Shown in pieces: positions 1 through 64,000 of a stretch of 64,000 bases of DNA. Position 1 is the first letter of the stretch, and each line of letters opens with the position of its first letter. The DNA lies in NCBI GenBank assembly GCA_021229015.1, contig CM037794.1, positions 40,629,126 through 40,693,125 of the forward strand. Reading direction: 5' to 3'. The position numbers and the translations under genes were made by a program. Origin of the DNA: Solen grandis (taxonomy: Eukaryota > Mollusca > Bivalvia > Adapedonta > Solenidae). Under the pieces are notes generated by a model that was not told the DNA's origin, did not search any database, and worked only from the letters and a program-made list of their open reading frames with translations.

Positions 1-899
1 AAATATTCTATCCGTTTGCTTATAAGATATTAAACCACGTCTTATCAAACGTACGAGGACTACTAAGTTAAACTTGTGAACGTTCTGACCAAACAAATAT
101 TTAATTAAATATTCAAAATGCCGAATATTGAAAAGTTGTAAGTCACGAGTTCTTTTAAATTCTACAGGGGACTAAATATATTTGACGGCATATTTCTGCC
201 ATCCACTTGGCTATGTCGAAACTTTTCTGAAATATTTTCATATTCACTTATTATCTGGCAAGTAGAAGATATTCAAGATATCCACTTTTGTTTTACAAGA
301 CAAACGTGTCTGTTAGTGCCCACTACTGCCAGCCTTATATTTACTTAGGTTACCTGGATATCGTGCTTTTTTCCAGATACTTTGTTGTCCTATGATTAAC
401 TATGTAAAAAAAAATATCACCGTCATCGTTTATTCAGTATCCAAATATCAGATGTGACCAAATGTATTGCAACGTTCGGCTCCAGGTTTTGGAAAGCGTA
501 CCCAGGATAGCCCTGTAGATTCGCAATGCTTCAGTCAGTGTCCAGTGTGTCGCCCCTTTACGGACAGAAATCATCTGATAGAATCCGGTAAGAATCCTAT
601 TTGCATTCCTCTCTAATTCATGATTTCCGTGTCTGGAGTCGTGCTACACTTATTTCACAATATTAAGTAGTCGGAACGCAGATATTAATACTAGTAGCAG
701 TACATTCCTTAGGTGGGATCACGAAAATCTTAGGTTTGTTTCGAAGAGACCTTATATCAAGATTGACCGATTTTAACACCAGTATTCGAAAATTGTCATC
801 GAAATAATAGCAACTCGATTGACAATATGGTAAACATTTAATAGCAACTCGATTGACAATATGGTAAACCTTTTCGCAGATATAATGTTCTGTATCTAA
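1..899. other. No supported gene; AT-rich sequence with one short direct duplication
   Basis: I see no exon with convincing splice signals and no recognisable protein similarity here. The only structure is a near-perfect 31-bp direct duplication with a 34-bp period at 805-869. If the exons at 5.3-6.3 kb belong to a gene that begins upstream of this window, this stretch is part of one of its introns. Confidence 0.4.
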
Positions 900-1401
900 T
901 CCTCTTTTCAAACATAGTTAAAGATCACTTGTAGGACAAAGAAAGATTGGTTTGACGCTGCGTGCATAGATGCCCAGTGTTTATATAAACAAGGATTAAA
1001 CGCACATAATCCGGGACAAGTCTTACGAAAATCGACAAGTTATGTAATTTAAAGCAGAGGTACAAAAGTTACTTAAGAAGTTTTATCATTAAGCAGTCTA
1101 GAAATCTTGAAGCTTTAAACACGTCAAGACTATTGATTTTTATCAATCAAAAACAAAATACAGGAATTAATATATCGATTTCAAGATTTTCAAAACCATT
1201 TTGCAAGTACTTAATGATATCCGAGTAAATTTTAATGTTGAAGCTAATCATTTCAACGGACAAAGTTACCTTTATATAAATAGCCCCAGTTTCACAGAAC
1301 TTAATACTGCAATAACGTTGGAAGAAGTGAAATCAGCTATTTTCAGATTAAAAAAACAACAAAGCGGCATGTCCTTTGCGACAACTTATTGTATAAATAT
1401 A

Positions 1402-1956
1402 CTACTCAAAGTTTGCTAAGCACCACCGGCTATTTTCCCATAGATTTACCTGCTAAGACTTTAAAGGCATGCTACATTAAAGTTTACATTAAAACAAATC
1501 TTGCTTTATGCAGAAGTATTGTTTATGTACCAAACTTACTTTCGGATCCTTAATACTGGGAATTAATCATCAGTAAGTGCGAAATTGAGAACACCTTAAA
1601 ATTTAAAGTCAGCTAAATTCAGAACTTTGATCTTCAAATATTCCTGTTTTCTAAATGGAATACTTTTAAGGATATTTGTAACGATGTTGACCTGTTCATG
1701 GTCATTTTTTTCTGTACTGATCACAAGATTTAACTTCCATTTATAAAATGCCATTTCTTGCAAAAAACACACTTTAACTAATGACAGGAATTGGCTAAAT
1801 CGTTGTAACTCATTTTTGAGTCTTTTCTATCATTTTGATAAAAACTATACGTAAAAATGATGGCCAGCTAACGCTTTCCTTTCAGGTACATAGCATTACA
1901 TTAAGCATGTGACTCTATGGGAAAATAGCCGGTGGTGCTTAGCAAACTTTGAGTAG
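1402..1956. mobile_element. MITE family A, copy 1: 555 bp with 42-bp TIRs and TA target duplication
   Basis: The ends are inverted copies of each other over 42 bp (1402-1443 against 1915-1956, beginning CTACTCAAAGTTTGCTAAGC). They are flanked by TA at 1400-1401 and 1957-1958. The interior has no coding potential. The element sits inside the reverse-transcriptase relic, so it inserted after that LINE. A diverged second copy lies at 4878-5128. TA duplication suggests mobilisation by a Tc1/mariner-superfamily transposase; this is inference. Confidence 0.85.
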
Positions 1957-2135
1957 TACATTTTAATATACTAGGCATCCATATCACCGATATGTTTAAT
2001 ATAATTTTTAACGCGGGGTACCTTCCAGGTCAGTACTTTCATAAAAAGGGAGATAAGAACGTACCAAACGACTATCGGGGAGTAACTCTACTGCGTAAAA
2101 GTGTCAGTGTATTAACAAAAGGAAGAGAAACCTGG

Positions 2136-2324
2136 CATGCGTTCAGTATGCCGAACCGCATGTAACCGTGCGCTTAGTCGGCTATAAAACTGTCTCCGTG
2201 TCATAAACCACGACATTCACGTATGCCTGTACAACATAAAATGCACTTAAACAGCATGTTATTAAAACGACTCCATAGCTGACTAAGCGACCGGTTCCAT
2301 ACGGTTCGGTATACTGAACGTGCG
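2136..2324. mobile_element. Foldback MITE, about 189 bp, within the LINE relic
   Basis: The two halves are inverted copies: CGTTCAGTATGCCGAACCG near 2139 against CGGTTCGGTATACTGAACG near 2303-2321, with similarity extending through CGCTTAGTC toward the centre, about 50 bp per arm. CCTGG occurs at 2131-2135 and 2325-2329 and may be a 5-bp target duplication. LINE coding resumes on the far side at QYGFRKGIGTVDADFF. Confidence 0.75.
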
Positions 2325-3290
2325 CCTGGTTGTTAGACGCGCAATATGGTTTTAGAAAAGGAATTGGTACTGTGGATGCTGATTTTTTTTAAACGGTCTT
2401 CAACATTGTCAGTAATATATCCAGATTGCCTTGTGCGTTTATAGACCTGAAAAAGGCATTTGACTGAAAGAAATGCACTATGGCTAAAACTTTAATATGG
2501 GGTCGGACGAATAGAATTGAGTTTTGTTCAATGCAATGTATGCAGTTGTAAAATCATGCGTCAAGCTGTAATCCTTTCTGATTCTTCAATATTTCTTTGT
2601 GTTACAAGGCTAAAATAACTCGCAATCATTTATTTTTTTGCTCTTTTATTGAGGATTTAGAACAATATTTACAAAATCATGCTGATAGTTTGGTAGAAAT
2701 ATTTGACTTGTGCCTTATAATTTTGTTTGCTGACGATATGGTGATAATTGGTAAATCTACCGAGGATCTTCAACAATTTAAATAACTTATACGACTACTG
2801 TAACTTGTGGGGATTAGAAGTCCACACATCCAAAACAAAAGGTGCTGTATTCCGTAAGAGGTCGAGACAAAATCGTGCTCGAGGTAGTCGACAATTTCAA
2901 TAATCTCGATTTATACAGGTATATTTGTTTTTAATCGGAAAAGCACTTAAAGCAATGTTTTATTTCAGAATATACAAAAAATACAAGTTAATCCAAAATT
3001 GTCTTTATTTGTAGGTTCTAATTAAGTTATGTGTCTCCTGCCTGGGGCTTGTCAAAATCCAAAGACATTGAACGTATAAATTTAAAATATTGTAAAATAT
3101 TTGATACTTGGTGTGGACCGAAGAGCTTGCAATGCTTCTGTGTACGGTGAATTGGGAAGAGTCTTTATATATGAATAGATATGTACAAATGATTAATGGT
3201 ACAAAGTAATCCGAAAATGTTATGAGGACTGTCTATAATATGCACTTGCCAATAACGTTCGTGGTGGGATTTGGCCAAGTAAAACATTTG

Positions 3291-3374
3291 TTAGATATGT
3301 ATAGTTTAAAATGTGGTTGAACCCATTAGATATATGTATAGTTTAAAATGTGGTTGAACCCATTAGATATATGT
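3291..3374. repeat. Short tandem duplication, about 37 bp x 2
   Basis: The string TATAGTTTAAAATGTGGTTG followed by AACCCATTAGATAT occurs twice back to back. The duplication lies inside the decayed C-terminal part of the LINE relic, just before the Tc1-like insertion. Confidence 0.85.
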
Positions 3375-3456
3375 TACGTTGTTTAAAAAGCTAAAAAAAA
3401 AGGACGAATTACTGATGCGTTCCGCCAAGAATTTTTTACATATTAATAACAATCTA

Positions 3457-4316
3457 TACTGACGGGCAAAAACGCCCCAGCGGAATTTGGCGTTATTTTC
3501 CTCATACCTATTGAAATTTTAGTAAGTGTAGTCTGTATACATGTACATTGACCGACAATCACGGCAAAGAAAAAATCGTGCGCTTCTATTCAGCCCGATG
3601 TCCATTTCCGGTGGCTGCTAATTTCCACGTGCACCTCGTGTATGTTTACCACGTGGTGAAATCGATCACATTTTACAGTTACATGTGCTAGTCGATAGGC
3701 ATCACAATTTCAGAGATTTTCTGATTAAACATTCGTATTTAAGAATGCTAAGGCTAAATTCTGAAGAGAGAGCTCGCGTTTTGGCCATGCTCGAATGCGG
3801 GCGAACGCAAGAACAAGTCGCCGCCAGACGTATTAACGTCTCGCGTTCGATTCGGCGTCTTATTCGATGTGTTAGAGTTACGGGAACGTTTGCCGATCGG
3901 TCACGTTCAGGAAGACCTCGTGTGACGTCTGTAAGACGAGAATTTCATACGTCAACGTCATTTGTGTGACGGCGAAATCGACGTCGCGTTTAGTAGTAGG
4001 TAACCGTGGTCGCCCAATAAGTCGTTATACGATTAGAACACGACACGACTGAGGGAACGCGGGATTACCTGCCGTAGATCCTACAGTGGTTTAGTTCTAA
4101 CTTTACGCCACCGTCACCGTCTGATCTGAGCCCGCAACCCTCGCGGTCAGCGTTGGCAGAACGTAGTGTTCAGCGACAAGTCGCGTTTCAACTTATGGAA
4201 CGCCTACAGGTGTATCCGTGTGTACAGGCGACGTCACGAACGCTACGTTACGAACGCTTCGTTGACAATTGCGTTGTCGAGAACATGGAATGGGGCGTTT
4301 CTTTTGCCCGTCAGTA
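3457..4316 (+). mobile_element. Tc1-like DNA transposon relic, 860 bp, TA-flanked
   Basis: The terminal inverted repeats TACTGACGGGCAAAA (left) and TTTTGCCCGTCAGTA (right) are followed inward by ACGCCCC and GGGGCGT. TA flanks the element at 3455-3456 and 4317-4318. It carries the remains of a Tc1-family transposase on the plus strand. At 860 bp it is far shorter than a full Tc1 (about 1.6 kb), so it has a large internal loss. The flanks read as LINE sequence, which makes this a nested insertion. Confidence 0.88.
3685..4303 (+). pseudogene. Tc1-like transposase, internally deleted and frameshifted
   Basis: The first part (3745-3945) reads LNSEERARVLAMLECGRTQE, then VAARRINVSRSIRRLIRC, then DRSRSGRPRVTS. 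This is the paired helix-turn-helix DNA-binding region and the GRPR linker typical of Tc1 transposases. A second part in another frame (about 4150-4300) reads WQNVVFSDKSRFNL and then RCIRVYRRRHERYV, corresponding to the second catalytic Asp region (FSDESRF in the family) and the strand after it. Most of the catalytic domain between them, and everything after the WNGAF segment, is missing. It cannot encode an active enzyme. Confidence 0.85.
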
Positions 4317-4877
4317 TAGTTCTGAGCATGTTGTACATCCATATAAAAACGTCTTTTTCTTACGAACGATACTTGTCTGATAGTTTCTTGGAAATCTGAC
4401 AACTGATGATACGGATTTCATGTAACCAGCAACGCATTAATTCTGGAAGATACCTTGACGGACTACCTTTTAATGAGCGTACTTCTCAGATTTGTTGTTC
4501 AAATACCGACATTGAAGATGAATACCATCTTATACTTAAATATGAACGTTTTCAAGATCTACGATCTTTATAGAGATTTTTATATAAGACCAAATATTAA
4601 AATTTGATCAATTATTAAATTCCAAAAAGACTAAATCATTGTATATTTGTACAACGGGCTTAAGAAAGACGTAATCCACATATATTTTTTTATCTTTTAA
4701 TTGTATTAAGACTAAACTTGCTTCATTAACCATCCTCCAAAACTTGCATATAATTTCATCTTATTCAGCAGTTAAACCTTTTTCTGTATGCTTTCAGAGA
4801 TTCATTTGTTATGTATTGTGTGTAAAACGCTTGACGTGCATGTGATGAGGGTGTGTACTCTTAACACGTTTCATATA

Positions 4878-5128
4878 CTACTCAGATTTGCCAAGGATCA
4901 CTTGCTTTTTTTTGCATTTCAAAACACTCAAATGATTTAATATATTATATACAAAGATTGAAAGTTACTTTTGAAACTCATTGCACAAAACGACCTAATA
5001 AACCAACTAAAGCTATGTTGCTATCATAAGCATTGATGGAAATACATTTACAACACAAGGTCAAATATATCTATCAAATACACAGTAAATAGGATTTCAC
5101 TGAATGAACCTTAGCAACTTTTGAGTAG
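4878..5128. mobile_element. MITE family A, copy 2 (diverged, 251 bp)
   Basis: It begins CTACTCAGATTTGCCAAGGA and ends CCTTAGCAACTTTTGAGTAG, diverged versions of the terminal repeats of the element at 1402-1956. TA flanks it at 4876-4877 and 5129-5130. It is shorter than copy 1, so the interior was lost or replaced. It lies in the probable intron upstream of the exon at 5349. Confidence 0.75.
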
Positions 5129-5348
5129 TATATATACATATTTCATTCTCGCGTGTCAGTTAAATAATATATTGTTTGCAGTATTTTAGGTTTGAATTCG
5201 ATTAGAGATAAATCTTATATTTGCGTCTTGCCAAGTTGTCCTCGGTGCGAAATGTTATCTATTGGTAAATTCTAAGTTATTATTGCATAAAAAATCCGCA
5301 TCCTGCCCATATTTACTTTGACCTATAACCTTCTACTTCCGGTTCCAG

Positions 5349-5458
5349 TGTGTGGTTCGGATATCTTGCTAGAGTATACGACACTATACCGCCCCATGAA
5401 GATGCTCGCCATGTTGGAGAAGGTCAACTCGGACGAGGTCGCCCCCATCCTACAAAAG
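5349..5458 (+). CDS. Penultimate coding exon of an unrecognised host gene
   Basis: A pyrimidine-rich stretch and CAG (5346-5348) precede the exon. It ends CAAAAG before a GTATTC donor at 5459. One frame is open across the whole 110 bp and protein-like: CGSDILLEYTTLYRPMKMLA, then MLEKVNSDEVAPILQK. It enters after two bases of a split codon and leaves in phase 0, matching the exon at 6150. Its G+C content is clearly above its surroundings. I do not recognise the family. Earlier exons are not visible, and the 5' part probably lies upstream of the window. It could also be a fossil exon, but intact signals and frame argue against that. Confidence 0.65.
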
Positions 5459-5655
5459 GTATTCCGTAACCTGATTTGATATATAATCAAATGTCCGCCG
5501 CCACGGTTTAGCATCTACGTCCGGCAGTCTTTCAGTTGCGAATCGGCTAAACCCGAAGATTGATTTGCAGCCGAGTATAAGCGGGGAACTAAATTTCTAA
5601 CAATTGCAAACATTATGGTTAACTAAAAGCTGCCAAGCCCCGCTTTCAGGTGCCT

Positions 5656-5810
5656 TTAAGGTAAAGTCCCTGTAATAGTTCCGCTACATTTCGGACCTTG
5701 ACTTTTCACGGAGATAACCAGGGTTTCCTAATGTTTGATTAGGGTGCCTTGGTTATATTAGTAAGGTTAAGTGGTCCAAGACATAGCGGAACCATTACAG
5801 GGACTAGGTA
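5656..5810. mobile_element. Foldback MITE family C, copy 1 (intronic)
   Basis: It starts TTAAGGTAAAGTCCCTGTAA and GTTCCGCTACATTTCGGACC, and ends with the inverse ATAGCGGAACCATTACAGGG. A second, better-preserved copy at 31325-31486 has intact TTAA at both ends. This copy has lost its right TTAA. It lies in the intron between the exons at 5349-5458 and 6150-6326. Confidence 0.85.
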
Positions 5811-6149
5811 GTCCATAACGTTAGCGTTTGTATCCCCGTTGTATCATAGCGTATAGAGTGCAGGCTGCATGGGACCAAATCTGTTGCGTGCGTTACGGTT
5901 CTGAACGCAGCCAAGTTAAAAGGCCGTGCCTTATTTTTTCAACCGAATTTAATTTTAGATACATTTTCTATCGTATTTTGAGAATCGATATGGGATGATA
6001 AGTAAATGACAAGTGTACCCATCCTTCAATCGCTTATGCCGAGTACACGGACAGTATTTTCTGCATCGATAAAATAAAAGTAATTGCAGCTTTTGAAATT
6101 CTAGTGATCCGAGTTTATTAGACTAAACAATGAGGTACACTTACTTCAG

Positions 6150-6326
6150 ATCGCTTACAACCCAAATGCTGCTGGTAGTGGATCCCCAATCCTCGTCTGG
6201 GCGAGATTCCCGTCCGGCATTATGGAATACGAGAGTTCAGTGCCCTTCCAGGATTCTCCGGAAACGGCCGTCAATATGGCGGTCGAGTACTTCTCTCTCA
6301 TCGCGCAGGAGCAGGAGCAGGAATGA
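6150..6326 (+). CDS. Last coding exon of the same unrecognised host gene
   Basis: The acceptor is TTACTTCAG (ending 6149). The frame is open in phase 0 to TGA at 6324-6326, giving 58 residues: IAYNPNAAGSGSPILVWARF, PSGIMEYESSVPFQDSPETA, VNMAVEYFSLIAQEQEQE. Phase and composition agree with the exon at 5349-5458. The C-terminal tail is acidic (EQEQE). No domain was recognised and no membrane segment is evident. Chance is unlikely because splice site, phase, codon-like composition and a downstream AATAAA all agree. The product remains unknown. Confidence 0.7.
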   Translation: MAYNPNAAGSGSPILVWARFPSGIMEYESSVPFQDSPETAVNMAVEYFSLIAQEQEQE

Positions 6327-6389
6327 ACGGAATGTTATTATTGTTGGAATACTTGACAGTCGTTAATTTGTTACTGTATTGGATTATAG

Positions 6390-6395
6390 AATAAA
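6390..6395 (+). terminator. Poly(A) signal AATAAA of the gene ending at 6326
   Basis: AATAAA lies 64 bp downstream of the TGA at 6324-6326, a suitable distance for a short 3' UTR ending near 6410-6420. Confidence 0.55.
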
Positions 6396-6419
6396 TATTA
6401 ATTATAGATACTGTTATGA

Positions 6420-7710
6420 TTTTTAAGTCCAGAGAGCGCGCTGTAATACAGATGTGTGTTGAACCGATTTTGTTTTGAACACTTTCAAAACTCTTTACTT
6501 TGGATCTACCTCTGGTAACTCTTTGAAAGGTCCATTTCTGGTAAAAAAAAAGACGCTAACACGATAAAATCTGGAAATCCGGCTCCGGCTTTACACCCAT
6601 TTACTTCACACTCGCAAAGTCCAAAGTTCGAATGCAATAGTCTATAAATTTTCTATTTAAAAATAAAAATGCAGTTCATGACGAATATCTACAATTAGAT
6701 TATCTTAACGCAATTTACCTCCCATCAATTATTTCCAAAAATAAGTGTGACCCCCCCCCCCCCCCCCGAAAAGAGTATTTAATACACACAACGCCAGTTT
6801 TATAAGCACCAGGGAAAATACTCGACCAAAAACATTTTCAAGCTTTTTTGCATTTGAACAAGCTTTAATTAAATAATTCGCAATGCACTAATGACGGTCG
6901 CATTTTCACTTAGTCACATTTTCATTTACATTTTAAACTTGAAAGACAACTGTTTACTAGACCATTATAGAATATTTATGTGTGTGCGTCCGTGCATCCG
7001 TTCGTTCATCCGTCCGTCCGTCACAACTCGGATCCAATGAAATGCCTTATCAAGAATTTATTAGTACGAAGTTTTGCTAACCAATTATCTCAGTCTATTA
7101 AGAAGCAAAGCGTACTGAGCGAACGTGGGTTTTCCGACGATGAGCTTGTATATGAGCAGCACAGTAACCAAGAACCATAACTCTGCCTTGTCTGATTTTT
7201 GTATTATCTCCCGTTATGTAAGATCAATCTTTGTCTAGAACTCCTCAACTATTCGAGGTATTGATTTGAAACTGAAAAAAAAAAGATTTGGAGTAGCAGA
7301 AGTGTGGTGATTACAAATCATATACGTCGGGTTTTCTTTTATTCCACTTATGAATGGCTTTCATTTAACATCAATTATTTGACACCTCAAACTGGGGCAT
7401 AGTGTTTTTTTAACCTTCTTGTTTGGTTAATTATTTGAAGTTCCCCTATTAACTCAATATAAAATTAAAGCTAGGCTTTAAACTGAAATCGAAAGGAGGA
7501 AGTTTTACGGTTTAGATCATCCTTGCTTTAGTTAAGCATAACACGCGTTACTGTCTATTTATGGGGGAGTTTTATTGAAATCGGATTTGTCACTAGAGAT
7601 TTTCGAGGCCGGAGTCAGAAGTGCGTTAATAGACTGGTTCTAGAGTTGTCCGAAAATTCCCCTTTTCACTCTCACCATCTGCGGATTTATCTAGACCGTA
7701 TATATATATA
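6420..7710. other. No gene seen; 17-C homopolymer and low-complexity AT-rich DNA
   Basis: A run of 17 C lies at 6751-6767. Near 6975-7025 there is a CCGTCCGTCCGT-type stretch of the kind common in bivalve dispersed repeats. No exon or transposon protein was recognised. Confidence 0.5.
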
Positions 7711-7711
7711 T

Positions 7712-7945
7712 ACAATCCCGTGGCCTAGTGGTTATAAGGCATCCGCTTCGGGGGTTCGATTCCCGGCAGAGGACCGTTCTGATATGGCCTGTTGCTGAGC
7801 CGCCAGCTAGTTAAATGTCTCCCTGTCTGGTGCCCGGCATATAGAAGAGAACCGGGAAGGTAATTGTGAAAGCAAAGATCGAGGTTCTCATAAGTCAAAT
7901 TTGGCTGGCTCTTTCAATAGGGGTGACACTATAAAAAACAAGCAA
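7712..7945 (+). mobile_element. tRNA-derived SINE
   Basis: The 5' part is tRNA-like with Pol III boxes: an A box around TGGCCTAGTGG (7721) and a B box GGTTCGATTCC (near 7756). It is followed by an unrelated body with the hairpin-like GTGCCCGGCATATAG and AACCGGGAAGG. No tRNA gene is implied, because the anticodon arm is not preserved. Confidence 0.7.
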
Positions 7946-8225
7946 TTCACCTTTTACCTTTTTGTATTTATAATAATAGTAACAAAGTTCTATATATGAT
8001 AACATACTTATTTCCTGTCAAAAAATAAATATACTGTGAACAAAAAGGTAAAAAAGGATAAATAAGAAAGTAAACGATATAAGTGGGAAAGATAAACAAG
8101 AAAAGATTAAAACAAAATGTTTTAATGGACGGCTTACATAAGCATGCTGTCCCCCTCTATTTCTCTTTGAATTTCTACTGTTTTGACCTTATAATCTTAC
8201 CCGTCTATGCACAGGACCTTCGTAT

Positions 8226-8512
8226 TAAAAAAGACCTCTCTTTATATTAGGCCTATATATAGAGAGAGAGGCAGTTATTATTTATAAATTTCGCTGCACG
8301 AGTCCAGGGTCTCACTATATTTAAAAATATGACTCCCAATGCAGTAGCATTTTTCATATATTTTATGCATCTTGTGGATTGAATCCTGACAGCGAAAACA
8401 TTACATTTAAGAAGAAGAATGCATGTGTAAAAAATCACCAAGAATTAAATTTAAAAAATAAAAATACGGCCTCTCCATATATCATTTATACATAGAGAGG
8501 TCGATTTTTTAA
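8226..8512. mobile_element. Foldback/MITE-like inverted repeat, about 285 bp
   Basis: The left end reads AAAAAAGACCTCTCTTTATAT and the right end, inverted, reads AAAAAATCGACCTCTCTATG. The interior has no coding potential. I could not settle the target duplication. Confidence 0.5.
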
Positions 8513-8644
8513 GTTTTTATTCAATAATTTATTTTCATCTTTTTATTTATGTTTATGTTTAAATCAAAAGGATTGTTATAGTTTGTTTTAAGCACTGGTT
8601 TTATACATCCAATATTTTGCTCTTGTTGATGTGTGTAAAAAAAA

Positions 8645-8745
8645 AATGGTCCCAGCTGGTATAGAACTCATGACCTCATGATGGGAAAAAGTACTGATCG
8701 ACACTCTTACCGATTGAGCTAATTCCAAAAGCGTGTAACGAAGGT
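8645..8745 (-). repeat. tRNA-like fragment, degraded SINE head
   Basis: On the minus strand, GGAATTAGCTCAATCGGTAA resembles a tRNA D-arm/A box, and about 45 bases later GAGTTCTATACC resembles a decayed B box. Too degenerate for a functional tRNA gene. Confidence 0.4.
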
Positions 8746-9276
8746 GCAAATAAGGCTATTTATAGGTAATTACTTACTACTGTATTAACTACACCAATCG
8801 TTCTTTATATTACGGATACATATTAACAAGATAAACATTACGCATTACTTATCTCAACCATCATGTAATAACTAAACTACTATGTATAATGACAAGCTCA
8901 ATACAGAAGACATGAAATGTGCGATGTCCATCCGACGAGTAGGTCATGGCCTATATGTAAAAAAGCATCGTTAAAATACAAACATCTACGGACTAATAAC
9001 TTATTAAATATGATCAATTACACTGGAAACTATTTAAAACAAACAAAAATCACGCATTTGATACCCCAAACAATCACACAGAAAAATGTCGGTCACTTAA
9101 AATTATTATGATTACAGCTTTGCATTCGACCGCAATACCAATTTGATTTCAAGATTTTATTTAGAAACATTGCAAAGTCTCACATATATGTGAGAAACAT
9201 AAGCATTACATACTATATACAAACTTGAATATCACGTGGTACAATGGAAAACGGCTAAGTTTCTTCGTAGTTTACA

Positions 9277-9316
<40 letters not shown>

Positions 9317-10055
9317 CTTGCATATACATTTTAAATATTTACATAAAAATGAGTAACCTTATCTTGTTTTACAATGTGAATCATATACAATTTTTTTTTT
9401 TACATTACTATTCATTTGTTTCAGCAATACCTTTGATCATAATATCGTGTCTTTAATTTAACTTATAATAGAGTAACCGTATAAACGTCATATCAGTGTG
9501 AAAAAAATGGGTAACCGTATGACTCATGTCTCGTGTCATCAAGGAATCTCGAGTTATATGATATAAATAAGGAATTTTACAAAGCATTTAAGTGAACAAG
9601 GGATACGAGCTTGCTTGTACATATGGTTTGGTTTCTTCTATAGCATTGTTTGCCATGTTACGTATATCATGACAACATTCCTATAGGGTTTTTTGACCAG
9701 CCAGTAAAACATCTGATATTGATAAGGAAATCACAGTAAGTATGCTATTTTGTTTACTTTTTGTTTACTCTTAGCTATCATTGTCCTTGTTCAAATAACA
9801 TATCATGGTCAATGTTTAATGTTAAATATATAATTAAACAATACATTTATACTCATTTGTAAAGTAAAACGACACACGTTACAATAGTGTCATATAAAAA
9901 ACACTTGTCTTATTTGTCTGAACTTTGCAAAAACGAAGAAAGTTCAGTCGAATGCATTGCATATTTCCAAGAAACAAAAAATAACACATTTATTTGCCTA
10001 AACAGTGCGAAAACGAAAGTAGTTTAGTCAAACCATGTGTTACATTCACATTCAT
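8746..10055. other. No gene seen; GA microsatellite at 9280-9314
   Basis: The only clear structure is an uninterrupted GA run at 9280-9314. The rest is AT-rich with no exon signals I trust. Confidence 0.5.
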
Positions 10056-10110
10056 GAAAAGAATATATATATATATATATATACATATATACACATATAC
10101 ACACACAAAT
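10056..10110. repeat. TA/CA microsatellite near the 3' side of the LINE
   Basis: TATATATA and ACACATATACACAC runs are found here and continue intermittently to about 10350. On the minus strand they lie downstream of the reverse-transcriptase stop codon, so they may be the 3' UTR tail of the element. Confidence 0.6.
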
Positions 10111-10400
10111 TTTAATGCATGTAATGAAAGGGATAGATACAACGTAACAGAATAAAGTGTGAACACATATATACAAATACATTTCTATATAATCATGGTT
10201 TTACTCCTGCACATTTAAAAGCCCATCAGAAAGGATTAAATACTTATTTTTTCCTCTCTCCATATAAATATATATATTCTCATATATTTACATAGTTTCA
10301 TGCAGATGTACATATATGTATATACACACTCACGTATACATATATACATCACTAAATAATTTATAAATAAATACATAGTATCAGAATGCATAATTGCATA

Positions 10401-13400
10401 TTACTTCTTTCTAAAATGTTTAATTATTATTGAACATAACACACTAAGTTTTTTAAGCGTTTGACTATTTTCAGACTGAAATAATTCTACGAGTTTCATC
10501 ATATTTGGGCGCTTACAAACAGTTGCATCCAAATACTTTTTACGATGAGTTTCAAAAATAGGACATGCAAGTAAATAATGATACTCATCTCCTATGTCTT
10601 GACAGAGTGTACATTTACGTTCATTTCTCGGTATGTTCTGCCAGCGTCCAATTTCAATTGGTAAGTTATGATTTCTGGTTATAAAAGCAACAATGTTTTT
10701 TGTTTGATAAACTGAGAGTTTGTTAATATAAGGGCTTTGACCAAAAGATGTTTTAATATATTTATATAAATTTCCATCTGTTTTTAGGTTTAACTCAGAA
10801 TACCATTGTTGTATAAATAGATCTCTAAGTTTTTGGCCAGTAGATTTGATAAGCCACTTGCTATTAATGAAGTTTTGACTGTACCAAATACCAGAATACC
10901 CTATAGAACAAAGATATTCTTTAACATTTTCAATCCACTCTGATTTTATTTTATTTTGAATATACATCTGATGGATTAATAAGTACACTTTGGCAGATAA
11001 TTTTGTTGTGTCAGTATTTCTTAAATTTTCGATTAATCGTGACCAATATGCTATTACTCTATTTTTGATGCTGACAATTAATGGTGTACATCCAGTTTCA
11101 CCATAAACCATATATGATGGTGTTGACTTTTTCAACTTAAATATATATTTATAATATTTCAGTTGTATTTTTTCTAGCATATCTACATTCCCATAACCCC
11201 AAACTTCGCTCCCATACAAAAGTATAGGTTTAACTGTTTTCTCAAAGAGATCTATCTGTATGTCAATAGGAAGATTTTGAGACTTTATTTTTTTAAGTAA
11301 AGAAAACATTGCCTTATTTGCTTGTTCAGCTATATGAATTTTAGTTTTATGAAATGATCCTGTCTTACTAAAGTATAGACCTAGGTATTTGTATTCATCT
11401 ACTTGTTCTATTAAAGTTTCTCCTATCTTAAACATATGAACCTGTCTTGGCTTTCTCCGACTAAAACACATAACTTTTGTTTTATTGACATTAATTTTTA
11501 ACTTCCATGTATCACAGTAACTTTTAAAATTATCTAGTGCTTTTTGTAGATCTAATTCGTTATTACTAAAAATGATGGTGTCATCTGCATAAAGAAGAAT
11601 GAACATCTTCAAGTATAAATGTGCTTCTTCTATACTAGCTGATATCCCACTAACATTGGTATTTCTTAAGTATTTTTCAAGGTCATTTAGGAATATTGCA
11701 AATAAAAATGGGGAGAGGTTTTCTCCTTGTCTTACTCCAACTGAGCATTTAAAGAAAGAAGTTTCCCCCTCAGAGGTTATAACCTTTGACTTTATATTAT
11801 TATATAAACTTTGTATAATTCTTAAACATTTTCCATTTATTTTTTCTGTTTTTAATTTTTCCCAAAGCCCTACTCTCCATACTGAGTCAAAAGCTTGCTT
11901 GAAATCTATATAACAACAAAATAATTTTTTCCTGTCAGAATAAACAATGTCAATCAAGTTTTTTAGAATAAATATATTGTCAATTGTTGAGAACTTTTTT
12001 CTAAAACCAGCTTGAGTTTCATGAATAAGGTCTGATTTTTCAGCATACTTAATTAATCGTTCATTGATAATACTGGTAAATAATTTTCCTAAACAGCTCA
12101 AAAGAGATATGGGTCTATAGTTTTCAGGTAATTGAGGATTTCCTTTATTTTTGTATATCGGTTTAATTATTCCTACCGTCCAACTTTCAGGTACAATTCC
12201 CGTATCAAATATTATATTGAATAATTTAATATATATTTCCATCATATAATTTACTGAATATTTTATATGTTCGTTTATGATATTATCAATGCCAGGTGCT
12301 TTATTGTTTTTAAGACTTTTGACTGATTGCATGATTTCTTCTCTTGTTATTGGCCCGTTTATGTCGTCGTTATAATCATATTCAGGTTCGTCTGTATAGC
12401 TGCTTTCAGATTCATCTGGGTTTTCGTTCATTTTTTTAAAGTAATCATAAAAGTCGTCCAGAGGAGCATGTTTAACAGAATTGCTTTTAGAATTGTTTAT
12501 ACTATTCCAATAATGTTTGGGATCAGTTGTTTTTAATCTCCGTATTTTTTCTACTTTAAGTTCATTATAGTGAACTCGAGATTTTTTCATAGTGTTTTTT
12601 ATAATCTTTACTTACTATTTTTAAAAGATTTTTAAAATGATGTGTTTTATATTTGTTATACGCCTTTCTCGTTCTATGATATATGTCTCTAATTTTTTTA
12701 CATGAAAGATCAAACCATGGGTGCTTATTGTTGGCACCGTTTTTTTCATTCTTATATTTGCAATTATTGTTAATTATACCGAATGAATGCTCTGATGTAT
12801 TTACAAAATCCAATATCAGATACTATTTCATCTAAATCTTGTTGTGTAATAGTATAACCATCACTAATCTTGTTAAGTTTCAACTCAATTTCTGAGACCA
12901 TTTCTGTGTCTATATTGTTATGGAATAAGTTTGATTTTTTACTATCCCATAATCTTATTTTATTCTTATTATTTGTAGTTATCAATTTCTTTTTATTATA
13001 ACTATTACTTTTAAATTTAGTTTTCAGACTAACATATAATGGGCAGTGGACGTCTGAGAAAAGGTTACAAAATTCGTCTACTTTAAAATCGATCACATTT
13101 TCGAAACAAAAGGAAGATGAAATAACATAGTCAACAACACTTGAGTTTTTACACGTTAAAGCGGGCTTAACATAATCCCCAGCAATCCTACCATTCCATA
13201 TAAACATATTATTGTTTTTACACAACTCAATTAGATTGCATCCATACTGATTTACAGTCGTATCTATGCAATTTCTATTCGTGGTATATTATATTTTTCA
13301 AAATTCTCCAAAATTATACCCTCCTCATGAACAACGTTTTGCAACTCAAATAATTCGTTTAAAATATTATCAGTAGAAATATAATCAGACTTATTTCCGA

Positions 13401-13935
13401 TTCTAGCGTTAAAGTCACCCAAAAGTATACAATGACTACTATTTCCGAAATATCTAAACAGTTCATTTTGAAGTTCAAAAAAAGGATCAGTATGCGCAAA
13501 TCTTGAACCAGTTGGTGGGACGTAGACGATCCCACATTTTAAATCTTCATCACAGGCACTGCCTGTTGTTCCATAAATTCGTTTGGAGAGTGTAAAAAAT
13601 TTTACTAGTTCAGTTTGAGAGTTATTATCAATTGTTACATATTCGATCAAATCATTTCTAAATAATAGTGCTATACCACCTGAACGGTAGTTTGTAATTT
13701 TCTTCCTATTAAAAGTATAAACAGTATACCCTGGTACATGTATAAGATCGGTATCATCTGTTTTAATTTCCTGTAAACATATAATATCAAATTTGTGTAA
13801 ATACTCAATAAAATCTGGGCAGTTTAGTTTTGATAGAATTCCACAGACATTCAATGACAATATTTTCAGGTCACAATGTACAGTGTCTTTGTTTGTCCCG
13901 TGCTGTTCGTTATAATAGCCGTCTCCCTGACACCG
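10401..13935 (-). pseudogene. LINE ORF2: endonuclease + reverse transcriptase + C-terminal Cys/His motif, frameshifted
   Basis: The endonuclease block shows SLNVCGI, CLQEIKTDD (catalytic Glu), YVPPTGSRF, LLGDFNARIG, VDYVISS and SDVHCPL, the ordered motifs of LINE endonucleases. The RT block shows KPIYKNKGN, NYRPISLLS, QAGFRKKFSTIDN, YIDFKQAFD, GVRQGENLSPFLF and LLYADDTIIFS (catalytic YADD near plus 11580), then a thumb region. CTLCQDIGDEYHYLLAC gives CX2CX7HX4C near the end. The frame is broken near 13280 (PR joins RNCIDTTVNQYG), near 12810 and in an A run near 12588. Conceptually it is about 1150 residues, normal for the type. There is no ATG between the ORF1 stop and the endonuclease, and the two are in the same frame. 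Confidence 0.92.
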
Positions 13936-15635
13936 CTAATCACGTGCATCACAATTTAACGGTGTAATTTCTTCATTTTCACGTGCCGTATGTGATCCCT
14001 GGCTCCGATCAATGTCACTGGGCAAGGTAATAACTGGGGATGCCTGGATATGCATGCTATATTCGGGAGTTAATGTTTTTACAGCGTTCGTAGTATGATT
14101 TTCTAATAATGATGGGGATTTTTGTATCTGCGTGAGGTCATCTTCGCTGTCACTGTCACTTGTGACAATGTATGGTTTCTTAGATATAGTATTTTCAAGA
14201 GGTGAGGATGCCTTTGTTTTGCCTGTGTACTTGGTATTATTGCGAGGTGTGTCTTCCTCTAGAACTGAGAACATATTTCTTGTTTGAATTGCGTCTTCCG
14301 GTTTTTTTCCGACGGACCGCGTAAAAGTCCTTGATGTATGTGTATTTCTCGTGTATGAATTTTGTCTCGTTTGTTGTCTTCGTTCGATTCCTCTTTCAGT
14401 GCTGAGTTTTATGTTCTCTGTGTGTTTACTTCTACAAGTCTGACCCTGCGTATTTGTGGTATTGTATAGCTCTCCATTAATGTATAATCTGTCTCTTACT
14501 AATCTCACTCGGTTTGATGGGTCTTTTCGTGCCTCTCTTGCTATTTCATACAGAGCCCTTCTTTTACATTCTATTTCTGGTGGAAACTGCTCAGATATTC
14601 CGAAACTACTATGAGACAATGTTTTAAAGGCATTTATTCTGATGTTTTCTCTATCTTTAAAAAATGTTTTTTTTTTTTTTTTTTTTTCCCATTTCTTTTT
14701 TAAAGTTTTAATGATGTTTTGTAATGGTCTTATTTTTTCATTTTTCAATTTTGCTTCAGGGATCCCAAAAAACAAGAGGTTTTCCCGCATACTTCGCCAT
14801 CTTACGTCAGTCACCTTATCTTCAGTATCTCTTAATTGTTTGTCCATGTTATATTGTTGATTTTCAAGCATATTCAAGCGTTTTTAAGTCTTTTCCTGTT
14901 TATTTCCTTGTTGTTTATTGCTACGTCATCATACATGTCACTATATTGCTGGATAGTGTCATCATATTCAGTGACTTTTTCTTGTAAGTCATTCATTTCT
15001 AATCGCATTGTTGTGAAATGTTTGCTTGTATTACTTAATTCTTGTTTAAATTGAGCATTTGATATCTGGTTTTCCATTTTTAATATTTTTTCATTTTGTT
15101 GTGATATATGGTTTTCTACAATTTGCCAACATTTTGTGTGACCGTCAAGTAAAGACTGAATGCAGCTCATTTGTTGACAAAGATTAGCTGCCCAAGGCGG
15201 TATGGAACCTGAGGAACCTGAGGACTCTTGCATGGGTGCAGGCGCACTGGCTGGTATAGCATTGTATTGATGTGTCAACGGTCCACCTACAATACCCACA
15301 GGCTGATTCGTCTGGTTTACATGGCTGGTGTGTATATATGAATGTCCTTGATCCTGACCCTGTCTTGTAAAATTTATATCATGGGTAGTTTGCATATTTG
15401 GGAAACATTGGTTTTGTTGATAATCTGTATTTGATTGAGTATATACATTCGCATTTGGCCCATATAATATATCTCTTGTTTGACTCATCAGGTCTGTGGT
15501 TGGTAATATCGTTGTTGGCGTATTTAAATTTTGTTGTTGTTTTTGTTTCGTTCCGTCAGCGTTATGACTCATCGCTGTTGTTGAGTTTGTTTGTCCTTTG
15601 TTTTTCTTACTCTTGTTTTTATTTTTTTCGCTCAT
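13936..15635 (-). pseudogene. LINE ORF1: coiled coil plus L1-type RRM region, frameshifted and internally damaged
   Basis: ATG lies at 15633-15635. The N-terminal 150 residues are Gln/Asn/Thr-rich. A coiled coil follows (KMENQISNAQFKQELSN region) and the frame ends TGA at 14874-14876. The next frame continues the coil (MLENQQYNMDKQLRDTED) and the conserved RENLLFFGIPE. A long T run on the plus strand (about 14667-14688) replaces a stretch expected to hold the VHRLG/RPI motifs of this family. The frame then rejoins at INAFKTLSHSSFGISEQFPP and VRLVRDRLYINGELY. The frame ends at TAG 13936-13938 after a Ser/Thr-rich tail. The product normally binds LINE RNA. Confidence 0.85.
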
Positions 15636-15660
15636 TTTTCATTACTTTGTTCTTATAGTC

Positions 15661-16330
15661 TTGAGGCTTATTGTAATACACTGATTTAGAGTAAATATTA
15701 ACCTACCTACTTATGTTGCCTGTGCAATGATCACTATCACTATCACAGCCCACCTTATCGATTCCTTTGTTTAATGTCATTCACAATAAACCGGGAGTCC
15801 ACACACTTTTTGTTCATTTCACTCGTATATCCACATGCAAATGTAAGTCCATGTGCATGATATGTTGAAGATATATTTCACAAGTCAGTTTGTGGGTTGT
15901 GGGCACATGCGCTTACGGAAGTGAAAACCCATTTTAATTGGACATACCAATATATATACAGTACTTAATAACAGTTATGTATATACAGTACTGAACACCG
16001 TCCAGAAAAAAAAAAGAGAAAAAAAAAAGATAGAAATAAACATGATTGGACGTCCATAGGGTCAAGGAAAATGAACTGAGTGTTTGTTTTACTCTATCTC
16101 TCTCTCTTTGTATTAAGTTTAGATAGAAAAATTGCATCTATATAGTTCTTTATAAATATATCACTGTTAATACAAATGTAATGCTTGAGAGTGTCCATAA
16201 TATATTATAATAAATATTCTACAATTATTATTTGAGTATTGCTTAATTTTAAATTACTATCAAAAATGAAATTAATGTACAGTATTCAACAAATCTTTAC
16301 GAATTCTGTTAGCCCCATAAACAAAATTAC
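15661..16330. other. Flank of the LINE; no gene seen
   Basis: This may include the LINE 5' UTR, but I cannot place the boundary. An A-rich run lies near 16008-16030 and a short TCTC run near 16093-16108. Confidence 0.4.
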
Positions 16331-16335
16331 TAAGT

Positions 16336-16566
16336 TTGATCAACACATTAGTGTTATTAGAATTTAATAACACAATCATTGAAGCGCACAATGCGCTGAG
16401 AGACGGCGACGGGATTAACATTCTAAACCCAGTGTTTCTGAAGTTATTGAAGCAATCACATGACGACAAAAACTCCATCCGCTGTTGCTACAGAAGTTCT
16501 GTTTGTAACATAATAATCCGGAGTAAAGGTCATGAACCTTTCATTCATAAAGAGCTGCATACCTAA
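16336..16566 (+). other. Open frame with a faint transposon-associated motif; unrecognised
   Basis: The frame contains NNTIIEAHNALRDGDGINIL and then FLKLLKQSHDDKNSI. An ALREGDG-type motif followed by FLLLFKASGR..YS-like text occurs in a large animal family of uncharacterised, transposon-associated proteins (I have DUF6589-like proteins in mind). This is recall by pattern only and the fragment is short. It is probably a relic rather than a gene. Confidence 0.25.
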
Positions 16567-17750
16567 GTAGGTCATTCTCTTTCTCTAGTGCTAGCGATTT
16601 CTATCTGTTGATTTGTATGTGTAGTTAATTGACCAGGTATTTGATTATTTAAGATACTAGAATGTTTGCCAAAGTTAAGAAATGCCCTGGGAGGAACCTA
16701 ACTCGCCATCATGCAAAATATTGTGTGGACTACTTTAGGTCAATTACATACATACGGAGCACTACTTTTTCTTTTTACAGGAGTCGATCTTCATGTACGT
16801 AAGATGGGTTGCTGTTCTGGTTAAGAAATGTCACGGATATTTTTTTCACGTTTAAAATTGATGCTTCCAGTGCAAAATAATGGCAAAAGAAAACATGTTA
16901 ACAAACAATAACACACTAAAAGCGGTTACGGTAATGATTTAAACGTCTATGTAACATATTCCATTCGTATTCGTTAGTGCAGAATCGCATTGCATGGATC
17001 CGCACTAAGCGCGGAGAGGTACAGTTAAAAATGTTGTGGAAAATATGCAAATTAGCAAGGCCTGATTTCGTTCTTCAGCATTAGACGGCTATCGCCGTCT
17101 AATAAAGTAATGCGTACTAGGTATTACATTATAGTATTTTCATATGTGTACATTTCTTAAATGAGGATATGTATTACCAATGAAAATCCTCTTTATCTCT
17201 TGTATTGCATACTTGCTTCTTACAATTCTCTCTCTCTCGCTCGCGCTCGCACATACTCTCTCCCTCTTTCGCATATTCATAGTCAATGTGCTGAAAATTT
17301 TTAATTAAAATGTTGTATTTAATATTTCTAAATATGACTCCATCTGAAATGTAGATATTCAATATTTGTATAAAGTACATTATGTATAAAGTACATTATT
17401 ATTATTACATATCAGAATGTAAAAAAGTATCAATCAAAACATAAAGTTAACTTTTAGAATTTACACTACAAGGATCATATCAAATATTTGCAAAATATTT
17501 GCGCATCAAGTATTTATTTAGCTCTTTAACCTGGTATCATCCCGCCTTGTTGTAAAAAAAAGAATATATTGTTTTAAGAATATTTTCTAATGACATTAAC
17601 TTAAACCAGTATATCATAAAAACTTATTATTTTATCATATCTTTCAATGGGAGCAGGTTCGTGTAAACCACAACATTACCACAGGAAGATTTAACACCTA
17701 ATAACATTTTACAAAATTTCAAATGAATTCTTTCTATCTCTTTTGATTTT
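16567..17750. other. No gene seen
   Basis: AT-rich sequence with a short TCTC/GCTC run near 17226-17270 and a small palindrome AGACGGC-TATC-GCCGTCT near 17083-17100. No splice-bounded open frame stands out. Confidence 0.45.
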
Positions 17751-17779
17751 GACAAAAAAAAATGTTACTTTTTAACAAT

Positions 17780-19045
17780 GTAATTTAAGACATGCATTGC
17801 TTTCAGGGCTTTCCCAAATAATATTTATTGATTTAACGTAAAAATCCTGTATAATTAAGCACTGTGCCAAGATAATTACAATAATTTACAATGTCTAATT
17901 TCACTCCATTATAAAACCACTGTTCTTCTGCTTGAACATTTCCCTTTTCCTGAAAACTACTGTTTGTGATTTATCTGTGTTTTCTTCCAATCACCAATAA
18001 TTACAGAAGACGTGAAGCCAAATCATATAACTTTACACTGGATCCAATCAAAACCATATCATCTGCAAGTAGTCATAAACTAAACAATGATAACTCATCA
18101 ATTGTTGATCCACTATCTATATCATTTAAAAGAAATATCTCTAGATCCTCTAAAAATAGAGAAAACGTCTGAGAAACAATATCCCCTTGTTTCAAACCGA
18201 TTACGATAAAAAAAAAAGTCAGCGTAAGAAGCATTTATCTTGACCATGTTTTTACTGATTTATAAATAGACCTAACTGTTCTTAATATTTTACCAGTCAT
18301 TTCATTTTTATAAACTTTTAACCACATAGCTTTACGCACATAGCGCCGTGGTCCAGTGGTAACGTATCCGATTACGGATCCGAAGGTTGTGGGTTCGAAC
18401 CCCGTTGGAGGAAAGAACTCTTCATGACCTTCCCAGGCACAAAGTACCGGTCCAACCCAGGAACCGTCGAGAAGGATTAGTATAAGTTGTAAGAACTTGT
18501 TTCCCAATCGACGTAAAATAAATAAGTTTAAACTAAACTATTAATCGAATCAAAGGTATTTTTTCAAATCTACGAATGCACGATAGAACCTTTTCTTTCC
18601 ATTAAACTTTTTTTTCAGTTATACTATGCAGAATAAAAACAACATCTATTGTTGACCGAATGTCCTTTCTTAAAGCCAAATTGAGCGTCTGATATAACAT
18701 CTTTTTCTTTTTTTCAAGCCAAGCTGAAGTTCTTGTACTTAAAATACTACTAAATAATTTACAAATACAATGAATTAAAGCTATGCCTCTATAATTATAA
18801 ACATTGGCTGTATCCCCTTTTTTATGAAGTGGAATTAGAACACCTTTATACCACATTTCAGGAACATGTCCTGAATTAAATATTAAACTGATCAGGTATA
18901 TGACTAGTCAAAATATCACAACTAGCATGTTCATTTAATAACATACTAGTATTACATGAAGCAGCTTTCTAACCGGTATTGGTTTGCTCAATTCTTTAAA
19001 GAACAGGATCATCAATATCATGATAGTTTGAATTAACAAAACCTC
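17780..19045 (-). pseudogene. Decayed LINE reverse-transcriptase relic, split by a SINE
   Basis: Read on the minus strand: HVPEMWYKGVLIPLHKKGD, NVYNYRGIALIHCICKLFSS (about 18780-18860), LRKDIRSTIDVVFILHS, KAMWLKVYKNEMTGKILRTV (about 18260-18330), KQGDIVSQTFSLFLEDLEIF, LADDMVLIG (catalytic ADD, about 18050) and NVQAEEQWFYNGVKLDIVN. These are RT motifs in order, with stops and shifts throughout. The HKKGD/NYRG wording resembles the plus-strand relic at 0.9-4.7 kb, so both may belong to one family. A SINE at 18341-18530 interrupts it. Confidence 0.82.
18341..18530 (+). mobile_element. tRNA-derived SINE, family S (complete reference copy)
   Basis: GCGCCGTGGTCCAGTGGTAA holds the A box, and GGGTTCGAACCCCG at about 18391 holds the B box. 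A conserved body follows: CTTCCCAGGCACAAAGTACC, GGTCCAACCCAGGAACCGTC, and a tail TTTCCCAATCGACGTAAAAT. The same body and tail recur inverted at 24233, 31499, 54840 and 63297. It inserted into the LINE relic. Confidence 0.88.
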
Positions 19046-19057
19046 TGACTCTTATGG

Positions 19058-19164
19058 CATCGTTGAATACCCCCGGCTGACCTATCTCGTTTTGCTACAT
19101 GACATCCGGCCGCCTGATGTCATGTAATAAAACGGAATAAGTTTGCCGGAGGTATTCGACAATG
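19058..19164. mobile_element. Foldback MITE family D, copy 1 (107 bp)
   Basis: CATCGTTGAATACCCCCGGC on the left and GCCGGAGGTATTCGACAATG on the right are inverse copies. The centre is also near-palindromic (ACATGACATC ... GATGTCATGT). Related ends occur at 21332-21602 and 32366-32424. Confidence 0.85.
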
Positions 19165-19986
19165 CTCTTAAGGGTGATATTTTATATCATGAAAAAGATT
19201 AGAAAAATAATTCAATGTGATAATACGTTGATATAATTTTTTTTATTTTTTTTTAAAAAGCGATATTGTAAATCACAAATATTCTTTATCTTTGTAATCC
19301 ATTTTATGATAAATAATATTACAGTATATTTATTTTTAAATAAAGGGGAGTAATTCATTTTTGTAAGGAGTACACGTGACCAACCAATCTGTACTTACCA
19401 AATTACACGAAGTTCATCATTGATTAAAGTCTTCCAACCCTAATAGCCATATTCCATATCTTGCCACTGAATGGTTATATTTCTATGAAACATTGTCACT
19501 TTGAAGACATTCAAAAATAAAAAAAAATATATCACCAAGAGTTTTTTTTCCAAGTTTTATCTAATTTTGGGAAGATGATCTGTATTTAAGTTAACATTGA
19601 AGCCTATGAAAAAATACATTTTCTGTGAATATGAAAAACTGAATTTGACTTATGAGAAGACCTCATGGTAGAAAGATGTATTTTATGATTATGTATCAAC
19701 TTTCGTGAAAAAAAACAACTAAACTTTACCATAGGAAAATGGAGAAAGTCACTTTTGTAGTTTTCAGGAGAGATAACTCATGACAACAAAATATCAAGGG
19801 GAGGTAATAAAAGAACTTCTGTCACATGTCAATTTGCCCCTAAGATTACCATTGTTTGACATTTTAAAAGCTTTTACATATGTATTGTTAAGTATTATGC
19901 ATGACTTTGATGATATTGATCGCTATGAGGGTTGGAAGAACTCTCAAAATATATTCTTACCAGTAATACTTCGTGTTTGATACCAC
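19165..19986. other. No gene seen
   Basis: AT-rich DNA. An open frame at 19780-19980 has no recognisable domain and no convincing splice sites, so I do not call it. Confidence 0.4.
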
Positions 19987-20334
19987 TGAAAAACACAACT
20001 CTACAGCTATTTCTCATGTCGTAGTAGCCATGACGTGACGTCATCGTTTTACACTCGCAGTGAAGGTAAGTTTACTCGTTTACGGACAGTTTGAAAGAGT
20101 TACCTCGCTTGTTGGGGTTTTCCCTTCTGTTTTTGTAATATAAAAATAAGCATTCGTATAAAATCAGAAAGATCTTCTAAATTTCAATTTGCAAAAATAA
20201 ATAGAGAACACTGCATACATAAAACAAATTTATAATAATAATATTTAATTCTACCTTCACTGCTGGGTGTAAAACTGACGTCACGACATGGCTGCTACGG
20301 CATGAGAAATTAGTGGTAGAGATGTGTTTTTCAC
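19987..20334. mobile_element. Foldback element with about 85-bp terminal inverted repeats
   Basis: GAAAAACACAACTCTACAGC through CGCAGTGAAGG on the left matches the inverse of CCTTCACTGCTGGGTGTAAA through GAGATGTGTTTTTCAC on the right. The arms share CCATGACGTGACGTCA-like text. There is no coding interior. It abuts the hairpin-rich block that starts at 20336. Confidence 0.8.
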
Positions 20335-20335
20335 A

Positions 20336-20720
20336 TGTCACGTTGTCGTGTGTCGTTTCAAATTTGAAACGACGCTCGACATCAGCTGCTATGTGTCGTT
20401 TCGCATTGTCGGTGTACTTCCATATTGTCCAGTGTCGTTTCAAATTGTTGGCGTCGTTTTAAATTGTCTTGCGTTGCCTTCATAAAGCGAAACGCGACAC
20501 GACACTTGACATTACAGTGCGCAAATGTCGTTATTTTGTCGTGTTACATTTTCATCGCGACGCACGACAATTTGAAACGAAGTTCGACATTTATTGCGAT
20601 ATTTCACGAAAATTGATAGTGCGTCAAAGAGGCATTTGTGCGCAATAATGTCGAGTGGCGTAACCGTTTAAAATTGTCGTGCGTCGCCTTCATAAAGCGA
20701 CACACGATATTCAACATGGC
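20336..20720. repeat. Hairpin-rich block built from TGTCGTGCGTCG-type motifs
   Basis: Variants of ATTGTCGTGCGTCGCCTTCA and its inverse GCGACGCACGACAATT recur in both orientations. There is also a perfect 22-bp palindrome centred near 20362 (GTCGTTTCAA/TTTGAAACGAC) and two CCTTCATAAAGCGA repeats (about 20477 and 20687). It looks like a non-autonomous foldback element or a composite of several. No protein is encoded. Confidence 0.65.
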
Positions 20721-21331
20721 ACCAACTGAGTTCCGTAGATTCTATTTATGTCTTACAGCGAACAAAATAGGAAAATAAGAAAGAAATGAATACGAAGGAA
20801 AGATTAATGGAACTATTTAGGAAAATCAGAAAAATAAGGAAATTAAGAAGTAAGAGGGAAAAGAGTAAGAGGGAAAAGAGGAGAAAAACAATACGAGTTA
20901 AGGGTTCAACAATAAGATAAGAATATCTTAAAAAATAAGGGAAAGAAAAGAAAAAAAACTTACAACAGAAGGAAAGGAGAATGGGAGAATAAGACATTTT
21001 TGTGCATGAAAGACCACGACCAGGATCACGTTTGCTCAGAGGCCTTCGCTCAAACTAGCATAGACCGGTGTGTACACCTTGTGCAAACCAATAACGTGTT
21101 TGTAAACTTTTGTAGTAACGCATAAATAACTAAAATAAAATAACATTTCAACATTACTACAACATGTACCTTATTTTTAAAGCGTGTAAACAACACGTGT
21201 GAAAAGTAGTACATGTATTTCGAAATATCAGATTTGGATAGCAAATAAACACAGACTATAGCTGACTCATGCTTTACTCAATCAACATTTATATTTTTTC
21301 TATACCGACTATTCAGCATACTGGACAGTTA
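20721..21331. other. No gene seen; purine-rich stretch 20760-20960
   Basis: About 200 bp of A/G-rich plus strand (AAGAGGGAAAAGAG-type), followed by ordinary AT-rich sequence. Open frames here reflect the base skew. Confidence 0.45.
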
Positions 21332-21602
21332 CATCGTCGGAAATCCCCGGTTGGCTTATTCCTTTTCAATAAATGCTATCAAGCCGTTGAAATACAGGCA
21401 AGCAAAAAGTCGTTTTACAGCAGACGTTGATAATAATATCGACCAATGAAAAAACGTCTAATCGAGTTACATCACCTGGTAAAACCGAGATGGTATTAAT
21501 TAAATGGCATAATTTGACACATCCGAAAACAGCAAAATGCAAACATAAAATCCCATGGCTGATAAATGATATCAGCTGATAGGACGTGGGTATCCAACGA
21601 TG
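21332..21602. mobile_element. MITE family D, copy 2 (271 bp)
   Basis: The left end CATCGTCGGAAATCCCC and the right end GTGGGTATCCAACGATG are inverse copies and match the ends of the element at 19058-19164. The interior is longer and different, with no coding potential. Confidence 0.65.
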
Positions 21603-22727
21603 GTGCATTTAATCATTTAAACTGTACATGTAAGTAGTGTGACATCAACAAAATAAATAAAGAACCAGTGTCAACGCTGTCCAATATCGCCATGCAAATT
21701 CCTGGATACGGAATTTTAACTTTCACATGGCAACAAGCAGTTTTTACAGTATCGTACAAGACTGACACAGCGCCGGAAATGTAGTTTCTATCTAAAAGAT
21801 TACAAGAAACCAAATAATAATCAATAAACATTATATTCTTTATTGTTTGCCTTTTTAATAGAGATTTGAGAAAATAACTAAGGAGCAGCAGCCCCAGAAT
21901 ATATTTCCGAAATTCGGAGGATGGATCTGAAACAGTACTGGTTAAGCACGGATTTCTCCCGCCTGAAAGTATGGAGCATATAGCGATGAAAGAATGGTTC
22001 TGAGATCACAAGCTCAGACCGTTCGACGTTAAGACGCTTCAGCCACCAACTTAGGGTGTAAATCGATAATTGGCCTTTTAAATATTTTCTTAATTCGATA
22101 TCAGACTTGGCTCGAAATTCGCCGCCAGCTTGATATTCGCATTTCTTATATGGCGAATAACGATGTCAGAGGTGATCCGATATTCTTCGAACCTTGGTGA
22201 ATTTCGATCTCAGGCCTTGCTCAAAATTCACCTGTAACTCGATATCGTATTTTGAATAACAAAGTAATTTCTCACACTTCTGATATATTTGTGACCAAGT
22301 AACATCATACTGCCCTAAGCTGGATCGAACTTGCGGATCTTGATATAAGCAAGTTGGACACTCTACAACGTCGCCACAAAAGCTAGAGTACAAGTGTCAT
22401 TTTATACATCTGCTCCAAACATTGAACAGACGTGTTTTAATAATCAAAAAATAGATCGACATAATGACAACTATAAGAGATAGTATAACTTTAGAACAAT
22501 GTAAAACGCTTAAAGGCGCAATAAGAAATTAATAATGTACATGTATGATGTAAGCTTTAAATCTAATATCAATCTATTACTGAAACACATAGACAAGATG
22601 ACGTCATTATTTGAACGTTGTGTATTTTTAATGTGACGTTGCAGATTTTAAGTAATGTTACCATGACGTTCACATTCAGTAACTAGCAACACTACATAGA
22701 ATTATATACCTACGATCGTAAATATAA
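21603..22727. other. No gene seen; degraded tRNA-like segment near 22285-22375 (minus)
   Basis: On the minus strand, TGGCGACGTTGTAGAGTGTC followed by CGCAAGTTCGATCCAGC resembles a decayed tRNA-derived SINE head. The rest shows no exon. The 3' part would be the promoter/5' UTR of the gene starting at 22728, but I see no clear core promoter. Confidence 0.4.
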
Positions 22728-22890
22728 ATGGGAAATTGCCTTTCGACAAGAAGAAAGAAGAAGAAATGTGTCGGTCCATCCACTGGGGAAGACAAAAGAA
22801 GCGTCAGTGTGATCCTCAGTGAGGTTTCTGACTTCTCCAGGCCAAGCAAACACCAGGAGGCCGATATGGTCAGGGGCCTGAAAGAAAAAG
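22728..22890 (+). CDS. First coding exon of a lipid-anchored, possibly stathmin-domain-like protein
   Basis: The protein starts MGNCLSTRRKKKKC. Gly2 fits N-myristoylation, Cys4 fits palmitoylation, and the adjacent basic run fits membrane attachment, so the product is probably tethered to the inner face of membranes. A polar stretch follows (STGEDKRSVSVILSEVSDFS). The exon ends GAAAAAG before a GTACATG donor at 22891. Upstream the frame is not protein-like, so the ATG at 22728 is the natural start. It ends in phase 1, whereas the exon at 23830 reads in phase 0. A small exon may be missed between them, another donor used (ATG/GTCAGG near 22868 would fit), or the A run may contain an error. Confidence 0.6.
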
Positions 22891-23829
22891 GTACATGCTT
22901 CTTCTATTAGTCTGTGGTAGTTAAAACAAATCATGTGTTATGTATATATTCAATTGTAATGTTAAATATGTTTAAGTATCTGAAAGAAAAAAAGTTTCAA
23001 AATTATGTCTAGTGATCTTACGAATTAGTATCGTGAATAACAATGTAAGTTTCAACAGATATATTTAATTAAATAGTTGATAAATTTTGTCATTTAAACA
23101 TAAATTGCTATTTGAATCGTCACAAAAAGTACGATATTGGGATAAATATTTATTTATCTATTAAACAGCTATATAATTTAAAATAAATATCTCAAACTGA
23201 AGGATACAAATCCCACAGGATTACTAGCATAGCACACATTTTTCTTATCCTATACCTCATGAATATTCACTCTCAAATGCACGATTTGGTGAATATTAAT
23301 TAACTGAATTCTATATGGTATATGAAGCGATGGGTTTTCCTTTGCCATGCCGGCTGTTAGGATCTGAGCTACAGTATTGTACGTGCAGACAGATAAGAAC
23401 ATAAAAAATAAATTCACTCTTAGTCGATATTTCGACAAAACTTGTCTTTTTAAAGAAAAAGAAAACATTATTTTTTTAGCCACACCATAATAAACGCCTG
23501 TACAGATGCCATATTGGTTTTGTAAAATAACAGTACGGCAATTGTACAGGCGTTTAACAGTATGGCGATTGTACAGGCATTTAACAATACGGCGACTCAC
23601 CAAGCTTTTTTTTCTTCAAAAAGGCAATTTTTTGCCGAAATATTCATAAAGAGGGAATTTAATTGTTTATTTTATAATTTCCTATGGAAAAGCAACATAT
23701 TTATTTAGAGGAGAACATGTTCAGACAGCTAAATTCATGGTCCGTTTTTTTTGTTTTGTGTGTTTGTGTGTGTGCTAAGGTGCTAAAACACGTTTATATG
23801 AGTTAAATAATAATCATGACTTGTTTCAG
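22891..23829. other. Presumed intron of the coiled-coil gene; no confirmed exon
   Basis: A short imperfect tandem (GTACGGCAATTGTACAGGCG type, about 23530-23600) and AT-rich DNA. TGTTAGGATCTGAGCTACAG near 23349 resembles TTTAGAATCTGAGCTACAGT near 54688, so part of it is a dispersed repeat. An unseen small exon here would solve the phase mismatch between the flanking exons. Confidence 0.4.
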
Positions 23830-23961
23830 GGTCAGGAACCTGTGGTTGGAGCTCAGGGTATCTCCTTTGTTGTGGAGTTGAGCAAGCGAGTTAGGGATGC
23901 CCGGGTGCCAACTCGCCACGCCCAGAATCTGGACAAGAAAGACGACTGTACTTTGGTTGAT
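23830..23961 (+). CDS. Second recognised exon of the lipid-anchored coiled-coil protein gene
   Basis: The acceptor is TTGTTTCAG and the donor is GAT/GTAAGT, both strong. The 44 residues in phase 0 read GQEPVVGAQGISFVVELSKR, then VRDARVPTRHAQNLDKKDDC, then TLVD. The pattern of a short GxSF-V-L strand followed by a proline/basic linker and then a long E/K helix in the next exon recalls stathmin-type proteins. Human STMND1 also begins with a MGC lipid-anchor motif. This family assignment is tentative and made by eye. Confidence 0.6.
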
Positions 23962-25021
23962 GTAAGTTCTACAATTCTGCAACCACATGGTGTGATTCCG
24001 AAATATGAATATAAGGTATAGCCCGATGAATAGAAAGAAAAGCCCGATTCTCATACATTATTCTTACTATGTCTATATTTAGAATAGTTTGATTTTGTGT
24101 TTTATATAAATTTGTATTTTACGTTTTTTGCACCACAATATGAGTAAAATACTGTCACAAAGACGAACGGTAAGTCTTACAATTGCAACTATGTACGGTT
24201 CGTATACTGCACTCAGTTTAAACTTTTTTTTCTTTTACGTCGATTGGGAAACAACTTCTTACAACATATGTTGATCGCTCTAGACGGTTCCTGGCTTGGA
24301 GTAATTCTTTGCATCACTTAGGCATCGCTTAGGTACAGAATTTCTGGGGCAAAACAGAAGCGCTTCTTTGCAATGAAGAAAATGTCAAGGCAATGGAACC
24401 ATTCTAGCTGTGAGCAAGCTCTTATCTGGATGATTTTTTTAAATAGAAAAGCTCAGCATGTGTTTTTAAAATCCAAGACCTTGGTTTTGATTCTATAAAG
24501 TGTTTTTTCAAGAATAATCTCCTGATGCAAATTTAAAAAGATATGCTATGCATGAGGCATCTTTGGAAAATGGACCTTGAACAAACGACCACATCTTTGC
24601 AACACCAATCAACGCTCTGAAGTATCTTATTGGGCAGGCCAAGAATTTAAAACTTCTTCAGTTTGTGAGTATGATATATCAAATGACCTTGGACCAAGGT
24701 AATAACAAATAATCTTGTCATAAGCGACCTATCAATATATACCAAGTAAGAGTTTCTTGCGTCAAGGTGTTCGGCAATGAATAAAAAAACACCTCGAGTA
24801 ACATTTTCTGGTCATAAGCAACCGCGTGAGCTAAGTACATCAGATGTTTGACTTACAGTCAAAGAGATACAAAGTTATACCACGTACACAAAAGTTAGAC
24901 ATACGTACAGACGAACAGAAAGAGACCGACATGGGAAATGCCTAAATCTTCACAAATTCCTCTTGCGTGTGGTTAACATATGGACGAATTGGAATTTGTA
25001 TTTTGCTTTCTACTGTTACAG
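23962..25021. other. Intron of the coiled-coil gene, containing a SINE fragment
   Basis: Bounded by GTAAGT at 23962 and TACAG at 25021. An inverted piece of SINE family S (TTTTACGTCGATTGGGAAAC, then GACGGTTCCTGGCTTGGAG) lies at about 24233-24330. No further exon was recognised. Confidence 0.5.
24233..24330 (-). mobile_element. SINE family S, 3' fragment
   Basis: It matches the inverse of the tail and body of the SINE at 18341-18530. The tRNA-like head is lost. Confidence 0.65.
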
Positions 25022-25369
25022 ATCACATATACCGTAGAGGAGGAGCTATTGATGAATGGGATTTTTGAAGATGCCAGAAGGGAAGAGAAAAAGAAGGAGT
25101 TGGATGAGAAGATGTTGGCAGCAGAGATGTTGAGAGCGGCGAAGATGAAGGAGAGACAAGAGAAGGCGCACCAGGAGGAGGAGAAGAAAGTCGAGGTGAT
25201 GAGGAGAAAGCATCGTATTGAGGAGATAAAGGAGCGGGAGAGGAAGGAGAGGGTGAAGATGATGGAGGGGAACGCGAGGAGGAGGGCGGTGGAGGAGATG
25301 GGGTTGAAGAAAAAAGGGAAGGGAGGAAAGGTGGAGGAGATGGGGTTGAAGAAAAAAGGGAAGGGATGA
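25022..25369 (+). CDS. Last exon: E/K-rich single-helix/coiled-coil tail of the same gene
   Basis: The acceptor TACTGTTACAG ends at 25021. Phase 0 continues from the exon at 23830 to TGA at 25367-25369, giving 115 residues. Almost all of it is charged helix (EDARREEKKKELDEKMLAAE, RQEKAHQEEEKKVEVMRRKH, RIEEIKERERKERVKM). In stathmins the corresponding helix binds tubulin; for this protein that is only a suggestion. The C-terminus contains a 14-residue direct duplication (VEEMGLKKKGKGGK followed by VEEMGLKKKGKG and stop), suggesting recent local expansion. Minus-strand Pro/Ser-rich reading is a shadow of this exon. Confidence 0.65.
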   Translation: MTYTVEEELLMNGIFEDARREEKKKELDEKMLAAEMLRAAKMKERQEKAHQEEEKKVEVMRRKHRIEEIKERERKERVKMMEGNARRRAVEEMGLKKKGKGGKVEEMGLKKKGKG

Positions 25370-25482
25370 AAGGTGGAGGGGAAGAAAGAATAAAGGGAAA
25401 TGATTGGGCGGGTGAGGTTTGAAAAGTAGGTGGTACTAAAAGAGAGAGAAACAAAAACAATGGAAAATGATGATTTTCATAA

Positions 25483-25488
25483 AATAAA
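25483..25488 (+). terminator. Candidate poly(A) signal AATAAA after the coiled-coil gene
   Basis: AATAAA lies about 115 bp past the TGA at 25367. A second AATAAA near 25618 is an alternative. Confidence 0.4.
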
Positions 25489-25656
25489 AATAGAATCCAA
25501 TATAAAAGTATAAACGAAAAAAATATTGATATGAGAGAATATTTTTTTTCAGAGAAACGTTTTGGTTTTAATGTGATGTCCTGGTAATTATCGTATATAT
25601 GTTTTAAAATTCGAAAACAATAAACTAATCGTTAAAACATTCGTCTTATTTTATTA

Positions 25657-25680
25657 GAGAGAGAGAGAGAGAGAGAGAGG
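25657..25680. repeat. GA microsatellite
   Basis: An uninterrupted GA run directly downstream of the coiled-coil gene. Confidence 0.9.
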
Positions 25681-25813
25681 TGGGGACTTTCCCGCCATAT
25701 TCTGTTAAATTTACACAAGGTATAAAGCCAATGAAAAGAGAAAGATATGTCGGATACACGTTCTTGACACTATCGTAAAACATTCAAAATAACACTGCCT
25801 TTTCAGGTTCTGA

Positions 25814-26046
25814 GGCCCATTTAACTAAACTTCGTACGAACAAATTTGATCACAGTCGTAAGTATGTTGTTCTACATTGTTTCTAATAATGTCTGATTTT
25901 GATGATTGCACATGAAGAAATTTGAACCATTTTGTTGCATTATACAACTCTTTTTGTGAAGAATAAAGGACTGGAAAAATAAAATTTCATATCTGTGAAC
26001 TTCCGCTTACGAAGTTTTATTTCGTACGAAGTTTAGTAAAACGGGC
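25814..26046. mobile_element. MITE family E, 233 bp with about 28-bp TIRs
   Basis: The left end GGCCCATTTAACTAAACTTC plus GTACGAA is the inverse of the right end TTCGTACGAAGTTTAGTAAA plus ACGGGCC. No coding interior. The target duplication is not clear. Confidence 0.8.
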
Positions 26047-26244
26047 CCCTGGGACCTCAATATATCAAGTATCCATTAAAAGGCTAAAATTACTGCCATC
26101 TGCCTTGAAACTGAAGGATCCGGGTTGAAATCCAAGTTGGATCCTTTTTTCCCCTGTGTTTCTCTTTGACGATTATTTCTGTATCTCTCAGATCAGATCT
26201 AGAAAGAAAAATGTTTTATGTTTATAATTTGTATAAGTACTTTG

Positions 26245-26452
26245 AAATCATTATTTCTCGTGGGACACTTATTTCCGTTGATATCGTGGAGGGTTTTATC
26301 CACGAATATTAATCCCCCACGAAAACATGTCTCTTATATAGACCTCACGTTTTCTAGAACACAGATCCACGAATAAATGTACCCAAGAAATTCCCTTAGG
26401 TACATAATGAACAAAATTTAATGTCAACGAAAATTAATGATTTTACAGTATT
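26245..26452. repeat. Dispersed repeat family F, copy 1 (about 207 bp)
   Basis: A second copy at 44874-45080 is collinear from CGTGGAGGGTTTTATC through ATTTAATGTCAAC to GATTTTACAGTA. The ends are AT-rich and weakly inverted (AAATCATTA ... TAATGATTT), so it may be a MITE. Not coding. Confidence 0.75.
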
Positions 26453-26899
26453 TTAGTATTTAGGATCATGTATCAAGGTAAAATGACGTTTGATTTTAGA
26501 CACTTGCTTCCTCTACTAAATATTAAATTCTAAACTTCACGGCAACAGTTAATAATTTTTACATAATTCATTCAACGCTAAAATGGAGCAAGCCATATTT
26601 GTACATACAATATGTTAAAGACAGTACTCTTTAATGATTCAGTATATTTATAAACATTGTTTAAAAGCTATGAGTATTGACTTTTTAAATGAAAAATAAC
26701 ATAAAGTGTCTCTTCTTCTCAGTCCCGTTTCTCTATAATGTATAGAATTATTGTTTAGCCAAGGTTTTGGTAAATAATTTACACATGCGCCAAGCTGGAT
26801 GTGACAATTTAGAAAAATATCATAACTTAAATAACAAGACGGTTAAAATGCCAATTTTTGTTTTTTGTCTATTCTATTATACTTTTGATATATAAAATT

Positions 26900-26933
<34 letters not shown>

Positions 26934-27286
26934 TTTTTAAAAATATCACGGAAAGATAAAACAACAGGGAAAATATGTCGTTCCATTCCATAAATTTACC
27001 GATGCGGGGAAAAATAAAAATGTCTAAAATCTTCGAGTCGTTATCATGCCTATTTTTCAAACAATATATTTATATTTTTTATTTCGATTACGATACAGAG
27101 TTTCGCCAAGAACTAAAATAAAAGATAAGAGAAAGAGAAGAAATATGTTAAAAAACTGCACAACATTTCAGGATATTAAATGACAAAATTAATGTCAATA
27201 ACGCCCTCTAATATGGTTTTATCCTAAAACATTACTCTCCTAATGATGACATCAGTTTGTCATATTAGAAAATAAAAAATGAATTC

Positions 27287-27320
<34 letters not shown>

Positions 27321-28115
27321 CGTTCAAGGATATTGTGGGTTGGCCAAAAAGTATCTTAATTGTGTAGACAAAAACATGCTTAACATTTCAATATTCTGTA
27401 AGGCAGTGCAGTCTGGCATAAATATGTCACCATACCGTTCATATTAGACGAACCAGACATAAACTACATTTGCACAGCTAGAGCTAAGCCAGGATGCTAT
27501 AACAAAACCATTTTAACGATTATGTCGCCGTCCGGGATTGAATCAATGACTTCCCAGGAAAGTGGCCAAGGGTTTCAGAACCCTTATTGTAACAAATGCA
27601 AATAATAAACGAGACCCTCAAAATGAATCAATTTTAATTATAAATAACCCCCCCCACGTGCCTCCTAAATGAAAAGGAAAGAAAATAGACCACTTGTCTT
27701 TTTCTTATATGAGTTGGATTCCAAATGGAATGTTTTAAACTCAGCGGGAACACTACAAATTTATCTCCAAGATGAAATTAAAAAAAATCACAATGTCACA
27801 CATCCTGTATTAGTTTGGGTCTGGACGGTAGTCTTCAGTAGTGACAGTGGCATGTAACGTATTCCAATCCATGATAATTATTGGAAAGAAAGAATTCCAG
27901 AAAATATCGGTGATCCTATTTTAATTGTATGCCGATCCCCAATAATATTTTTCTGTCTCTACTTTTTTGAACAAGCATACACACTTTTTGCCATTTCATC
28001 TCAGCGGACGAGAGTTCCATTTCCGGTCGTGACATAACAGAGTCGTTAAACATCTCTTGTGCTTGGCTCTCGGCACATATTGTCAGTTCCTGGAAATAGT
28101 TGGATTAGTGTCAGG
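26453..28115. other. No gene seen; TA run and 28-A run
   Basis: A TA microsatellite lies at about 26903-26931 and a homopolymer of roughly 28 A at 27291-27318, possibly the tail of a retroposed sequence that I could not identify. No exon was recognised. Confidence 0.45.
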
Positions 28116-28162
28116 ATAATGTTACGGTGGCATAAAAATGACATGGAAGATATTCTTTATAT

Positions 28163-28316
28163 TACGTGCGCACGTAGTAGCAATTACGTGTGCACGTAGT
28201 AGCTTTACGTGCGCACGTAGTAGCTACCACGCGCGCACGTAATAGCTATTACGTGCGCATGTAGTAGTTATTACGTGCGCACGTAGTAGCTTTACGTGCG
28301 CACGTAGTAGTTTTAC
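28163..28316. repeat. Left array of TACGTGCGCACGTA palindromes
   Basis: About seven variants of a palindromic core (TACGTGCGCACGTA) are spaced by GTAGC/TAGTAGC text with a period near 22-25 bp. Each unit is its own inverse, so the array could extrude as small cruciforms. It is the subterminal region of the hAT-like element. Confidence 0.85.
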
Positions 28317-28993
28317 ACTAGTTTTTCACTATTTTACAGCTTTAAATTAAAAAAAATCGCACAGGAATTCCCGAAGATGTCTAGTCCAACCGGAACTACA
28401 CACTTATCACGGCCCTGGCAAAGCGGCAAGCCGATTGCATTGTTACTGCATTTTTTTTTTTTAAAATACGCCCCCCAACCCGAACTCATGGATCCGGCTC
28501 TGTATGTCACTAGGGATTTTAAAGGTTGTAGGATTACTTAAAACAGTACTAACATCTGATGAAGTAAATACTAGTAAAATAAAACTTTAAATAAAATTTA
28601 CAAAAGGAACTGACTTGCATATTGTTGTAATCAGAACAATAAAATTATATGAGGATTTTAATACAACAGACATTATGCAATGTTTACAGTCTTAGTTTGC
28701 GTCTTGATACATCTTCATAAGCAACAAGCTGCATGAAAAACTATCCATCTATACATGCTAAAGCACTTTTCACAAATGCTCGAAGAAGAGAAATAGTAAA
28801 TAGCAGCTTTTGTAAACTAGATTTTACACAACCTACAATCAATTTATAAAATGAAATGAGTAACTATTACACTGTTGTTAGCAAAAATAAGTATATTAAT
28901 GGGAAGTGTAAAAATGCCCCCCCCCCCCCCCTCCTTTTTTGCATATCATATATTTTCCTGGTATACCTTGAACCATTAAAGTAATATAAATTA

Positions 28994-29225
28994 GTGGCCT
29001 CAAGGATATATGGAAGATCATTTTTATATCACGCCCCATGCAATAACCACTGTGTTCGCATGCAGTAGCTTTCGCATGTGCATGCAGTAGCTTCAATGTT
29101 CACATGCAGTAGTTATTGCGTTTGCACGTGGTAAATAAGGTTGTCGTATGCTTAGACATAGTTATCACTTGTGCAAGTGATAGCTACTGCGTGTGCATCC
29201 AGAAGCTATCAAGTTTGTACACAAT

Positions 29226-29275
<50 letters not shown>

Positions 29276-29290
29276 TTTTATGCCACCAAA
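28994..29290. mobile_element. Smaller related element nested inside the hAT-like element
   Basis: It starts AGTGGCCTCAAGGATATATG followed by GAAGATCATTTTTATATCAC, and ends CATTTTATGCCACCA. These are diverged forms of the terminal repeats of the enclosing element. Its subterminal units (CGCATGCAGTAGCTTTCGCA type) are a degenerate version of the palindrome array. It contains a TA run at 29228-29271. Confidence 0.7.
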
Positions 29291-29309
29291 GTTTTAATTA
29301 AAAAGTTCT

Positions 29310-29470
29310 TTGTCAGTGGTTCTTGGATTTGGCCATTATTTGAACCATGTAAAGCTATGACAGATTCTTGCCCCAATTGGTGTTTGAACCCACAAAATTC
29401 ATTTCCATTGTCATATAATGGTAACCCACGACTGGACCTCACTGCCCTTATGCTTGATAAATGAAACTGG
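29310..29470 (-). mobile_element. Diverged tRNA-derived SINE
   Basis: The minus strand reads AAGGGCAGTGAGGTCCAGTC (A-box-like), then TTGTGGGTTCAAACACC (B-box-like), then a body with GAATCTGTCATAGC. It resembles family S but is heavily mutated. Confidence 0.5.
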
Positions 29471-29532
29471 TAGAGTCTGAAATTGTAGAATTTGCATTTT
29501 AAATATATTTGGCTGAGGACTTGTAGCTATAA

Positions 29533-29790
29533 ACATTGCTCCTAATTAAGTGAGTTAAATTGATGTGAATGACCGAGGAGAGAATATAAATTAAAAATTT
29601 AGCCTCAATAATTCTATCTAACATTGCTCCTAATTAAGTGAGTTAAATTGATGTGAATGACCGAGGAGAGAATATAAATTGAAAATTTAGCCTCAATAAT
29701 TCTATCTAACATTGCTTCTAATTAAGTGAGTTAAATTGATGTGAATGACCGAGGAGAGAATATAAATTGAAAATTTAGCCTCAATAATTC
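29533..29790. repeat. 88-bp tandem repeat, about 2.9 copies
   Basis: Units begin ACATTGCTCCTAATTAAGTG at 29533, 29621 and 29709. They are almost identical (CTCC/CTTCT and TTAAAAA/TTGAAAA variants), so the duplication is recent. Confidence 0.92.
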
Positions 29791-30239
29791 AACGAAAATA
29801 ATTCTAAGACTTACAGATCAGATATACACATGTTCATTTAAATATTACAGCCATAAACACTGATTTCAAATATTTTATCTCATGGACATTAACATTGTCT
29901 TGAAGTTAAATCTAGATTTGCTAAAGAAATAAAGATCTTAGAGTAAAAAAAATAAAGTGTGTTTGAGTGCTTCAAATTCAGGTGATGTTTCACTTTGATA
30001 TCCAGATATTTGTTTCAGAAATATTATGTAAAACCACTTTTCATCTTGATAAAATAACCATGCTAATCCAAATCCTGGTGAATTAAAAATCCCAAACACC
30101 ATATGGGATTTAAACTGTTCATATTCTTTAAAAACAGACAACTGCAAAAGCATGCCGCAAGTACTTGCTTTGGGATATATCTCCCCACGCAAGATTGTGA
30201 TTGGTGGTAATGAATTAAAACCAAGTGGTGGGACACGAT

Positions 30240-30436
30240 AACTAGTGCGTGCGAACGTGATAACTATTACGTGCACACGTAATAGCTACTACGTACGCAC
30301 GTAAAACTACTACGTGCGCACGTAATAGCTACTACGTACGTACGTAGAGCTACTACGTGTGCACGTAATAGCTACTACGTGCGCACGTAATATATACTAC
30401 GTGCGCATGTAAAAGCTACTACGTGCGCACGTAATA
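30240..30436. repeat. Right array of TACGTGCGCACGTA palindromes
   Basis: About eight units of the same palindrome as at 28163-28316, spaced by ATAGCTAC text, just inside the right terminus of the hAT-like element. Confidence 0.85.
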
Positions 30437-30480
30437 CAAAAAATATCTTCCATGTCCCCTTTTTGCCACCGTATAATGTG

Positions 30481-31005
30481 ACTGGGAGTGGTATTATATA
30501 ACCTGTTTACTATGGAACGCCAAATCTACATAAACTTAAATATAGCCATAGTTTACGGCGTGATTTCGTTTTTCCTTTTTCTGTGGCAAAGCCCCCAAGT
30601 AACGGACGTAAAATACATCCTTGTTTCTGATGTACATAGAGAAAATAAATGTTAAATAAGCAGAGCTTACTGTAGCAAATATCTCCAAGTCCTGAAATCA
30701 TATGATTTTAATGATGAAGATTATCAGTTTCTGTCTGGTTGAATTTATGAGTCTACCTATTTTAAAAAACGCAGACATGTCTCCTGTTTTAAATTAATCA
30801 TAGGGTTTCCTACATCCAGAAATAAAACAGAGAAATCACTGTAAAAGACAGGAATACTACAGAACAGAATTGAAAAAAGCACATAATTTATTCAGGTTTG
30901 TACCATTCATAGAGTCTCAATATATTATGGGGAAAATAACTTATAAACAAAGAACGAGTACCTGAAATGAATAATAATTTCTTTATTATATTAATGACAA
31001 CCTGT
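30481..31005. other. No gene seen
   Basis: AT-rich sequence between the hAT-like element and a TTAA MITE. No exon signals that I trust. Confidence 0.45.
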
Positions 31006-31009
31006 TTAA

Positions 31010-31243
31010 CCCTTTCCCTCATATAAACTCATTTTGACGCACTCAATAGGTATCACATAAAGCCTGATCTGCAGAAAACCACAGTTAAACCTTACCAAAT
31101 TTAATTACACAATCCTCATTTCCAGACCACTGAGGAGCAGCGAACAGCATAAAACCTGATCAGCCTGCGAGTTACTCGCAGGCTGATCTGGTTTTATGCT
31201 GTTCGCATAGGTCTTTTCATAGTGTCCACTAATAGGGAAAGGG
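31010..31243. mobile_element. piggyBac-like MITE (TTAA family), copy 1
   Basis: TTAA lies at 31006-31009 and 31244-31247. The ends read CCCTTTCCCTCATATA and TAGGGAAAGGG. TTAA duplication and CCCTTT-type termini are hallmarks of piggyBac-mobilised elements. The interior contains a strong hairpin (CAGCCTGCGAG/TTACTCGCAGGCTG within GAACAGCATAAAACC ... GGTTTTATGCTGTTC). Five related copies lie further right. Confidence 0.9.
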
Positions 31244-31324
31244 TTAAATCAGTCAACCTGTTTTTATGGTTGGTTTTGGTATTCTGAAACTGACAATATA
31301 TTACATATTTAACCTCCATTTAGT

Positions 31325-31486
31325 TTAAGGTAAAGTCCCTGTAATGGTTCCGCTACGTCTTGGATCACTTGTCCTTTACCAAGATAACCAAGGTGACCAA
31401 ATGAAACATTAGGATACATTGGTTATCTCCGTGAAAGGCCATGAGGTCCGAAATGTAGCGGAACCGTTATAGGGACTTTACCTTAA
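31325..31486. mobile_element. Foldback MITE family C, copy 2, TTAA-flanked
   Basis: It begins TTAAGGTAAAGTCCCTGTAA and ends TTATAGGGACTTTACCTTAA, with long inverted arms (GTTCCGCTAC ... GTAGCGGAAC). It is the reference for the damaged copy at 5656-5810. Confidence 0.9.
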
Positions 31487-31498
31487 ATTTATTTTTTT

Positions 31499-31672
31499 AC
31501 GTTGATTGGGAAAACATTCTTTTAACTTATACTTATCCCTCTTGATGGTTCCTGTGTTGGACCAGTATTTCGCGCCCGGGAAGGTTATGTAAAATCCTTG
31601 CATCCCCAGCGAGGTTCGAACCCACAACCCTCGGATCCGCAGTCGGGTATGTTAACAACGGATCGAGGCGCC
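31499..31672 (-). mobile_element. SINE family S, near-complete copy
   Basis: The inverse reads GGGCGCCTCGATCCG head, GGGTTGTGGGTTCGAACCTC B box, body GGTCCAACACAGGAACCATC, tail CCCAATCAACGTAAAA. It directly follows MITE C. Confidence 0.85.
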
Positions 31673-31701
31673 CTGCATTTAATGTTTTTATGACTGGGCG
31701 T

Positions 31702-31760
31702 AAGGGAGCATGGAAGATTTCTTTATATAAAATGTTTTCTATGTCCCTTTATGCCACCGT
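31702..31760. repeat. Collapsed remnant of the hAT-like element ends
   Basis: GCATGGAAGATTTCTTTATA lies only a few bases from CTATGTCCCTTTATGCCACC and GT. Both match the terminal repeats of the element at 28124-30472 but with virtually no interior. Confidence 0.6.
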
Positions 31761-32365
31761 GCACTTTTATGACAGGTTTGGCTTGCAAAGTGATCCTTGG
31801 CCAGTACGACGACAGTTAACCATGTAAAGTTTACGTCACACAGTTCGTCAAAATCTGGTTGGCACAATGTGATCGCCCCGTACAGTCATGTGAGGTTACG
31901 AAAGGACATCGCGGCGGGTATATATCGGGTAATTAGTGAAATTACATGAAGAATTAGTCTGAATCGAAGGTTTAAGTTTAAGTTTGAGTTTGAGACCGCC
32001 ATATTGTCAGTACGCGTTACCTTAAAAGTCACGTGATTCCCTGCCTTGAATTTTGCTACAGTTTCAGTACCAAGTTTGATAAAAATAAAGATGAAAATAA
32101 GAAATCTTTCATATTGAAATTAGTTAAAACATTTTATCTATAGACGTATACAAGCACAATCAGGCTTTAGGGTGTGTCAAATTGCACCATTTTTATGGGA
32201 TCCAGCCCGTTATTTTAACCAATAAAAAGAGGTCGTTTTATAACAGCTGTTTAAGCAATATTTTTATATTTTAAATGACTCCCAATCCTTCACAACGAGG
32301 GCACGTCTGCATTGGTCGATGTATTTAGTCAGAAACTGCTGTAAATCGACGATTTGCACAGTGGC

Positions 32366-32424
32366 ATGATGTCATAAAATGAAACGAAATAAGTCGACCG
32401 GGGGTTTCCGATGATGCTCATCTT
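32366..32424. repeat. MITE family D, one end only
   Basis: ATGATGTCATAAAATGAAAC and GTCGACCGGGGGTTTCCGAT match the right half of the element at 19058-19164. The partner end was not found. Confidence 0.5.
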
Positions 32425-32429
32425 CCGTT

Positions 32430-34160
32430 TAACGAAAATTGCAAAATACAATTGGGTTGTTTTCATGATAGAAACACATGTAAATAAAATATATAATGAC
32501 TAATTTGACTATGTGGCAAATAAGTAACAAAAGGGAAAATAAATTCATTTGTTAAAGAGAATGAATAGCGATCTCGAAACTGTTTAGGAAGCAGCTTAGT
32601 TTGCCTTAAAGTTTTATGAGAAGAATCAATATATTTAAGATTCATTCACTGAGTGTTTCCATATAGGGGCAGATTGCAATTTATCGAAAAATGATCGTAA
32701 AGAGTAAAAGAGATCTCTACGCTTGATATCGAAAATGCAATAATAAACACAGACCACTGATATTATCGAGGGAACAGATGTTTCTTTGGAGCATTATCCC
32801 GGTACGTTGCTAATGAAAGAGACACGCTTGCTATACAAAATCCCCTTAACTGAAAAGTTTACGGTCACTATTATATGATTGCAAAAAGGAGACCTATTTT
32901 GCTATTTGAACCCATAAATTATTCTGTAAAGAAAAAAACAAACAAACAAAAAACAAAAAAAAACAACAAAAAAATATATATTTCTTATTATTGATCCTGT
33001 TCAGATTTATTTATGATCAGCAACTAGTTTTAGCGATAAGTAAGACTTCAAATACTAATGGGCTAATTTCATTAGCCTTGTTTCTCTAATAAAAAATACC
33101 AAAATGTTTAATTTCTTATCAAATATTGTTAGTAATTAAGGTAAATATTCATTTTAACTTAGTTGTGTTCTTGAATTATTTCATAAAAATTGTAATAGTG
33201 GAATGTGTATCTACCTAGTTTAAGAATTTAAGTATTACTTAGCGTTAAGAATTGTTGGTGGAATTCGAGTCAGATAATATATGAGCCATTGTTGTGTGTA
33301 TGCCTCATGTTATAGAAAATATGGCTCATAACTTACAGTAAATTGATTAATTAATTAATTAATTAATTAATTAATTAATTAATGCCGTGTAGAAACGACG
33401 TCAGTATACAGGATAGGTTTCAATTTTGATCATGGAGTCGCATAAGTGAAATAGGGAGAAACTAACACTATAAAAATGTTAACAAAATATGAATCAATTA
33501 CTTGCATTAACTGATTATTCAAAATCTTCCTTCGTTATTAAAAAATATTTTAATACAATTAATATGTATCTAATAACTTTTCAATAAATTCGTAGGCCAC
33601 GGTTTTTATAGCTTTGTTTACGGAACTTGCATACAACTCAATTCATTAAAATTTATAGTTTAAAATTTTAACGTTTAACATTCATAGATGTAAACGCTCA
33701 ATACCACTTTGTTAGCGTAAATGAACATAGGTGTAAACAGTTCATCAAATTACTAAAATCTATATTTAACTGAAACATGAGAAAATTTATGAAAATTGTT
33801 AATCCTGAAAATAGATTTAATACCCTGTTCAAATAACGCATACTTTCCTCTGCTAACACATATAAACAGTTATAGTTTTAGCGCAAATGTGTATGGTATA
33901 AATATATAATATGGGATAATAAATATACGGTCATTTCTTTTTTTCAAGACAATTGATAAAATACGCCTGTGATAAAGCTTAGGTTATATAGCCTACATCT
34001 ATATACTTTTTTATCAGTATTCAATGGATAAAGTTCTGAAATTGAATAAATTCAGCGGAGTAATTTTATGTTTTTATTAATATGAATAATTCAATATAAT
34101 GTACGAGTATGTACATAGACGTAAAACATTCACCATTCCATACATTTTTTTTAAAAATTT
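32430..34160. other. No gene seen; (TTAA)n microsatellite at 33340-33383
   Basis: An ATTA/TTAA simple repeat of about 40 bp and otherwise AT-rich DNA, with no exon recognised. Confidence 0.45.
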
Positions 34161-34515
34161 AAATCAAACTTACTCACTGAACTAAATCTAACTTACTCAC
34201 TGAACTAAATCTAACTTACTCACTGAACTAAATCTAACTTACTCACTGAACTAAATCTAACTTACTCACTGAACTAAATCTAACTTACCCACTGAACTAA
34301 GTCTAACTTACTCACTGAACTAAGTCAAACTTACTTACTGAACTAAATCTAACTTACCCACTGAACTAAATCTAACTTACTCACTGAACTAAATCAAACT
34401 TACTTACTGAACTAAATCTAACTTACTCACTGAACTAAATCTTACTAAATCTAACTTACTTACTGAACTAAATCTAACTTACTCACTGAACTTAATCTAA
34501 CTTACTCACTTAACT
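34161..34515. repeat. 23-bp tandem repeat, about 15 copies
   Basis: The unit AACTAAATCTAACTTACTCA plus CTG is repeated head to tail with a few substitutions (CTCACTG/CCCACTG/TTACTG; CTAAG/CTTAA) and one truncated unit near 34440. Not coding. Confidence 0.93.
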
Positions 34516-36480
34516 TTAGAAGCCAACTTGGTGTAATTGTGTTCGTCAGTTTTTAAGAAATGAATGCAGTTTTGGTTTTGCCTCGATTAAAGTTGCAAGT
34601 AGGCATGTTTAAGTAAGTATACGTGCCCTGGCAAGACTATGCAGATGATACGGAGGATTTCTTTCCTCTTTTTCTTCTTACTATTATTATTTTGCAAGAA
34701 TGTACTAGTATTTAATTTCACTTGCACGTAGTCATGGAAAACCATCTTTCATGAGAGACACGAAATTAAAATAAAATAAAAATATTTTTCAATTTTATTT
34801 ATTATTGTATTGCATTGTCAAAATTTCTTTTTCATCTTGTATTCGTTTGAAACTCTTACTTCTTTAAAAAGCCTACGATTAGTCAAATCATCTTAAAAAT
34901 ACACGCTTAGTTTACATAAAAATATTGTTTTTAACATAAAAAAATCATGAAATACAGAAAATCACATACATATATTGTCACGTGCTGGACGTGTAAAGTT
35001 GAGTGTATATAGAGAGAGGTGTAGTAGTAGTAGTACTCTGGTTCCCTAGGTTTGGTAGCGTATTCTCTTATATTGGTAGCGTAATCTATATATACATTAA
35101 TTACTGGCCGGACGATTTATACAACTGTTCGAGCTCTAGAGCTTCATGGATGTACACAAAGAAATGAACAAGTCAGTAAACAGTTAATGTCATTTAATTA
35201 TTTGCTTTATGCTCAAATTCAATGATAATCAGCGATATTTATAATTATCATAACAAGTTCACAGGTCTGCAACTTTCAATATCCAACTTGAAAATACTCA
35301 GTTATACAAAGAAAAATGCTCCGTGAATTAATCTTCAAACGATTTTCCTAAAATGGCGCACCAGTGAACCGTGATAAGTTGTCAGTTAAACTTAATGATA
35401 TTTCCTCAACAATAAAACTGTATTTAAAAGTCTCTAAATTGTATAAAATAGTATCAAAAGTTCCTCAGGCACAATATTTAATTAACGTAAGCTTTCATAC
35501 AGATCTAAACCTAAATATTCCATATTATCATAGTGTTAAACTTAAAAGCAGACGGCATACTTTTAGTCTTAAAAATATTGGAGAGAGTATCTGAACATAG
35601 TTGTCCGTCTGAATACCTAATGTTGACTGAGCTCTCCAACCAACAATCTGAGCACTTTTATAGTAATCTACAATTTCAACCCAAAAATACTGGAAAGGTT
35701 GATAAACCCATTTGACGTTGGTTGTAACCAAAGCGGATTGTTCAACCATAAAATATTGGTTGACTCTACCAAAAAGATGGTTAAAATTACAAAATTTGTT
35801 CTAAGTCCTAAGATAGGGCAAATGAAAAATCTTAAGTATCAAAAATTACAATAAACTGGCTTTTTACACAAGTTTTATACCTTCTTCTGCTTAAATGATG
35901 CGAAGTCTAGAGAGCACATCGTTGTTTATAAACAATGCTGACCTGTAACCATTAGCAACAGTGCAAAAAGATCAATAATGCATTGCGTAAAATGGCTAAC
36001 TACACGACAAATGTAAACACATGTTTACATGACAAATGGTCCATAACTACGTTTATACATGGAATTACATGAAGTTACCTGGCAGAATAATGCACAAACA
36101 TATGCACCAGACATTGCAATAGGATTATAGTGCACAGATCGTTCACAGAAGTTGAAAATATACATGCATGGTTAAACTGCAGAGGTTAACAAACTCTGTG
36201 AGGAATGCCACTTGTCCTCATCATGTGCAGTAGATTAAAACTAGCTTATAACCTGTATAAATGAGCTTGTGGTTCGTATTTCAAATGATACATAGCTTAT
36301 TGTGTATTTTATTGCTGGTTACTAGCAGCAAAGTCTAACTGGGCTGAAAATACATGTAGATAATTAAAATATCTTAAGGTAAGAAGTTAAGCACAGTTCT
36401 CTGTTGACCAGTTACATAGTTTAAACAGTTCACAGTGTATATGCTTCTCATTTATCGGTACTCTACAATATCACACAATT
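34516..36480. other. No gene seen
   Basis: AT-rich DNA, including a GTAGTAGTAGTAG run near 35020. Open frames around 35364-35750 have no recognisable domain or matching splice sites. The right end adjoins the 3' UTR of the mucin-like gene. Confidence 0.4.
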
Positions 36481-36487
36481 ATTAAAT

Positions 36488-36493
36488 TTTATT
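36488..36493 (-). terminator. Poly(A) signal of the mucin-like gene
   Basis: The minus strand reads AATAAA about 70 bp downstream of the stop codon at 36562-36564. Confidence 0.55.
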
Positions 36494-36561
36494 GTTTATA
36501 AAAATACTTTGTAGAATGTTTTCCGATAAACTGTTTGATACTGGACGGACTATGTGGCAGT

Positions 36562-36641
36562 CTATACACGAAGTGCTTTGACGAAGATGGCGGCGACACC
36601 TAGTGTCAAAAGACTCGCAGAAACTGATGACGCACTATCAC
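36562..36641 (-). CDS. Mucin-like GPI-anchored protein, exon 3 (C-terminal anchor signal)
   Basis: The acceptor AATGTTTTCAG precedes 36641. The frame continues in phase 1 from exon 2 and ends TAG at 36562-36564: GDSASSVSASLLTLGVAAIF then VKALRV. Small residues (S/A) followed by a hydrophobic stretch reaching almost to the C-terminus look like a GPI-attachment signal; a short C-terminal membrane helix is the alternative. Perfect agreement of splice phase and anchor-like C-terminus argues that the three exons form one real gene. Confidence 0.75.
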
Positions 36642-37325
36642 CTGAAAACATTTATTTATAAAGTTCAGCATTAATGTCAATATTTGCAATTTAAATGCAT
36701 GCGATAAGAACTCAATAGCATTTCAAAATAATTGTGCTGAGTGATGAAATGACCTACATGTATAAAATTGTCTTTTGCAACATACTCTTTATTTGTCTTG
36801 TATGAGTTTACAAGATGTAAGTTTATGGATGTTGATAACTGACGTATCCTGTAACAATCAACAAATAAGACGAAATTAAGATTCTTTACTTCACTGACAC
36901 CCTAACGACAGACAAACATGCATACACACTCGGAACTAGATAGACAAACATACGGATGGATGGATAGGCGGGTGGAAAAGAAAAAATCTTGCGTAAAATG
37001 TACAGAACCGGTGACCATATAGCAATAAAGTAGTATGCACATATTAATGATTTGCCCCTCGGGGGTTGACCTAGGGGAACTTGACTATTTTTAGTCTAAA
37101 TCTCCACCATAGGGTATAGGCAATTTGTCAAACTCCCCAAATCCCCACATAATGTTCTTGCTAAAGTCTATTTCCCGGGAAACGGTACCATTCTGTCTGT
37201 CAAATTCCCGCCTGTCGGGAACAGTTTACTGTCAGCCTGCCGCCCTCACACCATGGCAAATTATTGATAACGCTCGCTGGACGGATTAGAAATTACAATT
37301 TTATATTATAATGAATGATACTGAC

Positions 37326-37724
37326 CTCCATCAGTTCCGTTACTCTCTCCGGCTGCAGAACTAGCAGTCCCTGTTCCTCCAGTACAATTTTTCTCTGCAC
37401 CGGTCGTCTGTAGGTCAGCGGTAGTTACATTGGTGGTAGTTGAACTGTTGTTAGTTAGAGTGTCGGTATTTGGACAGGTGTTAGTTGGAGTTTCGGTATT
37501 TGGACTTGTGTTATTTGGAGTTTCGGTATTTGGAGTTGTGTTATTTGGAGTTTCGGTATTTGGAGTTGTGGTATTTGGAGTTTCGGTAGTTGGAGTTGTG
37601 GTATTTGGACTGGTGTTAGTTGGATTTTCGGTAGTTGGAGTTGTGGTATTTGGACTTGTGTTAGTTGGAGTTTCGGTAGTTTGAGTTGTGGTAATTTTAC
37701 TGGTGGTAGCTGGAGCTCGAGAAC
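37326..37724 (-). CDS. Mucin-like GPI-anchored protein, exon 2 (Thr/Pro-rich repeat domain)
   Basis: This exon of 399 nt is bounded by TTTTTAAG at 37725 and GGAG/GTCAG at 37325, both in phase 1. Residues read GSRAPATTSKITTTQ, then imperfect 10-residue units of the type TPNTETPNNT and TPTTETPNTT repeated about eight times. A Ser/Thr/Gly-rich tail with one Cys pair region follows (EKNCTGGTGTASSAAGESNG). Thr density predicts heavy O-glycosylation, and N-x-T/S sequons are frequent (NTS, NTT, NNT). The opposite strand reads as a Val/Gly repeat, a shadow of the same tandem array. The total protein is 180 residues, so this is a short mucin-like surface protein. Confidence 0.75.
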
Positions 37725-37910
37725 CTTAAAAAGAGTTCCATATTTTCAAATGTTTTGATTCTTTTCTCGATTTTAAGCAGTTGCAAATTTGGTAGCAATC
37801 ACTTACAAACATGTGGTGCTATGAGTATCTAAGAATTACTTCTCTGGTCGTTCTTGCTAAACTTTCAATAAATATCCAAGAGAGAGATAGAGCGAGCACA
37901 TAGACGGACT

Positions 37911-37966
<56 letters not shown>

Positions 37967-37967
37967 C
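37911..37967. repeat. (GATA)n microsatellite at a 5' splice site
   Basis: About 13 GATA units on the plus strand, abutting the exon-intron boundary of the mucin-like gene at 37967/37968. Confidence 0.92.
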
Positions 37968-38031
37968 CTCCAGTAGTCACTGCTGTGATGAAACAAAGTC
38001 CTAACAGCGTCATCCTTATTGTTCTTTCCAT
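37968..38031 (-). CDS. Mucin-like GPI-anchored protein, exon 1 (signal peptide)
   Basis: ATG lies at 38029-38031. MERTIRMTLLGLCFITAVTT plus G is a typical signal peptide: a basic n-region, a hydrophobic core, and small residues before cleavage. The exon ends in phase 1 at CTGGAG/GTATCT. The donor runs immediately into a (TATC)n microsatellite on this strand, so the first intron bases are part of a simple repeat. Exons 1-3 add up to 543 nt, exactly 180 codons plus stop. Expression site and function are unknown; a mucus or epithelial surface role is inference. Confidence 0.75.
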
Positions 38032-39487
38032 CTTAAAATGAGAAAAATATCTAAAAGTCCCATTCTATATATATATATGGCCACTATCATAAGAATATGT
38101 ATATTTGTATATCAGCGTAGAATGTAAACGGCACATTTTTCGAAATAAGCAATATATATATATTGTCATTGGACGTTTATGGTTTATTAAAGGGTACTCC
38201 CCTACCACTGATACAGCCCTTTGATTTTGAAAACTTTGATTTTCTTGGAAAAAAAAAAAAAAAAAACACGTTCCGAAATATCAAAAACATGAAAACCGTT
38301 CAAATCGCATTAAATCATGAATCATTTTCATTTCTTAAAACTAAATTCTCCGATACTAAATAGTATTTCAGTTATTACGAAAATTTAATGTGTTTTAACG
38401 AAATAATACTTAGGGATGTCGACGCACCTATATTGTGCTTGGAGAAATAGAATTTACTGTAATAATAAAAGTACAGACGATAACATAACTAACAAACAAC
38501 AATTATATATTCATTTATAATACCTACTTTTGAATAATTTGAACTATATTAATGGGTTTTACAATAACAGCCGGTTTTATAAACTTCATCTTAATAAATA
38601 TCGTCAGAGGCTTGCATAATAACATTATCATGAACGAGTTTAGTAAACTTTGATATGAAATGACAATTCATGTCAGATTATTTTTATCATATGACCTATA
38701 CTGTCAATAAATCGCGATTATAACAAAAATAAAAATTGGAATGAACGGACTGTGGACAAATTAAAATTTGTAATCTAACACCAAGAAAATAGTTTCATAT
38801 AAGAACTGGAAATTCGAGATGGAGAAGAATCTGCGAAACATTTGACAGATACGACGCAGTCAAAATTGCTGTATCCAGCGTTTTCACACTCAAACTGTAT
38901 TAATACTCGTGTTTTTTGATGAATATATGTTGCCAAATACAGATCATCAGTCAAAGTCACCCTTGAAGCAGATAATTATTTTTCAATTAAACAATGCTTT
39001 TTACAAAATGGAAAGACGAAGATGAATTTTGATATGGTAAGACGCAGTTGTCTTTTATCGTTTCGACAATATGTGCATATTTTACCAGACTTTTCGTACG
39101 ATTTGTTTGTCTTCGATGAAATTAGGGTACACGCACGTACAATGTTCTTTCTTTTCTTTTTTTCTTTTTTTTTTTTTTTTTTTTTACAAATGTCTTATGT
39201 TTACATACACGTATATCGTACATACTCCAGTTGTCTGATTGACTGTGAAGTTAGTTAGTGCCATTACGTTTGATAGAGACATTAAATATTCTAAGTTGAA
39301 CATTTTTTTTCAACTCTTCTTTCGTTTTCCTGATATACAGAAGGGAATCATAATGGCCATATGTTTCAAAATATCTTCCAGTTTAGGTAAGTATCTTACA
39401 AGTAAAATTACTACTTGTGTTTGATTAGATTTTGATAAATATCTCCATATACTATAAATCTTGAAAAAGGAATGTCACATAAACCAA
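38032..39487. other. Upstream flank of the mucin-like gene; no further gene called
   Basis: TATATATATA (38067-38078) lies 35-45 bp upstream of the mucin-like start codon and could serve as a core promoter, but such runs are common here. A minus-strand frame at 38775-38960 has several Cys (FECENAGYSNFDCVVSVKC) and may be an exon; I cannot support it further. A T homopolymer lies near 39160-39185. Confidence 0.35.
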
Positions 39488-39937
39488 ACAAGAGGGTCAT
39501 ACGGCCATAGACCGCTCACCAGAGTACATAAGCTTATTCAAAACGATTCAAGTCACATGATTTTACCTAGTTCCTTCCAGCAGCAACCCGTTCAAGTTTC
39601 AGATACAAAGAATATCATCTAGAGGCCCCAATCTTAAAGGGATCAAACTTGTTAATGTAATTATGATATGAAACCTTTTAAGTTATCATTACTGCAAAAT
39701 AAGAATTAATTCTGAACATAAGTTCCAGAAGAGAAGCAATAAAAGAAAATGCGTCTTACCATATTTTTTGAACTTGTGACGTCACATTAATATCGAACTA
39801 CCAATTAATATGTTAATTAGCATGCTGGCTCAGTAAAGGCATTCAAGAACCGCCGCAAACAATGGACCGGAGCTCTTTATTCCGTTCTGTAAAGCCAGCA
39901 TTTGGATCTTGTTATATTTAAGTTTCAATTCAGGATT

Positions 39938-40185
39938 CGGGGCCTCCGTGGCCGAAAGGGTAAAGTCGCTGACTTTAACACTCACTCAGCCCCTCACCGC
40001 GTGGGTTCGATTCCCGGCAGGGCCTTTCGGTGAGGAAGCCTTCCAGCTGGCTTGCGGTAGGTCGGTGGTTCTATCCGGATGCTTCCGTGCATTCAGGGTC
40101 TTCCTCCACCTGTAATTAGCTGGACGTCGCTATATGACTGTCGAAGCGACGGTAAACTCAAAATAGTCTAGTCTAGTCAATTCAG
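39938..40185 (+). mobile_element. tRNA-derived SINE, family V
   Basis: The head GGGGCCTCCGTGGCCGAAAG contains an A box, and GTGGGTTCGATTCCCGG contains the B box. The body reads GGAAGCCTTCCAGCTGGCTT, GGTCGGTGGTTCTATCCGG and GTCTTCCTCCACCTGTAATT, ending in a CTAGTCTAGTC tail. Fragments of the same body (CTGTAATTAGCTGGA) occur at 48095-48200 and 51475-51720, and a copy on the minus strand at 46950-47068. Confidence 0.88.
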
Positions 40186-40321
40186 ATTCGTCTGTATTTA
40201 ATAATGATTAAAGCGAGAAAAATAGTAAATAAAAGAAAATGAATAAGAAGCACTTACATTTTTATTTCCAGAGTAGTAACTTTAAAGGGAATTTCTGTTT
40301 TAGGAAGTTATTTGAGATATT

Positions 40322-40421
40322 NNNNNNNNNNNNNNNNNNNNNNNNNNNNNNNNNNNNNNNNNNNNNNNNNNNNNNNNNNNNNNNNNNNNNNNNNNNNNNN
40401 NNNNNNNNNNNNNNNNNNNNN
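40322..40421. other. Assembly gap of 100 N
   Basis: Exactly 100 Ns, the conventional size for a gap of unknown length. It falls inside a tandemly repeated element, the likely cause of the break. Confidence 0.99.
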
Positions 40422-40892
40422 TGAATCCATTAGGCCTAGAGCTTAGATATTTGGTATGTAGCATCATCTTATGGGCCACTACCAAGATTGTACAAATCAT
40501 AGCCCAATGGTGATAAATGACCCCACACCTGGGGTCACTTGTTTTACATAGAGTTAAATAGGAAAATCTTAAAAAAATCTTCTTCTATGAATCAATAAGG
40601 CCTAGAGCTAAGATTTTTGGTATGTAGTAGCATCTAATGGTTCATTACAAAGATTTTCAAAGTCTTGGCCCTACGGTGATTAATGACCCTGCGCCCAAGT
40701 CTTCTCTGAAACCATATAGCCCATTGCTTAGATATTTGGTGTGTAGTATTGTCAGGGGTAAAATGTTTTAGATTAAGTTATATCAGAATCCTTGTCTGTT
40801 TAAAAACCTTGACATCAGCTGAAGCAATGGTACTCAGGTGAGCGATTCAGGGCCATCATGGCCCTCTTGTTTTTTTTTTTGTGGTGTTTTTT

Positions 40893-41927
40893 TAGCTCAC
40901 CTGAGCATAGCTCAGGGTGAGCTTTTGGGATACTTGATTGTCCGTCGGCCGTCGTCCGTCAACAATTTTGATGTTTACACACTAGAGGCCACAATTTTGA
41001 TCCAATCTTCCTCAAACTTGGTCAGAATGTTTGTCTTGATGATATCTTGAACCCTTTCGAAAATGGGTCAGGTTGGATCAAAAAGTAGGTCAGTAGGTCA
41101 AATCTTAGAAAAATCTTGTCGTCCATCAACAATTTTGATGTTTACACACTAGAGGCCACACTTTTGATCCAATCTTCCTCAAACTTGGTCAGAATGTTTG
41201 TCTTGATGATATCTTGAACCCTTTTGAAAATGGGTCAGGTTGGATCAAAAAGTAGGTCAGTAGGTCAAATCTTAGAAAAATCTTGTTTACACACTAGAGG
41301 CCACAATTTTGATCCAATCTTCCTCAAACTTGGTCAGAATGTTTGTCTTGATGATATCTTGAACCCTTTCGAAAATGGGTCAGGTTGGATCAAAAAGTAG
41401 GTCAGTAGGTCAAATCTTAGAAAAATCTTGTTTACACACTAGAGGCCACAATTTTGATCCAATCTTCCTCAAACTTGATCAGAATGTTTGTCTTGATGAT
41501 ATCTTGAACCCTTTCGAAAATGGGTCAGGTTGGATCAAAAAGTAGGTCAGTAGGTCAAATCTTAGAAAAATCTTGTTTACACACTAGAGGCTACAATTTT
41601 AATCCAATCTTCCTCAAACGTGGTCAGAATGTTTGTCTTGATGATATCTTGAGCCCTTTCGAAAATGGGCAGGGCCGGACCGAAAAGTAGGTCAGTAGGT
41701 CAAATCTTAGAAAAATCTTGTTTATACTCTGAGGGCAACATTTTTGGTCCAATCATCTTCAAACTTTGGCAGAATGTTTGTCATGATGATATCTTTTGTG
41801 GATGGGGTCAGAAAATTCCTGAACATTGTTTCACCTCATCATCTTAATTCTGAAGCAATCTGTTTTGTGCAGGCAATGAATGATACTTTTCTCAGGTGAG
41901 CGATCTAGGGCCATCTTGGCCCTCTTG
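40893..41927. mobile_element. Second element of the same family, with a 145-bp tandem array
   Basis: It starts AGCTCACCTGAGCATAGCTC and ends CTCAGGTGAGCGATCTAGGG then CCATCTTGGCCCTCTTG. The interior is about six head-to-tail units of about 145 bp containing TTTACACACTAGAGGCCACA and AAAAAGTAGGTCAGTAGGTC (starts near 40972, 41141, 41286, 41431, 41575 and 41720). It lies only about 25 bp from copy 1. Open frames here are by-products of the repeat. Confidence 0.75.
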
Positions 41928-42663
41928 TCATGACTAGGTTAGTTACAAAAACAAACCCATATGCTCTTTTGTATATACCAGGTCAATTCTTGACTACATG
42001 ATATTTAAGTGTAGGTAATTGATAATCTTACAATATAATTTGCATATACAAGGGTTGATAAAAAATAAACAGCACTGCGACAATAATGTTCACATCGTTT
42101 AATATACTTGCGTGATTTTACAAATAACATGAATCGGAACATGTTGTGTACATACAGTGAAAATATCAATAAAATATGATAACAAATGATAATTCTATGA
42201 TAATAATAATGAGCAAGGGGTATGCAACCCAGCACACCAAAACAGCAAAGCACATGACGTTGATGTCGCACGGAATTTCACATGTTCAGCGATGTTATTC
42301 TTTCTCGAAATACTCTCCTGCGTGCTTGTTGCATCGACGGTGAACCCACTGTCTGTATATGTTATGGTACCACTCAGTGCTGAGCTGCTGCATGATGTTG
42401 ATTGTTGCTGTCATCAGTTCTTGAAGCCACGAGAAACGATGTACCTCAGCTGGGCCTTTATGATCAGAAATATACAGAAGTCAAAGGACACCAAGTCCGG
42501 AGAGTAGGGAGGATGTGGAATTGTGGCGAATCCTTGAGTCGCTATCTCAAGAGCCGTGGCTTCAGAAGGTGCGAGGAGGCATTATCTATATTTAGGATGA
42601 AATGTTGGAGGGGTAGGCCGGGTCGATTCTTACTGAGCACATGCACAAGATTGCAAAGGAGCA

Positions 42664-42955
42664 CTTGTAATAAATTTAAATACATGTTCAATACTTACGT
42701 TAGTTATTTGAATCCTGTAAAGAAATTATATTTTAAATTAATTTCACAGTGTAAAATTTAACAAAACAATAGCCGCCATAAATGAAAATAAAATGCATTA
42801 AAAGTGGTATAATATTAAACGGTTATAAACATCAAATGTAAAAGAATGAATAAGAAAAGTCCATTACACCAGGAATGAGATTATATAAACTACAGTTTGT
42901 GAACCCATACAAGAGTGCATTTATAATTTCTAATAAAATTTATGTTTAAACTAAC
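42664..42955 (-). other. Intron-like gap 2 in the mariner gene (292 bp)
   Basis: The minus strand reads TTCTTGCATG/GTTAGT ... TTATTACAAG/TGCTCC. Joining gives FLH-VLLCNLVHVLSKNRP, where mariners have the V-L/L-x-x-L ... K-R-P region. The flanking coding sequence is degenerate, so the exact boundary is less certain than for gap 1. Confidence 0.5.
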
Positions 42956-43290
42956 CATGCAAGAATAATCTGCATTTATCGTCTGCCACTTTGGTACTGC
43001 ATGTTGGAAGTATCATGCCATCCCTATCCGCAAACATGATGAACATGTACTTCCCGCTGCTCTGTGACACTCGGGCCTTCTTTGGGGGAGGGGATCCGGT
43101 CCGCTTCCATACGGCTGACTGGGACTTAGTCTGGATCATGCAACCACAACCATGTCTTGTCGATGGTAATTATGCACGAAAGTAAGCGGTCGCCTTCTCG
43201 CGCTACCCTCCGCAAAAATGCATGTGAAGCTGCCACTCTCATCTCTTACTCATGCTCTTTTAGCAGTCGTGGCACCCAGCGTGCATGGAC

Positions 43291-43516
43291 CTAACATGTG
43301 AAAAAATAGCATTTAGGCATATATTTACCACTTTTAAAACTCAATGAGAACATTACAAATAAACAGATATGTAATGTTTCAACTTGACTCTATATAAAAC
43401 TTTTTAAGTTGTGCTAAACGCAAGTTTAGACAATCATAAAAGATATAAAGAGCAAGCAGTCATGAATTTAAAACACGCCTAATAAACATAAAATATTGTG
43501 TTTTAAGAAAAAATAC
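43291..43516 (-). other. Intron-like gap 1 in the mariner gene (226 bp, phase 0)
   Basis: The minus strand reads AACATAAGAAAG/GTATTTTTTC ... TTTTTTCACATGTTAG/GTCCATGCACGCTGG. Joining gives NIRK-VHARWVPRLL, exactly the conserved mariner sequence (K-V-x-A-R-W-V-P-R), so the removed stretch behaves as a spliceosomal intron with a good pyrimidine tract. Confidence 0.65.
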
Positions 43517-43864
43517 CTTTCTTATGTTCAACTCTTTAGTAAGAATAGAATGGACTGTTCCCACGCTGACATCGAACATGTCCGACAGCTTGTGCACACT
43601 AAAACATCAGTCGTTCTGCAGCATTTCAGCAAATGACATCACCAACATTCTATCAATTTTCTTCTTTCTCCCTCGTCCTTCCATGTCGTTTATGTCATTT
43701 TCACCATCTTTAAATCATTTGTGCCAGCTAAAAACAAGAGACCTGCAAACACTGTGCTCGCCCTTCGTTGGCTTGATTTTTTAAAACGTTGAAGATTGTG
43801 TATCGCCCATTTGATGGCAAAACTTGATGATAGCGCGAATTTCTTACTTTTCATTCTACGGCAT

Positions 43865-44873
43865 CTTCGTGTTTTGAACATTGGCACCAGTTGTATCCAA
43901 ATTTTGTTGTTGTTTTTTTTTCAGAATCTAACGTCCAAATGACATCAAATGTGTACATGACATCACTTAAATGCAACAAAAAGTTTTTGTAGAATACTAC
44001 TTGCGGCAGAAGGCAAAATTTTAAAATATAAATAAAACAATGTTGCATATGGGGTGAACTTAATGGACTGTGCTGGGTGCATGTTACCATGGTTATTAAA
44101 TACCGAAATACGCTTGTGTACAATCATACAACATTATAAAAATATAATATAAAGGTAGGAAACAATTTCTGATTGTCGTATATATGAAAATATTAAACAT
44201 GTAACGGAAAATGTAAATACAGGAGGCTCAGTCCTATTTATCTTTTAACAACCCTTCGTATATTATGCATACATCTAGAGGTTCATACTGGTGCCTGCTT
44301 GAAGTGTCCTCATTGTTTGCAACATTGTCTAGAGTAGATGTGTTCCACAGTGGATTTCATTCTGAATTATCTTCTATCATACTCAGTATGTAATCAGACA
44401 AATACTGGTGATTCTAAACAAACATCTCGAAAATTTCAACAGTCTATTCACTTCTTGTTAGTTCCACATTACATGTCTTCAGAGTGAATTATTATAAAAA
44501 TATGTGATGACAAGCTATTTGAAGAAAAATGTCCTTGAAATCAGAATGTAATTTTCAACAAAAGTGATATCAACAAGTTTGTATTAAGGAGACGAGATAT
44601 CTTTCAATCCAGGAGTTTTTCGTATTGTCTAGTTTTTTTTTCATTCATCATTGTCCTATTTTCCATTGGAGACAGGGAGATCATGTTACAATAATAGTCC
44701 TCATCTAGATCATAATGAAGTGTTTACCTACCTGTGGAATGTAGATTGATATGTCAGAGAAAAGTCTGTGAATCAGACTGAGTGGGAATCTCACCACTTG
44801 TATGTGAGCACATTTCTCCTTCATCTAGGCGTCCAATATGCAAAATGGTTTAATGGTCTAAAGTGACTACGCT
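43865..44873. other. No gene seen
   Basis: AT-rich sequence between the mariner relic and repeat F. I found no convincing exon or repeat boundary. Confidence 0.4.
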
Positions 44874-45080
44874 GAAATCATTAATATTCATGGGACACAT
44901 ATTTTCTTCGATTTCGTGGAGGGTTTTATCTACGAATATTAATCTCCATGAAAACTTATCGCTTATTATAATAGACTTCATGTTTTCTAGAACATAGATC
45001 CACGCAGAAATGCACCCACGAAATTCCCTAGGTACATACTTAACGAAATTTAATGTCAACAAAAATTAGTGATTTTACAG
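44874..45080. repeat. Dispersed repeat family F, copy 2
   Basis: Collinear with 26245-26452 (TCGTGGAGGGTTTTATCTAC, TTTCTAGAACATAGATCCAC, ATTTAATGTCAAC), with scattered substitutions. Confidence 0.75.
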
Positions 45081-45295
45081 TATAAAGAGTTAAACACAAT
45101 GATTAAAAAAAAGCATTTATATAGCTGATCAATCTGATCCTTTGTTTGTTTGGGTTTACCATCCCACCAACTGTAATTCATTCATTCTGGGAATTTGTCT
45201 ACATGAGACAAATATAGCTCTCCTACACTAAAATATCAGATCATTGGCTAGTGACATGATACCATACCTAGTCATATTATCCTGTCACCAGTTAA

Positions 45296-45532
45296 CCCTT
45301 TCCCTCATAGAGGACACCATGTAAAGACCTATGCGAACAGCATAAAACCAGATCAGCCTGCAAGTAACTCGCAGGCTGATCAGGTTTTATGCTGTTCACT
45401 GCTCCTCAGTGGTCTGGAAATGAGGATTTTGTAAATAAATTTAGTAAGGTTTAACTGTGGTTTTCTGCAGATCAGGCTTAAATATGTGATACCTATTGAG
45501 GGCGTCAAAATGAGTATATATGAGGGAAAGGG
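45296..45532. mobile_element. piggyBac-like MITE, copy 2
   Basis: TTAA flanks at 45292-45295 and 45533-45536. Ends CCCTTTCCCTCATAGAGG and TATATGAGGGAAAGGG. Full-length, opposite orientation to copy 1. Confidence 0.9.
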
Positions 45533-45540
45533 TTAAATAA

Positions 45541-46945
45541 GTCCTGCAAATACTCTGTATGCCACCAGGACCAGTTCCTGACTCATATTAGTTCCCTGAA
45601 GATAAATTGAGTCAGCTGATTAATCCAAGTTTTCATTTATCTAAATTATGTAATATTTCCTTTATGCCAATTTAGAAACATGTTTTTCAACAGATAAAGT
45701 CCGATCTTTAGTTGTAGTATATGTATGTAGCTACTCAAAGTAAGTACACATATATATTTCAGAGATAGATAATACATTTTTCTCTCTCAAAAAACAACAA
45801 CAAAAAAACACATATCAAGAGAGGCTCACCAAAATAAACAACAAGAAAGAAGAAATTATGAATAATCAACTGATTTTCATATTATAACTAGGTCTATATA
45901 TTAACGACCATTGTGATTTATATGAACTTTCCAATGAAAAGTCAATGGAAGACAGGTAATGTCAAATGATTTATTAATTGATTGATCAGGATATTTATGG
46001 ATTTGTAATAGACCAATTTATATGACAGGACTTTGTTTGTTTAATATTCATGACTAGCCGGATATTGACAACTTATGAATGCCATATTCCAGTGAAGTCA
46101 CTAACTCCTGTTCAGGTTGAACAATACTGGTCATCCATCGTAGCAGCAGGAGAGAGTTCCATTCTCATGTCAGGGGGGAAATAATTATATTTCTTTCTTA
46201 AGCCACAAGAAAAATAATTAATGAATCAATTAAAATTTCATTTGAGCAAGTTGGCTCCTTTAAGATTTATTGATATGTGGGATATACAGTTGGTTAAAAT
46301 CAATGGAAAGGATATATGAGGTGGATCTGTCTACTACTCTCAGCAGGCAGGGAATATGAAGGAAGTTGGTCTAGTGTCAGACACTTGCTGAACCTTGGTC
46401 AGACTCTTCCTTTCTTTAATAAAACTGTATTTTCCCCTACACAGAAATGAACTTTTTTTAATGGCCTATGGAATTGCGATGATTGATCAGTTAAGATTCA
46501 ATATCCATTTATATCATTGTTAAATAATAATATCTAAAAGAAGCTCACCTATGTAAAATATCAAATTCCAACAAGCTCGTAAAGCATTATCCAGGTATTG
46601 AGCATGCAGGATTGTTGTTGTTTTGTTTTTTTTGTTGTTTTTTTTTAATGACTTGGACAGGGATGTTTATGAAAAGTAAATAAAAGAAACAATAATGAAA
46701 GGCGCAGCAAAATGTTGGCCATGTCACTGTAATGAAGGGTTGACTAAATCTTTTACAACCTTATAGGAGATTATCTATGCTATCAGTATAAAACCTTATC
46801 AGCCTACCATTAATTATGCTAATTTACTTGAACAATATGAACCCCTTTTGGAGTGAACTATTGCTGCAAAATATGACAGTCATATAGCAAAAGTATTATA
46901 AGCTTATAACAAGTGGACAAAGTCTCAGAGGCACCTGGGTAGAAC
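45541..46945. other. No gene seen
   Basis: AT-rich sequence with T-rich runs near 46615-46650. Nothing exon-like recognised. Probably intronic or intergenic. Confidence 0.4.
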
Positions 46946-46949
46946 AAAT

Positions 46950-47068
46950 CAACTGGGAGGTGTCCTACCTTAAGGAACTTGAGAAACCAGACTGGGACTT
47001 GAATCCATAGACACAACAGTACAAATTATAACATGTCAGCAACTGTATCCACTTGGCCATGGAGGCCC
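46950..47068 (-). mobile_element. tRNA-derived SINE family V, 5' part
   Basis: The inverse reads TGGGCCTCCATGGCCAAGTG GATAC (A box), then ATGGATTCAAGTCCCAG (B box), then text related to the body at 39938-40185. It abuts MITE copy 3. Confidence 0.7.
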
Positions 47069-47080
47069 AAAAATAGTTAA

Positions 47081-47314
47081 CCCTTTCCCTCATATAGACT
47101 CATTTTGACGCACTCAATAGGTACCACATAAAGCCTGATCTGCAGAAAACCACAGTTAAACCTTACCAAATTTAATTACAAAGTCCTCATTTCCAGACCA
47201 CTGAGGAGCAGCGAACAGCATAAAACCTGATCAGCCTGCGAGTTACTTGCAGGCTGATCTGGTTTTATGCTGTTCGCATAGGTCTTTTCATGGTTTCCTC
47301 TATGAGGGAAAGGG
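47081..47314. mobile_element. piggyBac-like MITE, copy 3
   Basis: TTAA at 47077-47080 and 47315-47318. Same orientation as copy 1 and very similar to it, full-length. Confidence 0.9.
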
Positions 47315-47918
47315 TTAAATTGTGTTCTACCAGTCTAAGCAAATCCAGAAAGAATATTGTTTCCTTATATGAAATTACATAGATTATTGAATATTTACCA
47401 TGTTTTCACATATGATATGGGAAATTTACATTGCAGCTTAGTACGTTTTCATATAAGAAAGAAAATATTTGGTGATTTAAAATCAATAAAAGCAGGGCAC
47501 CCTGAATGAAAATCAGGTTAATTGTATGTCAATATATGGGTGAGCCTAGTAAAATATTTATACTTTTATGAGTTTGACGTATGGTACCATCAGAATAGCA
47601 CTTTGCTAATAAAACTGTCAGTAAATAGAAATATCTTGTGACGAGAATTTATCTCAGGTTTAAAAGGCTATTGATAAGATGTTTTCATTAGTGAAAAATA
47701 ATATTGAATAATACTAAATGTAAGTGAAATACAATAAATGTAATAAGATATTGTTCAACTTCCAAGTTTTGATTTGACGATGCTGATTATGAGAAAATGC
47801 ATTTGTTACTCCCATATTATTTCAAATGAGTCTTCTTTGTTATTATTGTGTGCCTATTGTTGTATTAATCACAAGTTTTAATCTCACTTTGAGTCCTGTG
47901 TTACAAGAAGTTCTTTAA

Positions 47919-48080
47919 TCCTTTCCCTCATAGAGTTTTATGCTGTTCGCTGCTCCACAGTGGTCTGGAAATGAGGATTTTGCAATTAAATTTGGTAAGG
48001 TTTAACTGTGGTTTTCTGCAGATCAGTCTTTATGTGGTACCTATTGAGGGCGTCAAAATGAGTCTATATGAGGGAAAGGG
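47919..48080. mobile_element. piggyBac-like MITE, copy 4 (deleted hairpin arm)
   Basis: TTAA at 47915-47918 and TTGA at 48081-48084. One arm of the central hairpin is missing, so CCTCATAGAG runs straight into TTTTATGCTGTTCGCTG. Confidence 0.85.
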
Positions 48081-48094
48081 TTGATAGGGTTGAT

Positions 48095-48200
48095 CCTGCT
48101 GGTTTGCAGTAGATAAGTGGTTCTTCCTGCATCTGTAATTAGCTGGATGTTGCTATATGACTGAAATACTGTTGCAGTGATATTGCCTTAACTCCAATAC
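48095..48200 (+). repeat. SINE family V, 3' fragment
   Basis: TGCATCTGTAATTAGCTGGA then GTTGCTATATGACTGAAATA matches the 3' body of the SINE at 39938-40185. Confidence 0.65.
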
Positions 48201-48291
48201 AACAGCAACAACATATTGTTGAGGGATGCAGTGTAACAAGGGTATTCATAACCTTCAGTAATAGCTCTAGTTTTCGATTTGAAACCCATTA

Positions 48292-48328
<37 letters not shown>

Positions 48329-49569
48329 TTCTAGAACTTCTGTATAAGTCTGTTAACCTTTTTCTATTCACTTAATCATTTTGTTAACCATATAGATTTA
48401 GTCATTTGAATATCACAAAAATATTTTGTTTTGCAACAGATATAAGCACAGTTTCAATTCTAATATTAATGCATTACAAACCTCTTGGTTATACATTCTG
48501 GTGATTTTCATTAAACTTGTCGTCCATGTTTTTGTCAATTGCTTTTTTTGTGCCATTTTCTTTCTCTATGACTTCAAGATAGATTTCCTCATACCATTTT
48601 AAGATTTTAATTGAATGTTCGTATATAGGTCTTATTATTAGCAGCTCCAGGCCATTTTAGGGCAGTTTATGCATTGCCTCTGTAATTATATATCCTGAAT
48701 AACATTATGTGTTTGTGAAAGTACAAAAAGGATCATCTTTTGTGCTTTTGCAGATAATGTTGTAAATTGTGTAGAATGATCGCTGTACAGCTCTATTATT
48801 TGAGAAGAGCGATAGGGCGGTTATCAATTTGTGAAAAATTGTCTGCTTAATTTGGTTTGTACAAGCATTTGGAGAAGTGAAAATATTGATAGATGAATAA
48901 TCTGTCAGTGGGTCGGGCTCAGTCAATATGGTTCATACAGTTGATAATAGGGGAATTCTCGATCACAATGATCATATATGCCTGTAAATCAGGCAAGTGA
49001 TAAAGGCAGACTCGAGTTAAGATTGTATTGGGTAGTGGAACAGTGAGAGAGGAAACCAAGGTTGCTGTAAGGGCCAAGTGTCGGATAGTCTTGTGTGTTA
49101 GGATTCTGGTGGTGCTAGGTAAGTTAGAATCCTTTACTTTAGGGACAGGCCTTTGAATATTTCTGGGTCAAAGGATATTTTGGGGCAAGAATTTCTTTGG
49201 TTCTGTTTGAGATACATGTAGTCTTGGTACTATATTTTCTTTGAAATGGAATGGATTTGATGCAAGGATTCTTCAGGTGCTAATTTTGACATGGACTGGT
49301 TTTCTTGACATGCTGTTGACTGATTTTAAAACGAGGATTATGCGAGGAGTTGTGCTGTTTATTTTTATATTTTCATGCCACCAGTGTTCAAAAATGATAT
49401 TTGAGAAATTGTCCCTTTCGGTCAGTATTGTTAGAAGTTGAATGGAGCGGGGCAGAAATGATCTGGCCCAGAAAGTAAATAATTAGATGAATTGAATATG
49501 ATTTGGTAATACACAATGCAAAATTAAGCTCGACTATTCAAAGACTATGAGAGTTATTGCAGTCATGGT

Positions 49570-50510
49570 GTTGGTGTTTCAGCTTTTTAGGGCATGCAAG
49601 TTACTTTAAAGCTTATATTTCAGTTACCATTCATGGTATTGACTTGAATGTTTATGAATATTTTTAAGGGTATCATATATGGATAGATAACTTTTGACTG
49701 AATTTAATACAAATTATGGCCCTTTTTAAGTAGAAAATTTGACAGAAGTTTTGGGAGTAATAGATACCATCCAGCTTGTATCTCAATAACCATTCATGGT
49801 ATTGAATTGAAAGTTATGAGTATGTTAAGGGGAAAATTTGGATTAAGGTTTTGCATGCAAGGTACTTTCATGTTTATATCTCAGTATCCAGGCATGGGAT
49901 TGATTTTAAACATCACAAACATGTTCATGGGTATCAAACTATCAAGGTAGGTAACTCTTGGTGGAATATATTACAAATATTATGGCCCCTTTCTAACTTA
50001 GAAATTGCATGCAAGGAATTTCATGCTTATATCTCCGTAACCAGGCAAAGGATTGATTTGAAACGTCTGAAATAGGCATCTTTAATAGGTTTAGTGGTAT
50101 CATACTATAGAGACGGATAGTTTTTGACTGAAAATAATGCTGATTATGGCATTTTTTTTACTTAGACTTTTTGGGTTAAAGTTTTGCATGGACTAGACAA
50201 TTTGGTTAAAGTTTTGCATGCAAGCTACTATCCAGCTTATATCTCAGAAATCATTTATGTATTGACTTGAAAGTTTATGAGTATGTGCATCAGAAAACCA
50301 AGCTTAAATTGTGACTAAATCTTATACAAATTATTGCCCCTTTCTAACTTTGATATTTTGCTTAAAATTTTGCATAACGGTACACAGTGTTTTTATACTG
50401 ATGTCTCAGTAAATATAGGCATGGGATTTATTTTAGACCTCATAAATATATTCAGGGGTATCAGACTGTCAAGGTATATTATTTTTGACTATTATATACA
50501 GGTTCACATT
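49570..50510. repeat. Diverged tandem repeat, unit about 150-165 bp
   Basis: Recurring landmarks are TTTTGCATGCAAG, GCTTATATCTCAGTAACCA, GGTATTGACTTGAAAGTTTA and AATTATGGCCCCTTTCTAAC, at roughly regular spacing and about 65-80 percent similar by eye. Non-coding. Confidence 0.65.
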
Positions 50511-51474
50511 AGAGGCTCAAAATTTGTTACAGAATAATTAGTTTTATCATACATTATGAAAGAAATAACAGTGATTGGACTTGAGAGTTTAAACTTTATT
50601 TTACGTTATTGCAATTTTACATTCTTTTTTCTTCTTTTATGAAGAAAATAATGCCTATATTTGACTGGCAGCTACAGTGCCCTCTCATATGACTTACTGA
50701 CAATTATAGTTAAAAAGCAATTTACATAAGTGTATTTTATACCAATGTGTTATCCAAACACACAATGTTCAGGAAAAAGGACACAAGAATCATTGCAGGT
50801 GCAAGCATTGTGTCCTCTATGGAATAATTAAGAGAAAGGAAACTATTTGAGTGATTTATCCAGTCATTATAAGAGATATATGTTCAATGATATATCAGAA
50901 ATATGGTAGAAAAAAACAACTAATCAGATTATCTGAGTAGCAGGCCAACTGACAGCACACAAATCATTTAAATAGGTGAGATTATGTTGGAATGATAATG
51001 GGAAAAATTAGGTGTTTGATCATATGTGAGACGATCCGTTTAATGACAGTCATAAGAAAGAGTGAAAAATACCCCTCTTAGATTGTAAGCTAATATGAAA
51101 TAAAGCAAGGTCTGTAATGCACAGAATTGTGCATTATTGTCTTCCTTTTCATCTCAGATATCACTTGCACTAGTAGTGAACATTACATTTTTTTTTCTAA
51201 AGAGTTTCAGATAGGGAGGTCTGATTATGAAAACCTTGGGGAATAAGACTTGAGTAAGCATAATTTGCACATTAATCTTATTGTGGTATAGACTTAGGCA
51301 GTGGTTTATTCCGCTGAAGTTCATTTTCTTTTGAAGTCTTGTGTCAAACCTTGATCAGACTAAAAGACTTCCATAGACTGACAGGGCTTTTGATAACCTC
51401 GTTTGTAGACATGAAATCTAAATAGTGAAACATGACCATGCACAGCATACTTCTTACATGGAGTGCATGCAGGT

Positions 51475-51720
51475 CTGTGCGGTGCTACCAGTGTGCATCT
51501 GTGCACCCGGAGTTTTCCTCCACTTGTAGTGTGTTCAGTGAAGGTAACAGTTACTGACGTGAGCAGTTGCACCCCTGTTTAATTGCAGTGTATAGAATGT
51601 AAACAGGGTACCAACTCGCAATTGTTAGCTAACGAACGCCTTTACTGAATGCATAGCTGTAATTAGCTGGACATCTGACTATATGATTGAAATACAGTGG
51701 TGAAAATGGTAACCAACAAC
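51475..51720 (+). repeat. SINE family V 3' fragments
   Basis: GCACCCGGAGTTTTCCTCCA and later CTGTAATTAGCTGGACATCT with TATATGATTGAAATACAGTG match the SINE body, separated by about 110 bp of unrelated sequence. Confidence 0.5.
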
Positions 51721-53813
51721 TTACATAGTGTAAAAGTCATATGTACCTTACCTGTAATGCCATGCGGGGTTTAGACCTATTGTACCAGGTCAGAGGGAGG
51801 TAATTGGCCCTTAGTACATAATGTATATTGATCATAACAAGCTACGAGACTCCTGGGGTTGGGTTTCCACTTGGTGGGCTGCAAAACAGAGGACCTCAGA
51901 AGATAGATTGTTAAACCGTCATGATTTATTTGAAAAGTAAGTGATTTACGCAAATGACTATTGATTGGAAGAAAAAGTTTTGATCACCTTTTTATCCACA
52001 TTGACAATGCTTTTCTGTCAATATTAGTAGCTATTTTGAAATTTATTGAACTCAAATTTGTATTTCTTTAAGTTGGTATAGCTTCATATAATAGAACATA
52101 TTTTTAGAGATAGTGTATTATGATTTAAACTTGTTTGTATGTTATGTTCAGTTTTTTCTCTTTATATAAAGGAAGAGTTTGATTCATAATCTCCTATGAA
52201 GTTAAGGAATCAGCTATATACTGTGTTAAGCCTGCTCACTGTTTAGATTTTATATAGAGCAACTCAGGTTGGACCTGGAGTATCTTAGAGCAATGGTACC
52301 TGTACTTAAGACGTCTTTTTTTTTTTGACATAATAAAGAGCATGACTAGCAACATAATTGCAGTTGTACATGGAGTTTCTTAGATCAATCACCTGGCCCT
52401 CTACGTAAGCTTCATATCACAGGTTGGTGAGCAACAATGACTCTCAGAGTTTGGCATCTGATGATGCATAATTTATATATAAAGGGAGAAATCTGTAATG
52501 TTACCATTTTGATAATTTTTACTGATAACCTCACAATTTACCTAAATTAGCAACTTCTTGTATCTCAAGCACTCTTTGAAATGTATTCAATTTCGTTTCT
52601 TCAGGTGCTTGTCAATCATCCAGGTAACTGCTTATATAGTCACCAGCTGGTCATTAATTCTGATTGGAAAAATAAGATCAAACATCAGATGCCTTTGGAG
52701 TGTACCATAAATTATCATTAATGTTTTGTTTTTTTAATTCTATACTAATGCGTAGCAATGGATAGAAATAATATAATTATATCATTTATAGTCATTTCAT
52801 GAAGAGGAAAATACAGTCATCAAACGATTGAATCAGTGAATAAGTTTTCCAAAGGATTTGCACAAACTTTAATAATGATATTTGGTTAATAATATGGTTG
52901 GTTTATATTTTATTCGCATTCAGATTTAGATGCTTCAATAATTACAGTACATGCATTTCTTTTTAACAATGCAGAGCTCCTCAAATTGCCTGATTGTGAA
53001 AATCGTTTGTATCTTTTATACAAAGGTCTTGGAAAACACATAGATCATGTGTACTATAGGTATTGTTCAGCCAAATCAGAATTTGCTATATGAAAAGATT
53101 CCCCTCTGAATGTTTAATGTATCCAATTGTTGGTCCTGCTATGGATGGCTAATATAAAGGAATTGTGTAGGACTTGGAAATCCTTTGTTACAACTGAAAG
53201 GACTTCTTAGTGAGATGTGTACACAGTGAGTAAACATTGAATATGGTACAATGATAGTATAAACGACAATATTGTTCAAAATGTATCATTAATTATAGTG
53301 ATGATCTAGAGGGGGAACCAGATCTTAGGATCCACGGAGATATTGGTTAGAAGGGATTTCCCACACACACACAACAAAAATAAAAAATAAAAATCAAGGG
53401 TTCCATCTTAATATTTCCTCACATCCATTGCAGTACTAGATACCATACTTGCTAGATATGGTCCTTGCTTATTTTGACCTGAAATGTAAATATAATATCA
53501 TGCCACTTGCTTGGGACAAATTTAGCCATGGGTAGGCACGGGGGGGTGGGGGGGAGATTTACGCAAAACATTATTACTTACCGAAGGCTGGCTGCAAAAC
53601 TGTTCCATCTTCTTTTATTTGTGTATGTGCTTAGAATAGTCGGGTCTTGGTATGTAGTTTTATGCCCCTGCATCAATAGATTGGGGGGGGGGGGTATATT
53701 ATTTTTGGTCTGTCTATCTGTTTGTTTGTCACAAAACTTTAACCTTGACCATATGACCTTGACCCCCAGGGTTTAGGCCCCAACGTTCATTAAACATAGC
53801 TTGTTAATTTTTA

Positions 53814-53947
53814 TGTCACCTGCTGCTAGCAGAGGTGACACATAGGGATCACTTTTGTGTTGTCCGTCTGTCAGTCCGTCTGTCTGTCAGTCACACTTTC
53901 TCCATCACGCTTCAGCAGGTGACACATGTGTTCCAGAGAACACTCTT
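53814..53947. repeat. Short dispersed repeat with inverted ends
   Basis: GTCACCTGCTGCTAGCAGAG through TCCGTCTGTCTGTCAG to CAGCAGGTGACACATGTGTT. CACCTGCTG and CAGCAGGTG are inverse. Pattern typical of bivalve dispersed repeats. Confidence 0.45.
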
Positions 53948-54839
53948 GTATTTTCATAGTTTTGATTTTACTAAATGAGGTGATTACTGTAGCATGACAT
54001 TGGAATATTTTGGGATATCTGAATACTTAACTAATGTCACATTCCAAACTGAAGAAAGGACAAGTCCAATTAAAATATTTATCATGGTAAGGGTAACACT
54101 TGGCATATATACAAATTTTCCATAGGTTCACATGATTTAAATGATAACCTCATAGAGTGTAAGAAAATACTTAAAATGACAATAAATTAATGTTGATGGT
54201 CCAGTTCCAAGTAATTCCATTCTAAATATGAACAATTTGGTGAATAGAGGAGGCTATACCTACAGTAAAGATTTTCACAGTTTTAGGACTAATAAGAATA
54301 TTTTGAATTTTCAGAAGGTTATTTGATGATGATTTTGATTGCTCTCTATGTGATCTATATATTGAAACATAAAATACAGCTAAGAAGGATTTGTTAGAGG
54401 ATTGGACTTAAAGTATATAATTTAGTAGTCGGTCTGTTCTTGAAATTTTGAGCCAAATAAACTCTTTTTGAAGAGGTATAGAGTCTTTCTCTATGATCAA
54501 GCTGGCAGCTTTAAGTTTTCCTACAGTTATTCCATTAAGTATATCAATAATCGGTGTATGGTAGTTTTTAACCATTTTACTTCATGAATATTCATGTACA
54601 AATTAATGACGGGATAGATACTGATTTGCAGATGATTGAAAATTGTAAAATTATGAAACAATGGATTTTTCTTGGTGGTGCAGACATTTTAGAATCTGAG
54701 CTACAGTATTATGTGAGCAAATGAAGGTAACCTTGATCAGACAGCTCCTAGATGGAGCTGTCTGATCTGGATTTGCTCTGTTTGCAAAAGCATCAAAACA
54801 CGTTTATGTGAGGTATAAAGTTGAATAAATATAAACTTA

Positions 54840-55015
54840 CCTATTTTACGTTGATAGTGAAACAAATTTTAACAACTCCAGGGGTTCCTGCGTTATACCA
54901 GTACTATATACCTGGAAAGGTCTTGAACAATTCTTGCCCCTATGAGGATTCAACTCACAACTGCCAGATCTGTAGTCTGAGCATTCCACTGGACTGTGGC
55001 ACCCTTATGATTGTG
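54840..55015 (-). mobile_element. SINE family S copy
   Basis: Reads inversely as head with TGCCACAGTCCAGTGGAATG, a decayed B box GTTGTGAGTTGAATCC, body GGTATAACGCAGGAACCCCT and tail TATCAACGTAAAAT. Confidence 0.7.
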
Positions 55016-55481
55016 TTGTATCTAAGCACTATAAAAAAAATTTCTAATGATATTTGACTTTTAAAAGTGAAAAGAAAAGAGAGCTCTTCATCATTAATGG
55101 GTAATCTTTTTTCATTTTTAATTATTAAGAATATGATAATGAAAGATGTCAATATCAATATATTTACATTAATGGTGTGTTTTTTGTATTTGTATCATTT
55201 CCTGCATAATGGTATATCTTAATAGTGATGGAATCCTTGTCAGGTCATATTTCATCCCCTTCTGCAAAAGTTGAATTTTTATCATATTAAGTCAAGGCAA
55301 GTGGAGTGGGTGTATTAATCACCTTCAGTGATAGTTAACAGCTGATTGTTTAGAAATAATGCCGATGTATAGATTGGTGTTTGACAGTGTTCTTCATAGA
55401 AATATGGACATATTGCAGCAGTATGGTAGGTTGTGATTTGTGGGTAGAGGTCTGTTTAATCAGTGAAGTGTCTGTTGTTAG

Positions 55482-55567
55482 TTCCAGAGGAGAAGCTGCC
55501 AATCACTCTGCCGGCTGAAGTGGAGTCAGATCCGGTGCCTGCCAAGGAGGAAGTCATCAAACCTAAG
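55482..55567 (+). CDS. Isolated internal exon of an unrecognised host gene
   Basis: 86 bp bounded by GTTGTTAG (ending 55481) and AAACCTAAG/GTAAAT (donor 55568). One frame is open: PEEKLPITLPAEVESDPVPA then KEEVIKPK, entering after two bases of a split codon and leaving in phase 0. It is GC-richer than its surroundings. The Pro/Glu/Lys-rich, low-complexity content suggests a disordered linker in a larger protein. Partner exons were not found in the window, which implies introns of many kilobases. The coding strand would be plus. Confidence 0.55.
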
Positions 55568-55740
55568 GTAAATAGTAAATACTGCATAATCTCCAATAAG
55601 CACTCCTCCTCTGTTATGAACCCATGAAGATCAAGTACTACATACTCTGATATATAAAGTGAACATAACATGGTTAACACCAATGGTACCTTAGTCTTGA
55701 ATTGTTGATAATGTCATTATTACGACATGGCCCAGTATAA

Positions 55741-55900
55741 CCCTCTCCCTCATAGAGGAAACCATGAAAAGACCTATCAGTGGTCTGGAAATGAGGATTT
55801 TATAATTAAATTTGGTAAGGTTTAACTGTGGTTTTCTGCAGATCAGGCTTTATGTGATCCCTATATAGGGCGTTAAAATGAGTCTATATGAGGGAGAGGG
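55741..55900. mobile_element. piggyBac-like MITE, copy 5 (hairpin deleted)
   Basis: Ends CCCTCTCCCTCATAGAGG and ATATGAGGGAGAGGG, with ATAA (left) and TTAA at 55901-55904. The whole central hairpin is missing (AGACCTATCAGTGGTCTGG). It lies just downstream of the exon at 55482. Confidence 0.85.
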
Positions 55901-56664
55901 TTAAATAAGAAACTATACGCTTATGTGGGGGCTATATAAGAATCATGCTTGCCTTGTATTACATACACATGACATGAAGGCAAGGTGTGTGTAAGGGGGT
56001 GGGGGGGGGGTATCAATTACAGCATTTTTATTGTATTCTTTTAAAGCAGCATTTTTATTGTATTCTTTTAAAGTTCTAGTGACTTAATTTAAAACAGTGC
56101 ACATCACAGTAATTATAAATAGACCTGCTTTCTGTTAACAGCTAATGAGGAAAAGAATTTTGTGAATTGTTTTTAATATGTAAACTTCGAAGGAAAATTT
56201 TAGACCCTCATGCTTTTATCTGGAGGTAATACGGTAAATAGAAATTGTATCTGGGGTGAAGATCATAATTATTGATAGATTCTGTCATAAGCTTGATAGC
56301 TTTAGGAAATTGATGGCTAGGGTAAATATTGCACAGCAAGGTGTAATTAATTTTTACACCCTAGCTTCACAAAAGTCCCATTTCATTCCATCGCATCCAG
56401 TTTTAATAAAAGTTCACTGTCCCATGTGGTATAAGTCACATCCTGTGATGGCTCTAGTTAATGTAAAAAACAATGGAAAAAAAATCAGATACTGTTAAAT
56501 TCAGTGAAGGCATATGAAGAATGCATGTTGTTGAATGTCTTTTATTATTAATTTACTCATATCTGTCTCGATGACGCATAATATGCTGTCATTCTCTCTT
56601 TTCTGGCTGAAACCATTGCAAAAGTTTATTCACTGACAGCTGAATTTGCAATGCAGCCAACATA

Positions 56665-56771
56665 TTAACCCTTAACTTCATATAGACTCATTTTGACACA
56701 TAGGCGAACAGAGCAGACCAAGATCAGACAGCTCCTATAGCTGTCTGATCAGGGTCTCCTCTGTTTGCTCA
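56665..56771. mobile_element. TTAA MITE-like remnant interrupted by the miniature LTR element
   Basis: TTAACCCTTAACTTCATATA and GACTCATTTTGACACATAGG resemble the piggyBac-like family end. The core differs: GATCAGACAGCTCCTATAGC then TGTCTGATC, a perfect hairpin also seen near 54734-54765. The sequence is broken at CTGTTTGCTCA by the retroelement at 56772. Confidence 0.55.
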
Positions 56772-56886
56772 TGTAGCCGGGTACAGGTATTTGGTGAAAA
56801 AATCATGGCTCGACCGGGACTCGAACCCAGGGCCTCAGGACTACCGTTCCTGCGCTCTACCACTGAGCTATCGAGACCCGGCTACA
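56772..56886 (-). repeat. 3' LTR (115 bp) of the miniature element
   Basis: It begins TGTAGCCGGG directly joined to TCTCGATAGC, so about 43 bp present in the 5' LTR is deleted. It ends ATACCTGTACCCGGCTACA. It carries the better-preserved tRNA-like sequence. Confidence 0.8.
56806..56877 (-). ncRNA. tRNA-like cloverleaf (Thr-GGT-like) inside the 3' LTR
   Basis: 72 nt fold as a tRNA: acceptor GTCTCGA/TCGAGCC (one mismatch) with discriminator A; D stem GCTC/GAGC around AGTGGTA; anticodon stem CAGGA/TCCTG; loop ACGGTAG; variable AGGCC; T stem CTGGG/CCCGG around TTCGAGT. The loop would place GGT (Thr) as anticodon, but the usual U before the anticodon is C, so it is unlikely to be an ordinary tRNA. 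Pol III boxes TAGCTCAGTGG (A) and GGTTCGAGTCC (B, canonical) are intact, and TTTTTT follows three to four bases after the 3' end (56802-56797). Confidence 0.7.
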
Positions 56887-56898
56887 TATTCCCCCTCC
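56887..56898 (-). promoter_or_regulatory. Polypurine tract of the miniature element
   Basis: The minus strand reads GGAGGGGGAATA immediately before the TGTAGCC of the 3' LTR, the position expected for plus-strand priming. Confidence 0.7.
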
Positions 56899-56994
56899 AA
56901 ATTTAGAATTTGTCCCGAATTCTTTGAGACAAAGAACATTGTGAAAAGTTCTTGAGGTGCCGAAGCAGTAGCCATATCAAACAGTAGGTTATTT

Positions 56995-57007
56995 ACGTTG
57001 GGCGCCA
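56995..57007 (-). promoter_or_regulatory. Primer-binding site complementary to tRNA-Lys 3' end
   Basis: The minus strand reads TGGCGCCCAACGT two bases after the 5' LTR. This is complementary to the 3' end of animal tRNA-Lys(CUU) (ACGTTGGGCG plus CCA), a primer used by several LTR elements. Confidence 0.75.
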
Positions 57008-57009
57008 AA

Positions 57010-57157
57010 TGTAACAGGTGGTGAAAAAATCATGGCTCGACCAGGACTCAAACCCAGGGCCTTAGGACTACCGTTCCTGCGCTCTACCACAGAGCTATCG
57101 AGACACTCATGTCTTATTGCCTATTGATTTATCACCAAAGACCTGTACCCGGCTACA
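57010..57157 (-). repeat. 5' LTR (148 bp) of the miniature element
   Basis: TG...CA ends. It contains a 43-bp stretch missing from the other LTR (GTCTTTGGTGATAAATCAAT region), then a tRNA-like part (57104-57033) and a T6 run (57029-57024). The tRNA part carries four substitutions compared with the 3' LTR, and its B box is GGTTTGAGTCC. Confidence 0.8.
57033..57104 (-). ncRNA. tRNA-like cloverleaf inside the 5' LTR
   Basis: Same fold as the copy at 56806-56877 with four changes (A box TAGCTCTGTGG, CCTAAGG, GGTTTGA, GTCCTGG). Boxes are weaker than in the other copy. A T6 run follows at 57029-57024. Confidence 0.65.
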
Positions 57158-57161
57158 CTCA

Positions 57162-58710
57162 TACAATATTATAGTTCAGTTTCTACATAGTCATCTGTGG
57201 CAAAGAAAAATCCATTATTTCATAAACCATTTTAAATGCAGTAAATCAATATTCATCAAATCATTTTTTTTTTTTCATGAATATGCATGAGGTAAAGGTG
57301 AAGAAATTTTCCACTCAAGTGATCTTTAACTGTTTGACACTTCTTCATAATAATATGACTGGATGTGGTATGTTATTTAGTTTGATTTTGTAGTGTGGCA
57401 GCACTATATCTGATATATAAGGGGACAATTTTAAATATTGTGGAGTGTTCTTAAACCTCTGCAAACAATTTCTAATGAATCTGAGATGAAATTGGACTCT
57501 TAGCAGATAGTTAAATGAATTAATTGTACCATATAAAAGAAACTGAAATAAATTTTCCATTTCAATAAACCAAACCATAGTCCATTGAAATGTGAACGAT
57601 TTGATAGCGTTCCATTGTTAAAAATCTGCTTACATCTGAAGCACTTTCAACTGCTCTTTATGAAATATTAATTATGTTACTTATCTATGCAAGTATTATT
57701 AATGTTTAGATATTTCAGACAGGTATTAAATGACAGATTGCCAGTTACATCTTGGTTTCAAGAAATAATTAATCAGTTTCTTGGGGGATTAAGTATATTT
57801 GCCTGAGTATATCCCAAAATTTCTGGCTGATCTACTTGTGTATTTAGGGATCCTTTGATCAGTGAAACCCAATCCTTCTGTGTTTACTTTCTTGCGTAAT
57901 TAATTTCCAATTTCATGTCTGTCTTTGTTTGGAAATGTCAAAGAATCCAAATGGAGATAACTTCATACCTACTCAAATAACAGAAATTCTGAGCAAGTTA
58001 GATATTCAGCAATAAATGGTATATTTGAGAGAGATTAATTTGATACTTCTGAGTCTATTTTAAATAGCTTATCTGATAATGGATCAATTGTTTATTCATT
58101 TTTTCCTTATTTATCAAATTAATATCAAGTTAGATACTAACTCAAATTCATTCACTGTTTTTTCTAAAGGTAAATCATGAAAATATAACAAAGGATTTGT
58201 ATAGACTCATATAAGAATAAATATCCACTAAAACTCTCAACATTTCACAATTAGTATGATCTATGTCGGACAGAAAACATTCAGAAATTATTTGCAAAGT
58301 TAGTGTGCAGGGGGCTATGTATAGGGATCACAAGAATTGTCCCTTTCAATTGTCCTGTTTAACAAAATGCATACTGAAGGTTCATCACATCTATCTCTCT
58401 TAATTTTCTTCCCATATGACTGAAGAATCTAAGGTTTATGTTCAATTTCTTAATGAAGAATTCCCATTTTCATATTGGCTAGTTTTCTTATTTAAGTCTG
58501 TATAGAAACTTTGGAATTGTTTGTAACTGACATTTGAATTTAGTTGCTGCTGAAAATTAAACCATGTAAAATCAAGTGACCTGAATTGTTTAATTAAGCT
58601 GATAATTAATACTCTGGTGAGCGTTCTAGGACCATGATGACCTTCTTGTTAATAGAAGTGTAGTAGGGCATCAGTCACCTTCAGTGAAGCTTGAGTTGTT
58701 GTTCAGGATA
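57162..58710. other. No gene seen
   Basis: AT-rich DNA. A 40-bp end remnant of the CCCTCTTG family lies at 58612-58651 (CTCTGGTGAGCGTTCTAGGA then CCATGATGACCTTCTTG). A T run lies at 57267-57276. Confidence 0.4.
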
Positions 58711-58860
58711 AGGCCCTGTGTTCTCGAAAATACTTAAGTACAATCTCGAGCTCAAATGTGAGTATCGCACTCGAGATCCCTATTGAAACTAGGCAAAGTT
58801 TGAGTCCGAGTAGGAAAATCATACTCAAGTACCCTTTCTGTTTTCAAGAACACAGGGCCT
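58711..58860. mobile_element. MITE, about 150 bp, with CCCTGTGTTCTCGAAAA-type TIRs
   Basis: The left end AAGGCCCTGTGTTCTCGAAA is the inverse of the right end TTTCAAGAACACAGGGCCT. Inside, CTCGAG and CTTAAGTAC/ACTCAAGTACC motifs are also inverted. Target duplication unresolved. Confidence 0.75.
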
Positions 58861-59518
58861 GTTGCTTTGTTAATAGAATGGATAATTTTCATGTAATCAA
58901 AGGGATGGTAGCAGGTTATTGCAACCTGTAGGACTGTATTGATTGGAAGATATTGTGCATCTTTGTGACTTAATTGGACCGGGTCATTTAATGCATGTCT
59001 CTGCACTTGATATGCTTGTATGATCAAACAGTGCTCTACCTGAGATTGCCCATAATTACATCCAGTTTCCTGTTTTTGTTGACAGTACCTTATTAGAAGC
59101 TGGAGAGCCAATACTTAAATGTTAGTTTATCTATTTTGTGCTTGCCACACAACATATAAGAATAGTTACAGGATTGGTTGGCCCAGTATCAGGATAATGT
59201 GACAAGGTGTGGTATCATGCCACGTGTCTACAGCATCATACTGCAGTGTGGCAGCACTATATCTGTCCCATGTAAAGTCCCCAAATGACTGACTGCCAGT
59301 GAGACATTAAATGCAAGCAAACTAAAGCTTCACTTGTTGGGGTTTTTTTTGCCACCATTTGAGCAGAGGCATTTGCTCTGATCCTTTAATTAGTCTGACA
59401 GTCTGTTAGTTTCAGACAAGTATTAACTTCTGAGTCTATGAGGAAAAAAAATGGCATTTTGTGTCACAAACATTTGAAAAAAAGTTTTAATATGGCTGTA
59501 CAATTGTTTTGGAGTTAA

Positions 59519-59719
59519 CCCTTTCCCTCATAGAGGAAATCATGAAAAGACCTATGCGAACAGCATAAAACCAGGTTTTATGCTGTTCGCTGCTCCTCAG
59601 TGGTCTGGAAATGAGGACTTTATAATTAAATTGGTATGGTTTAACTGTGGTTTTCTGCAGATCAGGCTTTATGTGGTACCTAATGAGTGCGTCAAAATGA
59701 GTCTATATGAGGGAAAGGG
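59519..59719. mobile_element. piggyBac-like MITE, copy 6 (hairpin shortened)
   Basis: TTAA at 59515-59518 and 59720-59723. The central hairpin is reduced to its outer arms: AACAGCATAAAACCAGGTTT then TATGCTGTTC, so the inner CAGCCTGCGAG stem is exactly lost. Confidence 0.9.
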
Positions 59720-59723
59720 TTAA

Positions 59724-60596
59724 CCCTCTTGACAGTATTTAGTTTAAACATTTTTATTTGTAGATGTAGATAACAGATATTCATATCAAAAGACAGGTGT
59801 ATACAAAAAGGATTAAAACTGAGGCTAAAATCTTATTGTAGTTCATATCCAATCATTTAGCAATGTCCAGCTTACAGAATCACTGACATACAAAAAGCCA
59901 GCTGGATTGCTTCCCTTGAAAAGTCAAAGTTACAAGAGTTCCTATCTGCAAGTCATAGTGTCAAAGTGATGGGTCAAGACTTAGTGAAAAAAATCCACTT
60001 ACACATAGCATATTGTAAAATGTTTATAAATTAAGGCATCAATATCCATGTTACTTTCTTATTAGCTCATTTTCTGTGAAAATGTATTTCATGCATAACC
60101 AGCCTGAAGGTCCATGCTAATTTTGATCACTGTTATTCATTTCTGTATGTATCTCTATTTAAGTGTCTATGATTTGAGAATGTCCTGAATTTTGAACTTC
60201 CAGAAATTCATTCAGATCAAAAATTCATACGGCTGTTAAGTGTTTTGTTTGAGAGAGTTATCTAGGTACTAAAGGGTTTATTATAGCTTGAGAGTGATGT
60301 TTTCCTTTCCATTAGCCATGGCTGAGCACCTGACACTTTGACGGATACATAACAAGTACTTATCATACTGATAATTATAAAGTTCAAAATGTGTCAAATA
60401 TCCTTGGATAAAATGTTCTTACTGTAACTGATACATTACCCACTCATGGTGGCTTTTAAATGGTATTCACCTTGGTTAAATTTAGATTCCATTGAAATGA
60501 ATAAAAATATTTGAAAGTGCAGTAATTTGATGACAGGTCCTTTATTTTCCATTTTGCACACTTGTTTTTGACCCTAATGTGAATGTGCAAAATATT
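59724..60596. other. No gene seen
   Basis: AT-rich sequence without recognisable exon or transposon. Confidence 0.4.
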
Positions 60597-61170
60597 TATG
60601 CCCTCCTTACAAGAAGAGGGGCATATTGCTTTGCACATGTCTTCTCTGAGGGATAACTTAAGGTCTGTTTGACCCTTAAGTCTCAAACTTAATATGATTA
60701 TTTCATATGACCAGTAAAAGACACCTGTTGATTTTGGTGTCAATACCTCAAAGGTCAAGGTTACATGTTAACATATCTTATATGAAAGTTTTGTCCAAAT
60801 GATAACTTTAGTACTATTTGGCCCTTAGATCTCAAACTCTACTTGACTCTTAGGTCTCAAACATTATACAATAGTTACTTTTGACTAGTAGAAGAACCCT
60901 ATTGATTTTGGGATCTGTACCTCAAAGGTCAAGGTCACAAGGTTATGAATTAAATTCTCTTTAACATTGTGTTAAGGAATCATTGTCCAACTGATAAATC
61001 TAAGTATCTCTTTTGTATAAAATATTGCACAATTGTTGCTTATAAGTAACAGGAAACCTCTTTTGATTTTGGGGTATGTACCTCAAAGGTCAAGGTCACA
61101 AGATTTAAGTTGAATGTGTTAAGTAAGTATTGTCTGACTAATAATTCAGAATCTTAAAATTATGCCCCCA
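60597..61170. repeat. Dispersed repeat with three about 160-200 bp internal units
   Basis: Bounded by ATGCCCTCCTTACAAGAAGA and ATGCCCCCATTACAAG. CTCAAAGGTCAAGGTTACAT or CTCAAAGGTCAAGGTCACAA recurs at about 60748, 60931 and 61081, each after TTGATTTTGG. Same general design (ends plus tandem interior) as the CCCTCTTG family. Confidence 0.6.
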
Positions 61171-61644
61171 TTACAAGTCAGTAGAGACTTGTATGCTTAT
61201 GAGCAGCACTACTGACTTGTTTTTTTTTTATAATTAACTATGAAACACTTACAATCTTTTGGTTGTATATTACTGACAATGTTACTTTACTTAAAATTTC
61301 ATACACTATGTCTTATGTAAATCACTCCAATTCATTTTTTTCAGTGAAGATTTAGTTTCATCTTTTTAGCAATGTTCATAATTATCAGTAGTAAACCTTC
61401 ACCGTGATTAATTCTGAACCAATTTGTGACATGCCCATGTTATAAAGTCAAACATCATTCATATAATGTAGCTATATAAATATAATGACATGTGTTTTAC
61501 AGTCATTTCTTGTTATACCTTCTGCTGTGCAGGTTATGCTTCATTTTCTTTTGATCCTGATTTTTCAGTCTTGTATGGGTGATAGGGGAGGGGTTTCATT
61601 TTCATGCAATATTTTCTCTGATTGTTTGAGGTTTAATCATAAAA

Positions 61645-62006
61645 TTTTTTAATGGGTATAAATTTGGCCCAATCTTCATGAAACTTGATCAGAATGTTTG
61701 TTTCCATAAAATCTTGGACAAGTTTGAATTTGGAAAAGTAGGTCTCGGATCAAATCATAAAGAAACCTTGTTAACACTCTGGAGGCCACATTTTTGGCCA
61801 AATCTTCATGAAACTTGAAACTGTTTCCATAAAATTTGGGACCAGTTTGAAGTTGGGTCATGTTGGGTCAAAAAGTAGGTCATTAGGTCAAATCTCTGAA
61901 AAACCTTGTTAGGCCACATTTCTGTCACAATATTCATGAAACTTTGAAGATTCCCTATAGACAGTGGTACTCAGGTGAGCGATATAGGGCCATCAAGGCC
62001 CTCTTG
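61645..62006. repeat. CCCTCTTG family, truncated copy
   Basis: About two diverged units (GGAGGCCACATTTTTGGCCA, AAAAAGTAGGTCATTAGGTC) and an intact end TACTCAGGTGAGCGATATAG then GGCCATCAAGGCCCTCTTG. Confidence 0.75.
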
Positions 62007-62419
62007 TTTCATTCTTTGTTATGTTAATATAATAATAATCTTTCATTATAATGCCAGTTGCATTTGCTCTGCTGTGAATTTATGTAAATTGGAAGAGAAT
62101 CTAATAACTATATGTATTTAAAAAGAGAGAGATAGAGATAAAAAAAAAGAAAAAGAAAAGAGAAAAATCAGAGATTATTTCATACTTGTTTTTGACAGTT
62201 TTAGAAATCATTTGGAATTAATCCCAATGACAACAGACTTAAACTTTACAGCTGATTTCTATTTCAAAACCCAATAGTAGTTCTTTCAACTTGATTTATG
62301 TCAACAAAATATTAAAGCAAAATTTGCAAAACAACTCAGTCTGATATTTTGGAGTGAGCTGGTTATTATGTAAACATTTAACTAAGGAAAGTCCTGTTGG
62401 TAAATTCTAGTTTATTAAT

Positions 62420-63283
62420 ACAGTATGAATCACAGGAGTTTGAAGTTCTATTAATAAGTAATATATAGTAAACAATAAGCCCTGTACATAATAACAAAAA
62501 ACAGGAGTGCAACGCTTTTCGTCACCCAACCTACATTTGGGTGAATTATGCGATCGTAATAATGAATGGTAGCAATCTAGTGAGTCCAACTCGAAAGAGT
62601 ATACTAAAATGCACGCAAAACAACCGATGGTATTTTAAATTAACGCCATTCTACAGGCATAATTCAGCAATTTTTGCTCATTTTCCTGAGTTGACAGTTT
62701 GTCGTCGGAGCCATTCGCTGATGTCACACAATTACAGCCCAGTGGAAATACAAAGCAAGAAAGAGTAACACCACTTGATGGGTTTTCCCACCTTATTATT
62801 CCATTTTATTTCATATATTTAATTATTAGAATAGCAATAAATGAAATATTTCAAATCAGCATATCTGTTTATTTATTAAGAGCCTAATGCAATAGAACAA
62901 ATAATTTTATCACAAGATAAAACATTTTATCACAAAGTGAAATATTTAAATATTTACCCCGGAAGCTGCAATAGTGCAATGTCAGCGGATGGCTATGACA
63001 ACAAACTATCTGCACAGGAAAATGAGCAAAAATCATCAAGTTATTCCTGTAGAATGGTGTGATTTAAAACATCTCATTGTTTTGGGTGCATTTAAGTAAT
63101 CTCTATCAAGTAGGCTCGATAGATTGTTATAATTCATCATTCCATTCATATAATTCAGCCAAAAGCGTGTTGGGTCTCGAAAAGGCATTGCATTCCTTGT
63201 GTTTTTTTTCTTATGTACGGGGCTTATTTTTTACTATAGATTATTTATTTATTGACAGAACTTCCATCTCCTGTGTATAAATT
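62420..63283. mobile_element. Long inverted-repeat (foldback) element, arms of about 320 bp
   Basis: The arms 62420-62745 and 62958-63283 are inverse copies with moderate divergence. Landmarks in the left arm and inverted in the right: CACAGGAGTTTGAAGTTCT / AGAACTTCCATCTCCTGTG; ATAAGCCCTGTACATAA / TTATGTACGGGGCTTAT; TTTTTGCTCATTTTCCTG / CAGGAAAATGAGCAAAAA; CCATTCTACAGG / CCTGTAGAATGG. The loop of about 210 bp is AT-rich. No transposase. Confidence 0.75.
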
Positions 63284-63296
63284 TATTTGTTTAACT

Positions 63297-63476
63297 ATAG
63301 TCATTTGGAAAACAAGTTCTTACAACTTATACTTAACCCTCTTGACGGATCCTGTGTTGGACCAGTACCGTTTGCCAGGGAAGGTCATGAAAAATTCTTG
63401 CCTCCAACTTGGTTCATACTCACACACCTCAGATCCACAGTCCTTTGTGTAACCTCTGAACCACCGTGCCTTTAAT
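63297..63476 (-). mobile_element. SINE family S, near-complete copy
   Basis: Inverse of the reference: head GGCACGGTGGTTCAGAGG, decayed B box GTATGAACCAAG, body GGTCCAACACAGGATCCGTC and tail CTTGTTTTCCAAATGA. It abuts the right arm of the foldback element. Confidence 0.75.
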
Positions 63477-64000
63477 AGTTTGTTCAATCCATTGTTAAAA
63501 AAAAAAAAATGGACTCAATGGCTCTTTTGATAATTGCAACTTACCTTTTCCATTTTCAATTGAGAATTGAATCCTTCTGAAAATAAGAACAAACATCACT
63601 CATTAATTGCCAGTTGTACTTTGATTATACTGTGAATATCTACAGTGGCTTATCGGCCCTTGCTTAGAATTTGAATTCTAATCAAATTTTATATAACATA
63701 TTTTAGATGCACTTTATATAGCCATACTCAGAATAACCTTGAGCGTGACCTTGGACAAGGTCAGACTCTTTTGAGACAATTACCATAAAATAAAAAATGT
63801 TCAAGTGGTTGATTGCATGATGTTATTGTTAATATGATTATTAATAATGGTGTATAAGAAAAAAAATATTCTGAATGGAGACACAATAAAGGGATTGAAT
63901 CATCTTCAATGAAAACACAGATGTTTTATCAGTGGCGGTTTGTTCTCACAAAGAGTAGTTGCAAATACAAGAACTGGCCATCTGTCAAGGACATTTCAGA
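63477..64000. other. No gene seen
   Basis: A 13-A run near 63498 and AT-rich DNA. The last bases (ACATTTCAG/A) resemble a splice acceptor, but the window ends there. Confidence 0.35.

Follow-up and report, generated by a model that had tools for sequence, protein, structure and literature searches.

A damaged member of a young Helenus-type TRIM family in Solen grandis and a proposed transfer mechanism for its composite inserts

Anatomy of the window copy and its insertion site

The window analyzed here, a stretch of 64,000 nucleotides from the bivalve Solen grandis, carries a 386-bp element at 56772..57157 that starts with TG, ends with CA, and is flanked by two copies of CTCA (56768..56771 and 57158..57161, no strand assigned). 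Every feature of the element sits on the minus strand, which the original prediction had not mentioned, and reading from 57157 to 56772 gives the order LTR, primer-binding site (PBS), internal region, polypurine tract (PPT), LTR. The 5′ LTR (57010..57157) has the normal structure and length of 148 bp and is 96.6% identical to a reference copy. TT separates it from the PBS TGGCGCCCAACGT (56995..57007), which complements the 3′-terminal 13 nt of tRNA-Lys. The internal region, INT1 (56887..57009, 123 bp, 99.2% identity to the reference copy), ends in the PPT TTTGGAGGGGGAATA (56887..56901), immediately before the 3′ LTR (56772..56886). The tRNA-Lys-type PBS after the 5′ LTR, the PPT before the 3′ LTR, and a T6 run after each tRNA-like part had all been predicted, and all are seen.

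Both LTRs contain a tRNA-like unit. In the 5′ LTR it spans 57033..57104 and is followed by T6 at 57029-57024; in the 3′ LTR it spans 56806..56877, with Pol III-type boxes at approximately 56870-56860 (A box) and 56827-56817 (B box) and T6 at 56802-56797. Rfam scores the two units as tRNA at 40.9 and 55.2 bits, respectively, above the gathering score of 29. ARAGORN calls a tRNA in the 3′ LTR copy only (tRNA-Thr, anticodon GGT), and the B box of the 5′ copy is mutated to GGTTTGA from GGTTCGA. Minimum-energy folding of the tRNA-like RNA does not produce a cloverleaf, and the stability obtained is no better than that of shuffled sequences (z = −0.55); we base the cloverleaf on the covariance-model match and not on this fold.

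The element lies in a host repeat with palindromic arms (56681..56771, plus strand), which was its insertion target. A related repeat at approximately 54.62-54.82 kb (54620-54815, minus strand), also with palindromic arms, aligns across the joined flanks with a single CTCA and represents the empty site. The boundaries and the CTCA duplication originally proposed for the element are therefore correct, and the proposed length and TG..CA ends are likewise seen in the sequence. A second copy of the target repeat, at the fetched locus L168, aligns well only up to the insertion point. As a microRNA candidate, the palindrome at 56698-56774 received weak Rfam scores, far below gathering. Elsewhere in the window, adjacent long open frames at 10401-15638 on the minus strand appear LINE-like by eye (endonuclease-like and reverse-transcriptase-like).

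The two LTRs of the window copy are not equivalent. The 3′ LTR is rearranged and measures 115 bp: the 44 bp after TGTAGCCGGGT are missing, and an inverted U3 start takes the place of its U5 end, so that the element has 30-bp terminal inverted repeats (56772..56801 on the plus strand, 93% complementary to 57128-57157). This inverted-LTR junction was found at two places among the fetched loci, the other being L048, where it lies between two PPTs. We consider that the 3′ LTR probably carries an aberrant inverted end left by a failed or intermolecular plus-strand transfer, and we favor a change before insertion because CTCA adjoins the aberrant end. The change could instead have arisen after insertion, through gene conversion or an inversion-deletion at a hairpin-prone LTR end. 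The window copy is indeed mutated elsewhere, as the divergence of its 5′ LTR shows, and the 44-bp deletion is an additional change of this kind; against this stand the direct contact between CTCA and the aberrant end, the fit of the empty site, and the identical junction in L048. We regard a later origin as a serious contender that is nonetheless on the unlikely side.

A young family of tRNA-bearing elements

The host assembly (1.32 Gb in 811 contigs) was searched with patterns drawn from the element. Allowing up to 3 mismatches, the tRNA-plus-T6 pattern matched 359 times and the internal-region pattern 192 times, with no matches for either reversed control. Typical sister copies consist of 148 + 123 + 148 bp, a total of 419 bp with no coding capacity. 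A shared-flank filter removed 6 of 68 LTR1-INT1-LTR1 elements: two were segmental duplicates (the second copies in L038 and L045), three had the PPT of a tandem unit as their left flank (L030, L131, and the second unit of L041), and one (L128) shared its right flank with L055. Among the 62 unique copies that remained, 40 have an exact 4-bp target duplication, compared with 74 of 3782 mismatched flank pairs (2.0%). The duplications vary in sequence and did not extend to 5 bp in the 30 loci checked. Some copies scored as having none belong to composite inserts (e.g. L021, L042, L057, and L077). LTR pairs are identical in 22 of the 62 copies, a share biased upward because the first 40 loci were the best-scoring matches, and this indicates recent activity. 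Several locus pairs share flanks (L054/L059, L028/L045, the two L038 copies, and L152/L171) and represent segmental duplications or unmerged haplotypes.

Among 23 loci fetched for a lone LTR match (L078-L100), the LTR is followed by a PBS in 14 and preceded by a PPT in 3; the other 6 are bare, three of them with a 4-bp duplication (L094, L095, and L098). True solo LTRs therefore exist, and many apparent ones are not solo. The paired LTRs, PBS, PPT, varied 4-bp duplications, and three bare solo LTRs bear out the proposal that the element is a non-autonomous LTR retrotransposon (TRIM).

At least four LTR/internal pairs coexist in the genome: LTR1/INT1 (148 and 123 bp), LTR2/INT2 (148 and 112 bp), LTR3/INT3 (142 and 121 bp), and LTR6/INT6 (152 and 138 bp). 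All four internal regions share TTTGGCGCCCAACGT and a block ending in a purine tract; the block before the PPT is GGGACGAATTCT, and the PPT of the 148 + 123 + 148 bp copies is GGAGGGGGAATA. The PBS extends to the full 18 nt, TGGCGCCCAACGTGGGRC, in INT2, INT3, and INT6, and INT1 holds 13 nt only. Apparent further LTR types lie inverted behind LTR1 in L079, L092, and L093. The family 6 copies in L154, L155, L156, and L158 have the same flanks; a larger repeat therefore carries them along, and they were left out of the insertion counts.

A T4-T6 run near the LTR end is present in all four families, and three of the four (LTR1, LTR3, and LTR6) combine a canonical B box with a Thr-type tRNA call by ARAGORN (anticodons GGT, TGT, and AGT, respectively). 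LTR2, which contains TATAAA, lacks both a canonical B box and a tRNA call. A remnant at 22291-22386 of the window (minus strand) is approximately 80% identical to the tRNA-containing half of LTR2, which belongs to this other Helenus-like family.

These traits match those of Helenus, TRIMs with tRNA-like LTRs, a PBS, and a PPT that occur in six animal phyla (Kojima 2024, Biology 13:119, PMC10886601). The 419-bp sister copies fall below the approximate 1-kb limit, with two LTRs and no coding capacity; the tRNA-derived part of LTR1, LTR3, and LTR6 has the A box (TRGCY..YGG) and B box (GGTTC); a PBS follows the 5′ LTR and a PPT precedes the 3′ LTR; and the duplications are 4 bp long in the proportion of copies given above. 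We estimate a probability of roughly 80% that the window element belongs, as a degraded member, to a young TRIM family of the Helenus type, a reading that we present together with the mechanism proposed below. The S. grandis family is one added Helenus member, assigned by described traits rather than by published consensus sequences.

The tRNA-like part suggests how the template RNA might be made. Through its A and B boxes, Pol III would begin transcription in the 5′ LTR and finish at the T-run of the 3′ LTR. A full-length RNA would require read-through of the T6 in the 5′ LTR, where Pol III should terminate short of the internal region. Alternatively, Helenus may depend on RNA polymerase II, as ordinary LTR elements do, with the tRNA-like part a passenger or serving another role. 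That same early T6, the fold that is not a cloverleaf, and an LTR2 with TATAAA in place of a canonical B box all speak for Pol II, whose involvement we still judge unlikely in view of two observations: A and B boxes and the T-run are kept in LTR1, LTR3, and LTR6, as the boxes are in Helenus generally (PMC10886601), and LTR1 contains only AATAAG of the four hexamers looked for. Pol III transcription of Helenus is unproven in Kojima (2024) as well.

Composite inserts and tRNA-Lys footprints

Beyond the simple copies, the family occurs in composite inserts of several kinds: mixed-family arrays, inverted fusions, and one chimera of Helenus with Ty3/Gypsy. We placed the outer ends of 28 composite, inverted, or tandem inserts, the window copy among them, and found a single exact 4-bp duplication in 19, compared with 10 of 756 mismatched pairs. 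The match for L134 depends on an end set 2 bases further to take in TT. The nine without an exact duplication are L021, L033, L042, L074, L124, L138, L139, L141, and L147; L074 counts as a miss here, although allowing for the loss of 5 bases would make ATTG a match, and so does L138, whose insert seems to continue, as a PBS follows.

Two arrays have the order LTR1-INT3-LTR3-INT1-LTR1 (L101 with CATG and L142 with TTAA), one combines three families as LTR1-INT3-LTR3-INT2-LTR2-INT1-LTR1 (L103 with TTTA), and L148 and L149 read LTR1-INT3-LTR3. Inverted fusions are present in L046, L077, and L136 together with L073. The mixed arrays switch family at the boundary between LTR and PBS: behind an internal region usually stands its own LTR, and in front of it there may be a foreign one, with exceptions in L088 and in a truncated unit of L130. 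This is the arrangement expected from plus-strand transfer to the PBS of another molecule.

For TRIM arrays in general, the choice between recombination and template switching has been left open (Kalendar et al. 2020, PMC7215508), and one outer duplication has been used to recognize elements that integrated only once (Sabot and Schulman 2007, PMC1950507). It is conceivable that unequal recombination or nested insertion built the arrays and inverted pairs at a later stage, once the elements had inserted, and not during reverse transcription. Complex LTR insertions are usually attributed to post-insertion recombination (PMC1950507), the solo LTRs with a duplication show that LTR-LTR recombination occurs in this genome, some of the loci are segmental duplicates, and 9 of the 28 composites have no duplication. 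Recombination between separate insertions, however, should leave no matching duplications, and both the Gypsy chimera and the array of three families are among the 19 composites with one outer duplication. Recombination would also have difficulty producing the inverted dimers of L074, L075, and L150, whose halves meet in tRNA-derived sequence. We thus find an origin after insertion quite improbable.

Helenus sequence is joined to coding DNA in three groups of loci (L052/L069, L027/L070, and L057/L068/L157), and this coding DNA is, judging from domain order, presumably of the Ty3/Gypsy type. In L068 and L070, Pfam identified an integrase core together with an H2C2 zinc-binding domain, and in L069 a weak integrase match alone, below the curated cut-off. 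L157 is bounded by two Helenus LTRs, each bearing an 18-nt footprint; approximately 3.5 kb separate them, and the insert has a TGAG duplication. Two pieces of this 3.5-kb DNA were scanned with Pfam, in L068: one contains the integrase and H2C2 domains, and the other gave no Pfam match and is protease-like by eye only. The structure of L157, as read from its sequence, supports co-packaging of Helenus with a Gypsy element, in agreement with what Kojima suspected from PBS similarity (PMC10886601).

The footprints at such junctions match the 3′ end of tRNA-Lys. With 24 overlapping or large loci left out, the fetched loci contain 162 junctions in which an LTR1 end is followed by PBS sequence: 91 lead into INT1, 31 into INT3, 1 into INT2, and 39 into other sequence. 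The 39 include 24 that keep 18-20 nt of the tRNA-Lys 3′ end, 7 that keep 15-17, and 8 that keep 13. Six of the 39 are inverted junctions seen from the opposite strand, and 2 more repeat another locus (L171 that of L152, and L162 that of L137). Without them there are 31 junctions into foreign or inverted DNA, of which 22 keep at least 18 nt and 9 break short of that (7 keep 15-17 and 2 keep 13). Only junctions of this type were counted because the PBS of INT2, INT3, and INT6 contains the same 18 nt, and for that reason 18 nt alone do not prove that a tRNA was copied. Within the 22, L140 enters INT3 by a few bases, and L150 and L152 extend further into tRNA sequence.

Most footprint loci were fetched with a GTGGG pattern, which favors junctions of at least 16 nt; the search gave 166 matches with up to 2 mismatches, 44 of them exact, and many of the 2-mismatch ones belong to another family. 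In L078-L113, which were fetched solely for matching an LTR or internal region, 18-20 nt are retained at 4 of 6 such junctions. The 24 rows with at least 18 nt before deduplication end in GGGGC (15) or GGGAC (9), and the interpretation of footprints as strong-stop ends would lead us to expect host tRNA-Lys genes ending in GCCCCACGTTGGGCG and GTCCCACGTTGGGCG. Plus-strand strong-stop DNA is known to end just before m1A58, i.e. after 18 nt (review PMC13191261).

One junction goes further. In L150 (447-530), it continues into most of a tRNA-Lys(CTT) (ARAGORN; Rfam tRNA, 45.1 bits) with U at the consensus position A58, then joins an inverted LTR1, and the whole insert has a TTTC duplication. We read this single locus, from its sequence, as a strong-stop DNA that appears to have passed the modified base with misincorporation. 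L152, with its duplicate L171, may be a similar, weaker case of tRNA read-through. At L076 (406-836), approximately 400 bp of DNA lie between opposed LTR1 copies, each with an 18-nt tRNA-Lys footprint (GGGGC and GGGAC).

The LTR's own tRNA-like RNA was rejected as a primer, as both the PBS and the footprints match tRNA-Lys and not the Thr-like LTR tRNA. The earlier suggestion that the tRNA fold is used in mobilization finds no support, since tRNA-Lys is likewise what the aberrant junctions hold. Among the literature matches listed, which cover titles and the start of abstracts and represent subscription journals thinly, there is no description of integrated strong-stop DNA with tRNA footprints in TRIMs.

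The steps after transcription could then be as follows. Host tRNA-Lys would prime minus-strand DNA at the PBS, and the PPT would prime plus-strand strong-stop DNA, which would copy 18 nt of the tRNA and stop before A58. The strong-stop end should pair with its own PBS copy; it may often pair or misprime on another cDNA in the same particle, be it the helper, an inverted LTR, or a member of a different Helenus family. The product would be inserted by a Ty3/Gypsy integrase. We infer that failed or intermolecular plus-strand transfer, with a Gypsy helper, builds the arrays and chimeras. In its full form, our proposal is that serial plus-strand transfer among co-packaged Helenus and Ty3/Gypsy cDNAs yields arrays, inverted dimers, and chimeras in single integrations, and that integrated strong-stop DNA is cut at A58 and was once read through with a changed base 58. 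At the sequence level it is consistent with the element structure, the young LTR pairs, the 4-bp duplications, the single-duplication composites, and the cluster of breakpoints at 18 nt, and we consider it moderately likely.

Significance and comparison with known systems

The finding in the window is real and of a known kind; its extra value is in the composite inserts of the wider family. These inserts make it testable how TRIM tandem arrays form, by recombination or by template switching (PMC7215508), and the Gypsy chimeras make it testable which autonomous element mobilizes animal Helenus, so far approached through PBS similarity (PMC10886601). If true, serial transfer of strong-stop DNA would answer both questions. 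Genomic strong-stop footprints could also reveal priming host tRNAs without biochemistry, and could show whether base 58 blocks reverse transcription in animals beyond the usual models.

SINEs end in 3′ tails and have longer, variable target duplications. A tRNA-derived SINE with a single tRNA head, a 3′ tail, and no LTR, PBS, or PPT is refuted by the structure of the sister copies, their duplications, and the empty site. A SINE dimer whose flanks resemble LTRs by chance, which the original prediction had named as its possible undoing, would explain why a tRNA-like unit that has both boxes and a T-run is directly repeated, and can be safely dismissed given paired 148-bp LTRs, a PBS and a PPT at fixed places, 4-bp duplications in 40 of 62 copies, and an empty site with CTCA.

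Among known TRIMs, biv-TRIM also occurs in bivalves in solo and tandem forms (Satovic 2019, PMC6934838). Its repeats are 202-218 bp and its internal region 77-80 bp, with the PPT GGGGAGA in most copies and no clear PBS; the term “polymerase III” is absent from that paper, and its available text reports no tRNA-like part in the repeats. Identity with biv-TRIM was rejected on the basis of the 148-bp LTR, the 123-bp internal region, and the different PPT found here. Cassandra, a plant TRIM, similarly has a Pol III-type small-RNA gene in each LTR and forms tandem arrays (PMC7215508). Its LTRs contain 5S rRNA whereas ours contain a tRNA, and no homology is expected; a Cassandra-like 5S unit was rejected for our element, as Rfam finds tRNA and no 5S rRNA in 56000-58000 of the window.

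The composites resemble the LTR complexes of Triticeae, which also have one outer duplication and were explained by co-packaging and template switching (PMC1950507). The Triticeae complexes switch at R regions, on the minus strand, whereas the switch at the LTR-PBS boundary here points to plus-strand transfer.

The closest system is Helenus itself. The original prediction knew of no described animal TRIM that had captured a tRNA, and on this point it is outdated: such elements, bivalve ones included, were reported by Kojima (2024, PMC10886601), with 51 families in pteriomorphian bivalves, and molluscan Helenus was found there in Pteriomorphia. The available portions of that paper mention neither Gypsy chimeras nor tRNA footprints, nor arrays that combine families within one duplication; they record Helenus tandem arrays in zebrafish and suspect Gypsy as helper from PBS similarity. 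Animal Helenus has 4-bp duplications, tRNA-Lys is among its bivalve primers, and a Thr-type tRNA is predicted in seven bivalve families (PMC10886601). The S. grandis family is like Helenus in being a TRIM mostly below 1 kb, with a PBS, a PPT, and tRNA-like sequence with A and B boxes in both LTRs, and it is like bivalve Helenus in its 4-bp duplications, tRNA-Lys primer, Thr-type tRNA, and coexisting families.
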